Below, piece after piece: positions 1-64,000 of a stretch of 64,000 bases of DNA; positions within the stretch are counted from its first letter, which is position 1; every line of letters starts with the position of its first letter. Below the pieces are notes generated by a model that was not told where the DNA came from, made no database searches, and saw nothing but the letters and a program-made list of their open reading frames with translations. The DNA is taken from NCBI GenBank assembly GCA_021775995.1, contig JAJFGS010000003.1:186001-250000 (forward strand). Reading direction: 5' to 3'. Source of the stretch: Alphaproteobacteria bacterium (lineage in GTDB: Bacteria; Pseudomonadota; Alphaproteobacteria; Micavibrionales; Micavibrionaceae). The position numbers and the translations under genes are program-made.

Positions 1-2
1 AT

Positions 3-137
3 GGTAATCGTGCTTCATTGGGTGAAGATCGTGATAAAACGCCTGTGTACCTTGCCCGTAATGCATGGGATTTAGATCGCGCGCAGTCTGACTGGAAAGA
101 TATTAAATTTTCTGAGGTTAGAGAACGCGGACGTTAA
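3..137 (+). CDS. C-terminal end of an unidentified protein (truncated by window start)
   Basis: Frame 3 is open from the window edge to TAA at 135-137: ...NRASLGEDRDKTPVYLARNAWDLDRAQSDWKDIKFSEVRERGR*. Confidence 0.5.
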   Translation, partial: GNRASLGEDRDKTPVYLARNAWDLDRAQSDWKDIKFSEVRERGR

Positions 138-370
138 TAATGTGGCGGTTTGTTGGCGCTGGCTTCATCGGAGACGTTAGTATGATCTTCTTGCCCCAAA
201 TCCTGTAGATTGTTTTCAATCTTATCCAATTTGATTTTCACGTATTGCTTAAGCGTATCAATTTCATTGCCTTGCTGGGTGACGATTTCATTTAATTCCT
301 GAATTTGTTTATCTTGATGAGCTATAAACTCCTGCATGTCTGCCAATTTTTCATCCATATCCGTTGTCAT
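134..370 (-). CDS. slyX: SlyX family protein
   Basis: 78 aa coiled-coil with SlyX-like pattern (AHQDKQIQELNEIVTQQGNEIDTL...) and terminal PPHY. Confidence 0.8.
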   Translation of the reverse strand: MTTDMDEKLADMQEFIAHQDKQIQELNEIVTQQGNEIDTLKQYVKIKLDKIENNLQDLGQEDHTNVSDEASANKPPHY

Positions 371-403
371 TATCTAATTCTCGTCCTTTTAGTGAAATCT
401 ATT

Positions 404-1411
404 TTAAGAAACAGCAGAGATGGGTTTGTTATGGGGAGGGTGATTTATAATTTTATCTTCTTCAATGTAACGGTCTGCATAAGATAAATACCATTGTGCA
501 ATTTCTGGCAGCGTTTCTTTTAAATCAATAGTTGGTTTCCATCCTAATTGAGTGATTTTATTCCAATTCACAGCATAACGCCCATCATTAAAAGGTCTGT
601 CTTTAACAAAGGTAATATATTTTTCTCTGCTTAGGCCAAAGAGATCACATAGAACTTCGGCAATTTCAATGTTTTGAAATTCTTGTGTTGTTCCAATGTT
701 ATAACATTCACCAATTTCACCTTTTTCATTTAATATTTTTAAAGCATTGGTGAAGTCACGCACGGCCAAAAAATGACGTTTGTGTTTACCAGTTCCATGC
801 ATTGTTAGCTTCTGATCTTGCATGAGCATGAGCATGAATTTTGGAATAATTTTTTCGGGGAATTGTCGTGTACCAAACATATTATTGGCACGAATCATGA
901 CAACAGGTAGTTTGAATGATTGCACAAAGCCATTAATGATCATTTCTGCCGCTGCTTTTGAAGCAGAGTAGGGGTTGGTGGGTTTTAAAATTGAACTTTC
1001 ATCAGCAGCGCCTTCGAGAATTTCACCATAAACTTCATCCGTACTAACATGAATAATGCGCGGTGTTTCTAAACGGCGGCATACTTCCATTAGGCAATGT
1101 GTGCCAACAACATTGGTTTGAGAAAATTCAAGAGAGTTGCTAAAAGAATGATCAACATGGCTTTCTGCTGCAGCATGGATAAGGAGGTCTGCTCCTTCCA
1201 AGGCACGTTCGCAGGTTTCAATGCTGCAAATGTCACCAACAATAAGATCAAAATTCTTTTTTTCAATATGATGCCTAATGTTGCGGATATCAGCCGCATA
1301 GGTCATTTTATCAAGGACAAGAATATTGGCGTCTGGATAACTCTCCATAAACTCATCAACGATATGAGAGCCAATAAATCCTGCGCCGCCTGTAATTACT
1401 ATTTTTTTCAT
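404..1411 (-). CDS. dTDP-glucose 4,6-dehydratase-like NAD-dependent epimerase/dehydratase
   Basis: GGAGFIGSHIVDEF Rossmann motif, STDEVYGEI, YSASKAAAE, SDR catalytic YxxxK; RmlB-like. Confidence 0.85.
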   Translation of the reverse strand: MKKIVITGGAGFIGSHIVDEFMESYPDANILVLDKMTYAADIRNIRHHIEKKNFDLIVGDICSIETCERALEGADLLIHAAAESHVDHSFSNSLEFSQTNVVGTHCLMEVCRRLETPRIIHVSTDEVYGEILEGAADESSILKPTNPYSASKAAAEMIINGFVQSFKLPVVMIRANNMFGTRQFPEKIIPKFMLMLMQDQKLTMHGTGKHKRHFLAVRDFTNALKILNEKGEIGECYNIGTTQEFQNIEIAEVLCDLFGLSREKYITFVKDRPFNDGRYAVNWNKITQLGWKPTIDLKETLPEIAQWYLSYADRYIEEDKIINHPPHNKPISAVS

Positions 1412-1412
1412 T

Positions 1413-1742
1413 TTATTGTTCTGACTTTACAATAAGGGCTAAGCTTGTCAAATTTGTCCCTTGTTTTGTTGGCCAAGGTAAATTTCCTAGAGGAAGAACC
1501 TTGATGGCTGAATTTTCACGGTTTATCCGTTGAAGTGCTTTGAATGGACCGTTTATAATGTTTTTATCAGGGTATAAAGCTTTATCATTAGGAAAAGAAT
1601 CACGCAATAAAATTATGCTTTGTTGAGCTTGTTGAAAGGGTCTAAAGAGGTCTTTACTGTAATTGTCTTTGTTAAAGTTGTCAGGAGGGATAAGGATATT
1701 ATTGTTTTTCTTTGATTTTTGTCTCAATCTATTACTTGTCAA
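1413..1742 (-). CDS. hypothetical protein
   Basis: 109 aa ORF ending 2 nt before the ATG of the dehydratase on the same strand; no recognised family. Confidence 0.4.
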   Translation of the reverse strand: MTSNRLRQKSKKNNNILIPPDNFNKDNYSKDLFRPFQQAQQSIILLRDSFPNDKALYPDKNIINGPFKALQRINRENSAIKVLPLGNLPWPTKQGTNLTSLALIVKSEQ

Positions 1743-1792
1743 AGTTTAGTATTTAGCTATAATCTGCCAAAATCTATGTGAAAGAATAATGT

Positions 1793-3169
1793 ATGTCTCA
1801 GAGCGCAAAAGCAATTAATACAAATCTACATAGCCCATTTAGTATTGAATCTCTTGAAGCAAAATTTTTAAATTCTGAGGCAAAAATAGCCGTTGTAGGG
1901 CTTGGTTACGTAGGCCTTCCATTAGTGTCTGCCTTACATGTTAAAGGGTTTGATATTACAGGGTTTGATATTGATCAAGATAGGGTAGACAATCTTAATA
2001 AAGGTAAATCGCCACTTAAACATATAGGTTCTGAACACATAAAGAGTCTTATTGAAAGTGGGCGTTTTAAGGCATCATCATCATTTGAGGAACTATCACA
2101 AGCGGACGCTGTTATTATTTGTGTTCCGACGCCGCTTACAAAACAGAGAGAGCCTGATTTAAAGTTTGTTATAGATACAATAATGGTTATTTCAAAGTAT
2201 ATCAAACTGGGTCAATTGATCACTTTGGAATCAACAACTTATCCAGGGACAACGACAGAGGTTATGAAGTCTTTAATAGAAAAAGAAACAGGTTTAGTTT
2301 GCGGTACAGATTTTTTTCTTGCTTATTCACCAGAGAGGGAAGACCCAGGTAATGATGGCTTCTCCGCTGGAAATACACCCAAAGTTGTTGGGGGAGATGG
2401 TTCTGACGCAATGCGCTTAGCTAAGGCATTGTATGGAAAAATTATTGATATTATAGTTCCTGTTTCATCGCCAGAAACAGCAGAGGCTGTTAAATTAACA
2501 GAAAATATTTTTCGTGCAGTTAATATAGCTTTAGTTAATGAATTAAAGGTTATTTACGAAAAGATGGGAATTGATATTTGGGAAGTAATCGATGCCGCAA
2601 AAACAAAACCTTTTGGTTTTATGCCGTTCTATCCAGGCCCTGGTTTGGGTGGGCATTGTATTCCTATTGATCCATTTTATTTAACTTGGAAGGCTAGAGA
2701 GTATGATGTAAATACACGCTTTATTGAGTTGGCAGGTGAGATTAATTTTAGTATGATCCGTTATGTAACAGACAATTTAGCAGAAGCGCTTAATGGGCAT
2801 GCTCAGAAAAGTGTAAAAGGGTCTAGAATTCTAATTTTAGGAATGGCATATAAACGAAATGTTGAAGATATGCGGGAAAGTCCTTCGTTAAAAATTTGGG
2901 AAAGATTAGAGGAGAAAGGCGCAAAAATAGATTATTTTGATCCCTATCTTCCTATTATACCTCAAACAAGAGAGCATAAATCTTTGCACGGTAAAGAATC
3001 AATTCAATTAAATGCAGAAAATTTGAAAAAATACGATGCCGTATTTGTAGCCACAGATCATGATAATGTTGATTATAATTTGATTGCCAAGGAGAGTGTT
3101 TTAATTATTGATAGCCGTAATGTTTTTGAACGCAAAGGTATTCAAGGCACGCATATTATAAAAACATAA
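1793..3169 (+). CDS. wbpA: UDP-N-acetyl-D-glucosamine 6-dehydrogenase (nucleotide sugar dehydrogenase, WbpA type)
   Basis: KIAVVGLGYVGLPLV, GGHCIPIDPFYLTWKAREY, followed by WbpB/D/E homologues. Confidence 0.9.
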   Translation: MSQSAKAINTNLHSPFSIESLEAKFLNSEAKIAVVGLGYVGLPLVSALHVKGFDITGFDIDQDRVDNLNKGKSPLKHIGSEHIKSLIESGRFKASSSFEELSQADAVIICVPTPLTKQREPDLKFVIDTIMVISKYIKLGQLITLESTTYPGTTTEVMKSLIEKETGLVCGTDFFLAYSPEREDPGNDGFSAGNTPKVVGGDGSDAMRLAKALYGKIIDIIVPVSSPETAEAVKLTENIFRAVNIALVNELKVIYEKMGIDIWEVIDAAKTKPFGFMPFYPGPGLGGHCIPIDPFYLTWKAREYDVNTRFIELAGEINFSMIRYVTDNLAEALNGHAQKSVKGSRILILGMAYKRNVEDMRESPSLKIWERLEEKGAKIDYFDPYLPIIPQTREHKSLHGKESIQLNAENLKKYDAVFVATDHDNVDYNLIAKESVLIIDSRNVFERKGIQGTHIIKT

Positions 3170-3177
3170 TTTATATA

Positions 3178-4149
3178 ATGGTTTTAGCAAATATTTCAGT
3201 AGTAGGTTGTGGGCATTGGGGTAAAAATTTAGTAAGAAATTTTTATGAACTAGGTGTGTTGCATTCTATATCTGATAATAATCTAAATACGGCAGAAACA
3301 ATATCCAAGCAATATTCTATTCCATCTTTATCATGGAAAAACATTTTAGAAAACACTTCGATTGAAGGTGTCGTTGTTGCCTCTCCAGCCCCTTACCATT
3401 ATGACTTAGCGCGCGCCGCTTTAGAATCAGGAAAAGATGTTTATATAGAGAAACCGATTACATTACAAAACGATCATGCAGAAATTTTGTGTGATTTAGC
3501 AAAAGAAAAAAACAGAATTCTGATGGTGGGGCATCTTTTGCAATATCATCCAGCTTTTATTGAGGCTAAGAATTTAGTCGAACAAGGTAAGTTGGGAAAA
3601 ATACATTATATTTATTCTAATCGTTTAAGTTTTGGTAAGGTGCGCCGCGAAGAAAATGTTTTGTGGAGCTTTGCACCACATGATGTGTCAATGATTTTAG
3701 CTTTGGCGGGTGGTGAGGTACCAAATTATGTTGACGCAACGGGAAGTGCCCAAACGCATGACGAAATTGAAGACTTTTCCATTGTTCATATGAGGTTTGC
3801 TAACGGTGTTGTGGCGCATATTAATGTGTCATGGATACACCCATTTAAAGAACAAAAATTAGTTATCATTGGTGATAAAGGAATGGCAGTTTTTGATGAT
3901 CAAAAAGACTGGTCAGAAAAATTAATGCTATATCCCCATCTTATTAATAGAGAACATGATATGCCTGAATTGCTTAAGGCAGATGGTATTGCAGTTGCGT
4001 TGGAACCGGGTGAACCATTACGTATGGAGTGCCAGCATTTTGTGAATTGTATAAAAACTCGTGAAAATCCACGTACAGATGGGGCAGAGGGGCTTCGTGT
4101 ATTAGATGTTTTAAACAAAGCTGAACAATCTATGAAGGAAAAATTATGA
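3178..4149 (+). CDS. wbpB: Gfo/Idh/MocA oxidoreductase, UDP-2-acetamido-2-deoxyglucuronate 3-dehydrogenase type
   Basis: GCGHWGKNLVRNF, EKPITL motif; position between wbpA- and wbpD-like genes. Confidence 0.85.
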   Translation: MVLANISVVGCGHWGKNLVRNFYELGVLHSISDNNLNTAETISKQYSIPSLSWKNILENTSIEGVVVASPAPYHYDLARAALESGKDVYIEKPITLQNDHAEILCDLAKEKNRILMVGHLLQYHPAFIEAKNLVEQGKLGKIHYIYSNRLSFGKVRREENVLWSFAPHDVSMILALAGGEVPNYVDATGSAQTHDEIEDFSIVHMRFANGVVAHINVSWIHPFKEQKLVIIGDKGMAVFDDQKDWSEKLMLYPHLINREHDMPELLKADGIAVALEPGEPLRMECQHFVNCIKTRENPRTDGAEGLRVLDVLNKAEQSMKEKL

Positions 4150-4715
4150 TTGAAGAGAAACCATATTTTAAACATGAGAGTGCCTATATAGATGAACCAT
4201 CAATTATTGGTAGGGGAACTAAAATTTGGCACTTTAGTCATATTTTGTCGGGTACAAGGATTGGTGAAAATGTAAATATTGGTCAAAATTGTGTGCTTGG
4301 TCCCGATGTGAATGTAGGAGATAATTGTAAAATTCAAAATAATATCTCTATTTATAAGGGGGTGACGTTAGAAGATGGAGTTTTTTGCGGACCTTCTTGT
4401 GTGTTTACAAATGTGAATAATCCCCGCGCAGAAATAGAACGAAAATCTGAGTTTTTAAATACGTTGGTGAAGCGTGGATCAACGATAGGGGCAAATGCAA
4501 CTATTGTTTGTGGTCATACATTGGGGGCGTATTGTTTTATTGCCGCAGGGGCTGTGGTTGCTAATGATGTTCCAGATCACGCGCTTATGGCTGGTGTTCC
4601 TGCTAAACGTATTGGTTGGATGAGTCACGCAGGGGCTAAATTAGATAAAGATTTGAAGTGCCCAATAGAAGGGCGTATTTATGAAGAAACACCAAACGGG
4701 CTTGCCGAAAAATAA
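4146..4715 (+). CDS. wbpD: UDP-2-acetamido-3-amino-2,3-dideoxyglucuronate N-acetyltransferase (left-handed beta-helix)
   Basis: Hexapeptide repeats, NVNIGQNCVLGPDVNVGDNCKIQNNISIYKGV; overlaps previous gene. Confidence 0.88.
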   Translation: MIEEKPYFKHESAYIDEPSIIGRGTKIWHFSHILSGTRIGENVNIGQNCVLGPDVNVGDNCKIQNNISIYKGVTLEDGVFCGPSCVFTNVNNPRAEIERKSEFLNTLVKRGSTIGANATIVCGHTLGAYCFIAAGAVVANDVPDHALMAGVPAKRIGWMSHAGAKLDKDLKCPIEGRIYEETPNGLAEK

Positions 4716-4732
4716 TTAGAGAAAAAAATAAC

Positions 4733-5896
4733 ATGGTTAATGCAGCAAACAAATTTCCAACAAAAACTTTCAGTATTCCTTTTATAGATTTAGACGCACA
4801 ACGTCGTCATATTGGGGAGCAAATGGATCAAGCTATTTTAAGGGCTGTGCATGAAGGTAAATACATTATGGGTCCACAGGTTCATGAGTTGGAAAAGCAA
4901 TTAAGCGCTTTTTGTGGGGCTAAGCACAGTATTTCTTGTTCAAATGGAACAGACGCATTGGCATTGATTTTACGGGCAAAAGGCGTGTGCCCTGGCCAGG
5001 CTGTTTTTGTACCGTCATTTACTTTTGTTGCAACTGCGGAGATTATTGCTTGGGTTGGTGCGACAGCTTTCTTTGTTGATGTTGAAGAAGATAGTTTCAA
5101 TATGGATCCTGCTTCATTAGAACAAGCTATTAAAGATGCAACGGAGCAAGGATTAATACCATCTGGTGTTATTGCTGTTGATTTGTTTGGGCAGCCAGCA
5201 GATTATGCTAAGATTGAAAAATTGGCAGATGCCAATGATATGTGGGTGATGGCTGATGCTGCACAAAGTTTTGGCGCATCACGTGATGGTAAAGCGGTTG
5301 GAAAATTGGGAATGGCTACATCAACTAGTTTCTTTCCTGCAAAGCCTTTGGGTTGTTATGGCGATGGTGGCGCAGTCTTTACAGATGATGATGAACTTGC
5401 AGATATCATAAAAAGCTTGCGCGTTCATGGTAAGGGCAGTGATAAATACGACAATGTTCGCATTGGTATGAATGGACGTTTGGATACGGTGCAGGCTGCT
5501 ATTCTTATAGAAAAATTGAAAGTCTTTCCGCAGGAGCTCATCGATCGTCAAAAAATCGCAATGCGTTATAATAATGCGCTTAAAGATGTTATAAAAGTGC
5601 CTGAGTTAATGGGTAATGTGACAAGCGCATGGGCGCAATATACTTTGATATTGCCAAGTGATATGGATCGCAATGTTTTTGCTACACAATGCAAAGAGGC
5701 AGGTGTTCCGACAGCAGTTTATTACCCAATTCCGCTTTCGCAGCAAAAAGCATATAAGTATTATCCAACTGTTAAGGGTGGCACACTCATCTCAGAAAAA
5801 TTGTCCCAGTCAGTTATAAGCTTGCCGATGCATCCTTATTTAGAAGAAGGTATGCAAGACTATATTATTGACGTTGTAAAAAAATCAATATCTTAA
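4733..5896 (+). CDS. wbpE: DegT/DnrJ/EryC1/StrS aminotransferase, WbpE type
   Basis: SCSNGTDALALILRA, PxFTFVATAEII, DAAQSFGAS, SFFPAKPLGCYGDGGA. Confidence 0.88.
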   Translation: MVNAANKFPTKTFSIPFIDLDAQRRHIGEQMDQAILRAVHEGKYIMGPQVHELEKQLSAFCGAKHSISCSNGTDALALILRAKGVCPGQAVFVPSFTFVATAEIIAWVGATAFFVDVEEDSFNMDPASLEQAIKDATEQGLIPSGVIAVDLFGQPADYAKIEKLADANDMWVMADAAQSFGASRDGKAVGKLGMATSTSFFPAKPLGCYGDGGAVFTDDDELADIIKSLRVHGKGSDKYDNVRIGMNGRLDTVQAAILIEKLKVFPQELIDRQKIAMRYNNALKDVIKVPELMGNVTSAWAQYTLILPSDMDRNVFATQCKEAGVPTAVYYPIPLSQQKAYKYYPTVKGGTLISEKLSQSVISLPMHPYLEEGMQDYIIDVVKKSIS

Positions 5897-6993
5897 AATA
5901 TTTTTACTATTTCATTAGCAATTGCCATAGAGGCGGTGAGGCCTGGGCTCTCAATACCATAAAGATTAACCAGTCCTTTTATGCCGTGCTGTTTTTTATC
6001 CTGTATTATAAAGTCGCCATCGGGCATATTGGGACCAGAAATTTTAGGTCTTATACCAGCGTAAGCAGGAAATAAATCACGAGTTTTAATATCTGGCCAA
6101 AAGCGTGCTATAGAATCATAAAAGTTTTTTGAACGTTCAGAATTTACTTTATAATCAAGACTGCCATTATCATCAAGCCATTCAACATCAGGGCCAAATA
6201 GGCTTTCGCCACCAAGGTTCATTGTAAAATGTACGCCCAAACCACCTTGAACAGGCACAGGGTAAATTAGTCTTGAAAATGGAATAGCACCTGTTACGCC
6301 AAAATAGTTTCCTTTTGCCAAATATTGTTTTGGAATTAAATTTTTATCAAACCCTTCAATTTTATTGGCAATATTTTGAGCGTTTAATCCCGCAGCATTA
6401 ATTAACGTATTGACTTGTGTTTTATTTCCATCCGATAGAGTGACATAGATAGTTCCTGTTGCAACTTCAATTTTTTCAATTTGGTTGTCATAGGCAATAA
6501 GGCCATTCTGAGATTCTATATCAACAATAAATTCTTGCATGAGGTGATGTACGTCTACAATACCTGTTGAAGGGGAATGTAAGGCGGCGTGACAGGTTAA
6601 GGCTGGTTCAAGAGCTATAGCTTCTTGCTTTTTTATAATACGTAAATCAGTGACACCATTTAAGACCGCTTTTTGTTTAATTGCTTCTAATTTTGGGATT
6701 TCATCTTCTGTACAGGCAACAATAAGTTTTGTACAATTTTTATAGGGGACATTTCTTTCTTTGACATATTCATGCAATCTTTTCTTTCCTTCTACACACA
6801 AACGCGCCTTGTTTGAGCCTTGCGGGTAGTAAATTCCTGCGTGAAGAACACCAGAATTCCGTGCGCTGGTCATTGAGCCAGGAATTTTTTCTCTTTCGGC
6901 CACAATAACTTCACGATTATTGAAGGAAAAAGCACGAGCTATGGCCAATCCCACAACCCCAGCTCCAATCACAAGAACGTCAATTTTTCCCAT
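5893..6993 (-). CDS. FAD-dependent oxidoreductase, L-2-hydroxyglutarate oxidase (LhgO)-like
   Basis: VLVIGAGVVGLAIARAF, SARNSGVLHAGIYYPQGSNKARLCVEGK, NLYGIESPGLTASMAIA. Confidence 0.85.
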   Translation of the reverse strand: MGKIDVLVIGAGVVGLAIARAFSFNNREVIVAEREKIPGSMTSARNSGVLHAGIYYPQGSNKARLCVEGKKRLHEYVKERNVPYKNCTKLIVACTEDEIPKLEAIKQKAVLNGVTDLRIIKKQEAIALEPALTCHAALHSPSTGIVDVHHLMQEFIVDIESQNGLIAYDNQIEKIEVATGTIYVTLSDGNKTQVNTLINAAGLNAQNIANKIEGFDKNLIPKQYLAKGNYFGVTGAIPFSRLIYPVPVQGGLGVHFTMNLGGESLFGPDVEWLDDNGSLDYKVNSERSKNFYDSIARFWPDIKTRDLFPAYAGIRPKISGPNMPDGDFIIQDKKQHGIKGLVNLYGIESPGLTASMAIANEIVKIF

Positions 6994-7077
6994 AGTTTAC
7001 GCCTATCGCCACTTGCAAAAATACCCACGATCTCTATGATCGCAACTGAATTGAAATGATAAGTTACAGGAGTTTTG

Positions 7078-8073
7078 ATGAACTTAAAAGGTAAGAACAT
7101 CCTTGTTATTGGCGGGGCTGGATTTATTGGAAGTCACGTGGTTGAAGAATTATTGAAAACAGACGTCGCCAAGGTTGTCGTTTATGATAATTTTGCTCGT
7201 GGAAAAATGAGTAATGTTGAACATAACTTTAAAGATGAGCGTTGTACATTATATCCAAATGGTGGAGATATTCGTGAAATAGATGTTTTAAATGACGCTA
7301 TGAAAGGAATGGATGGTGTTGTTCATTTGGCAGCCATGTGGTTACTGCATTGTAAGGATTATCCACGCACAGCCTTTAACGTGAATATTGAGGGCACTTT
7401 TAATGTGCTGGAGGCCTGCGTTAATAATAATATTGAGCGTTTGGTTTATTCTTCATCTGCTTCTGTTTACGGCGATGCATTGCAAGTGCCAATGACAGAA
7501 GATCATCCGTACAATAACCGTAATTTTTACGGTGCAACAAAAATTTCATGTGAAGCCATGTGCCATGCTTTTCATGATCGATATGGTTTAAGTTATGCCA
7601 GTTTGCGTTACATGAACGTTTATGGTCCGCACCAAGATCAGACAGCTGCCTATACAGGTGTTATTCCTATTATGTTGAATAAGGTAGAAGCTGGCGAAGC
7701 GCCACAAATTAATGGTGATGGAACGCAAGCGTATGATTTTATTTCTGTTTATGATGTTGCGCGTTGTAATGTTCTGGCACTTCAATCAGAAGTAACGGAT
7801 GAAAATTATAATGTGGGTACAGGAGTTCAAACGACTATTAAAGAGCTTTGTGATACGATTTTAAAGATGAAAACTTCAATTTTAGAAGTTCAATATCATC
7901 CTTATAGTGAAGATGACGCGCGTCGGATGGTTCAAAACCGTATAGGGTGTCCTAAAAAAGCAGAAAAAGATTTAGGATTTAAATATGAGATTGATTTGCG
8001 CGAAGGGTTACAACGCTTGATCGATTGGCGTATTGCAAACGGGATTGATGTTGATGCAAAAAAAGCAGCTTGA
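7078..8073 (+). CDS. NAD-dependent epimerase/dehydratase
   Basis: VIGGAGFIGSHVVEEL, SSSASVYGD, FYGATKISCEAM; ATG at 7078 preferred over TTG at 7075. Confidence 0.85.
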   Translation: MNLKGKNILVIGGAGFIGSHVVEELLKTDVAKVVVYDNFARGKMSNVEHNFKDERCTLYPNGGDIREIDVLNDAMKGMDGVVHLAAMWLLHCKDYPRTAFNVNIEGTFNVLEACVNNNIERLVYSSSASVYGDALQVPMTEDHPYNNRNFYGATKISCEAMCHAFHDRYGLSYASLRYMNVYGPHQDQTAAYTGVIPIMLNKVEAGEAPQINGDGTQAYDFISVYDVARCNVLALQSEVTDENYNVGTGVQTTIKELCDTILKMKTSILEVQYHPYSEDDARRMVQNRIGCPKKAEKDLGFKYEIDLREGLQRLIDWRIANGIDVDAKKAA

Positions 8074-9241
8074 AGAAATCAACGATGCAAAGCGTAATAT
8101 AGCTATTTCGCTTCCGGTTACTGGCGAAGAAGAGTGGCAGGCAATGCGTGACCCAATTATGAGTGGTTGGGTTACCCAAGGTCCCAAAGTTGCAGAATTT
8201 GAAAAAGAATTTGCAAAACGTCATAAAGTTAATCACGCATTGGCGGTAACGTCTTGTACAACAGGTCTGCATTTGGCCTTGGCAGGGATGGGTGTTGGTG
8301 GGGGTGATGAAGTCATTGTTCCCGCCTTTACATGGGTGGCAACGGCTAATGTTGTTTTATATTGTGGCGCAACACCTATCTTTGTCGATATTGACCCGAA
8401 GACACATAATATTGATATTTCTCAAATATCTGAAAAAATTACAGATAGAACGAAGGCTATTATTGTTGTTCACCTGTTTGGTTTATGTGTTGATATGGAC
8501 GCGTTAAAAAATGAGTTGCCCGATCATGTGAAAATTGTAGAAGATGCGGCTTGCGCTTCAGGAGCAGATTGGCAAGGACAACCTGCCGGGTCATTGGGTC
8601 ATGTAGCAGCGTTTTCATTTCATCCACGTAAGTCTATCACAACGGGTGAAGGCGGAATGGTGACAACTAATGACGTTCAGTTGGCGGAGAAAATGAATCA
8701 AATGCGTAACCATGGGGCAGTTTTTTCAGAGGAGCAACGGCATCATGGTCCTCGTCCGTACTTGCTACCTGATTTTGACTTGCTTGGTTTTAATTACCGT
8801 ATGACGGATATGCAAGGAGCGATGGGCCTTGTACAACTGTCTAAATTGGATGGCTTTATCAATGAACGTGCGCAATGGGCTGCTTATTATTGTGAAGCAT
8901 TAAAACATATAAAATGGCTTACGCTACCAAAGCCGCATTCAAATAGCCGCCATGGTTGGCAAGCTTATGTTACGCATATTGATCCTGATGACGCACCATT
9001 TTTGCGTAATGATATTATGAAGAGGTTGCAAGATAGAGGTATTGCAACACGTCCAGGTACACATGCTCTTCATATGTTAGGGTATTATGTTGATCGTTAT
9101 GGTTTTGTTCCTGAAGACTTTCCTGGTGCGCAATTTTGTAATAACAATACAATGGCTATCCCTCTTCATAATCGAATGAATAAAGATGATTTTGATTATA
9201 TTATTGCAGCACTTAAGGAGATAGATGCATGTGCGGTATAG
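8051..9241 (+). CDS. DegT/DnrJ/EryC1/StrS family aminotransferase
   Basis: TSCTTGLHLALAGMGVGGGDEVIVPAFTWVATANV, EDAACASGA, SFHPRKSITTGEGGM; start codon approximate (ORF opens at 8033). Confidence 0.85.
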   Translation: MMQKKQLEEINDAKRNIAISLPVTGEEEWQAMRDPIMSGWVTQGPKVAEFEKEFAKRHKVNHALAVTSCTTGLHLALAGMGVGGGDEVIVPAFTWVATANVVLYCGATPIFVDIDPKTHNIDISQISEKITDRTKAIIVVHLFGLCVDMDALKNELPDHVKIVEDAACASGADWQGQPAGSLGHVAAFSFHPRKSITTGEGGMVTTNDVQLAEKMNQMRNHGAVFSEEQRHHGPRPYLLPDFDLLGFNYRMTDMQGAMGLVQLSKLDGFINERAQWAAYYCEALKHIKWLTLPKPHSNSRHGWQAYVTHIDPDDAPFLRNDIMKRLQDRGIATRPGTHALHMLGYYVDRYGFVPEDFPGAQFCNNNTMAIPLHNRMNKDDFDYIIAALKEIDACAV

Positions 9242-11112
9242 CAGGGATTTTTCACTTTGATAATCAATCAGTTTCCCCTGTTATTTTAAAAAATATGACG
9301 GATGCTATTGCGCATCGTGGTCCTGATGGTGAAGGACAATGGATTGACGGTCCTGTTGGTCTGGGCCATCGACGTTTAGCCGTTTTAGATTTGTCGCCTG
9401 CTGGTAGCCAACCAATGCAGTCTAAAAATGGGCAGTTCATTTTAAGCTATAACGGTGAAATATATAATCATTTAGAAATTAGATCTGAGTTAGAAGCTAA
9501 AGGATATCATTTTCATTCGCGAACAGATTCTGAAGTTTTACTTCATGCTTATGCAGAATGGGGGATGCGTTGTTTGACGCGTTTGAATGGCATGTTTGCT
9601 TTTGCTATTTGGGATACAAAGAAAAAACGGATGGTATTGGCGCGCGATAGATATGGCATTAAACCACTTTATTATTCACTTCAAGGAAATGTTTTACGTT
9701 TTGGGTCCGAACAAAAAGCAATTTTAGCTGATGGTGGTTTTAAAAGTAACCTTAATAAAAGAGCATTATTAGAATATTTTACATTTCAAAATATTTTTAC
9801 AGATCAAACTTTGTTGGAAGGTATTTCATTATTACCCGCAGGTCATTTTATTGTTGTTGATCCAGCAAAAGAAAAAAAAATCCGTGTCCATCAGTTTTGG
9901 GATTTTAATTTTAGAGAACCAGAACAAAAAGCAAGTGTAGAAGAGTATCGTGAAGAACTTGATCGTCTTTTTAAACAAGCAGTTAATCGCCAGTTAATGA
10001 CGGATGTTGAGCTAGGTAGTTATCTAAGCGGAGGAATTGATTCTGGTGCTATTACGGCGATAGCTTCAGAATCTTATCCTTATATGAAGACATTTACGTG
10101 CGGGTTTGATTTGAATTCAGCTTCTGGAATTGAACTTAGTTATGATGAGCGCGCAAGAGCTGAGAGAATGTCTTACCATTGTAAAACAGAGCATTATGAA
10201 ATGGTTCTTAAGGCTGGTGATATGGAGCGAGTTATGCCAGAACTTGCGTATTATTTAGAAGAGCCGCGTGTTGGACAAAGCTATCCAAATTATTATGCCG
10301 CACAACTTGCTTCTAAATTTGTAAAAGTTGTTTTAAGTGGTGCGGGTGGAGATGAGTTATTTGGTGGGTATCCATGGCGCTATTATAGAGCGGTTGTGAA
10401 TAGTGATTTTGAAGATTATGTTGATAAATATTATATGTTTTGGCAACGATTGATTCCGAATAGTGTTATTAAAGATGTGTTTAGGCCTATTTGGGGTGAT
10501 GTTGATGATGTATGGACACGCGATATATTTCGAGATGTGTTTAGGCACCATATGCCAAAATTGACACGCCCAGAAGATTATATTAATCATTCTCTTTACT
10601 TTGAAGCCAAAACATTTTTACATGGTTTATTGGTTGTTGAGGATAAGCTTTCTATGGCACACGGATTGGAAAGTCGTGTGCCGTTTCTTGATAATGATTT
10701 AGTTGATTTTGCAATGCAGTGCCCCGTTGAATTAAAATTAAATAATTTATCAGACGTTGTGCGTGTTAATGAAAATGAAGTTGGAAATAAAACAAAGAAC
10801 TATTTTCAAAAAACAAAGGATGGAAAGCAGATTGTCCGCGATACAATGAAAAAATACATGCCCGAAGAAATTTCATCAGCAGAAAAGCAAGGTTTTTCTG
10901 CTCCTGATGCAAGTTGGTTCAAGGGTGAAAGTATTGATTTTGTGAAAGAAAAACTTATGGATGATCATGCAAAGATATACAAATATTTAGATCGTTCAAG
11001 TGTAAAAGAGTTGGTGAATAAGCATTTAGAAGGAAAAGAGAATAAGAGATTGTTAATATGGTCTCTTTTAAATGTAGAATTATGGCTTGAAACGAATGAG
11101 GCTATAACATGA
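9229..11112 (+). CDS. asparagine synthase (glutamine-hydrolysing)-like amidotransferase
   Basis: N-terminal MCGIAGIFHF class II GATase, SYNGEIYNH, SYLSGGIDSGAITA PPi motif. Confidence 0.9.
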   Translation: MCGIAGIFHFDNQSVSPVILKNMTDAIAHRGPDGEGQWIDGPVGLGHRRLAVLDLSPAGSQPMQSKNGQFILSYNGEIYNHLEIRSELEAKGYHFHSRTDSEVLLHAYAEWGMRCLTRLNGMFAFAIWDTKKKRMVLARDRYGIKPLYYSLQGNVLRFGSEQKAILADGGFKSNLNKRALLEYFTFQNIFTDQTLLEGISLLPAGHFIVVDPAKEKKIRVHQFWDFNFREPEQKASVEEYREELDRLFKQAVNRQLMTDVELGSYLSGGIDSGAITAIASESYPYMKTFTCGFDLNSASGIELSYDERARAERMSYHCKTEHYEMVLKAGDMERVMPELAYYLEEPRVGQSYPNYYAAQLASKFVKVVLSGAGGDELFGGYPWRYYRAVVNSDFEDYVDKYYMFWQRLIPNSVIKDVFRPIWGDVDDVWTRDIFRDVFRHHMPKLTRPEDYINHSLYFEAKTFLHGLLVVEDKLSMAHGLESRVPFLDNDLVDFAMQCPVELKLNNLSDVVRVNENEVGNKTKNYFQKTKDGKQIVRDTMKKYMPEEISSAEKQGFSAPDASWFKGESIDFVKEKLMDDHAKIYKYLDRSSVKELVNKHLEGKENKRLLIWSLLNVELWLETNEAIT

Positions 11113-12077
11113 GTAGAAGTGAATTTAAAAAAGAATTGATGTCTGTTTTGAATTTAGAGGTATCTTTTAAAAATAATTTTTCTGTTCTATCGCAAAAATC
11201 AGAGGCAGTAAGCCAAAATAGTACCAATGAAGCGTTTTCAAAAAAATGGTGTGATTATAAAGATAGTGTTGAAAAAGAAAATCTTATTATAATGCAAAAA
11301 AAATGGTATTTGGAGTGCTATGATTTTAAATCAGAAGAAGATTTTGCAGCATTTTTACAAACAAAAAAAATTATATATGATGCAGGATGTGGTATAGGGT
11401 TTAAGGCAGCATGGTTTGCGCAGCTTGCGCCACAATCAATTGTAGTTGGCGTTGATTTTTCAGAGGCAGCGCAGTTTGCTTCAGAATTTTATAAGGATAT
11501 TCCTAATCTTTTTTTTATACGTGGTGATATTGCTAACCCAATTTTTAAAGAAAATAGTGTTGATTATGTGAGTTGTGATCAAGTGATAATGCATACGGAA
11601 GAACCTGAAAAAACTTTTTCAGAATTATCGCGTATCTTAAAAAAAGAAGGTGAGTTTGCATGTTATTTTTATGCAAAGAAGGCTCTTGTACGGGAAATTG
11701 TTGATGATTATTTCAGGTTACATTGTACTAATATGTCGCATGATGAGTTAATCAAAATGTCAGCACAGCTTACCGAGTTGGGTAAAAGGCTCTCTGATTT
11801 AAAGCTTTCAATTGATGTACCCGATATTCCTGCTTTAGGTATCAAGGGTGGTGAAATTGATATTCAGCGTTTTATTTATTGGAATTTCTTGAAATGTTAT
11901 TGGAACCCAGATATGGGTGAAGAAACGTCAAAGATGATAAATTTTGATTGGTATAGCCCATCAAATGCGCAGCGTTACAGTAAAGAAGAAGTTGAAACTA
12001 TTGTTAAAAACAATAATTTAAAAATATTGAACTTTCACGAGGAAGACGCCTGCTATACGGGACGATTTTTGAAATAA
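11109..12077 (+). CDS. class I SAM-dependent methyltransferase
   Basis: IIYDAGCGIGFKAAWFAQLAPQSIVVGVDFSE motif I and VDYVSCDQVIMHTEEPEK. Confidence 0.8.
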   Translation: MSRSEFKKELMSVLNLEVSFKNNFSVLSQKSEAVSQNSTNEAFSKKWCDYKDSVEKENLIIMQKKWYLECYDFKSEEDFAAFLQTKKIIYDAGCGIGFKAAWFAQLAPQSIVVGVDFSEAAQFASEFYKDIPNLFFIRGDIANPIFKENSVDYVSCDQVIMHTEEPEKTFSELSRILKKEGEFACYFYAKKALVREIVDDYFRLHCTNMSHDELIKMSAQLTELGKRLSDLKLSIDVPDIPALGIKGGEIDIQRFIYWNFLKCYWNPDMGEETSKMINFDWYSPSNAQRYSKEEVETIVKNNNLKILNFHEEDACYTGRFLK

Positions 12078-12078
12078 C

Positions 12079-13089
12079 ATGCCTATTTCTATATTAAACG
12101 ATAGTAATACTAAACTTTATGAGGATTATGTATCATCACATCCTGAAGGTATGTTGTATTATTCAAATAAGTATCGTTTATTTTTAGAACATATAATTCA
12201 AAAAAAGAGTAATTATTTAATATCAAAAAATGCCAATGATGAGATTAATGGTATTTTTCCTATATTTAAATCTTCTAGTAAGTACGGGAATATATGGAAT
12301 TCTTTGCCGTATTACGGCAGTCACGGAAGTGTATTATCAGATAGTCGTGATATTGAAGAGCAATTATATGATTATGCGTATGAAAAATATTTTAAAGATA
12401 GTGCAGGGTATACGATAATTACTAGACCGAAAGAAAATTCAATTTGTGATGATAATAAATTTGATTTTCAGGATGAGCGAATAGGACAATGGACAGAATT
12501 ATTTGAAGACAAAGCCGATATTTTGAAAAATATTGATTCCTCTACAAGGCGAAATATTAAAAAAGCAGAGCAAGAAAACATACAAATATCTATAGATAAT
12601 GATGCCTTTAATTTTCTTGAAGAAGTGCACGTAGAAAATATTAATTCTATTAATGGATTAGCCAAAAATAATAGATTTTTTGAAGCGGTCAAGAAATATT
12701 TTGAACCCGGTAAGGACTATAATATATACACGGCAGAAATTGATGGTGTTAAGGTGTCCGCTTTGTTGATTTTTTATTATAAGAATATTGTTGAATATTT
12801 TGTACCTGTTACCGTATCAGGGTATAGAAATAAACAACCCTCAGCATTGATTATTTTACAAGCTATGTTGGATGCAGCGAAAGAAGGGTTTTCTTGGTGG
12901 AACTGGGGAGGGACATGGAAATCTCAAGAAGGTGTTTACCGTTTTAAAAAAAAATGGGGGGCACAAGATAAAACTTATAAATATTATATTAAGATCAACA
13001 ATAAAGAGTTGCTAAATCAAACTTCGTATAAACTTTTAGAAATGTATCCTGATTTTTATGTTGTTCCGTTTTCTGTTTTAGAGAAATAA
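12079..13089 (+). CDS. FemAB/GNAT-like acyltransferase
   Basis: DSSTRRNIKKAEQENIQI, PSALIILQAMLDAAKEGFSWWNWGGTW...GVYRFKKKWGAQ typical of FemAB-like GNAT proteins. Confidence 0.7.
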   Translation: MPISILNDSNTKLYEDYVSSHPEGMLYYSNKYRLFLEHIIQKKSNYLISKNANDEINGIFPIFKSSSKYGNIWNSLPYYGSHGSVLSDSRDIEEQLYDYAYEKYFKDSAGYTIITRPKENSICDDNKFDFQDERIGQWTELFEDKADILKNIDSSTRRNIKKAEQENIQISIDNDAFNFLEEVHVENINSINGLAKNNRFFEAVKKYFEPGKDYNIYTAEIDGVKVSALLIFYYKNIVEYFVPVTVSGYRNKQPSALIILQAMLDAAKEGFSWWNWGGTWKSQEGVYRFKKKWGAQDKTYKYYIKINNKELLNQTSYKLLEMYPDFYVVPFSVLEK

Positions 13090-13099
13090 TGGATTTTAA

Positions 13100-13765
13100 A
13101 TGATGAAAAGAAAACTTGTGATTATCGGAACGGGACTATTTGCAGAAGTAGCCAAAGATTACTTTCATGAATATACGGATTATGAAGTTGTAGGATTTGC
13201 ATGCCATTCCAAATATAAAGATAAGGAAATTATTGCCGATTTACCAGTTCAGGCTATAGAAGATATGAAAGATTTTTGGCCTGAAACGGATTTTGATGCT
13301 TTCGTAGCTATAGGTTATCAAAAAATGAATAAAGTTAGAGAGAGTGTATATAAAGAAATAAAAGATATGGGATATTTTTCTCCCTCATTTGTTCATCCGA
13401 ACGTTAAAATATGGGATACAAGTCAGATAGGTAAGAACGTATTTATTTTTGAAGATAATACAATCCAACCTTATAGTTCAATAGGTAATAACACTATATT
13501 ATGGAGTGGTAATCATATAGGTCATCATAGTTCTATTGGTGATAATTGTTTTATATCCTCGCACGTTGTTATTTCTGGATCTTGCGTTATCAGAGATAAT
13601 GTTTTTATAGGAGTTAACTCTACATTAAGAGATGGTTTAACTATAGAAAAAGAAACATTGATTGGCGCAGGAGCACTTATAATGAAAGATACTAAAGAAA
13701 AAGAAGTATATGTTTCAGCACCAGATAAACCTTTTACAAAAAATAGTGAAGAAGTAGGATTTTAA
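13100..13765 (+). CDS. NeuD-like sugar O-/N-acetyltransferase (left-handed beta-helix)
   Basis: VIIGTGLFAEVAKDYF N-domain plus hexapeptide repeats (IGNNTILWSGNHIGHHSSIGDNCFISSHVVISGSCVI). Confidence 0.8.
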   Translation: MMKRKLVIIGTGLFAEVAKDYFHEYTDYEVVGFACHSKYKDKEIIADLPVQAIEDMKDFWPETDFDAFVAIGYQKMNKVRESVYKEIKDMGYFSPSFVHPNVKIWDTSQIGKNVFIFEDNTIQPYSSIGNNTILWSGNHIGHHSSIGDNCFISSHVVISGSCVIRDNVFIGVNSTLRDGLTIEKETLIGAGALIMKDTKEKEVYVSAPDKPFTKNSEEVGF

Positions 13766-14389
13766 ATGAGTATTGAAGAGCAATTGAAAAAAATAGAAGA
13801 ACTATATACTCAAAATATTCAAGAAAAAGGTATAGTCTCTTCCGCTGTGGGTTGGAATACGGATGATTGCCAATTTCTTCGGTTTCATAAATTATCATCT
13901 TATATTCAAGAAGAAAATTATACTGTAAATGATTATGGTTGCGGATTTGGAGCCCATTTAAAATATTTGACGGATATAATGAAAAGTAGTGTTAGTCAAT
14001 ATAATGGCTACGATTTAAGTCAAAATATGTTGGATTCGGCTAGAAAGTATCTTGATGGATATGAGGGAAAATTGGTGCTTAAACAAAATTCTGATATAGA
14101 TACGATTGCTGACTATAGTTTTGTTTCAGGTACTTTTAACGTACGATTTGATGCGGAAAAAGAGGAATGGGAAAGTTTTATTAAAGAGACTTTACGCCAA
14201 CTTAGTGAACATTCAACAAAAGGATTTTCTTTTAATATGTTGACGTCTTACGTGGATTGGGAAGAAAAACACCTTTATTATGGAGATCCATGTTACTGGT
14301 TTGATTACTGTAAGAATCATTTTTCAAAGCAGGTGGTTTTACTACATGATTACCATCTATGGGAATGGACAATGATTGTAAAAAAATGA
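13766..14389 (+). CDS. class I SAM-dependent methyltransferase
   Basis: VNDYGCGFGAHLKYL motif I, YNGYDLSQNMLDSARKYL. Confidence 0.75.
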   Translation: MSIEEQLKKIEELYTQNIQEKGIVSSAVGWNTDDCQFLRFHKLSSYIQEENYTVNDYGCGFGAHLKYLTDIMKSSVSQYNGYDLSQNMLDSARKYLDGYEGKLVLKQNSDIDTIADYSFVSGTFNVRFDAEKEEWESFIKETLRQLSEHSTKGFSFNMLTSYVDWEEKHLYYGDPCYWFDYCKNHFSKQVVLLHDYHLWEWTMIVKK

Positions 14390-15345
14390 CAACATTGAAA
14401 TGGCATAAGCTGGGGAGGGTGTTTAAGGCCGAAGGCCAAACCGAATGGATGGTTTCTCATACTGCTATGCCGCAGGCGCTTGTTTTTAATGATTATGTCC
14501 GTATCTTTTTTGGTACACGCAATGTGTTAAACAGATCTCATATAGGATTTATTGATATTGATCCTGAAAACCCTAGTGAGATCCTTAATTTTTCAAAAAG
14601 CCCTGTTTTAAGCCCTGGCCCATGGGGCTGTTTTGATGATAATGGTCTTTATCCTGGTAACTTTGTGCAAGAGGGTAATCGTATCCTGATGTATTATATG
14701 GGGCGCAACAACGGTACGCCACCTTTATATTATATGGCCATAGGTTTAGCGGAAAGCCTTGATGGTGGACAAAGTTTTAATCGTGTATCCCCAGCGCCGG
14801 TTTTGGGGCGTACGGCTTATGATCCATGGATGACTTCAACACCGTGGGTTATTAAAGAAGAAAAAAATAGCTGGCAGATGTGGTATTTGTCTGGTGAAGG
14901 GTGGCAAAGTCTTGAAGATCAAGTATCTCGTTACTTTATACGATCAGCATCATCCATAGACGGTATCGACTGGAAACCACGGGGAGATGTAGTGATTCCA
15001 CTTAAAGAAGATGAAACCAATGTTGCAGCTCCGACTGTATGGGAAGAACAGGGTTTGTGGCATATGATTTACTGCTATGTAAAGAGCTCTATAAAGACTT
15101 ATTCTTTAGGATATGCTATTAGTGAAGATAGGGTAAACTGGTCCCGCCATGATAGTGATATAGGTATTACTCTTTCACCAGAAGGATGGGATAGTGAGGC
15201 TATGGCCTACCCAAGTGTTTTTGCCTATAAAGGTAGCAGATATCTTTTATATTCTGGTAATGCACTTGGCAGAGAGGGGATAGGGCTGGCAAAACTTGAA
15301 GGGTATTTAATAAAACATGCAGGAAAAAGATATTCTGACCATTGA
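14386..15345 (+). CDS. GH43-like five-bladed beta-propeller protein
   Basis: Repeated beta-propeller-like blades with Asp/Trp motifs (FDDNGLYPGNFVQEGNRILMYYMGRN, DPWMTSTPWVIKEE...WQMWYLSGEGW, APTVWEEQGLWHMIYC, YPSVFAYKGSRYLLYSGN); ATGA overlap with upstream gene sets start. Confidence 0.65.
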   Translation: MTTLKWHKLGRVFKAEGQTEWMVSHTAMPQALVFNDYVRIFFGTRNVLNRSHIGFIDIDPENPSEILNFSKSPVLSPGPWGCFDDNGLYPGNFVQEGNRILMYYMGRNNGTPPLYYMAIGLAESLDGGQSFNRVSPAPVLGRTAYDPWMTSTPWVIKEEKNSWQMWYLSGEGWQSLEDQVSRYFIRSASSIDGIDWKPRGDVVIPLKEDETNVAAPTVWEEQGLWHMIYCYVKSSIKTYSLGYAISEDRVNWSRHDSDIGITLSPEGWDSEAMAYPSVFAYKGSRYLLYSGNALGREGIGLAKLEGYLIKHAGKRYSDH

Positions 15346-16030
15346 TGTTGATTGGGCATCTGATGATATCATAGAAGATATTGCAGCTTATTTGCTCAAA
15401 AATAAGGTAAAAGCGACATGGTTTGTGACACATGATTCACCTGCCATTAGAGACTTGAAAGATTATCCGGATTATTTTGAACGTGGTATTCATCCAAATT
15501 TTTTTGAAGGTTCTTCACAAGGAAAAACCTACGAAGAGGTTTTAGATTTTTGTATGGATATTGTACCAGAAGCGATCTCCACACGTTCGCATGGTGTTTA
15601 TCAGCATGGCCGGCTTATGAGTGACATTGTGCAAAACACACCAATAAAAATTGATTCAACTACTTTCTTGCCAGAAATGGCTGGTATCTGTGCAGTAAAT
15701 CAGTCTTTTACTAAAGGATCAATTATAAAGGCACCATTTTTCTGGGCTGATGATTACGAAATATGCCTGCCGCAACCATTTCAGAAGATAGATCGTCTTT
15801 TTGATGTTAACGGTTTGCGCATTTATATGTTTCATCCGATACACGTAGCGCTTAATACAACGTCATGGGATGGATATCAAAAAGACCGCAATTATAAATC
15901 TGCGTTAAAACGTCTAGAAGGGTTTTCAGGTGATAAAAAGGAAGGAGTTACCGGAATGTTTACCGATCTCGTAGAACATCTATCTGAAAGTGGTGGCGGT
16001 TTTACGTTAAAATCAATTCTTGAAGATTAG
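15317..16030 (+). CDS. polysaccharide deacetylase-like (NodB homology, possibly WbmS-like)
   Basis: DILTIDVDWASDDIIEDIAAYLLKNKVKATWFVTHDS, GIHPNF, TRSHGVYQHGRL, FHPIHVAL. Confidence 0.7.
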   Translation: MQEKDILTIDVDWASDDIIEDIAAYLLKNKVKATWFVTHDSPAIRDLKDYPDYFERGIHPNFFEGSSQGKTYEEVLDFCMDIVPEAISTRSHGVYQHGRLMSDIVQNTPIKIDSTTFLPEMAGICAVNQSFTKGSIIKAPFFWADDYEICLPQPFQKIDRLFDVNGLRIYMFHPIHVALNTTSWDGYQKDRNYKSALKRLEGFSGDKKEGVTGMFTDLVEHLSESGGGFTLKSILED

Positions 16031-16866
16031 TAATAGCCTAGCTCCGTCATAACACCTTTTGCATAGTGATTGAATATGCGCTGTTCTTCTTCAGGCCAGT
16101 TTTTCCACCCAGGAATTTTTTGTTCTCTTTTGAAACGATTTTCGATGCTGTTAACGCGGGAGTTTAAAATGCCGTCAATGCCTTGCGGATCCAGTTTGGA
16201 TAAGTCTAGTTTTGTGAACAATGTATTTATATTGGTAGCGTCGGTTTGATCTGTTTTTAAGATGGTGTAAGACTCTTTTGGAAGCTGTTTGGCAAAGTCC
16301 AGAATGAGTGTGTTAAACTTGCTCCAATACCATGAGCATCTTTCTAGGAGTTTCATATCAGGCCATTTTGTATATTCTTTTTCTGTCTTTAGAGGTCGTA
16401 TTCGGGAGTAATCCCACCTTTCATTATGGGATAGCTCTGCGCTATTATTTATTTTATACTCAAGATTTTTGTCTTCGGGAAGGTTGTAAAGGAGAGAATT
16501 ATCTAAAACACAATCTCGCATAGACCGGATAACGTCTCGACCATCCCTGACGAGGAAGACAATCCGTCCACTGAAAACGTTAACTAAGTCTTTTGTGAAG
16601 GGCAGATAGCAAGGATTTTTATCAACAAAAACTTTGTTGTTTTGATGAGCTTTTTGGATCAGATTTTCTCTTGTTTCTTTCAGGAGAGAGGTAGACTCGG
16701 TCAGCCTTCCTTCGTAATAATCTCGCGATGCAATTCTAAGTTTGGGTTCAACCTCTGTATATGCCTCACATTGAGGATGCGTTTCAAAAATTTTGCTGAT
16801 GCAGGTGGTTGCGCTTCGGGGGGCGCCAATTAAAAAAATAGGATTTTGCATTTTATTTTTAAACAA
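16027..16866 (-). CDS. sulfotransferase family protein
   Basis: PIFLIGAPRSATTCISKIFETHPQ (5'-PSB-like loop) and RIVFLVRDGRDVIRSMRD (3'-phosphate-binding motif). Confidence 0.82.
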   Translation of the reverse strand: MFKNKMQNPIFLIGAPRSATTCISKIFETHPQCEAYTEVEPKLRIASRDYYEGRLTESTSLLKETRENLIQKAHQNNKVFVDKNPCYLPFTKDLVNVFSGRIVFLVRDGRDVIRSMRDCVLDNSLLYNLPEDKNLEYKINNSAELSHNERWDYSRIRPLKTEKEYTKWPDMKLLERCSWYWSKFNTLILDFAKQLPKESYTILKTDQTDATNINTLFTKLDLSKLDPQGIDGILNSRVNSIENRFKREQKIPGWKNWPEEEQRIFNHYAKGVMTELGYY

Positions 16867-16894
16867 TATGTTCTTTAATTATAGAAAATTAAAA

Positions 16895-18178
16895 CTAGCA
16901 TGGCAGCTTATTTTTGACAAGGTCGGTTTTTATTTTATCAGTTTGGCAGTATTTAGATTTAAGGGGGTGATGTAAATCGAATAGATTAATGTCTTCTCCA
17001 TGCCATATCTTTTTTGCAATATTGGAAAATAAATAATGGGAGGATTTATAGGAATGGTATTTACGACAATATTGTTGGCCTTGCCTTCCCAGTTTTTTCC
17101 TTAAATCCGGATTGGTAATGAGTTGTATTAGAGTTTCTTCAAGCTCTTCAACCGAAGAGGATACGACAGGGCATTCATTAAGGAATGAAAAGAGGCGGAA
17201 CGGCCTTGTATAGACTTCTCTGTTAAGGTTGGAAATAACTACATTACCATGAGCCATGCCTTCTGCGCCACTTAAAGCATAGCCGGAGAAGAGTTGCTCA
17301 ATCAGGATGTCAGAAGTTTTCAGGATATTTATTACCTCTTCATTTTGGACACTTTCAAGCAGGATGAAGTCAATTTTATAGCCCTTATCTTTAAGTTTAT
17401 TGATGGTATCAATAATAAATTCAGTACCTTTAATGGTTCTGTGGTTTGGGGAGTGGGTAATTTTAATAGCTTTGTTTCTACCGTCAGCATCCGAGAAAAA
17501 ATCACGGTCTGGCACAGATTCGGCATCAACCGTAACGGCACTAAAAACGCTACAATCCCAGCGTCCGATCTTTTCAATAGCAAAGCCCACAATAATGCAA
17601 TCGGCATGTAATGTCCACCGATCCACGGATTTTTGTATTGATTTTTCAAATTTGGCCATGCGTGGGTAATCGGCAATTAGGGTATGGCGTCTGACAGTAT
17701 CCTCTATGCCGCTATATCTATAAAAATCTGATCCATAGGGAATAAGGATGGTTTTCTTGCCCATGATTTTGAAAAGGTAAGGTTCAAGTCCAGCTAGAAA
17801 TGACCGACCCAAGAAGCTACCCTCGAAAGATTGAACAAAGATATCAAAGTTGAGAATCGCTTGGGCAAAGGCCCAGAACGGCATATAAATTCTATCAAAT
17901 CCAAATGTTTTGGATAGAAAAATCTTGTCGTAGTCATTTTTTTTATTGATGCTTTCGTAATAATCCCACACCCAGCTTTTTGAGACATAACCATGGGTTT
18001 TCATGGCTTGTGCCCAATATTTATTATTGATTAGTGAATTGGGACCAAACATGAACCTGGGTGATTTTACAGGAGCGGCGATTCTTTGAGCCCGCACAGC
18101 AATAATAAGAAAAGGTAGGCACGCAATAAATATAATTGCGGGGCCTATCTGTAGTACAAATAAACATAAATTTCTCAT
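16895..18178 (-). CDS. glycosyltransferase-like protein with N-terminal hydrophobic segment
   Basis: C-terminal GT-B-like region (ITHSPNHRTIKGTEFIIDTINKL...ADILIEQLFSGYALSGAEGMAHGNVVISN) resembling the protein at 23198..24346. Confidence 0.65.
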   Translation of the reverse strand: MRNLCLFVLQIGPAIIFIACLPFLIIAVRAQRIAAPVKSPRFMFGPNSLINNKYWAQAMKTHGYVSKSWVWDYYESINKKNDYDKIFLSKTFGFDRIYMPFWAFAQAILNFDIFVQSFEGSFLGRSFLAGLEPYLFKIMGKKTILIPYGSDFYRYSGIEDTVRRHTLIADYPRMAKFEKSIQKSVDRWTLHADCIIVGFAIEKIGRWDCSVFSAVTVDAESVPDRDFFSDADGRNKAIKITHSPNHRTIKGTEFIIDTINKLKDKGYKIDFILLESVQNEEVINILKTSDILIEQLFSGYALSGAEGMAHGNVVISNLNREVYTRPFRLFSFLNECPVVSSSVEELEETLIQLITNPDLRKKLGRQGQQYCRKYHSYKSSHYLFSNIAKKIWHGEDINLFDLHHPLKSKYCQTDKIKTDLVKNKLPC

Positions 18179-18198
18179 AGTATTTTAAACCTCATTAA

Positions 18199-18978
18199 TT
18201 ATATTTTTTTGCATAAGGCTTCCCATACATATTCATGCCCACGGAAGTCCGGTTTAAAAAAGGATTTACAGCCGTGAATATCTTGATTAATAGAAGCATC
18301 CGGTCCTATTTCGATAACTTCAAATCCTATTTCTTTCAGTTCCTTCCGTACAATATCACTTTTCATGATAAGCGGCTGGCCGAATATGCATTCTCCAGTG
18401 GCGTAAAAATTAAGGCTGTTCTCAATAGCCTCAATAGCCGAATCTGAGGGCGAAAAATTATTATTGGTGTTAGTATTGTTGATTAAGCTATCGATGTACC
18501 ATCCTAGCCCGTTTGTTGAAAAATAGAGCAAACCGTTGGGTTTTAAAATTCTATGAAACTCGCGAAGATAGTTTCGATAGTCAGTGTTGTAAATTACACT
18601 GTATGAAAAAATACCATCAAGAGCATTATCTTTAAAGTGAGTGCTTTCAACAGTACCTTCTTCAAAGTTCAAGTTGTCGTATTTAAAGTATTCCGCAAGA
18701 TTTTTGGCAATATCTATACGCGTAGGGTTAATATCTATGCCTGTAACTTTTTTATTTGAATTAATTAGAGCAGCGCTCCACTGGCCATAACCACAACCGG
18801 CATCTAGAACATAGTCAAGATTTTTAAAATTAAGGGCTTCCAATCTTTTTTTATAAATGGGAAGTTCGACGCCCCAAGTGCGTTTTAAAAAATCCCTATC
18901 ATTATCAGATTCAAGTTTATATGAGAGTGTTTCAATATATTGTACAAAGTCCTGTGATATAATTTTGTGAGTGTTCAT
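18199..18978 (-). CDS. class I SAM-dependent methyltransferase
   Basis: LDYVLDAGCGYGQWSAALINSNKKVTGIDINPTRI, LREFHRILKPNGLLYFSTNG. Confidence 0.85.
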   Translation of the reverse strand: MNTHKIISQDFVQYIETLSYKLESDNDRDFLKRTWGVELPIYKKRLEALNFKNLDYVLDAGCGYGQWSAALINSNKKVTGIDINPTRIDIAKNLAEYFKYDNLNFEEGTVESTHFKDNALDGIFSYSVIYNTDYRNYLREFHRILKPNGLLYFSTNGLGWYIDSLINNTNTNNNFSPSDSAIEAIENSLNFYATGECIFGQPLIMKSDIVRKELKEIGFEVIEIGPDASINQDIHGCKSFFKPDFRGHEYVWEALCKKI

Positions 18979-19013
18979 AAAGTTTCTAGGAAAAATGGTT
19001 AAAGCTTTGTTCT

Positions 19014-19847
19014 TTAATTAGTAGCAATAAAAATCTGTTTCATATCATCGGGTGATGGCATATTATCATCAGAAACGTGATCTATTTCTGGTACATCACT
19101 GGGATAGGTTGAGATATAGCCTTTAGAAGCAAAACGTGATTCTTGTACATCATTGAAACGGAACTGCAGAGAATAGCGCGGTTTTACCCCATTATGCGCA
19201 CCACTTCTGTGAACAAGAAAGCTTGAAAAGAACAAACAATCTCCTTTTTCCATTGGTACAGAAATGAATGCTTCATTATTTACACGAGAATCTTTTATGG
19301 TTCGGTACCACTCATCTTTTTCTGTGTCTAAAAGCCCCCACTTATGGGATTTGGGAATAATTTGTAGGGGGCCGATTCCTTCATCTAGAACGTCTACAAG
19401 AGCTGTCCATGTAATGATTCCGTTAAGACTTCCTTGTATGCTACGCCAATCCTGATGCGGCGGTGTTTTATAATGCGCGTATGATTTTGACGTTGCCGCA
19501 TTATTAATCATCAAAATGGGCTTTGTTGAAAAAGCAGGTAAATCGATGCCAAGCTCTTTTAGAGTTTCTGCAATTTGTTCTTTGTATGAAAGCTTAAACG
19601 TATGAAAGAGATTCTGAGCCTGTTTCATACATTGGATATAGCCTTCAGATTGTTTTTTAAAAAATGTGATAAGAGAATCAACGGTTATAAAGCCTTGATG
19701 GTCTTCTTCCCACTTTACACCCATGCTTTGCATACGGTTTTTGAAAACTTGGTGAATGTTAAGGATGTATTCATCCATTTCTTTAGGGCTATACATGGAT
19801 TTATATAGATAGTAACCATTTTCGTTATAGGAATCTTTTTTAGACAT
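19014..19847 (-). CDS. phytanoyl-CoA dioxygenase (PhyH) family protein
   Basis: PPHQDWRSIQGSLNGIITWTALVDVLDEGIGPLQIIPKSHKWG, GDCLFFSSFLVHRSGAH: HxD...H dioxygenase pattern. Confidence 0.82.
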   Translation of the reverse strand: MSKKDSYNENGYYLYKSMYSPKEMDEYILNIHQVFKNRMQSMGVKWEEDHQGFITVDSLITFFKKQSEGYIQCMKQAQNLFHTFKLSYKEQIAETLKELGIDLPAFSTKPILMINNAATSKSYAHYKTPPHQDWRSIQGSLNGIITWTALVDVLDEGIGPLQIIPKSHKWGLLDTEKDEWYRTIKDSRVNNEAFISVPMEKGDCLFFSSFLVHRSGAHNGVKPRYSLQFRFNDVQESRFASKGYISTYPSDVPEIDHVSDDNMPSPDDMKQIFIATN

Positions 19848-19850
19848 GGT

Positions 19851-20678
19851 TTACGATCCTTGGTGTTTTAGAATAATGTTATAAAGATCCGGGTAAACAC
19901 CTCCTCGCATGTGCTGCACTGGATAACGTTCTTTTTCAGAAAATCCATAACTATTCAGTTTTTGTAAGGTTTCTTTGCCTTCTGCGGTTTTCTCAGGGGC
20001 ATAAACTTCAATAAATATTTCCTGAACTTTACCGCTTGAGAGCGTATTTTTACCTCCGTCCAGTACATCCATTTCTGAACCATCTACATCAATTTTCAAG
20101 TATTTTGGAATAGGCAGTTTTACAATAGATATAAGATCATCTAAAGAGAAACAGATGATGGACTGCGTGTGCTCGGGGGTAAACGTTTCTGCTGTATCAC
20201 GTAGTTCTGCAATACCGAGGATTTTATTGTGTGTGCCTGCTTGATAACGCCGGACATACATATTTTCAGTTTTAGTTACGTTGGAAACAGCCAGATTAAA
20301 GAGACGTATATTAAAATCCTGATTGTGCTGCTTATTCAAAAAAATATTCACATCAGCCGTACAGTAATTTTGTGCATCTGGTTCGAAGGCAAAAACGTTG
20401 GCTTTTGCTTTTAGGGCTGCATAGATTGCAAAGACGCCAGAGGAAGCGCCCATATCAAAATATGCCGCACCTTCTTCAAAACTTTCAAACCAGTCAAAAA
20501 GCTCGGGTTCAATTTCCTCTGTATGATTGGCCCAGAATTCTAGGAGATCGTTTGGTGTAAATTGCCATAGTGATACCCCCCGAACATTCTGATGGGATGA
20601 GGTAGCCATTAGTTCCGAAAGTCGCTCTTCAGCCGAGGTCTGACCAGATTTTAAAACTTGTGCTTTTGTATCTATCAT
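19851..20678 (-). CDS. FkbM family methyltransferase
   Basis: AAYFDMGASSGVFAIYAALKAKANVFAFEPDAQNY and YLKIDVDGSEMDVLDGGKNTL. Confidence 0.85.
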   Translation of the reverse strand: MIDTKAQVLKSGQTSAEERLSELMATSSHQNVRGVSLWQFTPNDLLEFWANHTEEIEPELFDWFESFEEGAAYFDMGASSGVFAIYAALKAKANVFAFEPDAQNYCTADVNIFLNKQHNQDFNIRLFNLAVSNVTKTENMYVRRYQAGTHNKILGIAELRDTAETFTPEHTQSIICFSLDDLISIVKLPIPKYLKIDVDGSEMDVLDGGKNTLSSGKVQEIFIEVYAPEKTAEGKETLQKLNSYGFSEKERYPVQHMRGGVYPDLYNIILKHQGS

Positions 20679-20896
20679 GAATAAAATTTTCTTCTTTGTT
20701 TTGTAAAATCAAGATTAAACGAAATTTTCAATATAACATAGGATAAATGTCTAAGAGCATCAAGAAAACTCTTTATGTTTAGCGGCATTAAGGCGAAATG
20801 GATAATGATAGTCTTTTATAATCCATTACTTGGATAATAGACCAAGGAAATGCTACATATAGATGTTTCTTTGGTTGATAATAAGGTAGTTAGGAT

Positions 20897-22336
20897 ATGA
20901 TTTTTAAGAACTTGGGAAAGGATACTGTGGTTTATGGCGGAAGCGATTTTTTAATAAAGCTGATAGCATTTTTCACTTTTCCGCTTATTGCCGCTACTTT
21001 GTCACCAAGGGCGTTTGGTGTGCTCGAGCTTATCACAACCTTGATTGGTTTATGCGGACTGTTTGTTAATTTTGGTTTGAATAATGCCGTGCAGCGATTT
21101 TATTGGGATGAGGGGATGGATGATTTTCAGAAAGCGCAGCTGGTTTCTACTGGCTTTCTTCTTCAGTTGGGGTTTTGGATAATTCTGGCGTTTGTTCTTG
21201 GTATTGCGCTTGTGTTTGTCCCTGATATTATAGATTTGTTTGATTATGGCTTTACTGTTACTGCGTTAGTTGCCGCCATTTTTCTTATTTATATACGGCA
21301 GTCTAGCCAATATATACAGGATACTATCAGACTTCATTTCGCACCGTTTCGTTTCTTTGCGTTTTCTTTTTTAGAGCGGGTTTTAACGGCCATTGGCGCC
21401 TTAATCGTAGTGGTGTTTTTAGCTGGAGGTATAGAAGGTTTTTTAGCAACGCAGGCTGTGATAGGGCTACTAGTATTACCTCTAGGGCTTTATATGATTA
21501 GAAAAGATATAGGTATATATTTTGATAGGCAATGCGCTCGTAAGATTATAGGTTATGGTTATCCCTTTATTTTTACCGGTTTGGCTTATTGGTTGTTTAG
21601 TTCAATGGATCGTTGGATGTTAAGCTCAATGTCTTCTTTAGAGGAAACGGGGCAATATTCTGTAGCTTTCCGGTTTGCCTCATTAGTTTTTTTTGTTTCC
21701 ACGGCTTTCGGGCAAGCTTGGAGCCCATATGCAATAAAATTAAAAACTGATTATCCAAATGCATATAGAGAGAGTTATGTTTTAATATTCTTTATGCTGA
21801 TCTATATTATGCTTTTCATTGGTGGAGGTTTAGCCTTGTTTTCTGGGGAGATAATAGGATTGATTATGCCTCCAGAATACGCTGCTAGTGCTATACCCTT
21901 GGCCATTTTATCGTTTGCAATTATCATGCAATCCACCCAGCAAATTACGGCGAGTGGAATTTCACTAAAGAAAAAGACAAAAATCCTAGCAACTATTGCC
22001 TGGGCAGCAGCTCTTGTTAATTTAGTTGGAAATTATATATTTATACCTTTATGGGGAGCAACTGGTGCTGCTATCGCGACTTTATTGTCATATAGCTTTA
22101 TAACCATCAGTTATTTAATATTTTCTCAGAAATTACATTACTTACCTATAAAATGGCGAGTGATTGTAGGGTTTGCCTTGTTGGGCAGTTGTGTTTTAGC
22201 GGTTTCTATTATATTTAATACGGTAGAATTTGATTTAAAGGTTGTATTGAGTAAAGTGGCTTTTGGAGTAGTTTTCTGCGTTTTAGGTTACCTCATTTTT
22301 CCATTTAAAAAGATATTTAATGAAGCAAAAATATAA
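20897..22336 (+). CDS. oligosaccharide flippase (Wzx-like)
   Basis: 479 aa polytopic membrane protein, KDTVVYGGSDFLIKLIAFFTFPLIAATLSPRAFGVLELI N-terminus typical of polysaccharide exporters. Confidence 0.85.
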   Translation: MIFKNLGKDTVVYGGSDFLIKLIAFFTFPLIAATLSPRAFGVLELITTLIGLCGLFVNFGLNNAVQRFYWDEGMDDFQKAQLVSTGFLLQLGFWIILAFVLGIALVFVPDIIDLFDYGFTVTALVAAIFLIYIRQSSQYIQDTIRLHFAPFRFFAFSFLERVLTAIGALIVVVFLAGGIEGFLATQAVIGLLVLPLGLYMIRKDIGIYFDRQCARKIIGYGYPFIFTGLAYWLFSSMDRWMLSSMSSLEETGQYSVAFRFASLVFFVSTAFGQAWSPYAIKLKTDYPNAYRESYVLIFFMLIYIMLFIGGGLALFSGEIIGLIMPPEYAASAIPLAILSFAIIMQSTQQITASGISLKKKTKILATIAWAAALVNLVGNYIFIPLWGATGAAIATLLSYSFITISYLIFSQKLHYLPIKWRVIVGFALLGSCVLAVSIIFNTVEFDLKVVLSKVAFGVVFCVLGYLIFPFKKIFNEAKI

Positions 22337-23192
22337 AATTTTAATTACTGGTGCTAATGGATTGCTTGGTAAAAGATTAGTTAAGCAATTGAGCTTATCA
22401 AATGAAATATATGCTTTAGTACGTCATTTGCCTGATAACGCAATAGACAAAGTTAATTATCTTGTTATCAATTTATCAGATAGTTGGGATATTGTAGAAC
22501 TTCCTGAACAGTTAGATGTGATTATACATTTGGCTCAGTCCTCTAAATTTAGAGAGTTTCCTGACCAAGCAATGGATATTTTTAATGTAAACATAAATTC
22601 AACAGCAAAATTGTTGGATTATGCCCATAAGAGTGGGGTCAAAAGTTTTATATATGCTTCTTCAGGTGGTGTTTATGGAACTGGTTCCGAAGCATTTAAT
22701 GAAAACTCGCCAATTATTTCAAATGGAGAGTTGGGGTATTATTTGGGATCTAAATTATGCGGTGAAGTTTTGGTACAAAATTATGCGACTTTAATGAATA
22801 TCATCACATTGCGCTTCTTTTTTATGTATGGCGAAGAACAAGAAAAATCAATGCTTATTCCTCGCCTTGTTGATAGTGTAAAAAATGGAAAACCTATCTC
22901 TTTACAAGGGCAGGAGGGCATTAAAATTAATCCTATATATGTCCAAGATGCCGTTAATGCTATTGAAAAATCATTGGATGTAGAAAAAAGTTTTGCTTAT
23001 AATATTGCAGGTAATGAAGTTTTGTCATTAAAACAAATTATGACTGTTATTGGGGATGTACTTGGTAAAAATCCAGTATTTAAATATCAGGAAGTTGAGC
23101 CTAAAGATTTAATTGCTGATAATTCTGAAATGAAGACACATCTTGTAAGCCCTGATATTTCTTTTAGAGAAGGTATTGGAAGGTTTGTTTAA
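22320..23192 (+). CDS. NAD-dependent epimerase/dehydratase
   Basis: ILITGANGLLGKRLVKQL, ASSGGVYGTGSEAF, YYLGSKLCGEV. Confidence 0.85.
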   Translation: MKQKYKILITGANGLLGKRLVKQLSLSNEIYALVRHLPDNAIDKVNYLVINLSDSWDIVELPEQLDVIIHLAQSSKFREFPDQAMDIFNVNINSTAKLLDYAHKSGVKSFIYASSGGVYGTGSEAFNENSPIISNGELGYYLGSKLCGEVLVQNYATLMNIITLRFFFMYGEEQEKSMLIPRLVDSVKNGKPISLQGQEGIKINPIYVQDAVNAIEKSLDVEKSFAYNIAGNEVLSLKQIMTVIGDVLGKNPVFKYQEVEPKDLIADNSEMKTHLVSPDISFREGIGRFV

Positions 23193-23197
23193 TTTCA

Positions 23198-24346
23198 ATG
23201 TCAAACCTTAAAATACTTCATGCACCAACGACAGTTGGAGGAAATCCACAGAGCCTTTCTAAAGCCGAGAGAAATTTAGGTTATGAGAGTTATAGTGTTG
23301 CATTAGAACAAAATTATATTAACTATGACGTAGATAAAATTATTTTCAAGAAAGGTAAATCTTACATCTTTCAAGAATTTTACAGATGGAAAGAAATATT
23401 TAGATTATTCAAGAAGTATAATGTGATTCATTATAATTATGGCCAAACGCTTGCACCGACCAGAAGTTACCCTTCAACAAATTCTTATCCTCATTGGAAA
23501 ATATTACTTTACAGTGATGTTTATAGTCGAATTCTAGAACTTTTAGATTTAAAAATCGCCTATTTTTTTAAAAAAGTTATAGCTATAACATATCAAGGTG
23601 ATGATGCTCGACAGGGTGCATATTGCAGAGAAAAATATCTTATTCATTTTGCGCACGAGGTGAGTTCGAATTATTATTCGAAAAAAGGAGATGAATTAAA
23701 GAAAAAAAGAATAGACCGCGTTAATAAATATGTTGATTTGATTTACGCTGTAAATCCTGATTTATTAAATGTGTTACCTAAACGAGCAAAATTTATTCCT
23801 TATGCCAATATTGATCCTAAATATTGGATTCCAGTATGGGGCGAAGAAAATCCAGAAATACCACATATTGTTCATGCGCCAAGTCACCGCGAAGTGAAAG
23901 GTACAAAATATATTATAGAGGCTTTAGAAAAGTTAAAAGCAGAAGGTGTTACTTTTAAATACACTCTGGTTGAAAATATGTCCCATCAAAAAGCACGTAA
24001 AATTTACGAAACTGCTGATTTGCTGGTTGATCAGTTGCTTGCGGGTTATTATGGCGGTCTTGCTGTAGAGTTTATGGCCTTAGGGAAACCGGTCATATGT
24101 TATATGCGTGAAGAGGACATGCATTACTTACCTTCGGGAATGTGGGATGAATGTCCCATCATAAATGCTACGCCAGAAACAATATATGAGGTTTTAAAAG
24201 ATTGGATAACAACAAGAAAAAAAGAATTATTACCTTTGGGTAAAAAATCCAGAACCTATATTGAAAAATGGCACGACCCTATCAAGATCGCAAAAGCTAT
24301 AACTCATGATTACGAGTGTGTATATTTTCAAAAGAAAGGGGGGTAA
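23198..24346 (+). CDS. glycosyltransferase family protein
   Basis: HAPTTVGGNPQSLSKAERNLG..., HAPSHREVKGTKYIIEALEKL...DLLVDQLLAGYYGGLAVEFMALGKPVICY GT-B C-terminal features. Confidence 0.75.
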   Translation: MSNLKILHAPTTVGGNPQSLSKAERNLGYESYSVALEQNYINYDVDKIIFKKGKSYIFQEFYRWKEIFRLFKKYNVIHYNYGQTLAPTRSYPSTNSYPHWKILLYSDVYSRILELLDLKIAYFFKKVIAITYQGDDARQGAYCREKYLIHFAHEVSSNYYSKKGDELKKKRIDRVNKYVDLIYAVNPDLLNVLPKRAKFIPYANIDPKYWIPVWGEENPEIPHIVHAPSHREVKGTKYIIEALEKLKAEGVTFKYTLVENMSHQKARKIYETADLLVDQLLAGYYGGLAVEFMALGKPVICYMREEDMHYLPSGMWDECPIINATPETIYEVLKDWITTRKKELLPLGKKSRTYIEKWHDPIKIAKAITHDYECVYFQKKGG

Positions 24347-24347
24347 T

Positions 24348-26300
24348 ATGTGCGGTATTGCAGGATTTTATGCGCCTAATAAAGAAAATCTCTCCGTTAT
24401 AAAAGGCATGTCTGATGTTATACATCATCGTGGTCCTGATGATTTTGGTGCGGTCTATTTATGTGATGCTGAAAAATCCTTAAAAACATATAAGTTAGAT
24501 ACAGAGGAAAAAACATATCTTGCTTTGGGACATCGACGGTTATCTGTTGTAGATTTATCCTCTAAAGGCCATCAGCCGATGAGTTATAAAAACGGATGTT
24601 ATTGGATTACCTATAATGGGGAAATATATAATTATATTGAATTACGGACTGAATTAGAAGATTTAGGTCACGTTTTTTTCTCAGACAGTGATACCGAAGT
24701 AGTTTTGGCGGCGTATGATGAATGGGGAATTGTGTGCCAAAATAGATTTAATGGAATGTGGGCGTTTGTAATATATGATTTGAAAAATAATAGTCTGTTT
24801 TTCTCCCGTGACCGATTTGGCATAAAGCCTTTGTATTATTGGGTGTCACCGGATGGTGTGCTTTATTTCGGCTCTGAAATAAAACAATTTACACAAGCAA
24901 GAGGATGGCAGGCTAACCTTAACCATCAACGCGCTTATGATTTTCTGGTTTGGGGGGTAACAGACCATACCGAAGAAACATTATTTAAAGGTGTTTATCA
25001 GGTGAGGCCAGGTCATCATGTTCAGCTTGTTTTAGAGAATACGTTCTTTGAAAGCGGTAAAAAAATTTCTAGTCAGTGTTGGTACGTACTAAAAGGGACA
25101 AACAATAAAGATGTGTTTGAAAGCGCATGTCAAAAATTACAACATTTATTGAAAGAAGCGGTAAATTTAAGACTTCGGGCAGATGTAGCAGTGGGGTCAT
25201 GTCTATCAGGCGGATTAGATTCTTCGTCTATTGTTTGTTTAATGAATGATATTTTAAAAGAGAACTGTTCTATAAATATTCAAAAAACTTTTTCAGCTTG
25301 TTCCCATGTTGATAAATATGATGAAAAAAAATGGATTGATATGGTTGTTGATCAAACCGATGTTGAGCCGTTATATGTTTATCCTCGGATGAATGATTTA
25401 TTCAAACACCTATCTGATATTACTTGGCATCAGGATGAACCATTCGGTTCGACCAGCATTTTTGCACAATGGGAAGTTTTTTCTTTAGCAAAGGAAAATG
25501 ATGTGACGGTTATGTTGGATGGACAAGGAGCCGATGAGCAACTTGCAGGGTATCATTCATTTTTTGGAGCGCGGTTATTTGATTTAATTAAAAGTGCACA
25601 TTTTTTTACATTTTTTAAAGAGGCCCGTGAGATTCATAGGCAACATGATCATAGTTGGTATTGGTTAATAGCGCATGTTTTAGCCAACATATTACCTGTT
25701 TCGATTAAAAGCATGTTAAGGAAAATGGTTGGGAGGAGTCATCCTAATCCAGAATGGTTAAATCTTGCAGCAGTAAAAGACTTTTCGGGTAATCCTTTAG
25801 ATAAATCTATTCAAGGTGTTAATAAATTATCTTATGCTCAAATGACATCAACTAATTTACAAATGTTATTGCATTGGGAAGATCGTGATTCTATGGCGCA
25901 TTCTATAGAATCGAGAGTACCGTTTTTAGATTATCGTGTTGTTGAATATGTGATGGGATTGCCCAGTTACTATAAAATAAAAGGTAGCATAACTAAGCGG
26001 GTTTTGCGTGAGGCTATGGATGGAATTATACCTAATAAAATTAAAAACAGGATAGATAAAATTGGTTTTGCAACACCTGAAGAAGTTTGGATAAAACAGC
26101 AATCTACTGAATTATTTAGAGAAAAAATAAAAGAATCTATCAAGAATTCGAATGGTATTATTAATTCTGAAGCATTGTTATATTTTGATGATGTCGTGAA
26201 AGGGGTAAAACCATTTAATTTTACAATATGGAGAATAATAAGTTTTGTCGAGTGGCTGAGAGTTTTTAAAGTAAATAGTGATGTTGTGGTGAATGGTTGA
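24348..26300 (+). CDS. asparagine synthase (glutamine-hydrolysing)-like amidotransferase
   Basis: MCGIAGFYAP start, TYNGEIYNYIELR, SCLSGGLDSSSIVCL; mature Cys requires start at 24348 rather than 24306. Confidence 0.9.
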   Translation: MCGIAGFYAPNKENLSVIKGMSDVIHHRGPDDFGAVYLCDAEKSLKTYKLDTEEKTYLALGHRRLSVVDLSSKGHQPMSYKNGCYWITYNGEIYNYIELRTELEDLGHVFFSDSDTEVVLAAYDEWGIVCQNRFNGMWAFVIYDLKNNSLFFSRDRFGIKPLYYWVSPDGVLYFGSEIKQFTQARGWQANLNHQRAYDFLVWGVTDHTEETLFKGVYQVRPGHHVQLVLENTFFESGKKISSQCWYVLKGTNNKDVFESACQKLQHLLKEAVNLRLRADVAVGSCLSGGLDSSSIVCLMNDILKENCSINIQKTFSACSHVDKYDEKKWIDMVVDQTDVEPLYVYPRMNDLFKHLSDITWHQDEPFGSTSIFAQWEVFSLAKENDVTVMLDGQGADEQLAGYHSFFGARLFDLIKSAHFFTFFKEAREIHRQHDHSWYWLIAHVLANILPVSIKSMLRKMVGRSHPNPEWLNLAAVKDFSGNPLDKSIQGVNKLSYAQMTSTNLQMLLHWEDRDSMAHSIESRVPFLDYRVVEYVMGLPSYYKIKGSITKRVLREAMDGIIPNKIKNRIDKIGFATPEEVWIKQQSTELFREKIKESIKNSNGIINSEALLYFDDVVKGVKPFNFTIWRIISFVEWLRVFKVNSDVVVNG

Positions 26301-27483
26301 GAAGCAAAAAAAAATATTGGTAATGGGACTTGTTGATCTATCAACTAACCCCCGACCCAAAAGGCTTATACAGATGTTTTCTGAACTTGGTTTCAGTGTT
26401 TCTGCGGCATCTTTTTCTCTTTCAAATGAACTGCCTGTACATTGTTTGTATGAATTCAGGCAACCTTCAACAAAATTAATTGATAAAATCTTTAGAAAAT
26501 TGATCAAATTATTTCTTATAATATTTTTTAAAAGTGATTTTTTAACAGAAAAACTGCATGAAAATAGGTGGGGGTTTAATAGTGTTAAAAATGATATTAA
26601 CAATTGCCATTATGATTATATATTTGTAGAGGATATAAACTTATTGGCGTTCGCATTCAAGATTAAAAAAACTGCAAAAATTATCTTTGATGCTAGAGAA
26701 TATTACCCAAAAGAATTTGAAAGTAATTTTTTGTGGAGAATATTAGAGCAACAGCATCGTATTCAAACTTGCAAAAAATATTTGCACCATTGTAACGCAG
26801 TTATGACGGTATCAAACGGGCTTGCAAAGCAGTATTTTGAAGATTTTCAGATTATGCCATACCTTATCAGAAGCACACCATATTTTGCACATTTTCAATC
26901 CCAAGAAATATTAGGCACTGAAATCAGAATGGTTCATCATGGTATTGCTAATTGGGATAGAAAGCTTGAAAATATTATTGATACTATGAATTATCTTGAT
27001 GAGAGATTTAGCTTAGATTTTTACTTAAATGGGGATAATAGCTATGTTAAATATCTTAAAAATAAAGCAAAACGTAATCCAAGAATAAGATTTAATAATC
27101 CTGTACCTTTGGAAGATATTATACCGACAGTTAATAATTATGATATTGGGGTTTGTTTTTTATACCCCAATACTTTTAATTTAAAACATTGCTTTCCTAA
27201 TAAATTATTTGAATGTATTCAGGCACGCTTGGCTGTAGTAATAGGCCCTTCTCCAGATATGAAAGAGATCGTAGAGCAGTATAAATGTGGCTTTATTTGC
27301 GAAGATTTTGACTCTAAAAATATGGCAAAAATGCTTAACAAATTAACCAAAGAAGATATTTATAAGGCAAAATTGGCAAGTGGTTATGCTGCCAAAGAAT
27401 TGTGTTATGAAGAAGAAAGTAAAAAAATAATAAATTTATTAAATGAAATTAATTTGCAAAACAATATTGGAAAAGCTGCTTGA
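26293..27483 (+). CDS. glycosyltransferase
   Basis: IIFDAREYYPKEFESN, MTVSNGLAKQYFEDF, GVCFLYPNTFNLKHCFPNKLFECIQARLAVVIGPSPDM. Confidence 0.78.
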   Translation: MVEKQKKILVMGLVDLSTNPRPKRLIQMFSELGFSVSAASFSLSNELPVHCLYEFRQPSTKLIDKIFRKLIKLFLIIFFKSDFLTEKLHENRWGFNSVKNDINNCHYDYIFVEDINLLAFAFKIKKTAKIIFDAREYYPKEFESNFLWRILEQQHRIQTCKKYLHHCNAVMTVSNGLAKQYFEDFQIMPYLIRSTPYFAHFQSQEILGTEIRMVHHGIANWDRKLENIIDTMNYLDERFSLDFYLNGDNSYVKYLKNKAKRNPRIRFNNPVPLEDIIPTVNNYDIGVCFLYPNTFNLKHCFPNKLFECIQARLAVVIGPSPDMKEIVEQYKCGFICEDFDSKNMAKMLNKLTKEDIYKAKLASGYAAKELCYEEESKKIINLLNEINLQNNIGKAA

Positions 27484-28589
27484 AATTAACTTATTTAACA
27501 TTGGAAGCTCCTCGTGAAGGACAGGCCAGTTATGTCCATGTTCGTGAAATTATTGCAGGTTTTCGTAAGCAAGGCGTTAGGGTTGCTTTGTTTCAACCTC
27601 CTTATACAAAGCAGGGTAAGTCACCGCGTTTAAGAATGCGAATGGTGTATTTGTTGTTACTTCAGTTAAAAATGTGGATAAAGTGGCGCCGTGGTTCTGT
27701 ATTATATATTCGTTCCCATTATATGGCCTTTCCTTCCGCAGTTATAGCATATCTTTTTAAAATACCAACAGTAAATGAAATTAACGGGCCTTATGAAGAT
27801 GTTTTTGTAACTTATGGCGGTTTGAATAAATTGCGATATATTTTGGTTTTTATACAACGTTGGCAGTATAGAAAATCAACAAAATTAATTGCAGTGACAA
27901 AAGAATTGCAGGATTGGGGAAATCGAGAAGGTAAACGCCAAGATTGTGAGTTTATATCAAATGGTGCCAATATTGATATTTTTAAACCAGCTGAGGCAAC
28001 AAATAATATTAGACCTAAAGATGCGCCTCAGAAGTACGTTGTTTTTTTTGGTGGTTTAACACGTTGGCATGGCATACCTGTAATGTTAGAGGCTATAAAG
28101 AGTAATAATTGGCCAGATGATGTTAAATTGGTTGTTATTGGTAAAGGGTACGAAAGTGTTCGGTTAAAAGAAGCATCTAAAGAAAATGATCATATAATGT
28201 ATATGGGTAAAAGACCTTATAAAGAAGTAGCACTTTATGTTTCTTATGCTTTGGGGAGTATAGTTATGATTAGTAATCCGGATAAACGTTCTGCAACGGG
28301 AGTTTTCCCCCTTAAGCTATTTGAAACATTGGCCTGCGGCGTGCCAGCAATCGTGAGTGATCTTCCAGGTCAGGCAGATTTTGTCCGTGAACATGAATGT
28401 GGCATTGTTGTACCCCTTGATAATTCAAAATTGTTAGTTAATGCCATTAATTATATTGTTAAAAATCCAACTATAGCTAAGTCAATGGGGATGAGAGGTC
28501 ATGATGTTGTAGTTAAAGAGCATAGTTGGTTTTGTCGTTCAAGGGATACGTTACAAGTAATTGAATCAATAGGGCATAATGAATTATGA
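27480..28589 (+). CDS. glycosyltransferase family 4
   Basis: YVVFFGGLTRWHGIPVMLEAI, FPLKLFETLACGVPAIVSDLPGQADFV; TTG start overlapping upstream stop. Confidence 0.85.
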   Translation: MKLTYLTLEAPREGQASYVHVREIIAGFRKQGVRVALFQPPYTKQGKSPRLRMRMVYLLLLQLKMWIKWRRGSVLYIRSHYMAFPSAVIAYLFKIPTVNEINGPYEDVFVTYGGLNKLRYILVFIQRWQYRKSTKLIAVTKELQDWGNREGKRQDCEFISNGANIDIFKPAEATNNIRPKDAPQKYVVFFGGLTRWHGIPVMLEAIKSNNWPDDVKLVVIGKGYESVRLKEASKENDHIMYMGKRPYKEVALYVSYALGSIVMISNPDKRSATGVFPLKLFETLACGVPAIVSDLPGQADFVREHECGIVVPLDNSKLLVNAINYIVKNPTIAKSMGMRGHDVVVKEHSWFCRSRDTLQVIESIGHNEL

Positions 28590-28731
28590 TATGGAAGCTT
28601 TTGTAAAGTGCATGGAAATGGTAAAGCCATTGTCAGAACAGACGTCTAAACCATCATTATTGCCTGATGCATTTCAACAAGAAAACGTTATTAAAAAGTT
28701 TGAAATAATTTTAAATGATTCTTTAAAATAA
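28579..28731 (+). pseudogene. short ORF resembling a glycosyltransferase C-terminal tail
   Basis: 50 aa MNYDMEAFVKCMEMVKPLSEQTSKPSLLPDAFQQENVIKKFEIILNDSLK* overlapping the GT4 stop; not in the ORF track. Confidence 0.35.
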
Positions 28732-28851
28732 ATTATCTTAAACTATAGCGAATTAAGCTAAACCAAGGTATTATGGATTAATGATTTTCTATAGGTAAAA
28801 GCAAGCCCTTTTTACCCATCTTTATAACAATTCTTAAGAAAGATTATCGCC

Positions 28852-29748
28852 ATGGCGTTCACCACTGTTTCTCCCCAATCAACCAATCATATTATGGTGA
28901 TGGAGCCTGTTTATTTTCATGCTAATCCAGAAACAATGCCAACCAATTCTTATCAGCATGGGGACGATAAAGACACACATGAAATTCATCAAAAAGCTTT
29001 ATTAGAGTTTCGGGCGATGAGAGATCTTTTGGTACAACATGGTGTTGTTATTACCACAACCTTAGGGAAAGAAGGTTGTCCCGACGATATTTTTCCAAAT
29101 TGGATTTCAACCCATGATGGCGGGCGCATGGTTTTATACCCAATGCTTGCGCCGAATAGACAGGCAGAACGTCGAAAAGATATCATTGATGTTTTGCGCC
29201 GTACTTATAAGGATGTGCAGGATTTTTCTCCGCATGAAAAACATGACAAAGCGTTGGAAAGTACAGGAGCAATGTGTCTTGATAGGGTGAATAAAATTGC
29301 GTATCAAGTGCGCTCGGCCCGTTCGCATGATGAATTAGCCGCTATGTGGTGTAAGATGAATGATTACACTCATATTCCATTTGATACTGAATATAAGGGA
29401 AAGCCTGTTTACCATGCGGATGTTGTGATGTGGATTGGAACAGAGTTAGCAGGTGTGTGTAGTGAGTGTCTTTTAAAAGACGATGTTGTGAAACATTTAA
29501 AACATCACCGTGAAGTGATTGAATTTACTAATACCCAAATGGAAGCTTTTTGTGGTAATTCATTGGAGGTTATTGGCACTGGTGGAGAAAGAATGTTGGT
29601 CATGTCAGACGCAGGATATAATTCCTTGAGCGATGAACAAAAAATAACATTGTCGCAGCATTATAAAACAATCATCCAACCAAAAATCCCAACAATTGAA
29701 TATTATGGTGGTGGTTCTGCTCGCTGTATGTTGTTGGAGTTATTTTAA
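28852..29748 (+). CDS. amidinotransferase/arginine deiminase-related protein (CtlX-like)
   Basis: MEPVYFHANPETMPTNSYQ, HDGGRMVLYPM, HADVVMWIGTELAGVC, GGGSARCMLLELF: terminal catalytic-type GGGSxRC(M). Confidence 0.8.
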   Translation: MAFTTVSPQSTNHIMVMEPVYFHANPETMPTNSYQHGDDKDTHEIHQKALLEFRAMRDLLVQHGVVITTTLGKEGCPDDIFPNWISTHDGGRMVLYPMLAPNRQAERRKDIIDVLRRTYKDVQDFSPHEKHDKALESTGAMCLDRVNKIAYQVRSARSHDELAAMWCKMNDYTHIPFDTEYKGKPVYHADVVMWIGTELAGVCSECLLKDDVVKHLKHHREVIEFTNTQMEAFCGNSLEVIGTGGERMLVMSDAGYNSLSDEQKITLSQHYKTIIQPKIPTIEYYGGGSARCMLLELF

Positions 29749-30335
29749 GCACTTAAATCAATTTGTGTGCCGCGTAGAGATTGAAATGGATTTTTATTGT
29801 CCGTTGCTGGATTTGGTGTGCGACCCAATAATATATCCGCGTTTTCTGGGCTGAAATTTAATTTAACATTGCTTGATGTTGAGCCTGTTTCATCGGTATA
29901 ACGTTGAATAAGACGAAAACTTCCATCATCCTGCCGATCAACAACGCTTTCTAATGCTGTTGTACTGCCAGAATCGTTTTGTTGAATGACGATACGCTTG
30001 GAGCGATCGGTCGTTGTGGTGATTTCTTCAATACGCGTAAATTTAAGTCCATTTGGGTTTTCAAATTCTTGTGTACGACGAAAACCATTTTCAGTATCCT
30101 TTACTTTTTCAGAAACTAAATTTGAATTATTTTGCTTCGGTTGCGATTGGTCTTTATCATTGTTTTTGTCCGGTTTTTGACCAGAAATAATAATAACATC
30201 TTCCGTTTTTGCCTTTTTAGGCACGGCGACAATATTTGCGGCAGATGAAGTTTTGTCAGTTTGTGTTTGATTGCGTTGGCGCAGAATCTGCGATAACCAA
30301 TCATCAATACCACCCGATGTGTTTTGAACAATCAT
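29745..30335 (-). CDS. hypothetical protein
   Basis: 196 aa intact ORF, polar/low complexity centre; convergent with CtlX-like gene. Confidence 0.65.
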   Translation of the reverse strand: MIVQNTSGGIDDWLSQILRQRNQTQTDKTSSAANIVAVPKKAKTEDVIIISGQKPDKNNDKDQSQPKQNNSNLVSEKVKDTENGFRRTQEFENPNGLKFTRIEEITTTTDRSKRIVIQQNDSGSTTALESVVDRQDDGSFRLIQRYTDETGSTSSNVKLNFSPENADILLGRTPNPATDNKNPFQSLRGTQIDLSA

Positions 30336-30568
30336 CGGTTAATCCATAATATAAAATTCAATGTGAAATAATCTAGTTTCATAAATAACCTATAGAAAAA
30401 ATAAAAGGATGGCTAAATCCTTCTAAACTGTTGTCCTACAAGTTATTTGGCGATCCTATGCCGCATAACATATTTGTACTAGAGTAGATTTGAGATTATG
30501 AAGAATTCTGGGTAGTTTCAAGAAAGAAAATTAGATACACTATAGATTATTCACAATGCTGTTTTTCT

Positions 30569-31459
30569 ATGGAAAACTTTTATATGATTTATAAATTATT
30601 GCAAAACTATAGCTGGCCGTTGCTTTTAATCATCTGCACGATAATAACGGCTGTTGGTTTTTCATATGACCATCCTGTTGTTGCTTTTAATGTGGCCTAT
30701 CTTTTCTTAGCGGTCACTTTGTTTTTTCTTGAGAGAAAAATTCCGTTTGAGTTGAAGTGGCAGGAGAATGATGGACAAACTTTTGCTAATATTGCTCATA
30801 CGCTTACCAGTAAAGGTGTTGTGCAGGGCTTGGTCATATTTGGTGGGGTTATTGGTATTACAAGTTATATAACGCCGTTAGAAGGGGAAGGTTATGGGAT
30901 TTGGCCACGTGATTGGCCTGTTGTTATACAGATTATAATGGGTTTGGTTGCGGCTGAATTTGGCCTTTATTGGGCGCATCGTATTGCTCACGAATTTTAC
31001 CCGCTTTGGCGGTTTCACGCGATACATCATAGCGTAACGCGTCTATGGATTATAAATACAGGCCGTTTTCATTTTGTAGATTCACTTTTTAGTATTGTTT
31101 TGGGTATAAGCATTTTATTGGCATTGGGTGCGCCGTTAGAGGTGGTAACATGGTTAAGTGCCGTTACGGCTTTTATCGGAATGTTAACGCATTGTAATGT
31201 GGATATGAAATTTAAATATTTGTCTTATATATTTAATACGCCAGGACTTCATCGATGGCATCACAGCCGAGTATTGCGTGAAGGAAATACAAATTATGGA
31301 GAAAATTTGATGATATGGGATCAGGTTTTTAAGACATGGTTTAATCCTCCTGAACGTCCGCCTAGCGATATTGGTATTGCAGAGGCAATGCCACCAAAAT
31401 TTACACAACAACTGCTTTGGCCTTTTAAAGGACTTAAGAAACAGAGATCAGTGAAATGA
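30569..31459 (+). CDS. sterol desaturase/fatty acid hydroxylase superfamily protein
   Basis: Membrane protein with His-box motifs HRIAHE, HAIHHS, LHRWHHS. Confidence 0.85.
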   Translation: MENFYMIYKLLQNYSWPLLLIICTIITAVGFSYDHPVVAFNVAYLFLAVTLFFLERKIPFELKWQENDGQTFANIAHTLTSKGVVQGLVIFGGVIGITSYITPLEGEGYGIWPRDWPVVIQIIMGLVAAEFGLYWAHRIAHEFYPLWRFHAIHHSVTRLWIINTGRFHFVDSLFSIVLGISILLALGAPLEVVTWLSAVTAFIGMLTHCNVDMKFKYLSYIFNTPGLHRWHHSRVLREGNTNYGENLMIWDQVFKTWFNPPERPPSDIGIAEAMPPKFTQQLLWPFKGLKKQRSVK

Positions 31460-32490
31460 CAAAACGCGCATTGATTACAGGTGTTACAGGACAAGATGGT
31501 GCTTACTTGGCTGAAAATTTGCTCGAAAAAGGTTATGAAGTGCATGGTTTACGTCCATATTCTGCTGTGCCTGATGAGGGACGTATTGAAAAATTAGAAG
31601 AGTTAAAGCTTCATTATGGCGATATGATTGATGGAGGAAATATATTGCGTTTGATTGATGCTATTCAGCCAGATGAAATATATAATATGGCAGCGATGAG
31701 CCATGTTCACGTTAGTTTTGATGTTCCTGAAGCGACAGCAAATATAAATGCCTTGGGCGTTTTAAGGGTTTTAGAAGCTTTACGCATGATGGGATCCAAG
31801 GGTAAAGATATAAAATTTTATCAAGCGTCTAGCTCTGAAATGTATGGTCGTAGTCCTGCGCCACAAAATGAGAAGACGAAATTTGAACCTTGTAGCCCTT
31901 ATGGAACAGCAAAGCTATTTGCGTATTGGACGACCCGTAATTATCGCGAGGCATATGGTTTATATGCTGCGAACGGAATTTTATTTAATCATGAAAGCCC
32001 TTTGCGTGGTGAGGAATTTGTTACCCGAAAGATTACAAAGGCAATTTGTGAGATTGAGGCTGGCTTAAAACAAAAAATATCATTGGGTAATTTAGATTCT
32101 AAGCGTGATTGGGGCCATGCTAGCGATTATATGGAAGGCGTTTGGCAGATTCTACAGGCGCCAGAGGCTGATGACTATGTTTTGGCCACTGGCGAAGCAC
32201 ATAGTGTTCGTGAATTTGTTGAAGTGGCTTTCTCTCACATTGGTATTAACCTTGCTTGGGAAGGTGAAAATATTAATGAAGTTGGGCGAAACAAAATAAC
32301 CGGTGAAACTTTGGTTGAAATTGATCAAGCATTTTTTAGACCAAACGAGGTTCATCATTTATTAGGAGATGCAAGTAAAGCTCATAATAAATTAGGTTGG
32401 AAACCAAAATATAGTTTTGAAGGCTTAGTTGAAGACATGATGCGTGCCGATAGAATAATTGATAAACAGAGCAAACCTCGTGCCGCCTAA
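31456..32490 (+). CDS. gmd: GDP-mannose 4,6-dehydratase
   Basis: ALITGVTGQDGAYLAENLLEKGYEVHG, QASSSEMYG, FNHESPLRGEEFVTRKIT, GNLDSKRDWGHA. Confidence 0.93.
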   Translation: MTKRALITGVTGQDGAYLAENLLEKGYEVHGLRPYSAVPDEGRIEKLEELKLHYGDMIDGGNILRLIDAIQPDEIYNMAAMSHVHVSFDVPEATANINALGVLRVLEALRMMGSKGKDIKFYQASSSEMYGRSPAPQNEKTKFEPCSPYGTAKLFAYWTTRNYREAYGLYAANGILFNHESPLRGEEFVTRKITKAICEIEAGLKQKISLGNLDSKRDWGHASDYMEGVWQILQAPEADDYVLATGEAHSVREFVEVAFSHIGINLAWEGENINEVGRNKITGETLVEIDQAFFRPNEVHHLLGDASKAHNKLGWKPKYSFEGLVEDMMRADRIIDKQSKPRAA

Positions 32491-33442
32491 TTTACCTTTA
32501 GATTTATCTGAAAAATCTATTTGGGTGGCGGGTGAAACAGGTATGGTTGGGCGTGCAGTTTTACGTGCTTTAGAAAATGAAGAGGGTAATATTATTTCTG
32601 CACCACATTCTGTGCTTGATTTAACAAACCAACAACAAACTTATGAGTGGTTGGGTGCTAATAAACCAAATATTATCATCATGGCTGCGGCCAAAGTTGG
32701 CGGTATAGGCGCGAATATGGCGGAACCTGCTGCGTTTTTGCATGAAAATCTGGCAATGGCGCAAAATGTTATCCATGGGGCGTTTCAAGCAGATGTTGGT
32801 AAGCTTTTATATTTAGGGTCATCCTGTATTTATCCTAAAATAGCTGAACAACCCATAAAAGAAGAAACTTTATTAACGGGCGCGTTAGAGCCAACAAATG
32901 AAGGTTATGCGCTGGCAAAAATTGCCGGGCTTAAACTTTGTCAATTTTATCGTGAACAACATGGGTGTGATTATATCTCTGCGATGCCGACCAATCTTTA
33001 TGGATCGTACGATAATTTTGATGCAGAAAAATCGCATGTTATCCCTGCTATGATTTTAAAGTTTCATCAGGCAAAAATAAATGGCGATAAAGAAGTTGTG
33101 TTGTGGGGGACAGGAATGCCTTTGCGTGAATTTTTATATGTTGATGATTTGGCGCAAGGGCTTATTCATTTACTTAAAAATTATTCTGATAGCTCGCCTG
33201 TTAATATGGGAAGTGGGCAAGAAATTTCAATTTTAGATTTAGCCCAAATGATAAAAAATATTGTTGGTTTTGAGGGAGGGATTAAATTTGATAGCTCTAA
33301 ACCTGATGGCACGTCGCGCAAATTGCTCGATAACTCGAAAATTAATGATCTTGGTTGGGGGGCTGAAACTCAATTGGAGTATGGATTACGGCAGGTGTAT
33401 GAATGGTATATTAGCCAATCTTCCGCATCGTTAGCAGCGTAA
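32480..33442 (+). CDS. fcl: GDP-L-fucose synthase
   Basis: WVAGETGMVGRAVLRAL, AAAKVGGIGAN, LGSSCIYPK, PTNLYGSYDNFD; start GTG 32480 preferred over TTG 32459. Confidence 0.92.
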   Translation: MPPNLPLDLSEKSIWVAGETGMVGRAVLRALENEEGNIISAPHSVLDLTNQQQTYEWLGANKPNIIIMAAAKVGGIGANMAEPAAFLHENLAMAQNVIHGAFQADVGKLLYLGSSCIYPKIAEQPIKEETLLTGALEPTNEGYALAKIAGLKLCQFYREQHGCDYISAMPTNLYGSYDNFDAEKSHVIPAMILKFHQAKINGDKEVVLWGTGMPLREFLYVDDLAQGLIHLLKNYSDSSPVNMGSGQEISILDLAQMIKNIVGFEGGIKFDSSKPDGTSRKLLDNSKINDLGWGAETQLEYGLRQVYEWYISQSSASLAA

Positions 33443-33782
33443 TATTATTATCATACTCAACTTGTCCAGACATTTGAATTTTATCGTCCTTACGCTGCAG
33501 TTTCAAAATAGCTTTATAGGTAACAGGTTCTCGGGTAGGGCTACCATCGGGAGCGGTCAGCATGAAATCAGTATCGGCTTCTGAGGCATCGGCAACTGAA
33601 ATCATTTCGACTTCATTTTCGTTAAGGACGGTAAACGTACTTGTCCAAAGACAATTGGCAGCATCACGACGCATCGTCTTTCCATCAACAATTTCTGTTT
33701 GTCCATCACTTTTCTTTTCAAGAGGTCCTTGATAACTGCTTGTGCTACTGACTTGATATTTTCCGTCTAATTCATGAGTCAT
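33411..33782 (-). CDS. hypothetical protein
   Basis: 123 aa intact ORF; 3' end overlaps convergent fcl by about 32 nt. Confidence 0.65.
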   Translation of the reverse strand: MTHELDGKYQVSSTSSYQGPLEKKSDGQTEIVDGKTMRRDAANCLWTSTFTVLNENEVEMISVADASEADTDFMLTAPDGSPTREPVTYKAILKLQRKDDKIQMSGQVEYDNNITLLTMRKIG

Positions 33783-33793
33783 TTGTTTTTCCT

Positions 33794-35833
33794 TTATGCA
33801 GCTAATAAACCTTCGCGACGCAATAGTGCGTCAGGATCCGCATCACGACCACGAAAGCGTTTATACAAAATTTCTGGTGGTTCACTACCACCTTTAGAAA
33901 GAATTTCGTCTCTATATTTTTTGGCAATTTCTTTGTTGTAGAGACCTTCTTGTTCAAAGAGTTCAAACGTATCAGCGTCTAAAACCTCTGCCCATTTATA
34001 ACTGTAATACCCTGCGGCATACCCCCCAGCAAAGATGTGGTTAAACGACGTAGACATCGGTCCTGCAAGGCGTGGAAACAGGCGTGTATCTTCAGTGGCT
34101 TTGTCTTCAAACTCTGCAACATCTTTAATAGTTGCTGGATCGGTACTATGCCAACGCATATCCATCAGGCCAAAACTAATTTGACGAAGACCGCCCATGC
34201 CAACCATAAAGTTTTTGGCTTTATTAACTTTTTCGATAAGTTCGGCAGGAATTTCTTCGCCCGTTTTATAATGCTTGGCAAATAGATCGAGGGTTTCTTT
34301 CTTATACGCCCAGTTTTCCTGTACTTGCGATGGTAATTCTACAAAATCCCAAAGCACAGATGTACCTGAATGGGATGTATAGGTCACATCAGATAAAAGT
34401 GCGTGAATTGCATGCCCCATTTCATGGAAAAGGGTTGTGACCTCGCCAAAGCTTAGCAGTGATGGTGTATCCTTGGTTGGTTTTGTGAAGTTGCAAACAA
34501 TCGCAACGATAGGTTCCCGCATATCATTGCCTTGTAATCCTTGGTCACGGTAACTGGTCTTCCAGGCACCTGATTTTTTGCCAGTGCGTGGGTAAAAGTC
34601 CGCATAAAGAACGCCGACAAATTTACCTGTGTCTTCATTATGCACTTCATAAGCGGTGACATCTTTATGCCATGTTGGAATATTGGCGGCTGGTTTGAAA
34701 CTTAAGCCAAATAGTTTGCTGAAATGAGTAAAGACACCATCTAAAACTTTTTCAAGTTGGAAGTAAGGGCGAAGCTCTTCGCTGGAATAATCAAAAATCT
34801 TTTGTTTTAACTTCTCGGAATAATAACTGACATCCCACGGCATGATTTCATCATTAAAACCAACCTCGATAGCAAATTCTTTAAGGTCAGCCAATTCTTT
34901 TTCTGCTGCAGGTTTATAAACTTTTGCTAATTTCTCACTGAAATCAATAACGGTATCTGGTTTTTTGGCCATACGGCGTTCAAGTACATATTCAGCATGT
35001 GTTTTATAACCAAGAAGTTTTGCACGTTCATCACGCAAGCGAACAATTTGAAGAACCAAGTCACAATTATCAAATTCATCTTTATAGGCTTTGTTACCAA
35101 AGGCACGCCACATTTTCTCGCGTAACTCTCGGTTGTCAGCATAGGTTAAGAATGGTCCAAAGCTAGGGTAATCAAGGGTAAACAACCATTTATCCTTATA
35201 TTCTTTTTCTTCTGCGGCGGCTACGGCACCAGCAATAGCGGTTTCTGGCAGGCCAGATAAATCAGCTTTATCTTCAATGATAAGTTCAAACGCTTCGGCA
35301 GATTTTTTATCATTATTCATGAAGCTGGTACCGAGTGTTGACATTTCCTGTGAAATCTCACGAAGACGATTTTTCTTTTCTTCATTAAGAAGAGCGCCAC
35401 TGCGGACGAAACCGATATAGGTGTCTTCAAGTAAAGTATGTTGTTCAACATTTAAACCAAATGAATCTTTGTTATCGAAGACTGACTTAATTTTAGCAAA
35501 CAAATCTTCATCTAATGAAACGTCACTAGAGAAGGCGGCATTAATAGGACCAATTTCTTCAGCAAGGGATTCCAGCTTATCTGTTCCTGCGGCAGAAAGT
35601 TGATTATAAAAAATCGACGTAATTTTTCCAAGGTTCAAGGAAGCCATTTCAAGCGCAACAATGACATTGTCAAATGTCGGTGCTTCTTCATTTATCTTGA
35701 TAGCATCAATATTCTGACGTGCCTCTTCGATAGCGGCTTTCACGGCGGGCATGTAATTATCTTCCTTAATTTGGTCAAAAGGAGGTGCGCCGTGGGGTGC
35801 GGGAGAGTCTTGAAGTAATATATTGTCAGTCAT
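33794..35833 (-). CDS. M3 family metallopeptidase (oligopeptidase A / Dcp type)
   Basis: TLFHEMGHAIHALLSD HExxH zinc motif and M3 architecture. Confidence 0.93.
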   Translation of the reverse strand: MTDNILLQDSPAPHGAPPFDQIKEDNYMPAVKAAIEEARQNIDAIKINEEAPTFDNVIVALEMASLNLGKITSIFYNQLSAAGTDKLESLAEEIGPINAAFSSDVSLDEDLFAKIKSVFDNKDSFGLNVEQHTLLEDTYIGFVRSGALLNEEKKNRLREISQEMSTLGTSFMNNDKKSAEAFELIIEDKADLSGLPETAIAGAVAAAEEKEYKDKWLFTLDYPSFGPFLTYADNRELREKMWRAFGNKAYKDEFDNCDLVLQIVRLRDERAKLLGYKTHAEYVLERRMAKKPDTVIDFSEKLAKVYKPAAEKELADLKEFAIEVGFNDEIMPWDVSYYSEKLKQKIFDYSSEELRPYFQLEKVLDGVFTHFSKLFGLSFKPAANIPTWHKDVTAYEVHNEDTGKFVGVLYADFYPRTGKKSGAWKTSYRDQGLQGNDMREPIVAIVCNFTKPTKDTPSLLSFGEVTTLFHEMGHAIHALLSDVTYTSHSGTSVLWDFVELPSQVQENWAYKKETLDLFAKHYKTGEEIPAELIEKVNKAKNFMVGMGGLRQISFGLMDMRWHSTDPATIKDVAEFEDKATEDTRLFPRLAGPMSTSFNHIFAGGYAAGYYSYKWAEVLDADTFELFEQEGLYNKEIAKKYRDEILSKGGSEPPEILYKRFRGRDADPDALLRREGLLAA

Positions 35834-35901
35834 AATAATAAAGTCGTTCCATTTTTGAATTAGCGTTTAAATTTTGATTTGCATAGATTATAACTATTTT
35901 T

Positions 35902-37671
35902 ATGAAAGATGTACCTGTTTCTGAAGAATTTGATGATATTTATTTCTCAAAAGAGGATGGATTGGCGGAAACAGCACATGTTTTCCTAAATGGCAATGAT
36001 TTGCCTGATGCGTGGACAGATAAAGCTCATTTTACCATATTTGAAACAGGGTTTGGTACAGGGCTAAATTTTTTCAGTGTGTGGAAGTTATTTGAAGAAA
36101 CGGCCAAAGGTAATCAACGGCTGGATTTCATCTCTGTTGAAAAATACCCCTTAAAACCTGATGAAATTCGGGGTGCACTTTCCCATTGGGCTGATTATTT
36201 TGATGAGCGTATTGACCATTTTTTAGAAAATTACCCGATCAGAGTTGCTGGTTTTCATCGTATTGTTATTTCAGAGAGAATAACGCTTACACTTATTTTT
36301 GACGATATTAATGATGCTTTGCCACAAGTTTCTGCCGATGTGGATTGTTGGTTTTTGGATGGGTTTACGCCAGCTAAAAACCCTGACATGTGGAGCGAGG
36401 TTCTTTATTCTAATATGGCACGACTATCTGTAACGGGTGCAAGCTATGCCACCTTTACCGCTGCAGGTGATGTGAGGCGTGGGTTAGATGCTGTAGGGTT
36501 TAGTGTTATCAAACAAAAAGGTTTTGGTCGTAAGCGTGAAATGATAGCAGGAAAGTTTAAAGAACAAAAAACTCCTTCAATTAAAAAACAACACGATAAA
36601 AAAAGAGTAGCTGTCATCGGTGGTGGTTTGGCAGGGACATCTTGTGCCTGTGTTTTAAAACAATATGGTTTTGAGCCTGTGATTTACGAACAAGGTGATA
36701 TGTTGGGCAGTGGTGCTTCAGGAAATTCAGTTGGTCTTTATAATCCCCGATTTTCTAAACGGCGCGATAATTTGTCTGATTTCTTTGCGCCTGCTTATGC
36801 GCAACTTATTCGCACAGCAAAGAAAGCGGGGGAGGCGGTAGATTACAACCCTTGTGCTGCTTTACATTTGATGAATGAAGCGAATAAGGCTGAACGTTAC
36901 AAATCTATGGCAAAAAATTGGTTGTGGCATAGTGACCATGTAGAAATTTTGAATGCCAAACAGGCAAGTGAAATTGCAGGTGTTCAATTAGATTATAGCG
37001 CGTTGTATTTGCCTGATTCGGGCTGTATTTCACCGCAGAAGCTATGTACTTATTATGCGCGTGATGTTGAGGTTCACTACAATACTCAAATTGATGATCT
37101 AAGTACGTTAGATGAAGGTATTGTTATTTTGGCTTGTGGTGGTGCGGTTAGAAATTTTGAAGAACTATCATGGTTAGAATTAGAAACGGTTCGTGGGCAA
37201 GTCAGCAGTTTAAAACAAACAGAAATTTCCAAAAATTTAAAATGTAATCTTCATTATGGTAGTTATATATCTTGCGCGAAAGACGGCGTTCATTCGGTAG
37301 GTTCTACATTTGAAAAATGGATTGAGCATACTGATGTGCTTCAAGAAAACCACGAAGAAAATATTCAAAAATTAAAAAATAATATTAGTGTTTTTGAAAA
37401 AGAAAATTTTATCATTGAAAATGGCCGTGCCGGTATGCGCGCCGCAACAAATGATCGTTTTCCTGTTATTGGTGCTGTACCGCATCATAAAAATGTATAT
37501 GTTTCTGCTGCTTTTGGGTCTCATGGCATTGTTGCCTCTATTGCTGGGGGACATTTAATTGCAGATTTTGTGCGCGGTGGCCCTTTGAGCTTGCCTGCAG
37601 ACACTATTTATCAGCTGTCACCAAGGAGATTTATCGATAGAGCGGCAAAAAAAATGCGCGTTTTGGCGTGA
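35902..37671 (+). CDS. mnmC: bifunctional tRNA mnm5s2U biosynthesis protein MnmC
   Basis: FETGFGTGLNFFSVWKLF methyltransferase domain fused to VAVIGGGLAGTSCACVL FAD oxidoreductase domain. Confidence 0.9.
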   Translation: MKDVPVSEEFDDIYFSKEDGLAETAHVFLNGNDLPDAWTDKAHFTIFETGFGTGLNFFSVWKLFEETAKGNQRLDFISVEKYPLKPDEIRGALSHWADYFDERIDHFLENYPIRVAGFHRIVISERITLTLIFDDINDALPQVSADVDCWFLDGFTPAKNPDMWSEVLYSNMARLSVTGASYATFTAAGDVRRGLDAVGFSVIKQKGFGRKREMIAGKFKEQKTPSIKKQHDKKRVAVIGGGLAGTSCACVLKQYGFEPVIYEQGDMLGSGASGNSVGLYNPRFSKRRDNLSDFFAPAYAQLIRTAKKAGEAVDYNPCAALHLMNEANKAERYKSMAKNWLWHSDHVEILNAKQASEIAGVQLDYSALYLPDSGCISPQKLCTYYARDVEVHYNTQIDDLSTLDEGIVILACGGAVRNFEELSWLELETVRGQVSSLKQTEISKNLKCNLHYGSYISCAKDGVHSVGSTFEKWIEHTDVLQENHEENIQKLKNNISVFEKENFIIENGRAGMRAATNDRFPVIGAVPHHKNVYVSAAFGSHGIVASIAGGHLIADFVRGGPLSLPADTIYQLSPRRFIDRAAKKMRVLA

Positions 37672-37729
37672 GTCGTGTTAAAATGAAGAGGTTATTGTTA
37701 ATTTAAATATTCAATTTGAGGTGTTTTTT

Positions 37730-37894
37730 ATGATTTTAAACCAGTATTTTAAGTGCAATAAGGGTGCTACAGCAATCGAATATGTGCTGATGGCATCAGG
37801 TATAGCTTTAGTTATATTAGCGGCCGTTTTTGCTTTCGGTGGTGATTTAACCACTTTGTTTGGTGATCTCGAAGCAACGACAACTCCCCCATAA
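37730..37894 (+). CDS. Flp/Fap family type IVb pilin
   Basis: 54 aa: MILNQYFKCNKGATAIEYVLMASGIALVILAAVFAFGGDLTTLFGDLEATTTPP; G-x-TAIEY prepilin-like motif with hydrophobic stretch; absent from ORF track. Confidence 0.8.
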   Translation: MILNQYFKCNKGATAIEYVLMASGIALVILAAVFAFGGDLTTLFGDLEATTTPP

Positions 37895-37901
37895 AACTAT
37901 C

Positions 37902-38939
37902 ATGGATTTTAGTTTAAACCCTTATTTTGCAGGCTTCGGCCTTGTCGTGACTTTTGTTCTTTTTAGAATAGGGATTAAGTATGCATCCAATATTGGGTTG
38001 GTTGATAATCCCGGTGGCCGTAAAACCCATGAAGGGGCGATACCTCTCATCGGTGGTTTAATTATTATTCCTGTTTTTGCGGCGTTGGTTTATTCTTCGG
38101 GATTGCAGACACAAACATTTCTTGCGCCCTTATTGGGCGGCGTTATCTTGCTTTTGGGAATTGGCGCGCTGGATGATAAATTTCATATTCATCCATGGGC
38201 TCGTTTTATTATTCAAATATGGTTGGCTTGTTATGTGGTTATTTTTTGTGATGCCAATATTGGAAGTTTAGGAAACTTATTTGGCCTTGGCGATATTGAG
38301 ATGAATGAATGGTTTGGAAAGATTTTTTCTGTTACCTGCCTAGTTCTGTTAATGAATGCCATTAATATGCTGGATGGTATGGATGGGCTTGGCGGCGGCT
38401 TTATTGCTGTAGCTCTTGGTTGGTTGATGGTGGCTGCTTATATGACGGGGGCAATGCTGCCTTTTTGGGCTATGATGTTTCTAATGGCTCCTATCCTTGT
38501 TTTTTTAATCTTTAATGCACGCTATCCAGGTCGTAAAAAAGCTAGCGTTTTTTTAGGTGATGCGGGGTCATTATCTTTGGCATTAATTGTTGGTTGGTTT
38601 GCGATACAGATGGCAAAGTCACCAGACCCAATGATGCCACCCGTGGTTATCATTTGGATTATGACCGTTCCTATCATGGATACATTTGCCATTTTCTTTA
38701 CAAGAAAAAGACAAGGACGTAGTCCGTTTGAGGCAGACCGTCTGCATGCTCATTATAAAATCCAAGATAAAGGTATTGAACCCAAAATTGTAACACCGAT
38801 TATACTCACCATTGCTGTTATGACAGGTGGCATAGGGTATTTAGGTATTCAAATTGGTATACCAGAATATGTTTTGCTTTATAGCTGGTCAGCTATTTTA
38901 CTGGGATACACCTATTACCGTATTAAGCTCGACTCTTAA
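37902..38939 (+). CDS. MraY/WecA-like undecaprenyl-phosphate glycosyl-1-phosphate transferase
   Basis: DNPGGRKTHEGAIPLIGGL, LDDKFHIHPWARF, NAINMLDGMDGLGGG, FLGDAGSL. Confidence 0.9.
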   Translation: MDFSLNPYFAGFGLVVTFVLFRIGIKYASNIGLVDNPGGRKTHEGAIPLIGGLIIIPVFAALVYSSGLQTQTFLAPLLGGVILLLGIGALDDKFHIHPWARFIIQIWLACYVVIFCDANIGSLGNLFGLGDIEMNEWFGKIFSVTCLVLLMNAINMLDGMDGLGGGFIAVALGWLMVAAYMTGAMLPFWAMMFLMAPILVFLIFNARYPGRKKASVFLGDAGSLSLALIVGWFAIQMAKSPDPMMPPVVIIWIMTVPIMDTFAIFFTRKRQGRSPFEADRLHAHYKIQDKGIEPKIVTPIILTIAVMTGGIGYLGIQIGIPEYVLLYSWSAILLGYTYYRIKLDS

Positions 38940-38940
38940 T

Positions 38941-40215
38941 CTATTTATCCGTTGGAGTGAAACGTGCCATTACGGCGGTTGCAACAAGATCTCCTGTCAC
39001 ATTCAACGTGGTTCGGCACATATCTAAAATACGATCAACACCAAGAATAATACCAATTCCTTCAGGAGGAACCCCTACACCGGATAAAATCGTTGCTAAA
39101 ACAATAATGCCAACGCCAGGGGTTGCTGGCGTACCGATAGAGGCTCCAACCGTTGTCAGCATGAGTAAAAATATTTCACCATTGCTTAGATCAACACCAA
39201 AAATATTGCATAAAAACAAAGCAGCAGCAGCTTGATAGAGGGCTGTCCCATCCATATTAATTGTTGCCCCCAGCGGAATAACAAAGCGCGATACTTTTTC
39301 ATCAATATCTAAACGCTCTTCAGCTGCCTTTAATGTAAATGGTATTGTTGCGGCAGAGCTAGATGTTGAAAACGCAAAAATCTGTGCGTTACGAATAGCT
39401 TTTAAAAACGTAAAAATATTCCTTTTGGCAATAATGGATACAATCAAAAGATAGACAATAAACATGGCAAAAAGCCCTAAGAGGACGCTTAACATATAAG
39501 CACCAACGCCAGCCAGTGTGTCCAGCCCCATTTGAATGGTTACATTGGCAATAAGACCAAAAACGGCATAGGGAGCGAGGGCCATCGCCCATTCAATAAC
39601 TTTCATAGTGGCGGCTTGTGCAAACTCACAAAGATCAGAAAAAGGTTTACCTGTTTTTTTAGGTAGTGTTAACATGATAATACCCAGAAGTATTGAGAAG
39701 ATAACAATTTGAAGCATATTTTTTTCTAAACTGGCTTCGGTAAAATTGACGGGGATTACATTTTCAATGCGTTGTGGAATATTTAACTCATTAAAAATTG
39801 CAAATGGAATATCACTGGTCGCCATAATGTCATCGACAAATTTTGTATCAATATATTGTGCAGGATTTACAGCCTGAATAATAAACACGCCTATACTGAT
39901 AGAAATAAAAGTTGTCATCACAAAATAAGGAACAAGTTTTGCGCCCATGGTTTTTAGAAAATGTAAACTACCACTATCAATAACACCTAAAACGATAGAG
40001 CTGATGACCAAGGGAATAACAACCATTTTTAGAAGTCCTAAAAAAATAATACCAGGCAGGGCAATCCATTCACCCAATGTTGTTGCCGTAATATCATCAA
40101 CTACAGCCATACCAGTTGGGGATAAGATTAGCCCAAGAGTGATTCCAAGCCCCATGCCGAGCAAAATTTTCCACCATAATGTTTTATCTGTCTTCGGTAT
40201 GTTGTGGGTAGGCAT
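38941..40215 (-). CDS. dicarboxylate/amino acid:cation symporter (DAACS family)
   Basis: AFSTSSSAATIPFTLK serine-rich motif, NMDGTALYQAAAALF, GTPATPGVGI. Confidence 0.93.
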   Translation of the reverse strand: MPTHNIPKTDKTLWWKILLGMGLGITLGLILSPTGMAVVDDITATTLGEWIALPGIIFLGLLKMVVIPLVISSIVLGVIDSGSLHFLKTMGAKLVPYFVMTTFISISIGVFIIQAVNPAQYIDTKFVDDIMATSDIPFAIFNELNIPQRIENVIPVNFTEASLEKNMLQIVIFSILLGIIMLTLPKKTGKPFSDLCEFAQAATMKVIEWAMALAPYAVFGLIANVTIQMGLDTLAGVGAYMLSVLLGLFAMFIVYLLIVSIIAKRNIFTFLKAIRNAQIFAFSTSSSAATIPFTLKAAEERLDIDEKVSRFVIPLGATINMDGTALYQAAAALFLCNIFGVDLSNGEIFLLMLTTVGASIGTPATPGVGIIVLATILSGVGVPPEGIGIILGVDRILDMCRTTLNVTGDLVATAVMARFTPTDK

Positions 40216-40365
40216 TTTAATTTCTCTTTTTCTTGTTAGTATTTTTTGTTTATTATCAGTAAGTTAAAAATAATCTGTTACTTTTCTTACATAAAATCGA
40301 ATGTTTTGGTACGTTCAAGCGTATAACAAGTATAAATAATAACAACAAAAGAAGGATATTCCACA

Positions 40366-40704
40366 ATGAAAAAGATTCTACTATTGGCAGCAGCCGGATT
40401 AATTTTCCAAGTAACGCCCGTTTTAGCCGAGCATCATGAAGGTGATGGTGGTCACGATAGGAAAAATCAGATGTTTGAAAAACATGATACCAATGGTGAT
40501 GGTATGATTTCTGAAGCTGAATTTTTAGAGCATGCTAAAAAGAAATTCGGTGAAAAAGACTCAAATGGTGATGGTTCTATTTCTAAAGATGAAGCAAAGG
40601 CTGCTCATGATGCTAAGCGTGAGAAAAGAAAAGAGATGAGAGATCAGTGGAAAGAAAAACGCCAAGATAGAATGGAAAAAGGTTCTTCTGAGCTGCCTGA
40701 ATAA
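40366..40704 (+). CDS. secreted EF-hand domain protein
   Basis: Signal peptide plus two canonical 12-residue EF loops DTNGDGMISEAE and DSNGDGSISKDE. Confidence 0.88.
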   Translation: MKKILLLAAAGLIFQVTPVLAEHHEGDGGHDRKNQMFEKHDTNGDGMISEAEFLEHAKKKFGEKDSNGDGSISKDEAKAAHDAKREKRKEMRDQWKEKRQDRMEKGSSELPE

Positions 40705-40729
40705 GGGAAATGTTCCTAAAAAATAATCA

Positions 40730-41326
40730 GTGACAGATAAATTGCAAAATTTAGATGATGAAAGCCTGATGGGACATGTGAAGCAGCATGACCATCAGGC
40801 TTTTTCAATTCTTGTCGAGCGGCACAGTGAAAAATTTTATGCGAGTAGTTATCGTATTGTCACGAATAAACAAGAGGCTGAGGATGTTGTGCAGGATGCT
40901 TTTTTAAAATTATGGGATAGACCCGAAATGTGGAAAGCTGGTCATTCGGCTAAGTTTACGAGCTGGTTTTATAAGATAGTGATGAATATGTCACTGGATA
41001 GATATAGGAAATTTAAGAACATTCAGGCTTTAGGAGATAAGGAGCAATATTTGAAAACGGCTGCAGAGCAGCATAATAGTTTGCAAAAAGATGATGAGCA
41101 GGTTGCTTTGGATCAAGCATTGAAGGTTTTGCCAGAAAAACAATTGCAGGCATTAAACTTATGTTTTTATGAAGAAATGAGCCGTAAAGAAGCCGCAACT
41201 ATAATGAATGTGAGTGTGAAGGCCTTAGAATCATTATTAATGCGTGCAAAAGAGGGATTGAGAAATGACTTATATAGGCAGGGATTTATAGAAGAAGAAA
41301 AAATAAAAAAAGGACAAATAATATGA
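40730..41326 (+). CDS. RNA polymerase ECF-type sigma factor
   Basis: AEDVVQDAFLKLWDRPEMWK region 2 and LNLCFYEEMSRKEAATIMNVSVKALESLLMRAKEGL region 4; GTG start. Confidence 0.9.
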   Translation: MTDKLQNLDDESLMGHVKQHDHQAFSILVERHSEKFYASSYRIVTNKQEAEDVVQDAFLKLWDRPEMWKAGHSAKFTSWFYKIVMNMSLDRYRKFKNIQALGDKEQYLKTAAEQHNSLQKDDEQVALDQALKVLPEKQLQALNLCFYEEMSRKEAATIMNVSVKALESLLMRAKEGLRNDLYRQGFIEEEKIKKGQII

Positions 41327-41625
41327 ACATGGATAATAAATTAGATGATCTTTTAATAAAGAGGGTAATACCAGATCCATCAAGTAATCTTGCCAATCGT
41401 ATAAACGCGATGGCAGAAGAGGCGTTAATAAAAAAACGGAATAATGTAAACAACTTGTCATTAAGTGAATTGGTTTTAAGAATGTTTATCATTCCCAAAC
41501 CTGCGTATGTCACAGCATTTTGTTTAGCTTTCGGTCTTACGCTGGGGTTATATGGTGTAAGTAGTGATATAACAACACAGGATTGGTTTTCATTCTTAAG
41601 TGTACAGCAAGAGGAGTGGTTATAA
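41323..41625 (+). CDS. small single-TM protein, candidate anti-sigma factor (CnrY-like organisation)
   Basis: 100 aa; N-terminal helical cytoplasmic-like part then hydrophobic segment PKPAYVTAFCLAFGLTLGLYGV; overlaps sigma gene (ATGA-type coupling). Confidence 0.6.
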   Translation: MNMDNKLDDLLIKRVIPDPSSNLANRINAMAEEALIKKRNNVNNLSLSELVLRMFIIPKPAYVTAFCLAFGLTLGLYGVSSDITTQDWFSFLSVQQEEWL

Positions 41626-41627
41626 AC

Positions 41628-42089
41628 ATGTCAAAGAAGATAAAAATAATTTTTACATTGTCGTTTCTGCTTAATATTATTTTGGTAGGAATATTGTTGG
41701 GTGGGTCTTATAAAATGCAGAAAAAGCATCACTCTTTTCCAAAGGATCCGCATATCCAAGAAGTTATGAAGAGTAATATGAAGAAAAATAAGGTTCATAT
41801 GGTCGAGAATTTTAAGAAAATACGCGGCTATAGAGATGAGCTAAAATCTATCATAATTGCAGAAGATTTTAATCAAGAGGCTTTTGAAGTAAAAATGAGC
41901 CAAATACTCGCCGTAAAAAATGTGATTTCTGGGCGTAAAGTTCAAACGCTTGGTAACACATTATCTGAGTTATCGTTAGAAGAGCGCAAAGAGTTTTCAG
42001 GCTTTGTTTTGAGTCGTTTGACGGACAAGCACCATGGAAAGAGAAATCGACGTAACCATATGAATAAAAAGGAGAAATCAGAAGATTAA
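41628..42089 (+). CDS. periplasmic heavy-metal-sensor-like protein (CnrX/Metal_resist type)
   Basis: N-terminal TM, then helical HHSFPKDPHIQEVMKSNMKKNKVHMVENFKKIRGYRDELKSII...QEAFEVKMSQILAVKN; ATG 41628 preferred over 41583. Confidence 0.7.
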   Translation: MSKKIKIIFTLSFLLNIILVGILLGGSYKMQKKHHSFPKDPHIQEVMKSNMKKNKVHMVENFKKIRGYRDELKSIIIAEDFNQEAFEVKMSQILAVKNVISGRKVQTLGNTLSELSLEERKEFSGFVLSRLTDKHHGKRNRRNHMNKKEKSED

Positions 42090-42165
42090 CGCATGTTTTT
42101 GATGTTCTCGTAGTAATCAAGGTATAATAAGACATAATACCTTTTAAAAAAATGAGGATGTTAAA

Positions 42166-42558
42166 ATGAGTTTTGGTAGAGGTAGTAAAGGCAATGAGTA
42201 CACTGGACCAACAGAATCTAAAACCGCCAAAGTCACAAATATAAAACCTTCGACAGAGCGCGGTAAAAAAAGAATTTCTGTTGTCGAAAAAACAGGAAGT
42301 CGTAAGGCTTTTACTGTTGATATCGATATTGATAAGGCTAGGGGTCTTTCACGCAAAGAATTATATAATTTTGAGCTTTACGAAAAAGATGAAAATAATC
42401 AAAAATATGGTGGTATGCAAAGACGCGATACTAAAAAAATGAAAACATATATGTGTGATGAGACCCCTGAAAAGCACACAGGTGGTAGTAAATCACAATT
42501 TAAAAGTTTTGGTGATAATAAGCCAGGTTCTGGTTCAGCTGGACGAGATAAATTTTAA
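42166..42558 (+). CDS. hypothetical basic protein
   Basis: 130 aa intact ORF followed by a clear hairpin/T-run. Confidence 0.65.
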   Translation: MSFGRGSKGNEYTGPTESKTAKVTNIKPSTERGKKRISVVEKTGSRKAFTVDIDIDKARGLSRKELYNFELYEKDENNQKYGGMQRRDTKKMKTYMCDETPEKHTGGSKSQFKSFGDNKPGSGSAGRDKF

Positions 42559-42576
42559 AATAATCATTAAATAATT

Positions 42577-43515
42577 TTAACAATCGCCGGGGATTTGTTC
42601 CCCCGGTATTTTTTCACCTACTTTTTTCATTTGCTCATGGCGCATTCTAAATGCATGCGCTTTTTCTTCAGTCAGTGTCTCAATACAATGTGGGCAGGAC
42701 ACACCTTTTTCGTATGATGTGTTTTCTACATCTTTAGGGCTTAATGGGAAACGGCAACCATAGCAGATTTGGTACGGTGCTTCTTCTAGGTCTTGGCCTA
42801 CGGCAACACGACGATCAAAGACGAAACAATCGCCATTCCATTTGCTGTCTTTAGCAGAAATTTCTTCGAGGTACTTTAAGATACCGCCTTGTAGATGGTA
42901 AACTTCTTCAAATCCATGTGCCAACATATAGCTGGAAGCTTTTTCACAACGAATGCCGCCCGTGCAAAACATGGCGACTTTCTTTTGTTTTTTTGGATCC
43001 ATATTATTGGATACATAATCTTTAAATTCAGTGAAGGTTTCTATCTTAGGATCAATTGCGCCTTCAAAAATACCAACAGCCGTCTCATAAGTGTTACGCG
43101 TATCAATAAGGGTTACGTCAGGATCACTAATGAGATCGTTCCAATCTTTTGGTTTCACGTATGCGCCAACTTGTTTATTAGGGTCAGCTTCGGGTGCTTT
43201 CAGGGTCACTATTTCTTTTTTCAGGCGTACCTTAATGCGGCGAAAAGGTTTTTCTTCTGCAGATGAATATTTTAATTCACCTTGTTTAACACCAGCAATA
43301 CCATCCAGAAAATCAATGATGTTCTTAATGGCTTGCCCTTGCCCTGCAATGGTGCCATTAATCCCTTCGGGAGCAATTAATAATGTACCGCAAATATCAT
43401 TGTCATCGCATACAGCGCGGATACGCTTTTGCAGAACAGGTAAGTCCTCAAGCGTAACGAAGCGGTAAAGTGCTGCGACTGTCCATTCTTGATGATTTTT
43501 AGTTTCTTGTTCCAT
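42577..43515 (-). CDS. trhO: tRNA uridine-34 hydroxylase / rhodanese-related sulfurtransferase TrhO (YceA)
   Basis: APEGINGTIAG, MFCTGGIRCEKASSYML, HLQGGILKYLEE, CDGDCFVFD-like NGDCFVFDRRVAV. Confidence 0.92.
   Translation of the reverse strand: MEQETKNHQEWTVAALYRFVTLEDLPVLQKRIRAVCDDNDICGTLLIAPEGINGTIAGQGQAIKNIIDFLDGIAGVKQGELKYSSAEEKPFRRIKVRLKKEIVTLKAPEADPNKQVGAYVKPKDWNDLISDPDVTLIDTRNTYETAVGIFEGAIDPKIETFTEFKDYVSNNMDPKKQKKVAMFCTGGIRCEKASSYMLAHGFEEVYHLQGGILKYLEEISAKDSKWNGDCFVFDRRVAVGQDLEEAPYQICYGCRFPLSPKDVENTSYEKGVSCPHCIETLTEEKAHAFRMRHEQMKKVGEKIPGEQIPGDC
42587..42614 (+). terminator. Rho-independent terminator for 42166..42558
   Basis: CCGGGG-atttgttc-CCCCGG perfect 6-bp stem followed by TATTTTTTC on + strand. 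Confidence 0.75.
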
Positions 43516-43573
43516 GCGGGTTTTATACTGATTTTGCTTAAAAACTTCAATGAAAATTCAGCTATTAAAATAA

Positions 43574-44473
43574 CTAGGCTGTTAAAATAGCTTTTAGCGC
43601 CTTGTTAACAGCGTCGATATTAGCCTTTTTATAGGTTTTATCCTGCCAGACAAGACCAATTTGGCGGCTGGGAACTGGTTTTTGAAAACTATGAATATCA
43701 ATATTTTTAGGGATAATTCCCTGATTAATGACCATTTCAGGGAGTAGGGTAATACCATATCCCTGACCAACCATATGGAGCAAGGTATGTAGGCTGGTGG
43801 CTTTTAAAGGTTGTTCGCCGGCATCATCAGCTTTTTTACAGGCTGATAAAATATGGTCACGTAAACAATGCCCATCTTGAAGTAGCAATAAATTATGATT
43901 GTCTATGTCGCTTGTTGTTAAGCTTTCATTTTTTTTAAATGTTTTTGTAGGTGAAGCGCACAAAAAACTTTCTTCAAATAACTTTATAGATTTAAATTTT
44001 TTGGTATCAAAAGGCAGAGCCATTAAAGCAATATCAATTTTATTGTTTTCTAGATTCTCAATCAAGACATGACTCATATCTTCAATGATTTGAAAATTCA
44101 TTTTAGTAAATTTTTTCTGTAAGGGGGGGAGTAGGCTAGGCAATAAATAAGGGGCAATGGTTGGAATAATACCAAGGCGTATGGTGCCTGATAATGGTTC
44201 TTGCATTTGTTTTGCCGTTTCCATCATGTTTTCCAATTCAGGCATGATGCGTTTGGTTGTCTCAATGACTTGGTTTCCAAACGAAGTAAAAATTACGGTT
44301 TTACGCTTTGCTCGATCTAAAACTTTGGCTCCAAGCAAATTCTCCATCTCAACAATGGCCTGACTTAATGTTGGTTGTGTTACGTTGCAGGTAACGGCAG
44401 CACGGCCAAAATTCTTTGTTTCGTGCAGAGCCATTAAATATTGCAGTTGCCTGAGTGTGGGTAAATTAAGCAT
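43574..44473 (-). CDS. oxyR: LysR family regulator, OxyR-like
   Basis: LPTLRQLQYLMALHETKNFGRAAVTCNVTQPTLSQAI, divergent from ahpC, RDHILSACKKAD with H-C-x positions typical of OxyR. Confidence 0.85.
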   Translation of the reverse strand: MLNLPTLRQLQYLMALHETKNFGRAAVTCNVTQPTLSQAIVEMENLLGAKVLDRAKRKTVIFTSFGNQVIETTKRIMPELENMMETAKQMQEPLSGTIRLGIIPTIAPYLLPSLLPPLQKKFTKMNFQIIEDMSHVLIENLENNKIDIALMALPFDTKKFKSIKLFEESFLCASPTKTFKKNESLTTSDIDNHNLLLLQDGHCLRDHILSACKKADDAGEQPLKATSLHTLLHMVGQGYGITLLPEMVINQGIIPKNIDIHSFQKPVPSRQIGLVWQDKTYKKANIDAVNKALKAILTA

Positions 44474-44500
44474 ATATAGAATATTCCATAGTATAAAATA

Positions 44501-44529
44501 ATTATCAATAGATTTTTCCTATTAATAAT
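44501..44529. promoter_or_regulatory. OxyR-like palindromic binding site
   Basis: ATTATCAATAGATTTTTCCTATTAATAAT: near-perfect dyad containing ATAGnTnnnnnCTAT core, in oxyR-ahpC intergenic. Confidence 0.65.
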
Positions 44530-44629
44530 TTAAAGAATATCAATTGGATTTATAGAGAAGACTTCCGCTATTGTATCCATGTAATCAATATAACCAATCA
44601 ATCAAAAGAGATTTAAGAAGGAGATTAAT

Positions 44630-45217
44630 ATGCTTGGAATAGGCGATAAATTACCAGAGTTTTCAGTCATGGGCGTTAAACCTGGCTTCATGATGCATGA
44701 AGAAAATGGAAAGAGTGCATTTGAAGAAATTACACAAGATAGTTTTGAGGGTAAATGGAAGGTTGTTTTCTATTATCCAAAAGATTTTACATTTGTATGC
44801 CCTACAGAAATTGTTGAATTTGCAAAATTAAATGATGAATTTGCAGACCGTGACACAATTGTTTTGGGTGGTAGTACAGATAATGAGTTTTGTAAGTTAG
44901 CTTGGCGTCGCGAACACCAAGATTTAGCAAAACTTAATCAATGGAGTTTTGCAGATACAACAGGTCAACTACTTGATGGTCTTGGTGTGCGTGATAAAGA
45001 AGCTGGTGTTGCCCTTCGTGCCACATTCATTGTTGACCCACATAATGTTATTCAACAAGTATCAGTAAACAGCTTAAACGTAGGGCGGAATCCAAAAGAA
45101 ATTTTACGCCTTGTCGATGCTTTACAAAGTGATGAACTATGCCCATGTAATCGTCCAGTTGGTGGCGATACGATTGACCCCAGTTCGGTTGCGAATGATA
45201 TGGCAAAAGCCGCTTAA
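44630..45217 (+). CDS. ahpC: alkyl hydroperoxide reductase C-type peroxiredoxin
   Basis: YPKDFTFVCPTEIVEFAKL peroxidatic Cys, DELCPCNRP resolving Cys region. Confidence 0.93.
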   Translation: MLGIGDKLPEFSVMGVKPGFMMHEENGKSAFEEITQDSFEGKWKVVFYYPKDFTFVCPTEIVEFAKLNDEFADRDTIVLGGSTDNEFCKLAWRREHQDLAKLNQWSFADTTGQLLDGLGVRDKEAGVALRATFIVDPHNVIQQVSVNSLNVGRNPKEILRLVDALQSDELCPCNRPVGGDTIDPSSVANDMAKAA

Positions 45218-45287
45218 TTGAATTTTAGGGGAAAGTGGTTTGAATCATGATCTCTTTCCTCATAAAATAAGTAATAGGGAGATAAAA

Positions 45288-45845
45288 ATGAGTATAGAAA
45301 ATATTAAAAGTGCGATACCTGATTACGCGAAAGATATTAAATTAAATATATCTTCGCTGGCGAATGATGAAACCCTTAATGAACAACAATTATGGGGTAC
45401 ATTTTTAGCAAGCGCACTTGCGGGGCGTAATAAATTTGTCATTGCGCAAGTGTCTGCCGAAGCTGCACAACATTTATCACCTGAAGCGATGGAAGCCTCT
45501 AAAGCTGCCGCTTCTATAATGGCGATGAATAATGTGTATTACCGTTTTGTGCATTTGGCATCAAATAAAGAATACCAAACCATGCAGGCGAAACTTCGTA
45601 TGAATGTTATTGGCAATCCAGGCATTGATAAAATAGATTTTGAGCTATGGTCGTTGGCTGTATCTGCAATCAATGCGTGCGGTATGTGCATCGATTCTCA
45701 TGAAAAGCAACTCTTACAACATGGTGTGACAAAAGACCAAGTGCAAACGGCTGTGCGTATTGCATCAGTTATTCATGCGGCAAGTGCTATTTTAGATGGC
45801 GAAGTTGCGATGGGCAACGAACAAGCAATGAGTCAAGCTGCTTAA
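45288..45845 (+). CDS. ahpD: alkyl hydroperoxide reductase AhpD-like (carboxymuconolactone decarboxylase family)
   Basis: [16 protein letters not shown] CxxC...H motif; follows ahpC. Confidence 0.9.
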
Positions 45846-45872
45846 TTATAAACTTGATATAACCTTTTAAGG

Positions 45873-45900
45873 AACCACAATTTACGTTGCGGTTTTTTTT
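45873..45900 (+). terminator. Rho-independent terminator after ahpCD
   Basis: AACCACAA-tttacg-TTGCGGTT hairpin (one mismatch) followed by an 8-T run. Confidence 0.7.
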
Positions 45901-45940
45901 ATGTTTTGTTTTTTTGTAGAAATTACTGTATTTTTTATAA

Positions 45941-46594
45941 ATGGAATTAACCCCCCTTATCGCCTATGCCACCACCATTGCTGTTCTTGCCCTAAAACCG
46001 GGGGCAGGCGTTGTGGCCGTTATCTCTCGTGCTGCAGAACGCGGGTTTTTTGGGTTTTTCTCCTATATGTCTGGTGCTTTGCTGGGTGAGATTTTCTATT
46101 TAGGCTTGGTTGTTTTCAGCCTATCATTATTTGAAGAAAATTTTATTTTTATTTCAATTATTTTGAAGGCTTTGGCCAGTGTTTATCTGATTTATTTAGG
46201 GTTTCAGGCTTTAACAAGGCCTTCCGATGTAGATTTAGATGGATATGGTGTAGGCGTTGTAGAAGGAAATTGGAAAGATTTTTCAATGGGGCTTATGCTA
46301 ACCTTATCTAATCCATTGGTTATCCTTGTCTTTGGTGGCGTTATTCCCGATGTTATTGGGAAACAGGATGTGTTGATAACATCGTTCCTTGTTCTGGCAC
46401 TTATTACGATTGCCGTTCAAATCTCAATTGACTTTATGTATTGTACGCCTGTCTTTTTATCTCGTAAATTGTTTGACAAGAAAATGTTAAACAGGTTAAC
46501 GAACGTTTCTGGTGTGGTGATGATTTTGATTGGTTTATATTTAGGCTATACCGCATTGCCCGCTACGGATTTAAAATCTGTCATCTATTATTAG
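45941..46594 (+). CDS. LysE family transporter
   Basis: Polytopic; LALKPGAGVVAVISRA, YLIYLGFQAL, FSMGLMLTLSNPLVILVFGGV. Confidence 0.8.
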   Translation: MELTPLIAYATTIAVLALKPGAGVVAVISRAAERGFFGFFSYMSGALLGEIFYLGLVVFSLSLFEENFIFISIILKALASVYLIYLGFQALTRPSDVDLDGYGVGVVEGNWKDFSMGLMLTLSNPLVILVFGGVIPDVIGKQDVLITSFLVLALITIAVQISIDFMYCTPVFLSRKLFDKKMLNRLTNVSGVVMILIGLYLGYTALPATDLKSVIYY

Positions 46595-47871
46595 CTCTTA
46601 TGCACAAACACTTCGCGGTGAGGATAGGGGATTTCTATTCCATTTTCTTTGAAGATATCCCACAGCGAGAGCATGACATCACCTTTGGTATTGGTGAGAC
46701 CTTTTTCAGCATCCTTAATCCAGTACCGGAGTACAAAGTTTAGGGAACTATCGCCAAATTCAACCAAGTGGCAAACAGGGGCAGGGCTATCGACCACACG
46801 GTCAGGCTTCCCTGCGGCTTCAATTGCCATGCGTTTTACATCATGAGGATTGGAATTATAATGCACACCAAAACTAGTTTCGACTCGCACCAACGTATTG
46901 CCATGTGACCAATTGATAACTTGTTGGGTGATAAATTCTTCATTTGGAACAAGGTAAGATTTATTATCACGTGTGACCAGTTCGGTATAGCGTGCGCCCA
47001 TATGATTGACCCAGCCAAATGTGCCATCCATCTCGATGATATCGCCAGGCTTAATGGATTGATCCATCAAAAGCAGCATACCGCTGAATAGATTAGAAAT
47101 TACTTTTTGTAAACCAAAACCAATACCTAAACCAACGGCACCTGAGAATACGGCGAATAGAGATAAATCAATCCCTGCCGATGTCACACCGATAAGAAGG
47201 GCGGTAACCACCAAAAAGACACGGGCAATTTTTGAAATGAGAACACGGCTAGATGGGTTTAAGCTACGAACTGTTGCTAGGCGTCGGTCAGTAATGTTTG
47301 CAATGAAAAGTGCTGCATACATTAATATAAAAATACCGAAAACACCTTTGGCGACACTTAAGGCAGAAAGACGAAACTCACCGATGTTAAAACCAATAGC
47401 ATCAAGCGTTGTCATCGTTTGGTCAAGAATACCAAAGATACTTAAGGCAACAAGGCCAAGGACGGAAAAGGCAATGATGTTGCGGGCAAATCTTTGTTCA
47501 ATAAATTGTGCAATAAGGCGGATAAACACCCATGCTAAAAGTAATTTAATAACAGCGGTTGAGAAGCTGACAGGAAATCCTAAGCCATCGGGGCCAGCAA
47601 TCTTTGTTCCAATGAAAATAAAAAGCATCGCCAGTAATGGAAAAGTTAGCCTCAGGCAGCTATAGAGAATTTCACTAATGCGAAAAGGCACACTGAGTTT
47701 ATTAATCAAATCATTAAGGTGCGGTTTAATCAGATTTTTTATGATCAAGGCCATCATAAAAGACGTTGTGAGGATGATAACCTGTACGCCAAAGTTATAT
47801 GTCCAAACATTGGTAATAAACCAATCGATCAGTTGTTTTTGGATATCAACGAATTTCATGCTATCAAACAT
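46591..47871 (-). CDS. mechanosensitive ion channel (MscS family)
   Basis: AVGLGIGFGLQKVISNLFSGMLLLMDQSIKPGDIIEMDGTFGWVNHMGARYTELVTRDNKSYLVPNE. Confidence 0.92.
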   Translation of the reverse strand: MFDSMKFVDIQKQLIDWFITNVWTYNFGVQVIILTTSFMMALIIKNLIKPHLNDLINKLSVPFRISEILYSCLRLTFPLLAMLFIFIGTKIAGPDGLGFPVSFSTAVIKLLLAWVFIRLIAQFIEQRFARNIIAFSVLGLVALSIFGILDQTMTTLDAIGFNIGEFRLSALSVAKGVFGIFILMYAALFIANITDRRLATVRSLNPSSRVLISKIARVFLVVTALLIGVTSAGIDLSLFAVFSGAVGLGIGFGLQKVISNLFSGMLLLMDQSIKPGDIIEMDGTFGWVNHMGARYTELVTRDNKSYLVPNEEFITQQVINWSHGNTLVRVETSFGVHYNSNPHDVKRMAIEAAGKPDRVVDSPAPVCHLVEFGDSSLNFVLRYWIKDAEKGLTNTKGDVMLSLWDIFKENGIEIPYPHREVFVHKS

Positions 47872-47973
47872 CCCAATATATTAAAGCAAGCATTCAATAA
47901 TGAAAAGGGATGTTTCACTCTTGTTTTTCTAACGGCTGGCGGTGACGAGCCATTGCAAAGTAAACCAACTTCA

Positions 47974-48606
47974 TTAAGCTCTTAATGCTTTAATCAACAT
48001 CGTGGTCATGTCTTTGATGAAGGCATCATCTAATTCTTGTCCACTGATGAGGCGAAAGAAAACAGGACCGAGTACAACATCAATTGCGCTGTCTGTATCA
48101 AGTTTATTAGAAAATTCGCCTGTTTGTTTACCGCCATCAATATAAGAGGACAGCGTGTTATATCGATCTTGCAGATAGGTATTGATAAAAATCTTTAAAC
48201 TTTCAGGGTCTGATTGGGCTTCACCAATGATTTCTGCTACCAAGCGACCATTCTTGCCATTCATTTGTCGGCAAAGTTTATCAAGCTGCATTGTTACCCC
48301 TTGAACAGCATTGCGTGGGGTGGGCATAACATTATTAAAGGCGGGTTGAGAAAAAACAGCCTCAATGACGACGGCGGATTTATTGGGCCACCACCTATAA
48401 ATGGTGGTTTTTCCGACACTGGCTTTCTTTGCGATGGCTTCAATTGACAGCTTTTGTACAGAATTATGGGTAAGCAAACGGCGTGTGGCATCTAAAATAG
48501 AGCGGCGCGAGCTTTCTGAGCGCGGACGGCCAGATTTTTGAGTTGAATCACTCTTAATGACATTTTCAAGGTCAACCAATTGATTTTGCTGGATGTTTTC
48601 CTGCAT
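47974..48606 (-). CDS. TetR/AcrR family transcriptional regulator
   Basis: SILDATRRLLTHNSVQKLSIEAIAKKASVGKTTIYRWWPNKSAVVIEAV HTH. Confidence 0.9.
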   Translation of the reverse strand: MQENIQQNQLVDLENVIKSDSTQKSGRPRSESSRRSILDATRRLLTHNSVQKLSIEAIAKKASVGKTTIYRWWPNKSAVVIEAVFSQPAFNNVMPTPRNAVQGVTMQLDKLCRQMNGKNGRLVAEIIGEAQSDPESLKIFINTYLQDRYNTLSSYIDGGKQTGEFSNKLDTDSAIDVVLGPVFFRLISGQELDDAFIKDMTTMLIKALRA

Positions 48607-48852
48607 TTCTACTCTCCTTCATAATCTTACTGAACGCTCCGTATTATAATTATTATGATTTATAAGTCGATAGGCTTTATTAATTTTATTTTGATAGCCT
48701 AGATAATGATTTTTCCTTTTTGTTCATAGGGCAATATGGTGTATAAAGGAAAAATATCACTTCCAAGGAATAAACATAACATTTGCGTTTTGACGTGTTA
48801 ATGTCCTTAAGATGTGAACGTGTATTTAATAGGTCCTTAGGGGGTAGTGAGT

Positions 48853-49827
48853 ATGGAAGTTTGGATTTTATATGGGGATGATATTGAATCAAATGCTGAT
48901 TTAGCACATGAGGCAAGACGTTTTATTTCCGAAGGTAATAAAATGGACGTCGATATTAAGGTTATTAAACCCTCACAATTTGATATTCTTGTCACTCAAG
49001 GTGAACGCGAATCTATTTTAATTGACGGCAAAGCTGCGCCACTGCCTGATTTTGTTTTTCCTTATTTTAATCATAATGACCATGGTTATTTTTCGCTTGC
49101 CATCGTAAGGCAATTAGAGCGTTTAGGTGTTCGCGTTTTTAATGGCGCGGATGCTATTGAAACAGTACGTGATAAATTTCATACGCATCAAATATTGGCA
49201 GAAAGCGGTATCGATACACCAGATACAATGTTGGCAAAATTTCCTGTTGATATGAAATTGATTGAAGAAACAATTGGTTTTCCTGTTGTTGTTAAAACAT
49301 TAAATGGGGCGTTGGGGATTGGTGTATTTTTAGTTGAAACCAGCAATGCGTTTTATGATTTAATGGAATTAGTTGGTGAGACAAATCCAAATTTACAACT
49401 TATTTTCCAAAAATTTGTATCGGTAAGTAAAGGACGTGATTTACGTCTTTTGGTTGTTCATGGTGAAGTTATTGCTTCGATGGAGCGCCGTGCAAAAGAT
49501 GGTGGCTTTAAAGCAAATTATAGTAGTGGTGCTTCTGTGCATGACTTTGAGCCTGACGTTGAGGCAATTGATATTGCTTTGCGTACAGCCGATGTTCTCA
49601 ATATTGATATTGGCGGTGTTGATTTGTTGTTTAAAGAGGGTGGTGGTTACACAATTTGTGAAGCCAACACATTTCCTGGTTTTAAGGGATTAGAAAAAGC
49701 ATCTGGTGTAAATGTTGCTAAGAAAATTATAGAAGCCATGCAGCATGAGCTAAACAAAAATGGTGGTATTTCTCGTCGTATGAAAAAGCAAGCGACTCTT
49801 AATGCAGATTATGCAACAAGACATTAA
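48853..49827 (+). CDS. RimK-type ATP-grasp ligase
   Basis: VRDKFHTHQILAESGIDTPDTMLA, FPVVVKTLNGALGIGVFL, DIGGVDLLFKEGGGYTICEANTFPGFKGLE; alternative GTG start 48847. Confidence 0.87.
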   Translation: MEVWILYGDDIESNADLAHEARRFISEGNKMDVDIKVIKPSQFDILVTQGERESILIDGKAAPLPDFVFPYFNHNDHGYFSLAIVRQLERLGVRVFNGADAIETVRDKFHTHQILAESGIDTPDTMLAKFPVDMKLIEETIGFPVVVKTLNGALGIGVFLVETSNAFYDLMELVGETNPNLQLIFQKFVSVSKGRDLRLLVVHGEVIASMERRAKDGGFKANYSSGASVHDFEPDVEAIDIALRTADVLNIDIGGVDLLFKEGGGYTICEANTFPGFKGLEKASGVNVAKKIIEAMQHELNKNGGISRRMKKQATLNADYATRH

Positions 49828-49830
49828 GTT

Positions 49831-50526
49831 ATGAAGACCATAGGTATTATTGGCGGTCTTAGCCCTGTATCAACTGTAAGTTATTATAAAATTATCAACG
49901 ATACTGTTCGTCAAGAATTAGGCCGTGACCATTCTGCAAAAATAATATTATATTCCGTTGATTGTGAAGAGTTTTGTGAGCTTAAGAGAAAAGGTGACTG
50001 GGAAACGCAAAGTAAAATGCTTTGTGATGTTGCTATCACTTTGAAGGGGGTTGGTGCTGATTTTATTGTTTTGGCAACCAATACCATGCATAAGGTGGCG
50101 GATGATATTCAAAAGGCTTTGGGAGAAACGCCATTTCTTCATATTGCTGATGCTACGGCAGACGAGGCGTTGAGCAAAGGATTCAAAACTGTTGCGTTTC
50201 TTGGTACAAAATACGCAATGGATATGGATTTTTATACAGGATGTTTGGAAAGTAGAGGTTTAAAACCTTTGGTACCTGAGGCTGAATCTGAAAGAGAAAA
50301 AATAAGCAGGATTATTTATGAGGAGCTTATAAAAGGTGAAGTTAATCAGTCATCTGAGGCATTTTATATTAAGACAATTCAGGCGTTAAAAGAGCGGGGG
50401 GCTGAAGCTGTCATTTTAGGATGCACTGAAATTGGCACACTAATTAACGAAGATAACAGTCCCTTGCCTGTTTTGGATACAACATTAATTCATGCACATC
50501 GTGCTGCTAAACTTGCCCTCTCTTAA
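49831..50526 (+). CDS. aspartate/glutamate racemase family protein
   Basis: IGIIGGLSPVSTVSYYKIIND, VLATNTMHKVAD, VILGCTEIGTLI (both catalytic Cys/Thr-type motifs: TNTMH, GCTE). Confidence 0.87.
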   Translation: MKTIGIIGGLSPVSTVSYYKIINDTVRQELGRDHSAKIILYSVDCEEFCELKRKGDWETQSKMLCDVAITLKGVGADFIVLATNTMHKVADDIQKALGETPFLHIADATADEALSKGFKTVAFLGTKYAMDMDFYTGCLESRGLKPLVPEAESEREKISRIIYEELIKGEVNQSSEAFYIKTIQALKERGAEAVILGCTEIGTLINEDNSPLPVLDTTLIHAHRAAKLALS

Positions 50527-51746
50527 AACCTGCTTGGGGCGGGATCAATTTCAATGATTGAACCACCGCGTAATTCAAGAACTGCCAAGCCTCGTTCGAT
50601 AATTCCATTTTGTTTAAATCTGAAAACGCCATCTGTTCCTGCAAAACCGTTTGGATTTGTAATGGATGCAAAATCGTAAGCGGGACGGCTTCCACTTTGA
50701 TAACCATTCTTTGCCAATATAGCGGCAAGGGCTGTGGCATCATAAGCCAAGGTTGCAAGGCGAACAGGTTTTACTCCATAAGATGATGCATATTTTTGCT
50801 CAAATTGTTGGCGCATTGTTGGCGATGGTGCAGCAAACCAACCTCCTTGCATATTGGGTTGCGCTGCGACCCGGTTATCATCCCATAGACCTGTACCAAG
50901 GCGTTTAACTTGGGTTGGCATTAAATTATTGTAGCTTAGAGCGCTGGCGATCATGTCTGTTTGATTACCGGCGACTGGCATAAAGACAGCATTAAACTGA
51001 GGGGCTTGTCCCTCTTGTGGTTTGAGTGTTTCGATTTGGTTGATAATTGTTGTGTCGCCTGTTTGATAGCGAATAGATTTAGCCAACGTCCCACCGTTAT
51101 TAAGAACAATTTGACTAAACTGACCTGTTACAGCATTACCATATGTATCTCGTGGGGCGATAAGACCGTAATCTTTGTACCCTTTTGATAAGGCGTATCG
51201 GGTGACACGTTCGACTTGAGAAAAGGGCATAAAGCCCATGAGAAATGTTTGGTTGTCTGCCAATGTCCAATCAGTTGAAAAAGCAATAACATTAATATTT
51301 TTAGATCGGGTGATAGGTTTTACGGCACGAACAGAGTTAGCAAAAAGTGGCCCTAAAATAAGTTGTGCCCCATCGTTAATAGCCGAAGTTGCTGCGGCAA
51401 CCGCACCGCTTTGTGTACCTTTTGTATCACGTGGCATTAAATTAAAATTGTTATAGCCCATTTCAAACATAGCCAATTGTGCGCCCTGTAACATGGATTT
51501 TCCTAGGCTGCTTTGAGCACCGCTTAAAGGCAAAAGAATAGCGACATTGACGGGTGGTAAATTATCAAACTGGCTCATCTGCGTTGGTCTTTGCGTTGAT
51601 GAACCTAGCCTGTCTGTTTGGGTAGGCGTCCCCCAAGGGTTGGATGCCTGACCAAGTGGTGCACATCCTGATATTATGATGAGGGCTGTAAAAACCAGTA
51701 AAGTAAAAAGATAGGTGATAAGGGGCGTAAATTTTATGTTAGTCAT
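50523..51746 (-). CDS. penicillin-binding protein activator (LpoA-like periplasmic lipoprotein)
   Basis: Lipobox LIIISGCAPLG, VAILLPLSGAQSSLGKSMLQGAQLAMFEMG; divergent to rsmI as in yra loci. Confidence 0.82.
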   Translation of the reverse strand: MTNIKFTPLITYLFTLLVFTALIIISGCAPLGQASNPWGTPTQTDRLGSSTQRPTQMSQFDNLPPVNVAILLPLSGAQSSLGKSMLQGAQLAMFEMGYNNFNLMPRDTKGTQSGAVAAATSAINDGAQLILGPLFANSVRAVKPITRSKNINVIAFSTDWTLADNQTFLMGFMPFSQVERVTRYALSKGYKDYGLIAPRDTYGNAVTGQFSQIVLNNGGTLAKSIRYQTGDTTIINQIETLKPQEGQAPQFNAVFMPVAGNQTDMIASALSYNNLMPTQVKRLGTGLWDDNRVAAQPNMQGGWFAAPSPTMRQQFEQKYASSYGVKPVRLATLAYDATALAAILAKNGYQSGSRPAYDFASITNPNGFAGTDGVFRFKQNGIIERGLAVLELRGGSIIEIDPAPSRF

Positions 51747-51782
51747 AGCAATCTCTGTCAAACCTGATAGTTTTATTAAATT

Positions 51783-52763
51783 ATGTCTGGTATTTCTCGT
51801 GACCCTACACAAAAAATAAATTCAAAGCCACAGAACTTTTTCCAAAATTTAGGTAAGAATGCACAAATGGTTCAAAAAGAAGAGAAAAAACAACAGATTG
51901 AAATAAAATCTGAGCCGAAATCTGTACCAATGAAGCCAGGGTTCTATCTTGTAGCAACCCCAATCGGGAATTTACGCGATATTACCTTTAGAGCGCTGGA
52001 TGTTCTGTCATCTGTTGATTTAATCGTCTGTGAAGATACGCGGGTGACGGGTAAGTTGATGAATGCTTATGGATTTAAGAAGAAGATGCAGGTCTATAAT
52101 GACCATAGTACAGATAAGCAGCGCGAGCATCTCATTCAATGTGTGGCTGATGGACAATCTGTTGCGGTTTTAAGCGATGCGGGAACGCCTTTGGTTTCTG
52201 ATCCGGGCTATAAATTGGTGCGTGGCGCGGTGGAGGCTGAGTTATATGTGACTTCTATTCCCGGACCGAATGCCGCGCTTCCTGCGTTACAGCTTTCAGG
52301 GTTGCCGACCGACCAGTTTTGTTTTCTAGGTTTTTTGCCACCCAAAACCACGGCACGTCAGACAGCGTTAAAAAAATGGGAAATGGTACCAGGGAGTTTG
52401 ATTGTATATGAAACAGGACCTAGGCTGATTGATAGCTTGCAAGATATGCGAAATGTTTTGGGCAATCGTGAAGCAGCGGTAATGCGTGAGCTCACAAAAA
52501 TGTATGAAGAAGTAAAGCGTGGAAAATTGTCAGATCTAATTGTGAGCTATACAAAATCTGGTGCCCCTAAGGGTGAGATTGTTGTGGTGTTAGGGCAGGC
52601 CGTGGCAGAGATTGTTTCAACGGAGAGTATTGAAAAACAAATAAAATCTGCGCTGGAAAAAATGTCTGTGCGTGATGCGGCCGAAATGGTATCGCAAGCG
52701 ACGGGCAAACCTAAGAAAACAATTTATACACTGGCCTTGAAACTTGCGAGTGATAGGAAATAG
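51783..52763 (+). CDS. rsmI: 16S rRNA (cytidine-2'-O)-methyltransferase
   Basis: GFYLVATPIGNLRDITFRAL, EDTRVTGKL, SDAGTPLVSDPGYKLV, GPNAALPALQLSGLP. Confidence 0.95.
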   Translation: MSGISRDPTQKINSKPQNFFQNLGKNAQMVQKEEKKQQIEIKSEPKSVPMKPGFYLVATPIGNLRDITFRALDVLSSVDLIVCEDTRVTGKLMNAYGFKKKMQVYNDHSTDKQREHLIQCVADGQSVAVLSDAGTPLVSDPGYKLVRGAVEAELYVTSIPGPNAALPALQLSGLPTDQFCFLGFLPPKTTARQTALKKWEMVPGSLIVYETGPRLIDSLQDMRNVLGNREAAVMRELTKMYEEVKRGKLSDLIVSYTKSGAPKGEIVVVLGQAVAEIVSTESIEKQIKSALEKMSVRDAAEMVSQATGKPKKTIYTLALKLASDRK

Positions 52764-52841
52764 ACAGGCTGGGTTATAAGGCAAAAACTTACGATAAAGG
52801 CCGAAAAGGCCGCTGCAAAGTGGCTTATTCTTGAGGCGCAT
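52736..52841 (+). pseudogene. decayed copy of rsmI-end/yraN-start junction (copy A; yraN part non-functional)
   Basis: cttgaaacttgcgagtgataggaaataga...aggcaaaaacttacgataaagg..ccgaaaaggccgctgcaaagtggctta matches 53440-53560 with substitutions and small deletions. Confidence 0.8.
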
Positions 52842-52932
52842 TAGCAATTCTATATATTTCACATATACTCCATTGACATAAAGATTTTAGTCCTCTAATG
52901 TCCCGTCTGGTCATAAGAAGGAGTATATATCA

Positions 52933-53340
52933 ATGAAAACAGAAAATTCAGAGACAGAAGAAAAACTAAAGCCAGCCGTAGATCCAAATCCAGGCGTAGG
53001 TCGGTTTGGTGTATGCCTATTAGCATTCATGGGGGGCGTCATGGTAGTTAGCGCTTTATCAAAGGCTGTTGGAGATGGGCGTAGCCGGAAGTTTGCAACA
53101 GCAAACCCGTCAGAAGCTATTAAAATAGCTATTGAAGCGGGTATGCCTGAAGGCTTGCCTAAGCATCTACCCGCTTGCCGAGAGAAGTTTAATGTCACAG
53201 TTAGTTCAGAAGTCACAACAAAAGAAGCAAACGCAGTAGTTGGCTGCGCAGCAGAAAAGCACAGAGTCGAGATTCTGGATAAAGCCTATGAGCAGGCGAA
53301 AGAAACTGGCGATTATAGCGGTATAGTTTTAAAGCCTTAG
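52933..53340 (+). CDS. hypothetical membrane-anchored protein inserted between rsmI and yraN
   Basis: 135 aa; hydrophobic segment RFGVCLLAFMGGVMVVSAL; no recognised domain; preceded by aaggag-like RBS. Confidence 0.6.
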   Translation: MKTENSETEEKLKPAVDPNPGVGRFGVCLLAFMGGVMVVSALSKAVGDGRSRKFATANPSEAIKIAIEAGMPEGLPKHLPACREKFNVTVSSEVTTKEANAVVGCAAEKHRVEILDKAYEQAKETGDYSGIVLKP

Positions 53341-53379
53341 GTAGTCACTAAATCCTTGCACCGTCTCACTCAAAGCAGT

Positions 53380-53470
53380 GTTAAAAAATGTATGAAGAAG
53401 TAAATCATGGCAAATTGTCAGGTTTAATTGTACATTAGCGTTGAAACTTTTGAGTGATAGGAAATAGGCA
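53380..53470 (+). pseudogene. decayed partial copy of rsmI 3' end (copy B)
   Basis: aaaaatgtatgaagaagtaaatcatggcaaattgtcaggtttaattgt ... ttgaaacttttgagtgataggaaatag matches 52496-52541 and 52736-52763 with internal deletion. Confidence 0.8.
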
Positions 53471-53856
53471 TGTTGGATCGCCGCCTTGTAAATAAGACAA
53501 AAACTTACGATAAAGGGATAAAGGCTGAAAAGGCTGCTGCGAAGTGGCTCATCTTGAAGGGCTATGAAATTCTTGAAACGCGCTACAAGACAAAATACGG
53601 CGAAATTGATCTTATTATCCAAAAGAAAAACACTATTGCCTTTGTTGAGGTAAAGGCGCGGGTCACTAAAGATAAAGCCTTAGAGAGCGTAACGCCAAGG
53701 ATGCAACAGCGCATAATACAGGCTGCTTCCTATTATATAAGCCAAAATAATGTTGAAGGCTATGACCTTCGTTTTGATGTTATATCGGTTGTGCCATCTT
53801 TCCTTGGAATGGTCACAATTCAACATCTGGACAACGCATGGCAGCTGACGGCATAA
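53470..53856 (+). CDS. yraN: YraN family (UPF0102) endonuclease-like protein
   Basis: KAEKAAAKWLILKGYEILETRYKTKYGEIDLIIQKKNTIAFVEVKAR. Confidence 0.92.
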   Translation: MLDRRLVNKTKTYDKGIKAEKAAAKWLILKGYEILETRYKTKYGEIDLIIQKKNTIAFVEVKARVTKDKALESVTPRMQQRIIQAASYYISQNNVEGYDLRFDVISVVPSFLGMVTIQHLDNAWQLTA

Positions 53857-53864
53857 TAGCCATT

Positions 53865-54677
53865 ATGATTCGAAATAAATTAATTCTTGCTCTTCTTCTT
53901 TCTCCTCTCCTGTTGGGGGGCTGTACTGGTTTAGGTATGGTTACAGGAGCGGCGGCTGTGACAGGTGTTTCTGCGGCGCAAGAGGGCGGTATCCCGCGCG
54001 CAATTGATGACGCTAAAATAAAAATAAAAATTAACGAAGCGTGGTTTCAATATGATGTGGATGCCTTTCGTAAATTAAGCACAACCGTCAATCAAGGGCG
54101 TGTTTTAATTACGGGTGTTGTGCAAGATCCTGCACAACGGGTTGAGGCTATTCGTCTTGTCTGGCTTGTCGAAGGTGTTGAACAAGTTATCAATGAAATT
54201 CGTGTTGCTGATAGTGCTGGCGTTACAGGTTTTGTAAAAGATGCATGGATTACATCGCGCTTACGTGGTTCTTTAACACTCAATCGCGGTGTTCAGTCTA
54301 TTAATTATTCTATTGAGACGGTTCAAGGCGTTGTTTACTTGATGGGTGTTGCCCAACATCAAGCAGAACTTAATCTTGTGATTGAAACAGCACGAACAAT
54401 ATCAGGTGTGAAGCAAGTTGTAAGTTACGTGAAATTAGCGGGTGAACCTTTGTCAGGGGAAACAAAAGCACAACCATTACCAGAAACGAATGTTCCTGCC
54501 CAACCGCAGAACTTGCAAAATAATATTCAGAACCAACCGCCGGAAAACTATGGTCCAGTTACGAGTTCATCAAATGTAAATACGGTGTCAAAGGTAGAGG
54601 TTGCACCAGACATTGATGTTCCAACAAAAACTGTTCCTGAAAATGCTCCTTCTATTGAAGACCAATATTATAATTAA
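53865..54677 (+). CDS. BON domain lipoprotein (DolP/YraP-like)
   Basis: Lipobox LLLGGCTGLG, two BON-like repeats; lpoA-rsmI-yraN-dolP-like synteny. Confidence 0.82.
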   Translation: MIRNKLILALLLSPLLLGGCTGLGMVTGAAAVTGVSAAQEGGIPRAIDDAKIKIKINEAWFQYDVDAFRKLSTTVNQGRVLITGVVQDPAQRVEAIRLVWLVEGVEQVINEIRVADSAGVTGFVKDAWITSRLRGSLTLNRGVQSINYSIETVQGVVYLMGVAQHQAELNLVIETARTISGVKQVVSYVKLAGEPLSGETKAQPLPETNVPAQPQNLQNNIQNQPPENYGPVTSSSNVNTVSKVEVAPDIDVPTKTVPENAPSIEDQYYN

Positions 54678-54679
54678 GT

Positions 54680-55522
54680 ATGGCTCAAGATAGTCTAAAA
54701 ATTCTAGAAAATTATGGTACTGGAAAAGACGAAGATATTGACTTGGTCGGCTGTGCGTTGGCAATGGCTGCAATTGAAAGCCCGGGAATTTCTATTGAAC
54801 GCTTTCAAAACCATATTAAAAAATTAGAAGAAGAAGTTGCCGCACGCCATGCTTTGTTAATTAAAGAAGGTGCGGTAGATGATGCCGCAACACAACTCGC
54901 GGCGTTGAAGCATATTATTGCAGATCAACATGAATATATTGGCGATGAAAACACTTATGATGATTTACAAAATGTAAATTTGATGCGTGTTATTGAACGT
55001 CGTAAAGGGATGCCTGTTACGCTTGCTTTGATTTATATTCATGTGGGTCAAGCACAAGGTTGGCAGGTCGAAGCTTTAAGTTTTCCAGCGCATGTTGTTT
55101 GTAGAATTGAAAAAAACGGTATGAGAATTTTATTCGATCCTTTTAATTGTTGTGCTGTATTGCAAGCGGCAGACTTAAGAAATTTATTAAAGACTTTGTT
55201 AGGGCCTCAAGCCGAGCTTTCAAATACTTACTATAATCCTGCGACCAAGAGGGAACTTCTTATTCGTATGCAGAATAATATAAAGTTACGTCAAATTGAA
55301 TCTGAGGATTATATAGGAGCCCTAAAGACTATTGATGTTATGCGCCTTCTTGATCCAGGGGAATATCGCCTTCTTTTTGATGCTGGGGTTCTTTATGCAA
55401 GGACAAATCAGGCGATGGCGGCCATTGATTCTTTGGAAGAATATCTGGATCGTGCACCAGTAGCTGAAAACCAGCACGATGCTTTGGTGTTATTACAGCA
55501 AATAAAGAGTGGTTTGCAGTAG
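54680..55522 (+). CDS. SirB1 family protein (transglutaminase-like with TPR C-terminus)
   Basis: RRKGMPVTLALIYIHVGQAQGWQVEALSFPAHVVCRIE, ILFDPFNC, C-terminal TPR-like DPGEYRLLFDAGVLY. Confidence 0.87.
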   Translation: MAQDSLKILENYGTGKDEDIDLVGCALAMAAIESPGISIERFQNHIKKLEEEVAARHALLIKEGAVDDAATQLAALKHIIADQHEYIGDENTYDDLQNVNLMRVIERRKGMPVTLALIYIHVGQAQGWQVEALSFPAHVVCRIEKNGMRILFDPFNCCAVLQAADLRNLLKTLLGPQAELSNTYYNPATKRELLIRMQNNIKLRQIESEDYIGALKTIDVMRLLDPGEYRLLFDAGVLYARTNQAMAAIDSLEEYLDRAPVAENQHDALVLLQQIKSGLQ

Positions 55523-55691
55523 TTTAACATCGTTTAATTAAGGCAACATTCTGAAAAAAAGGGGGTAATGTTATGTGCCCTCTTGTCACCTGATGCCCTA
55601 GGGTTTAAAAATAGAATCACTACAAAAAACAGCCCCCGCATTTATGTGTGTGGCATATTTAAAAACGACGCTTAAATCAAAGGAGCTTTTC

Positions 55692-56252
55692 ATGCGCACA
55701 CGTCACAATTTATCTAAATTATTAATGATTGCATTAATACCGTTGGTATTAGCTGCATGTTCGTCCAAAAAAGATTTGGGTGATTCTGATGGCATGACAA
55801 TCGGACAACCTGCAGATCTTAATGAAGGCGTGGCAGTTGACGGTGATGGTTATGGTACAGCCTCTATGGGCGGTGTTGATAGTAACGCAGTTCCAGGATC
55901 ACAAGAAGATTTAGCCGCACAAGCGGGAAGTGATATTGTCTATTTTGATACCAATCAACATGATTTAAATTCACAAAGTCGTAGCATTATTGAAGGTCAA
56001 GCGCGTTGGTTAAATTCTTATCCAAGTCTAAACGTGACAATTGAAGGTCATGCTGATGAGCGTGGAACACGTGAATATAATATTGCTCTTGGAGATCGTC
56101 GTGCAAATGCAGTCAAAAACTATATGATTGCTATTGGTGTTGATCCTCGCCGTGTTAATACAATCAGCTATGGTAAAGAGCAGCCTTTGGTTGTTGGTGC
56201 CGACGGTACGTCATGGGCACAAAACAGACGGGCACGGACGCGTGTTGAATAA
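55692..56252 (+). CDS. pal: peptidoglycan-associated lipoprotein
   Basis: Lipobox VLAACSS, VYFDTNQHDLN, IEGHADERGTREYNIALGDRRANAVKNYM OmpA-like domain. Confidence 0.95.
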   Translation: MRTRHNLSKLLMIALIPLVLAACSSKKDLGDSDGMTIGQPADLNEGVAVDGDGYGTASMGGVDSNAVPGSQEDLAAQAGSDIVYFDTNQHDLNSQSRSIIEGQARWLNSYPSLNVTIEGHADERGTREYNIALGDRRANAVKNYMIAIGVDPRRVNTISYGKEQPLVVGADGTSWAQNRRARTRVE

Positions 56253-57078
56253 TCTAAGCAATAATGTAAGAGGTTTGGAGGCACGGAAAGGAAGGTTTCT
56301 GTGCCTTTCCTCTATTGTTTGTAGTGTTTTACTAGGCGGAATTGCTTTTCAATCTGTAGCTGTTCAGGCGCAATCTACCCCTGTCTATGCCAGTAATAAT
56401 GCAGGTCAAACTGAAATCCGTATTCAGCAATTAGAGACGCAAATTCGTGAACTAACAGGTAAAGTCGAAGAACAACTTTATGAGTTAAATTCTTTGAAAC
56501 AAAAAATAAGATTTTTAGAAAATGATGCTGTTCAAGTTGGTAGTGGTGCTCCACAGAGTCTATCTCCAAGTTCAGGTCAAATAGGCGCATCACAAATTGC
56601 ACAACCTTCAACAAATAATCCATTGGGTGTTGATTTTAGTGGGCAGCAACCTAAAGGTATTCAAACTAAAACAGTTGTTGCTAGCAATAGTGATGCAACG
56701 GCACAATATGAGCAGGCATACTCTAATTTAAAGAATGCAAAATATGAAGAAGCACAAGAAGGCTTTGATAATTTTTTAAACGTACACAGCGACCATATTC
56801 TTGCTGCTAATGCCAAATATTGGCTTGGTGAAACTTATTATGTGCGTGGCAATTATAAAAAAGCTGCGCGTGTTTTTGCCGAAGGGTTTCAGACCTATCC
56901 AGAGAGTGCTAAATCTCCTGACATTCTCTTAAAGCTTGGGCTTACATTGAAAGCTTTAGGAAAGGAAAAGGATGCTTGTGTTGCTTTGGGACAAATCCTT
57001 GTTAAGTTTCCTGTTGGTAATGAAGATGTTTTAAGACGCGCGGATCAGGAGCGTAATGCATTATCCTGCGATGTCTAA
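56242..57078 (+). CDS. ybgF: Tol-Pal system protein YbgF/CpoB
   Basis: Signal peptide, coiled coil, TPR AQYEQAYSNLKNAKYEEAQEGFDNFLNVHSDHILAANAKYWLGETYYVRGNY; GTG/TTG start near 56242. Confidence 0.9.
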   Translation: MLNNLSNNVRGLEARKGRFLCLSSIVCSVLLGGIAFQSVAVQAQSTPVYASNNAGQTEIRIQQLETQIRELTGKVEEQLYELNSLKQKIRFLENDAVQVGSGAPQSLSPSSGQIGASQIAQPSTNNPLGVDFSGQQPKGIQTKTVVASNSDATAQYEQAYSNLKNAKYEEAQEGFDNFLNVHSDHILAANAKYWLGETYYVRGNYKKAARVFAEGFQTYPESAKSPDILLKLGLTLKALGKEKDACVALGQILVKFPVGNEDVLRRADQERNALSCDV

Positions 57079-58085
57079 TGGATTGCCAAGATAGTTTAAA
57101 AGACGCCTTAATTAGTTTTTTAGAAAAACATTCAGATGTAAAAAGTCAAACGTCATTTGCTGTTGCCGTGTCTGGCGGTCCAGATAGCATGGCTTTAGCC
57201 AATCTCTTTTGTGACTTTGCCAAGTTAGAAAATAAAAAACTTCATATTTTGACCATTGATCATGGTTTGCGATCTGAAGCAAAAATTGAAGCTAACCAAG
57301 TTGCTGATTGGGTAGAAAAGAAAAATTTAAAAAACATTACTCATAAAACCTTGCTATGGGAGGGTAAAAAACCTGAAGCCTCTATCATGGAAGAGGCGCG
57401 TGCCGCCCGATATGAATTGATAGATAATTACTGTAAAGAACATAAAATACAAACAGTCTTTGTGGCCCATCACCAAGATGATCAAGCTGAAACTTTTCTT
57501 ATCCGTCTGGCCAAAGGTAGCGGATTAGATGGTTTAGCGGGAATGAATGAGTTGCAAAGTTATAGCAAAAATTTAAAAATTGCACGCCCTTTTCTTAATA
57601 TTTCAAAACAAACTTTGATAAATTATTGTGAAGAAAAATCTATAATTTTTATGAATGACCCAAGCAATAAAAACGAAAAATATCTTCGTCCGCGCTTGCG
57701 ACAATCAATGGCTATTCTTGAAGAAGAAGGGTTAAGCCCAAAACGATTAACTAGTTTGGCTATTCGATTAAGAAGAGCGCGTCATGCGCTTGAAATTATA
57801 AGTGAAAAAAATTATCAAGATTGTTTGAAAGAAAAAAATGAAGAGCGTGCTGTTTTAGATTTTAATAAAATAAAATCCCAACCTGAAGAAATTATTTTTC
57901 GTGTTATTCAAAAAGCCGTTAAAGATATGCGTAAAGATGATTATTATGGTGTTCGTATGGAACGCTTAGAAAATTTGGTGATATCGTTGCTAGATAACCC
58001 ATCTTTATTTAAACCTCGTACACTTGGTGGTTTAATCTTTGCATTAAAGGATAAAAATAGTTCATTATATATAGAAAAGGAGTAA
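57078..58085 (+). CDS. tilS: tRNA(Ile)-lysidine synthetase
   Basis: VAVSGGPDSMALA PP-loop, HHQDDQAETFLIRLAKGSGLDGLAGM, DPSNKNEKYLRPRLR. Confidence 0.94.
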   Translation: MDCQDSLKDALISFLEKHSDVKSQTSFAVAVSGGPDSMALANLFCDFAKLENKKLHILTIDHGLRSEAKIEANQVADWVEKKNLKNITHKTLLWEGKKPEASIMEEARAARYELIDNYCKEHKIQTVFVAHHQDDQAETFLIRLAKGSGLDGLAGMNELQSYSKNLKIARPFLNISKQTLINYCEEKSIIFMNDPSNKNEKYLRPRLRQSMAILEEEGLSPKRLTSLAIRLRRARHALEIISEKNYQDCLKEKNEERAVLDFNKIKSQPEEIIFRVIQKAVKDMRKDDYYGVRMERLENLVISLLDNPSLFKPRTLGGLIFALKDKNSSLYIEKE

Positions 58086-58093
58086 TTTTTATT

Positions 58094-58714
58094 TTGCGTG
58101 TAATCTTAGCTTTATTTTTGATTGTATCGGTCTTTTGTTCAATATCTTATGCGCAAGAGATTGAAAAGCTTACCTATGAAGACGCAAGTGAAATTCTTGA
58201 TCAAGCTGATGTTCGTGGTTTTGTTTGGGGATTACCTCGTTCAATAATATTAGAAGAAGAGAAGGCTATCTTTGTTGAGGAGTCTAATGGCGCATTATTC
58301 TATGTGGATACAATCAGAGGTATTAGATCATCGATTACTTATGAATTTGAAGATGATAAATTATACAGAGTGCGTATTTTTTCTGAAAAAAAATATCCAC
58401 GACCGCAAGATCGAATGGAAGATTTGGTTAAAATTAAACGTGATTTAGTAAAACGCTTTGGCGATCCTAAAGAAGAAAAATTTGAATGGTTAAACGATAC
58501 AGACAAAAAATACCCTGAGAGTTGGGGCGTGGCTGTTTATCGCGGGGATTTATCTATTACAATAAACTGGGATGGTACAAGAAGTGATGTTAGTGCTTAT
58601 ATAGGTTCATATAAGCCTTATAAACCAGTTTTGCTTGTAACTTATGAAGACGCAAAAGCGAAAAAAGCTAAGATAGAAGAAAAGGCTGCTGAGGATCTTA
58701 AAATACTGCCATAA
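58094..58714 (+). CDS. hypothetical secreted protein
   Basis: 206 aa with signal peptide (VILALFLIVSVFCSISYAQ); TTG start. Confidence 0.7.
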   Translation: MRVILALFLIVSVFCSISYAQEIEKLTYEDASEILDQADVRGFVWGLPRSIILEEEKAIFVEESNGALFYVDTIRGIRSSITYEFEDDKLYRVRIFSEKKYPRPQDRMEDLVKIKRDLVKRFGDPKEEKFEWLNDTDKKYPESWGVAVYRGDLSITINWDGTRSDVSAYIGSYKPYKPVLLVTYEDAKAKKAKIEEKAAEDLKILP

Positions 58715-58835
58715 ATCAGCCCTGATTCTGGGCTAATCTAATAGAGTGAAAATGCTAAGAAATGTGAGAATTGCTTGCTTTTTTGGCAAAAACCCTTACT
58801 TTGGCGGAACATTATAGAACAAGGATTTACCCTTT

Positions 58836-60755
58836 ATGAATAATTTCGGAAAAAACATCATTTTTTGGTTGGCCGTTGGCGTGTTGCTGGCTGTCTTGCT
58901 GAATGCTTTTCAAAGTGGACAAATGGGTGCGCTTAATCAAAAAGAAGAAGTTGCTTATAGTGATTTTATGGTTGATGCGCGTGAAGGTCGTATCGGCGAT
59001 GTTTTGATTCGTGGGCAGAATATTACAGGTCACTATGCCAATGGTGGTAAAGAATTTCTGGTTACTGTTCCTAACGGTGAAAATGTAGTTGAACGTTTGG
59101 ATGGTAGTGGTGTTCGGATTCAGGCTCAAGAAGCAGAAGGTGAAAAATTAAGTATCTTCTCTGTTTTGCTATCATGGTTTCCAATGCTTCTTCTCATTGG
59201 TGTTTGGATTTTCTTCATGCGTCAGATGCAAGGAAAAGGCGGCGGCGGTGCAATGGGATTTGGTCGTTCGCGCGCAAAACTTTTAACGGAAAAACATGGC
59301 CGTGTAACATTTGATGATGTAGCGGGGATTGATGAAGCTAAGCTTGAACTGGAGGAAGTTGTTGAGTTTTTAAAAGACCCGCAAAAATTCCAACGCTTGG
59401 GCGGTAAAATTCCTAAAGGGGCACTACTTGTTGGCCCACCTGGAACAGGTAAAACTTTAACCGCACGTGCTGTTGCGGGTGAAGCTGAAGTTCCATTTTT
59501 TACCATTTCTGGTTCTGACTTTGTTGAAATGTTTGTTGGTGTCGGTGCATCTCGTGTACGTGACATGTTTGAACAGGCCAAGAAAAATGCACCTTGTATT
59601 ATCTTTATTGATGAAATTGATGCGGTTGGTCGCCATCGTGGTGCTGGCCTTGGCGGTGGAAATGATGAGCGTGAGCAAACCTTAAATCAACTCTTGGTTG
59701 AGATGGATGGTTTTGAAGCGAATGAAGGGGTTATCTTGATTGCGGCGACTAACCGTCCTGATGTTCTTGATCCGGCATTGCTTCGTCCTGGGCGTTTTGA
59801 TCGCCAGATTGTTGTGCCATTACCCGATGTTGTAGGCCGCGAAAAAATCTTAAAAGTCCATATGAAAAAAGTGCCATTGGCACCAAACGTCAACGCAAAA
59901 GTTTTAGCACGAGGTACACCAGGATTTTCTGGAGCGGACTTGGCTAACCTTGTAAATGAAGCGGCCTTGCTGGCGGCACGTAAAGATAAACGTACCGTTA
60001 TGATGGATGATTTTGAAGGCGCTAAAGATAAAATTATGATGGGCGCAGAACGTAAATCCATGGTTATGACTGAAGAAGAGAAAAAATTAACCGCTTATCA
60101 TGAGGCTGGCCACGCTATTGTTGCTATCCATGAAAAAGAATCAGATCCTATTCATAAGGCGACAATTATTCCACGTGGTCGTGCGCTGGGACTTGTTATG
60201 CGTTTACCTGAGGGTGATAGAATTTCGATGTCTAAGGCTAAATTAAAAGCAGACTTATCTGTCGCCATGGGCGGACGTATTGCTGAAGAAATGATTTTTG
60301 GTGATGAGGCCGTTACGACGGGTGCCTCCAGTGATATTCAAATGGCAACCGATACAGCGCGCCGTATGGTCACCGAATGGGGTATGTCAGATAAGCTTGG
60401 TCCTCTTCGTTACACTGATAATCAGGAAGAAGTTTTCTTGGGTCATTCTGTGGCGCAAAGTAAAAACATGTCTGATGACACGGCGGCACTGGTTGACTCC
60501 GAAGTAAAAGTTATTGTCGAGAATGCTTATAAGCGCGCACAAGAAATTCTAACCAAGCACTTAGATCAACTTCATACATTGGCAAAGGCATTGCTTGAAT
60601 ATGAACTTTTAAGTGGTGATGAAATCAAAGACTTGTTGGCGGGTAAAAAAATTATTCGTGCTGATGATGAAGATGAGACACCTATTGATAAAGGCCCAAC
60701 GTCCTCTGTTCCTACAACGGGTGGTATTGGTGGTGAGCAACCGCAAGGGGCTTAG
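58836..60755 (+). CDS. ftsH: ATP-dependent zinc metalloprotease FtsH
   Basis: [18 protein letters not shown] Walker A, SRH, HEAGHA zinc motif. Confidence 0.97.
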
Positions 60756-60838
60756 CGTTTTTATTTCATAAAACACTTATTTTTCCTAAATGACTCCTAT
60801 CCTTGTTTTTTTATTGTTTATTGAGTAAAACTTAAGCT

Positions 60839-62185
60839 ATGACAAAAAAATATTTTGGAACAGATGGTATTCGCGGTACTGCAAACAAATACCCTATGAC
60901 AGCAGAAATGGCGATGAAGGTGGCTATGGCCACGGCGCATGTCATGAAACAAGAAAATGGTGATAATATTGCGCGCGTTGTAATTGGTAAGGATACGCGG
61001 CTTTCTGGCTATATGCTGGAGCAAGCAATGGCTTCTGGCTTTGTGGCAATGGGGTTGGATATCATACGCACGGGGCCTATACCGACACCTGCTGTGGCGC
61101 GTTTAACAACTTCTTTACGGGCTGACATTGGTGTGATGATTTCTGCCTCACATAATCCTTATCAGGATAATGGCATTAAACTTTTCGGTGCAGATGGTTA
61201 TAAGCTTTCTAATGCATTAGAAGCTAAAATAGAAAAAATGATTGATCAAGATCTCACACCGTTCTTACCAAATGCGGATTATATTGGTAAGGCAACGCAA
61301 CTTGATGATGCATCAGGTCGTTATATAGAATATATCAAACGCAGTTTCCCTAAAGGTAAAACGCTTAATAACTTAAAGGTTGTAATTGATTGTGCGCATG
61401 GTGCTGCCTATAAAGTTGCGCCGCAAATTTTATGGGAGTTAGAGGCGGATGTCATTTCTATCGGTAATACGCCAAACGGTCGTAATATTAATGATGGTTA
61501 TGGGGCAACCGCGACGGAAGCTCTGCAAGAGCGTGTTGTCGAAGAAAAAGCAAATATAGGGATTGCTCTTGATGGTGATGCAGATCGTGTGATTATTATT
61601 GATGAGAAGGGCAATAAAATTGATGGTGATCAATTGCTCGGCTTACTCGCTATTGCAAAACGTGATCAAGAGTTTTTAAAAGGTGGTGTTGTTGCGACTG
61701 TCATGTCGAATTTAGGATTGGAACGTTTTTTTGAAGAGCATGACATTGACTTTAAACGCACTCAAGTGGGTGATCGTTATGTTGTTGAAGAAATGAAGAA
61801 GAGTGGTTTTAATATTGGCGGAGAACAATCTGGACATATTGTGTTGAGTGATTTTGGAACAACAGGTGATGGTCTTTTGGCAGCATTACAAGTTCTTTCA
61901 ATTGTTAGTGAAAGTGGTAAGCCAGCCAGTGAAGTTTGTCACGTGTTTGATCCTTTACCGCAATTGTTAAAAAATGTTCGATATTCTGGCGTTACACCAC
62001 TTGATAAAGAGCAAGTTCAATCGGCAATTAAAATTTCAGAAGAAAAATTAAATGGGGGAGGGCGTTTGTTGGTGCGCGCTTCAGGAACAGAACCTCTCAT
62101 CCGCGTTATGGCTGAAGGAGATGATAGTTCATTGGTTGAATCTGTGGTTAATGACCTTTGTTCCGTGATTGAGCAAGCTGCATAG
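60839..62185 (+). CDS. glmM: phosphoglucosamine mutase
   Basis: [43 protein letters not shown]. Confidence 0.97.
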
Positions 62186-62280
62186 TTTTCATAATTCAAT
62201 AACAGGTTATTTTCTAACGCTTGATAACCATTTTATTGCCATTGTTTTCTTTAGTTTTAATCGCTAAAACATAGAATGAT

Positions 62281-63351
62281 ATGACGCAAGTAAACTCTTC
62301 TTTGTTGCCAAATGGCTTAAAGGACCTTTTGCCGCCGGAGGCTGAAAAGGAGGCGCATATCATCCATCTTTTGATGCAAGAATTTTCTAAATTTGGCTAT
62401 GCGCGCGTTAAACCCCCCTTGGTTGAGTTTGAAGAGAGCCTATTATCGGAAGGTCCCGGGAAAGCTTTAGCACGTAATACTTTTCGTCTGATGGATCCTG
62501 TCTCTCAACGTATGATGGGGGTGCGGGCTGATACAACGGCGCAAATTGCGCGCATATCTCAATCAAGATTGGGAGATGACCCACGTCCATTACGGCTTTC
62601 TTATGCGGCAGATGTATTAAAAATTAATGGGTCACAGTTAAGACCTGAGAGACAATTTTGCCAAGTGGGCTGTGAGATGATTGGCGTAGGTGATTACCAA
62701 GATGATGTTGAGATATGTTTGGTTGCTCTGTCTTCGATTAGTAAAACTGATATTGAAAATTTATCTATTGATTTGTCTATTCCTGTGTTGGTTGAAGAAA
62801 TGTTTGCTGCTTTTGATGTCAATGAAGATGAAAAAGATATTTTGAATAAACTTCTGCAAAAACGTGATCGTGATGGGTTGGCAAGTATTGGATCTGACAT
62901 CGCTAAGATTTTTATTTCATTGCTAGATACATCTGGTGTTGCGGTGGAAGCGATTGACAAATTACAAAAAATATCTATTCCAAATAAAGAGCAGAGCAGT
63001 ATTGGTAAACTTGAAGAAGTTTATAAAGGTTTATCAGAAGCTTTAGAAATTTATGGTTTAAACCATATTAATATTACGATTGACCTTATTGAACGCCGAG
63101 GCTTTGATTATAAAAGTGGCATTAGTTTTACTTTGTTTTCAGCGGATGCTCGTGGGGAGTTAGGGCGTGGTGGTCGTTACTATGTTTGTGATAAGGAAGA
63201 AGCGGTCGGGTTTACTTTGTATATGGACAGTATTGTAAGGGCGAGTGCTATGACTTTTGATGAAAATAAAAAATCAGTAACCCAAGAAAGTGATTGGGTA
63301 GAGATTAAAAAATTACAAGACTCTGGATATCAAGTGTCTCGCACAAAATAA
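62281..63351 (+). CDS. hisZ: ATP phosphoribosyltransferase regulatory subunit HisZ
   Basis: HisRS-like fold, LMDPVSQRMMGVRADTTAQIAR, ERRGFDYKSGISFTLF; adjacent to purA. Confidence 0.87.
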   Translation: MTQVNSSLLPNGLKDLLPPEAEKEAHIIHLLMQEFSKFGYARVKPPLVEFEESLLSEGPGKALARNTFRLMDPVSQRMMGVRADTTAQIARISQSRLGDDPRPLRLSYAADVLKINGSQLRPERQFCQVGCEMIGVGDYQDDVEICLVALSSISKTDIENLSIDLSIPVLVEEMFAAFDVNEDEKDILNKLLQKRDRDGLASIGSDIAKIFISLLDTSGVAVEAIDKLQKISIPNKEQSSIGKLEEVYKGLSEALEIYGLNHINITIDLIERRGFDYKSGISFTLFSADARGELGRGGRYYVCDKEEAVGFTLYMDSIVRASAMTFDENKKSVTQESDWVEIKKLQDSGYQVSRTK

Positions 63352-63383
63352 AAGATTTGAGTATTTAACCAAAGGAAAAAACT

Positions 63384-64000
63384 ATGTCGAATGTTGCTGT
63401 GATCGGATCTCAATGGGGTGATGAAGGAAAAGGAAAAATTGTCGATGTTTTATCAAGCGAAGCGGATATGGTTGTGCGTTTCCAAGGGGGGCATAACGCA
63501 GGGCATACGCTCGTTATTGATGGTGTAACCTATAAATTACATTTGCTTCCCTCTGGCATTGTGCGTCCAGGAAAGATGTCAATTATTGGTAACGGGGTTG
63601 TGGTTGATCCGAAAGCATTGTTAGAAGAAATTGAAACGGTAAAGGGGCAGGGCGTTGATGTTAGTGAGGATAATCTGTTGCTTGCTGAAAATGCGACATT
63701 AATTTTACCTGTCCACCCTGCACTTGATATCGCGATGGAAGAGGCGCGCGGTGCAAAGAAGATTGGTACAACGGGGCGTGGTATTGGTCTTGCTTATGAA
63801 GATAAGGTTGCCCGCCGTGGAATTCGTGTTTGTGATTTGGCACATAGTGATCATTTGAAAGAACGTATTGAAAACATGTTAGACCATCATAATGTCCTAT
63901 TAAAAGGTATGGGTGCAGAAGAAATGAAAGTCACCGACATTTATGATGAATTGATGGGGATGGCGGATCAAATTCTTTCTTATTCTGGTGTCGCATGGAA
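63384..64000 (+). CDS. purA: adenylosuccinate synthetase (truncated by window end)
   Basis: [47 protein letters not shown]; open to end of window. Confidence 0.97.

Follow-up and report, generated by a model that had tools for sequence, protein, structure and literature searches.

How did a small gene without recognizable relatives come to lie between rsmI and yraN, two neighbours in a conserved housekeeping operon? The locus belongs to an uncultured alphaproteobacterium and lies on a 270-kb contig of a 2.0-Mb genome assembly (15 contigs, 99.97% complete). We analysed a 64-kb stretch of this contig (64,000 nucleotides; the window), in which the gene between rsmI and yraN, here called ORFX, is enclosed by partial copies of the sequences that flank it (Table 1).

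Table 1. Features of the rsmI–yraN locus, with positions in the window
Feature	Position	Strand	Evidence or remark
rsmI, intact, left neighbour (16S rRNA C1402 2'-O-methyltransferase)	51783–52763	+	TIGR00096 E 2.1e-72; Pfam TP_methylase and RsmI_C; 90% identity to G006
rsmI segment repeated at 53384–53431; outer left end of the duplicated unit	52496–52543	+	90% identity
Left junction copy: rsmI end and decayed yraN start (yraN-like part ~52764–52834)	52724–52834	+	72% gapped identity to 53428–53557; small deletions, frame loss
Inserted unique stretch, no similarity to flanks	52842–53383	+	
ORFX, orphan 135-aa gene, one predicted transmembrane segment (~residues 24–45)	52933–53340	+	AAGGAG ribosome-binding site upstream; hydropathy; codon usage
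Right junction copy: decayed rsmI tail with 183–184-bp internal deletion; presumed yraN ribosome-binding region included	53384–53469	+	
yraN (UPF0102), intact, right neighbour	53470–53856	+	Pfam UPF0102 E 3.2e-25; NCBIfam YraN
BON-domain lipoprotein gene (dolP-like), conserved downstream neighbour	53838–54677	+	Pfam BON E 7.1e-25

A first-pass annotation of this DNA had proposed that the rsmI-3'/yraN-5' junction occurs twice, as diverged direct repeats on either side of a novel ORF. Our analysis confirms that the junction is present twice in this form, around an unrelated 542-bp stretch. Self-BLAST of the window pairs 52724–52834 with 53428–53557 (E 9.3e-14) and 52496–52543 with 53384–53431 (E 1.7e-10), and self-alignment of the copies is highly significant, with a local alignment score of 94, whereas 500 shuffles average 19.4 and never exceed 33. 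When 52740–53480 is searched against the whole 2.0-Mb genome, only the two repeat partners match besides the query itself (E 3.3e-11 each). With a minimum length of 30 bp and a threshold of E 1e-3, the window has no further direct repeats spaced 5 kb or less apart. At a greater distance, 9356–9496 and 24520–24660, places 15 kb apart, have ~143 bp in common at 69% identity.

Both partial genes are degenerate, as the first-pass annotation had described. The yraN start downstream of the intact rsmI lacks ~9–12 bp after the start region and 8 bp after ACGATAAA, and its frame is lost around 52830. The rsmI tail upstream of the intact yraN carries the large internal deletion, and the decayed copy has changes at rsmI residues that are conserved in relatives (R to H, D to G and A to L). 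The surroundings of the rsmI stop are identical in both copies (GAGTGATAGGAAATAG), and this stretch should also be the presumed yraN ribosome-binding region. Judged from the extents of the left and right copies, the duplicated unit is roughly 360 bp long, beginning near nucleotide 714 of rsmI and ending near nucleotide 88 of yraN.

The homology of the copies extends past neither boundary into the middle 542 bp. We rejected the idea that this middle stretch is the diverged rest of a longer rsmI–yraN duplication, because it has no similarity at the DNA or protein level to the yraN 3' part, the BON gene, the rsmI 5' part or lpoA. The insert is coding. An ORF of the length of ORFX arises in 0.05% of shuffles (P 0.0005), and its codon usage is host-like (34th percentile of 135-codon pieces from the long genes of the window), with shuffles and the other frames of the same stretch scoring clearly lower. 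The novel ORF claimed by the first-pass annotation lies at the position given there and has no family match in the libraries searched: no relatives were found in Pfam, PHROGs (best E 0.024), NCBIfam, PADLOC or PDB sequences (best E 1.1), or among plasmids, phages, viral contigs or genome contigs. ORFX is also absent from the other genomes of the genus, from 144 genomes of the order and from a class sample of 386 (some overlap between these sets). A single-sequence structure prediction, made with no alignment, reaches a mean pLDDT of 56, too poor for a structure search. The most that can be said from the sequence is that the product is probably a small membrane-anchored accessory protein.

The ORF list and Pfam reveal no transposase or integrase in 52842–53383, and an inverted-repeat scan found nothing convincing at the insert ends. 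Promoter and terminator scans gave results at about chance level. A hairpin over the ORFX ribosome-binding site was considered and rejected, the leader folding no better than shuffles (z −0.65).

In the three relatives closest by yraN among those fetched (G006, G004 and G008), rsmI and yraN are separated by only 4–8 bp and the BON-domain gene follows directly downstream; yraN is adjoined by this gene in most relatives. Because these three genomes have the simple junction and ORFX is found in no other genome searched, the insert is secondary, as the first-pass annotation had supposed. The interpretation given there is supported: of the two outcomes it had named as refuting, a lack of significant similarity between the copies and the same arrangement in all relatives, neither was obtained. 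The yraN match in G008 (L004) has one in-frame TAA reported. In a genome from another genus of the family (G019; L021 ~642–1497), a solute-binding-protein-like gene lies between rsmI and yraN with no flanking repeats, and the rsmI–yraN junction seems tolerant of insertions.

On balance, we consider it probable that ORFX was inserted at the rsmI–yraN junction with a ~360-bp direct target duplication and that the redundant halves then decayed. In such an event a small accessory gene would have entered the operon junction together with the duplication. The left junction retains the whole of rsmI and the right junction the whole of yraN with its presumed ribosome-binding site, so that neither housekeeping gene was lost. 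Deletions and substitutions have since eroded the superfluous copies of the yraN start and the rsmI tail, and this decay would also have stabilized the insert by removing the identical repeats that would recombine it out. We infer that duplication and insertion took place in one event, by a recombinational mechanism; the one-step case is weakened by the fact that the same layout would result if the tandem duplication were older and the insertion had come afterwards, at the novel joint.

The divergence of the copies bears on how they arose. They differ at 20 of 146 comparable sites (14%), less than the 33 of 146 (23%) at which the intact genes differ from those of G006, and the event is therefore younger than the split from G006. 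When differences are polarized with G006, 12 of the 13 that are informative fall in the partial copies, which favours decay there, but the 12:1 excess is not repeated with G004 and G008 (7:9 and 8:5). Sixteen codons are changed between the copies, nine synonymously and seven non-synonymously, a synonymous excess with P ~0.004–0.01 under neutral decay and P 0.05–0.12 under a half-neutral model, in which half of the change took place under selection. Within the yraN block 53519–53554, five of the six differences are at third positions. The departure from neutral decay and the third-position bias would suit single-crossover (Campbell-type) or homology-facilitated integration from a related strain, in which the donor had its own rsmI–yraN junction fragment beside ORFX and the copies diverged before they were joined. 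The order of the repeats is the one expected after a single crossover, and the host-like codon usage of ORFX fits a related donor. Functional sister alleles, however, should split their differences evenly, contrary to the excess in the partial copies seen with G006; in addition, the half-neutral model is not rejected and no donor was found. We regard such an integration as unlikely, though worth serious consideration.

Tandem duplications are frequent, and an ordinary tandem duplication of the rsmI-3'/yraN-5' segment could have preceded the insertion of ORFX, which would then have entered at the duplication joint. The layout is compatible with this order of events, as is the excess of changes that the partial copies show when G006 serves as outgroup. 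It would nevertheless call for a separate, second insertion at precisely the joint, and at a second locus described below insert and duplication are coupled in the same way, making this order of events rather improbable. The first-pass annotation had named tandem duplication or single-crossover integration, each followed by decay of the redundant halves. The decay is borne out by the deletions and by the changes at conserved residues, whereas the two routes could not be separated. A further alternative is a chimera of strain variants, made when a metagenome-derived genome was assembled. In its favour, those close relatives that have public titles are metagenome-assembled genomes. Both partial copies, however, carry disabling deletions and changes at conserved residues, which strain alleles strung together would lack, and the locus lies on a long contig of a nearly complete assembly; a chimera is very improbable. 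Insertion coupled to target duplication remains our preferred reading.

A search for nearby direct repeats in an adjoining 187 kb of the same contig turned up a second case, a GIY-YIG ORF (Pfam E 7.3e-15) between a GNAT gene and cysN (L080:18607–19116; G000 C8 ~170607–171116). A second copy of the first 32 bp of cysN, 97% identical, stands ahead of the GIY-YIG insert, immediately where the GNAT gene ends, and in G006 and G004 the GNAT gene and cysN abut with no insert. The GNAT–cysN insertion has the same anatomy as the rsmI–yraN insertion. The other GIY-YIG copies in the genome show no clear duplicated gene start; several of them have repeats on their flanks, most of which are palindromic and of the GTCATTGCGAG type. 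Small GIY-YIG genes are multi-copy in G000, G006 and G007 (L108–L118), where several have flanking palindromic repeats of this type. Other repeats noted are those of two adjacent HTH_3 genes (L077:11630–12995), which have almost the same DNA-binding start (151 bp, 89%) but differ in their C-terminal parts, and a 71-bp intergenic repeat, 87% identical, at two places ~4 kb apart (L080:2425–2492 and 6368–6438).

Two cases on one contig suggest a possibly recurrent insertion route. More tentatively, and with more doubt than confidence, operon junctions in this lineage may repeatedly acquire small accessory genes through an insertion process that needs no transposase and duplicates the junction (32 to ~360 bp), with rsmI–yraN and GNAT–cysN as two instances. 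If so, orphan genes would enter housekeeping operons with neither neighbour broken. The rsmI–yraN locus shows cleanly how an orphan gene can come into a conserved housekeeping operon with no mobile element involved: the footprint of the insertion, in the form of decaying flank copies, can still be read, and the empty site is known in relatives. Because of the second case on the same contig, we suggest that transposase-free gene gains, which are normally missed, could be found by surveying decayed junction duplications.

Known systems include genomic islands that a site-specific recombinase places at a gene's 3' end. They resemble this locus in having a partial gene-end duplication next to the insert, but here the insert has no integrase, the junction of two protein genes is the target and the ~360-bp repeat far exceeds an att core in length. 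Insertion of an IS or transposon, recognizable by a transposase or element ends and a few-bp target duplication, was rejected: the insert has no transposase and the duplication is ~360 bp. Homology-facilitated illegitimate recombination, described in Acinetobacter, S. pneumoniae and P. stutzeri (discussed in PMC5361080), would place foreign DNA beside a homologous anchor without a transposase and leave remnants of displaced genes, in which it resembles this locus. A one-sided anchor alone does not require repeats at both ends, unlike the arrangement at rsmI–yraN. It is an alternative transposase-free route, for which this locus offers no evidence of a donor or of competence.

The closest counterpart is insertion with long target duplication, which Nobusato, Uchiyama, Ohashi and Kobayashi (Gene, 2000) reported on the basis of two H. 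pylori genomes and which is compared here through the descriptions in later papers (PMC1643837, PMC3031569). In those descriptions the target duplications are long and variable, and the insertions are often linked to restriction-modification genes (PMC1643837, PMC3031569). As in our case, a gene lies between long direct target repeats whose length varies from case to case (here ~360 bp at rsmI–yraN and 32 bp at cysN), a relative has the uninterrupted single-copy target (here G006, G004 and G008), and the insert has no transposase, integrase or terminal inverted repeats. The link to restriction-modification in the H. pylori cases is, as described, frequent rather than defining, whereas ORFX is a small orphan gene with no family match; the repeats here are also decayed, and the host is an uncultured alphaproteobacterium. 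The first-pass annotation had proposed a transposase-free route into a housekeeping locus; the insert indeed has no transposase, but the route itself is already in the literature. As far as the later descriptions go, the rsmI–yraN locus shares the anatomical features of insertion with long target duplication and differs in its cargo. Transposase-free insertion with duplicated flanks is thus a known but rarely documented kind of event, of which this locus is a clear further example, carrying an orphan gene.
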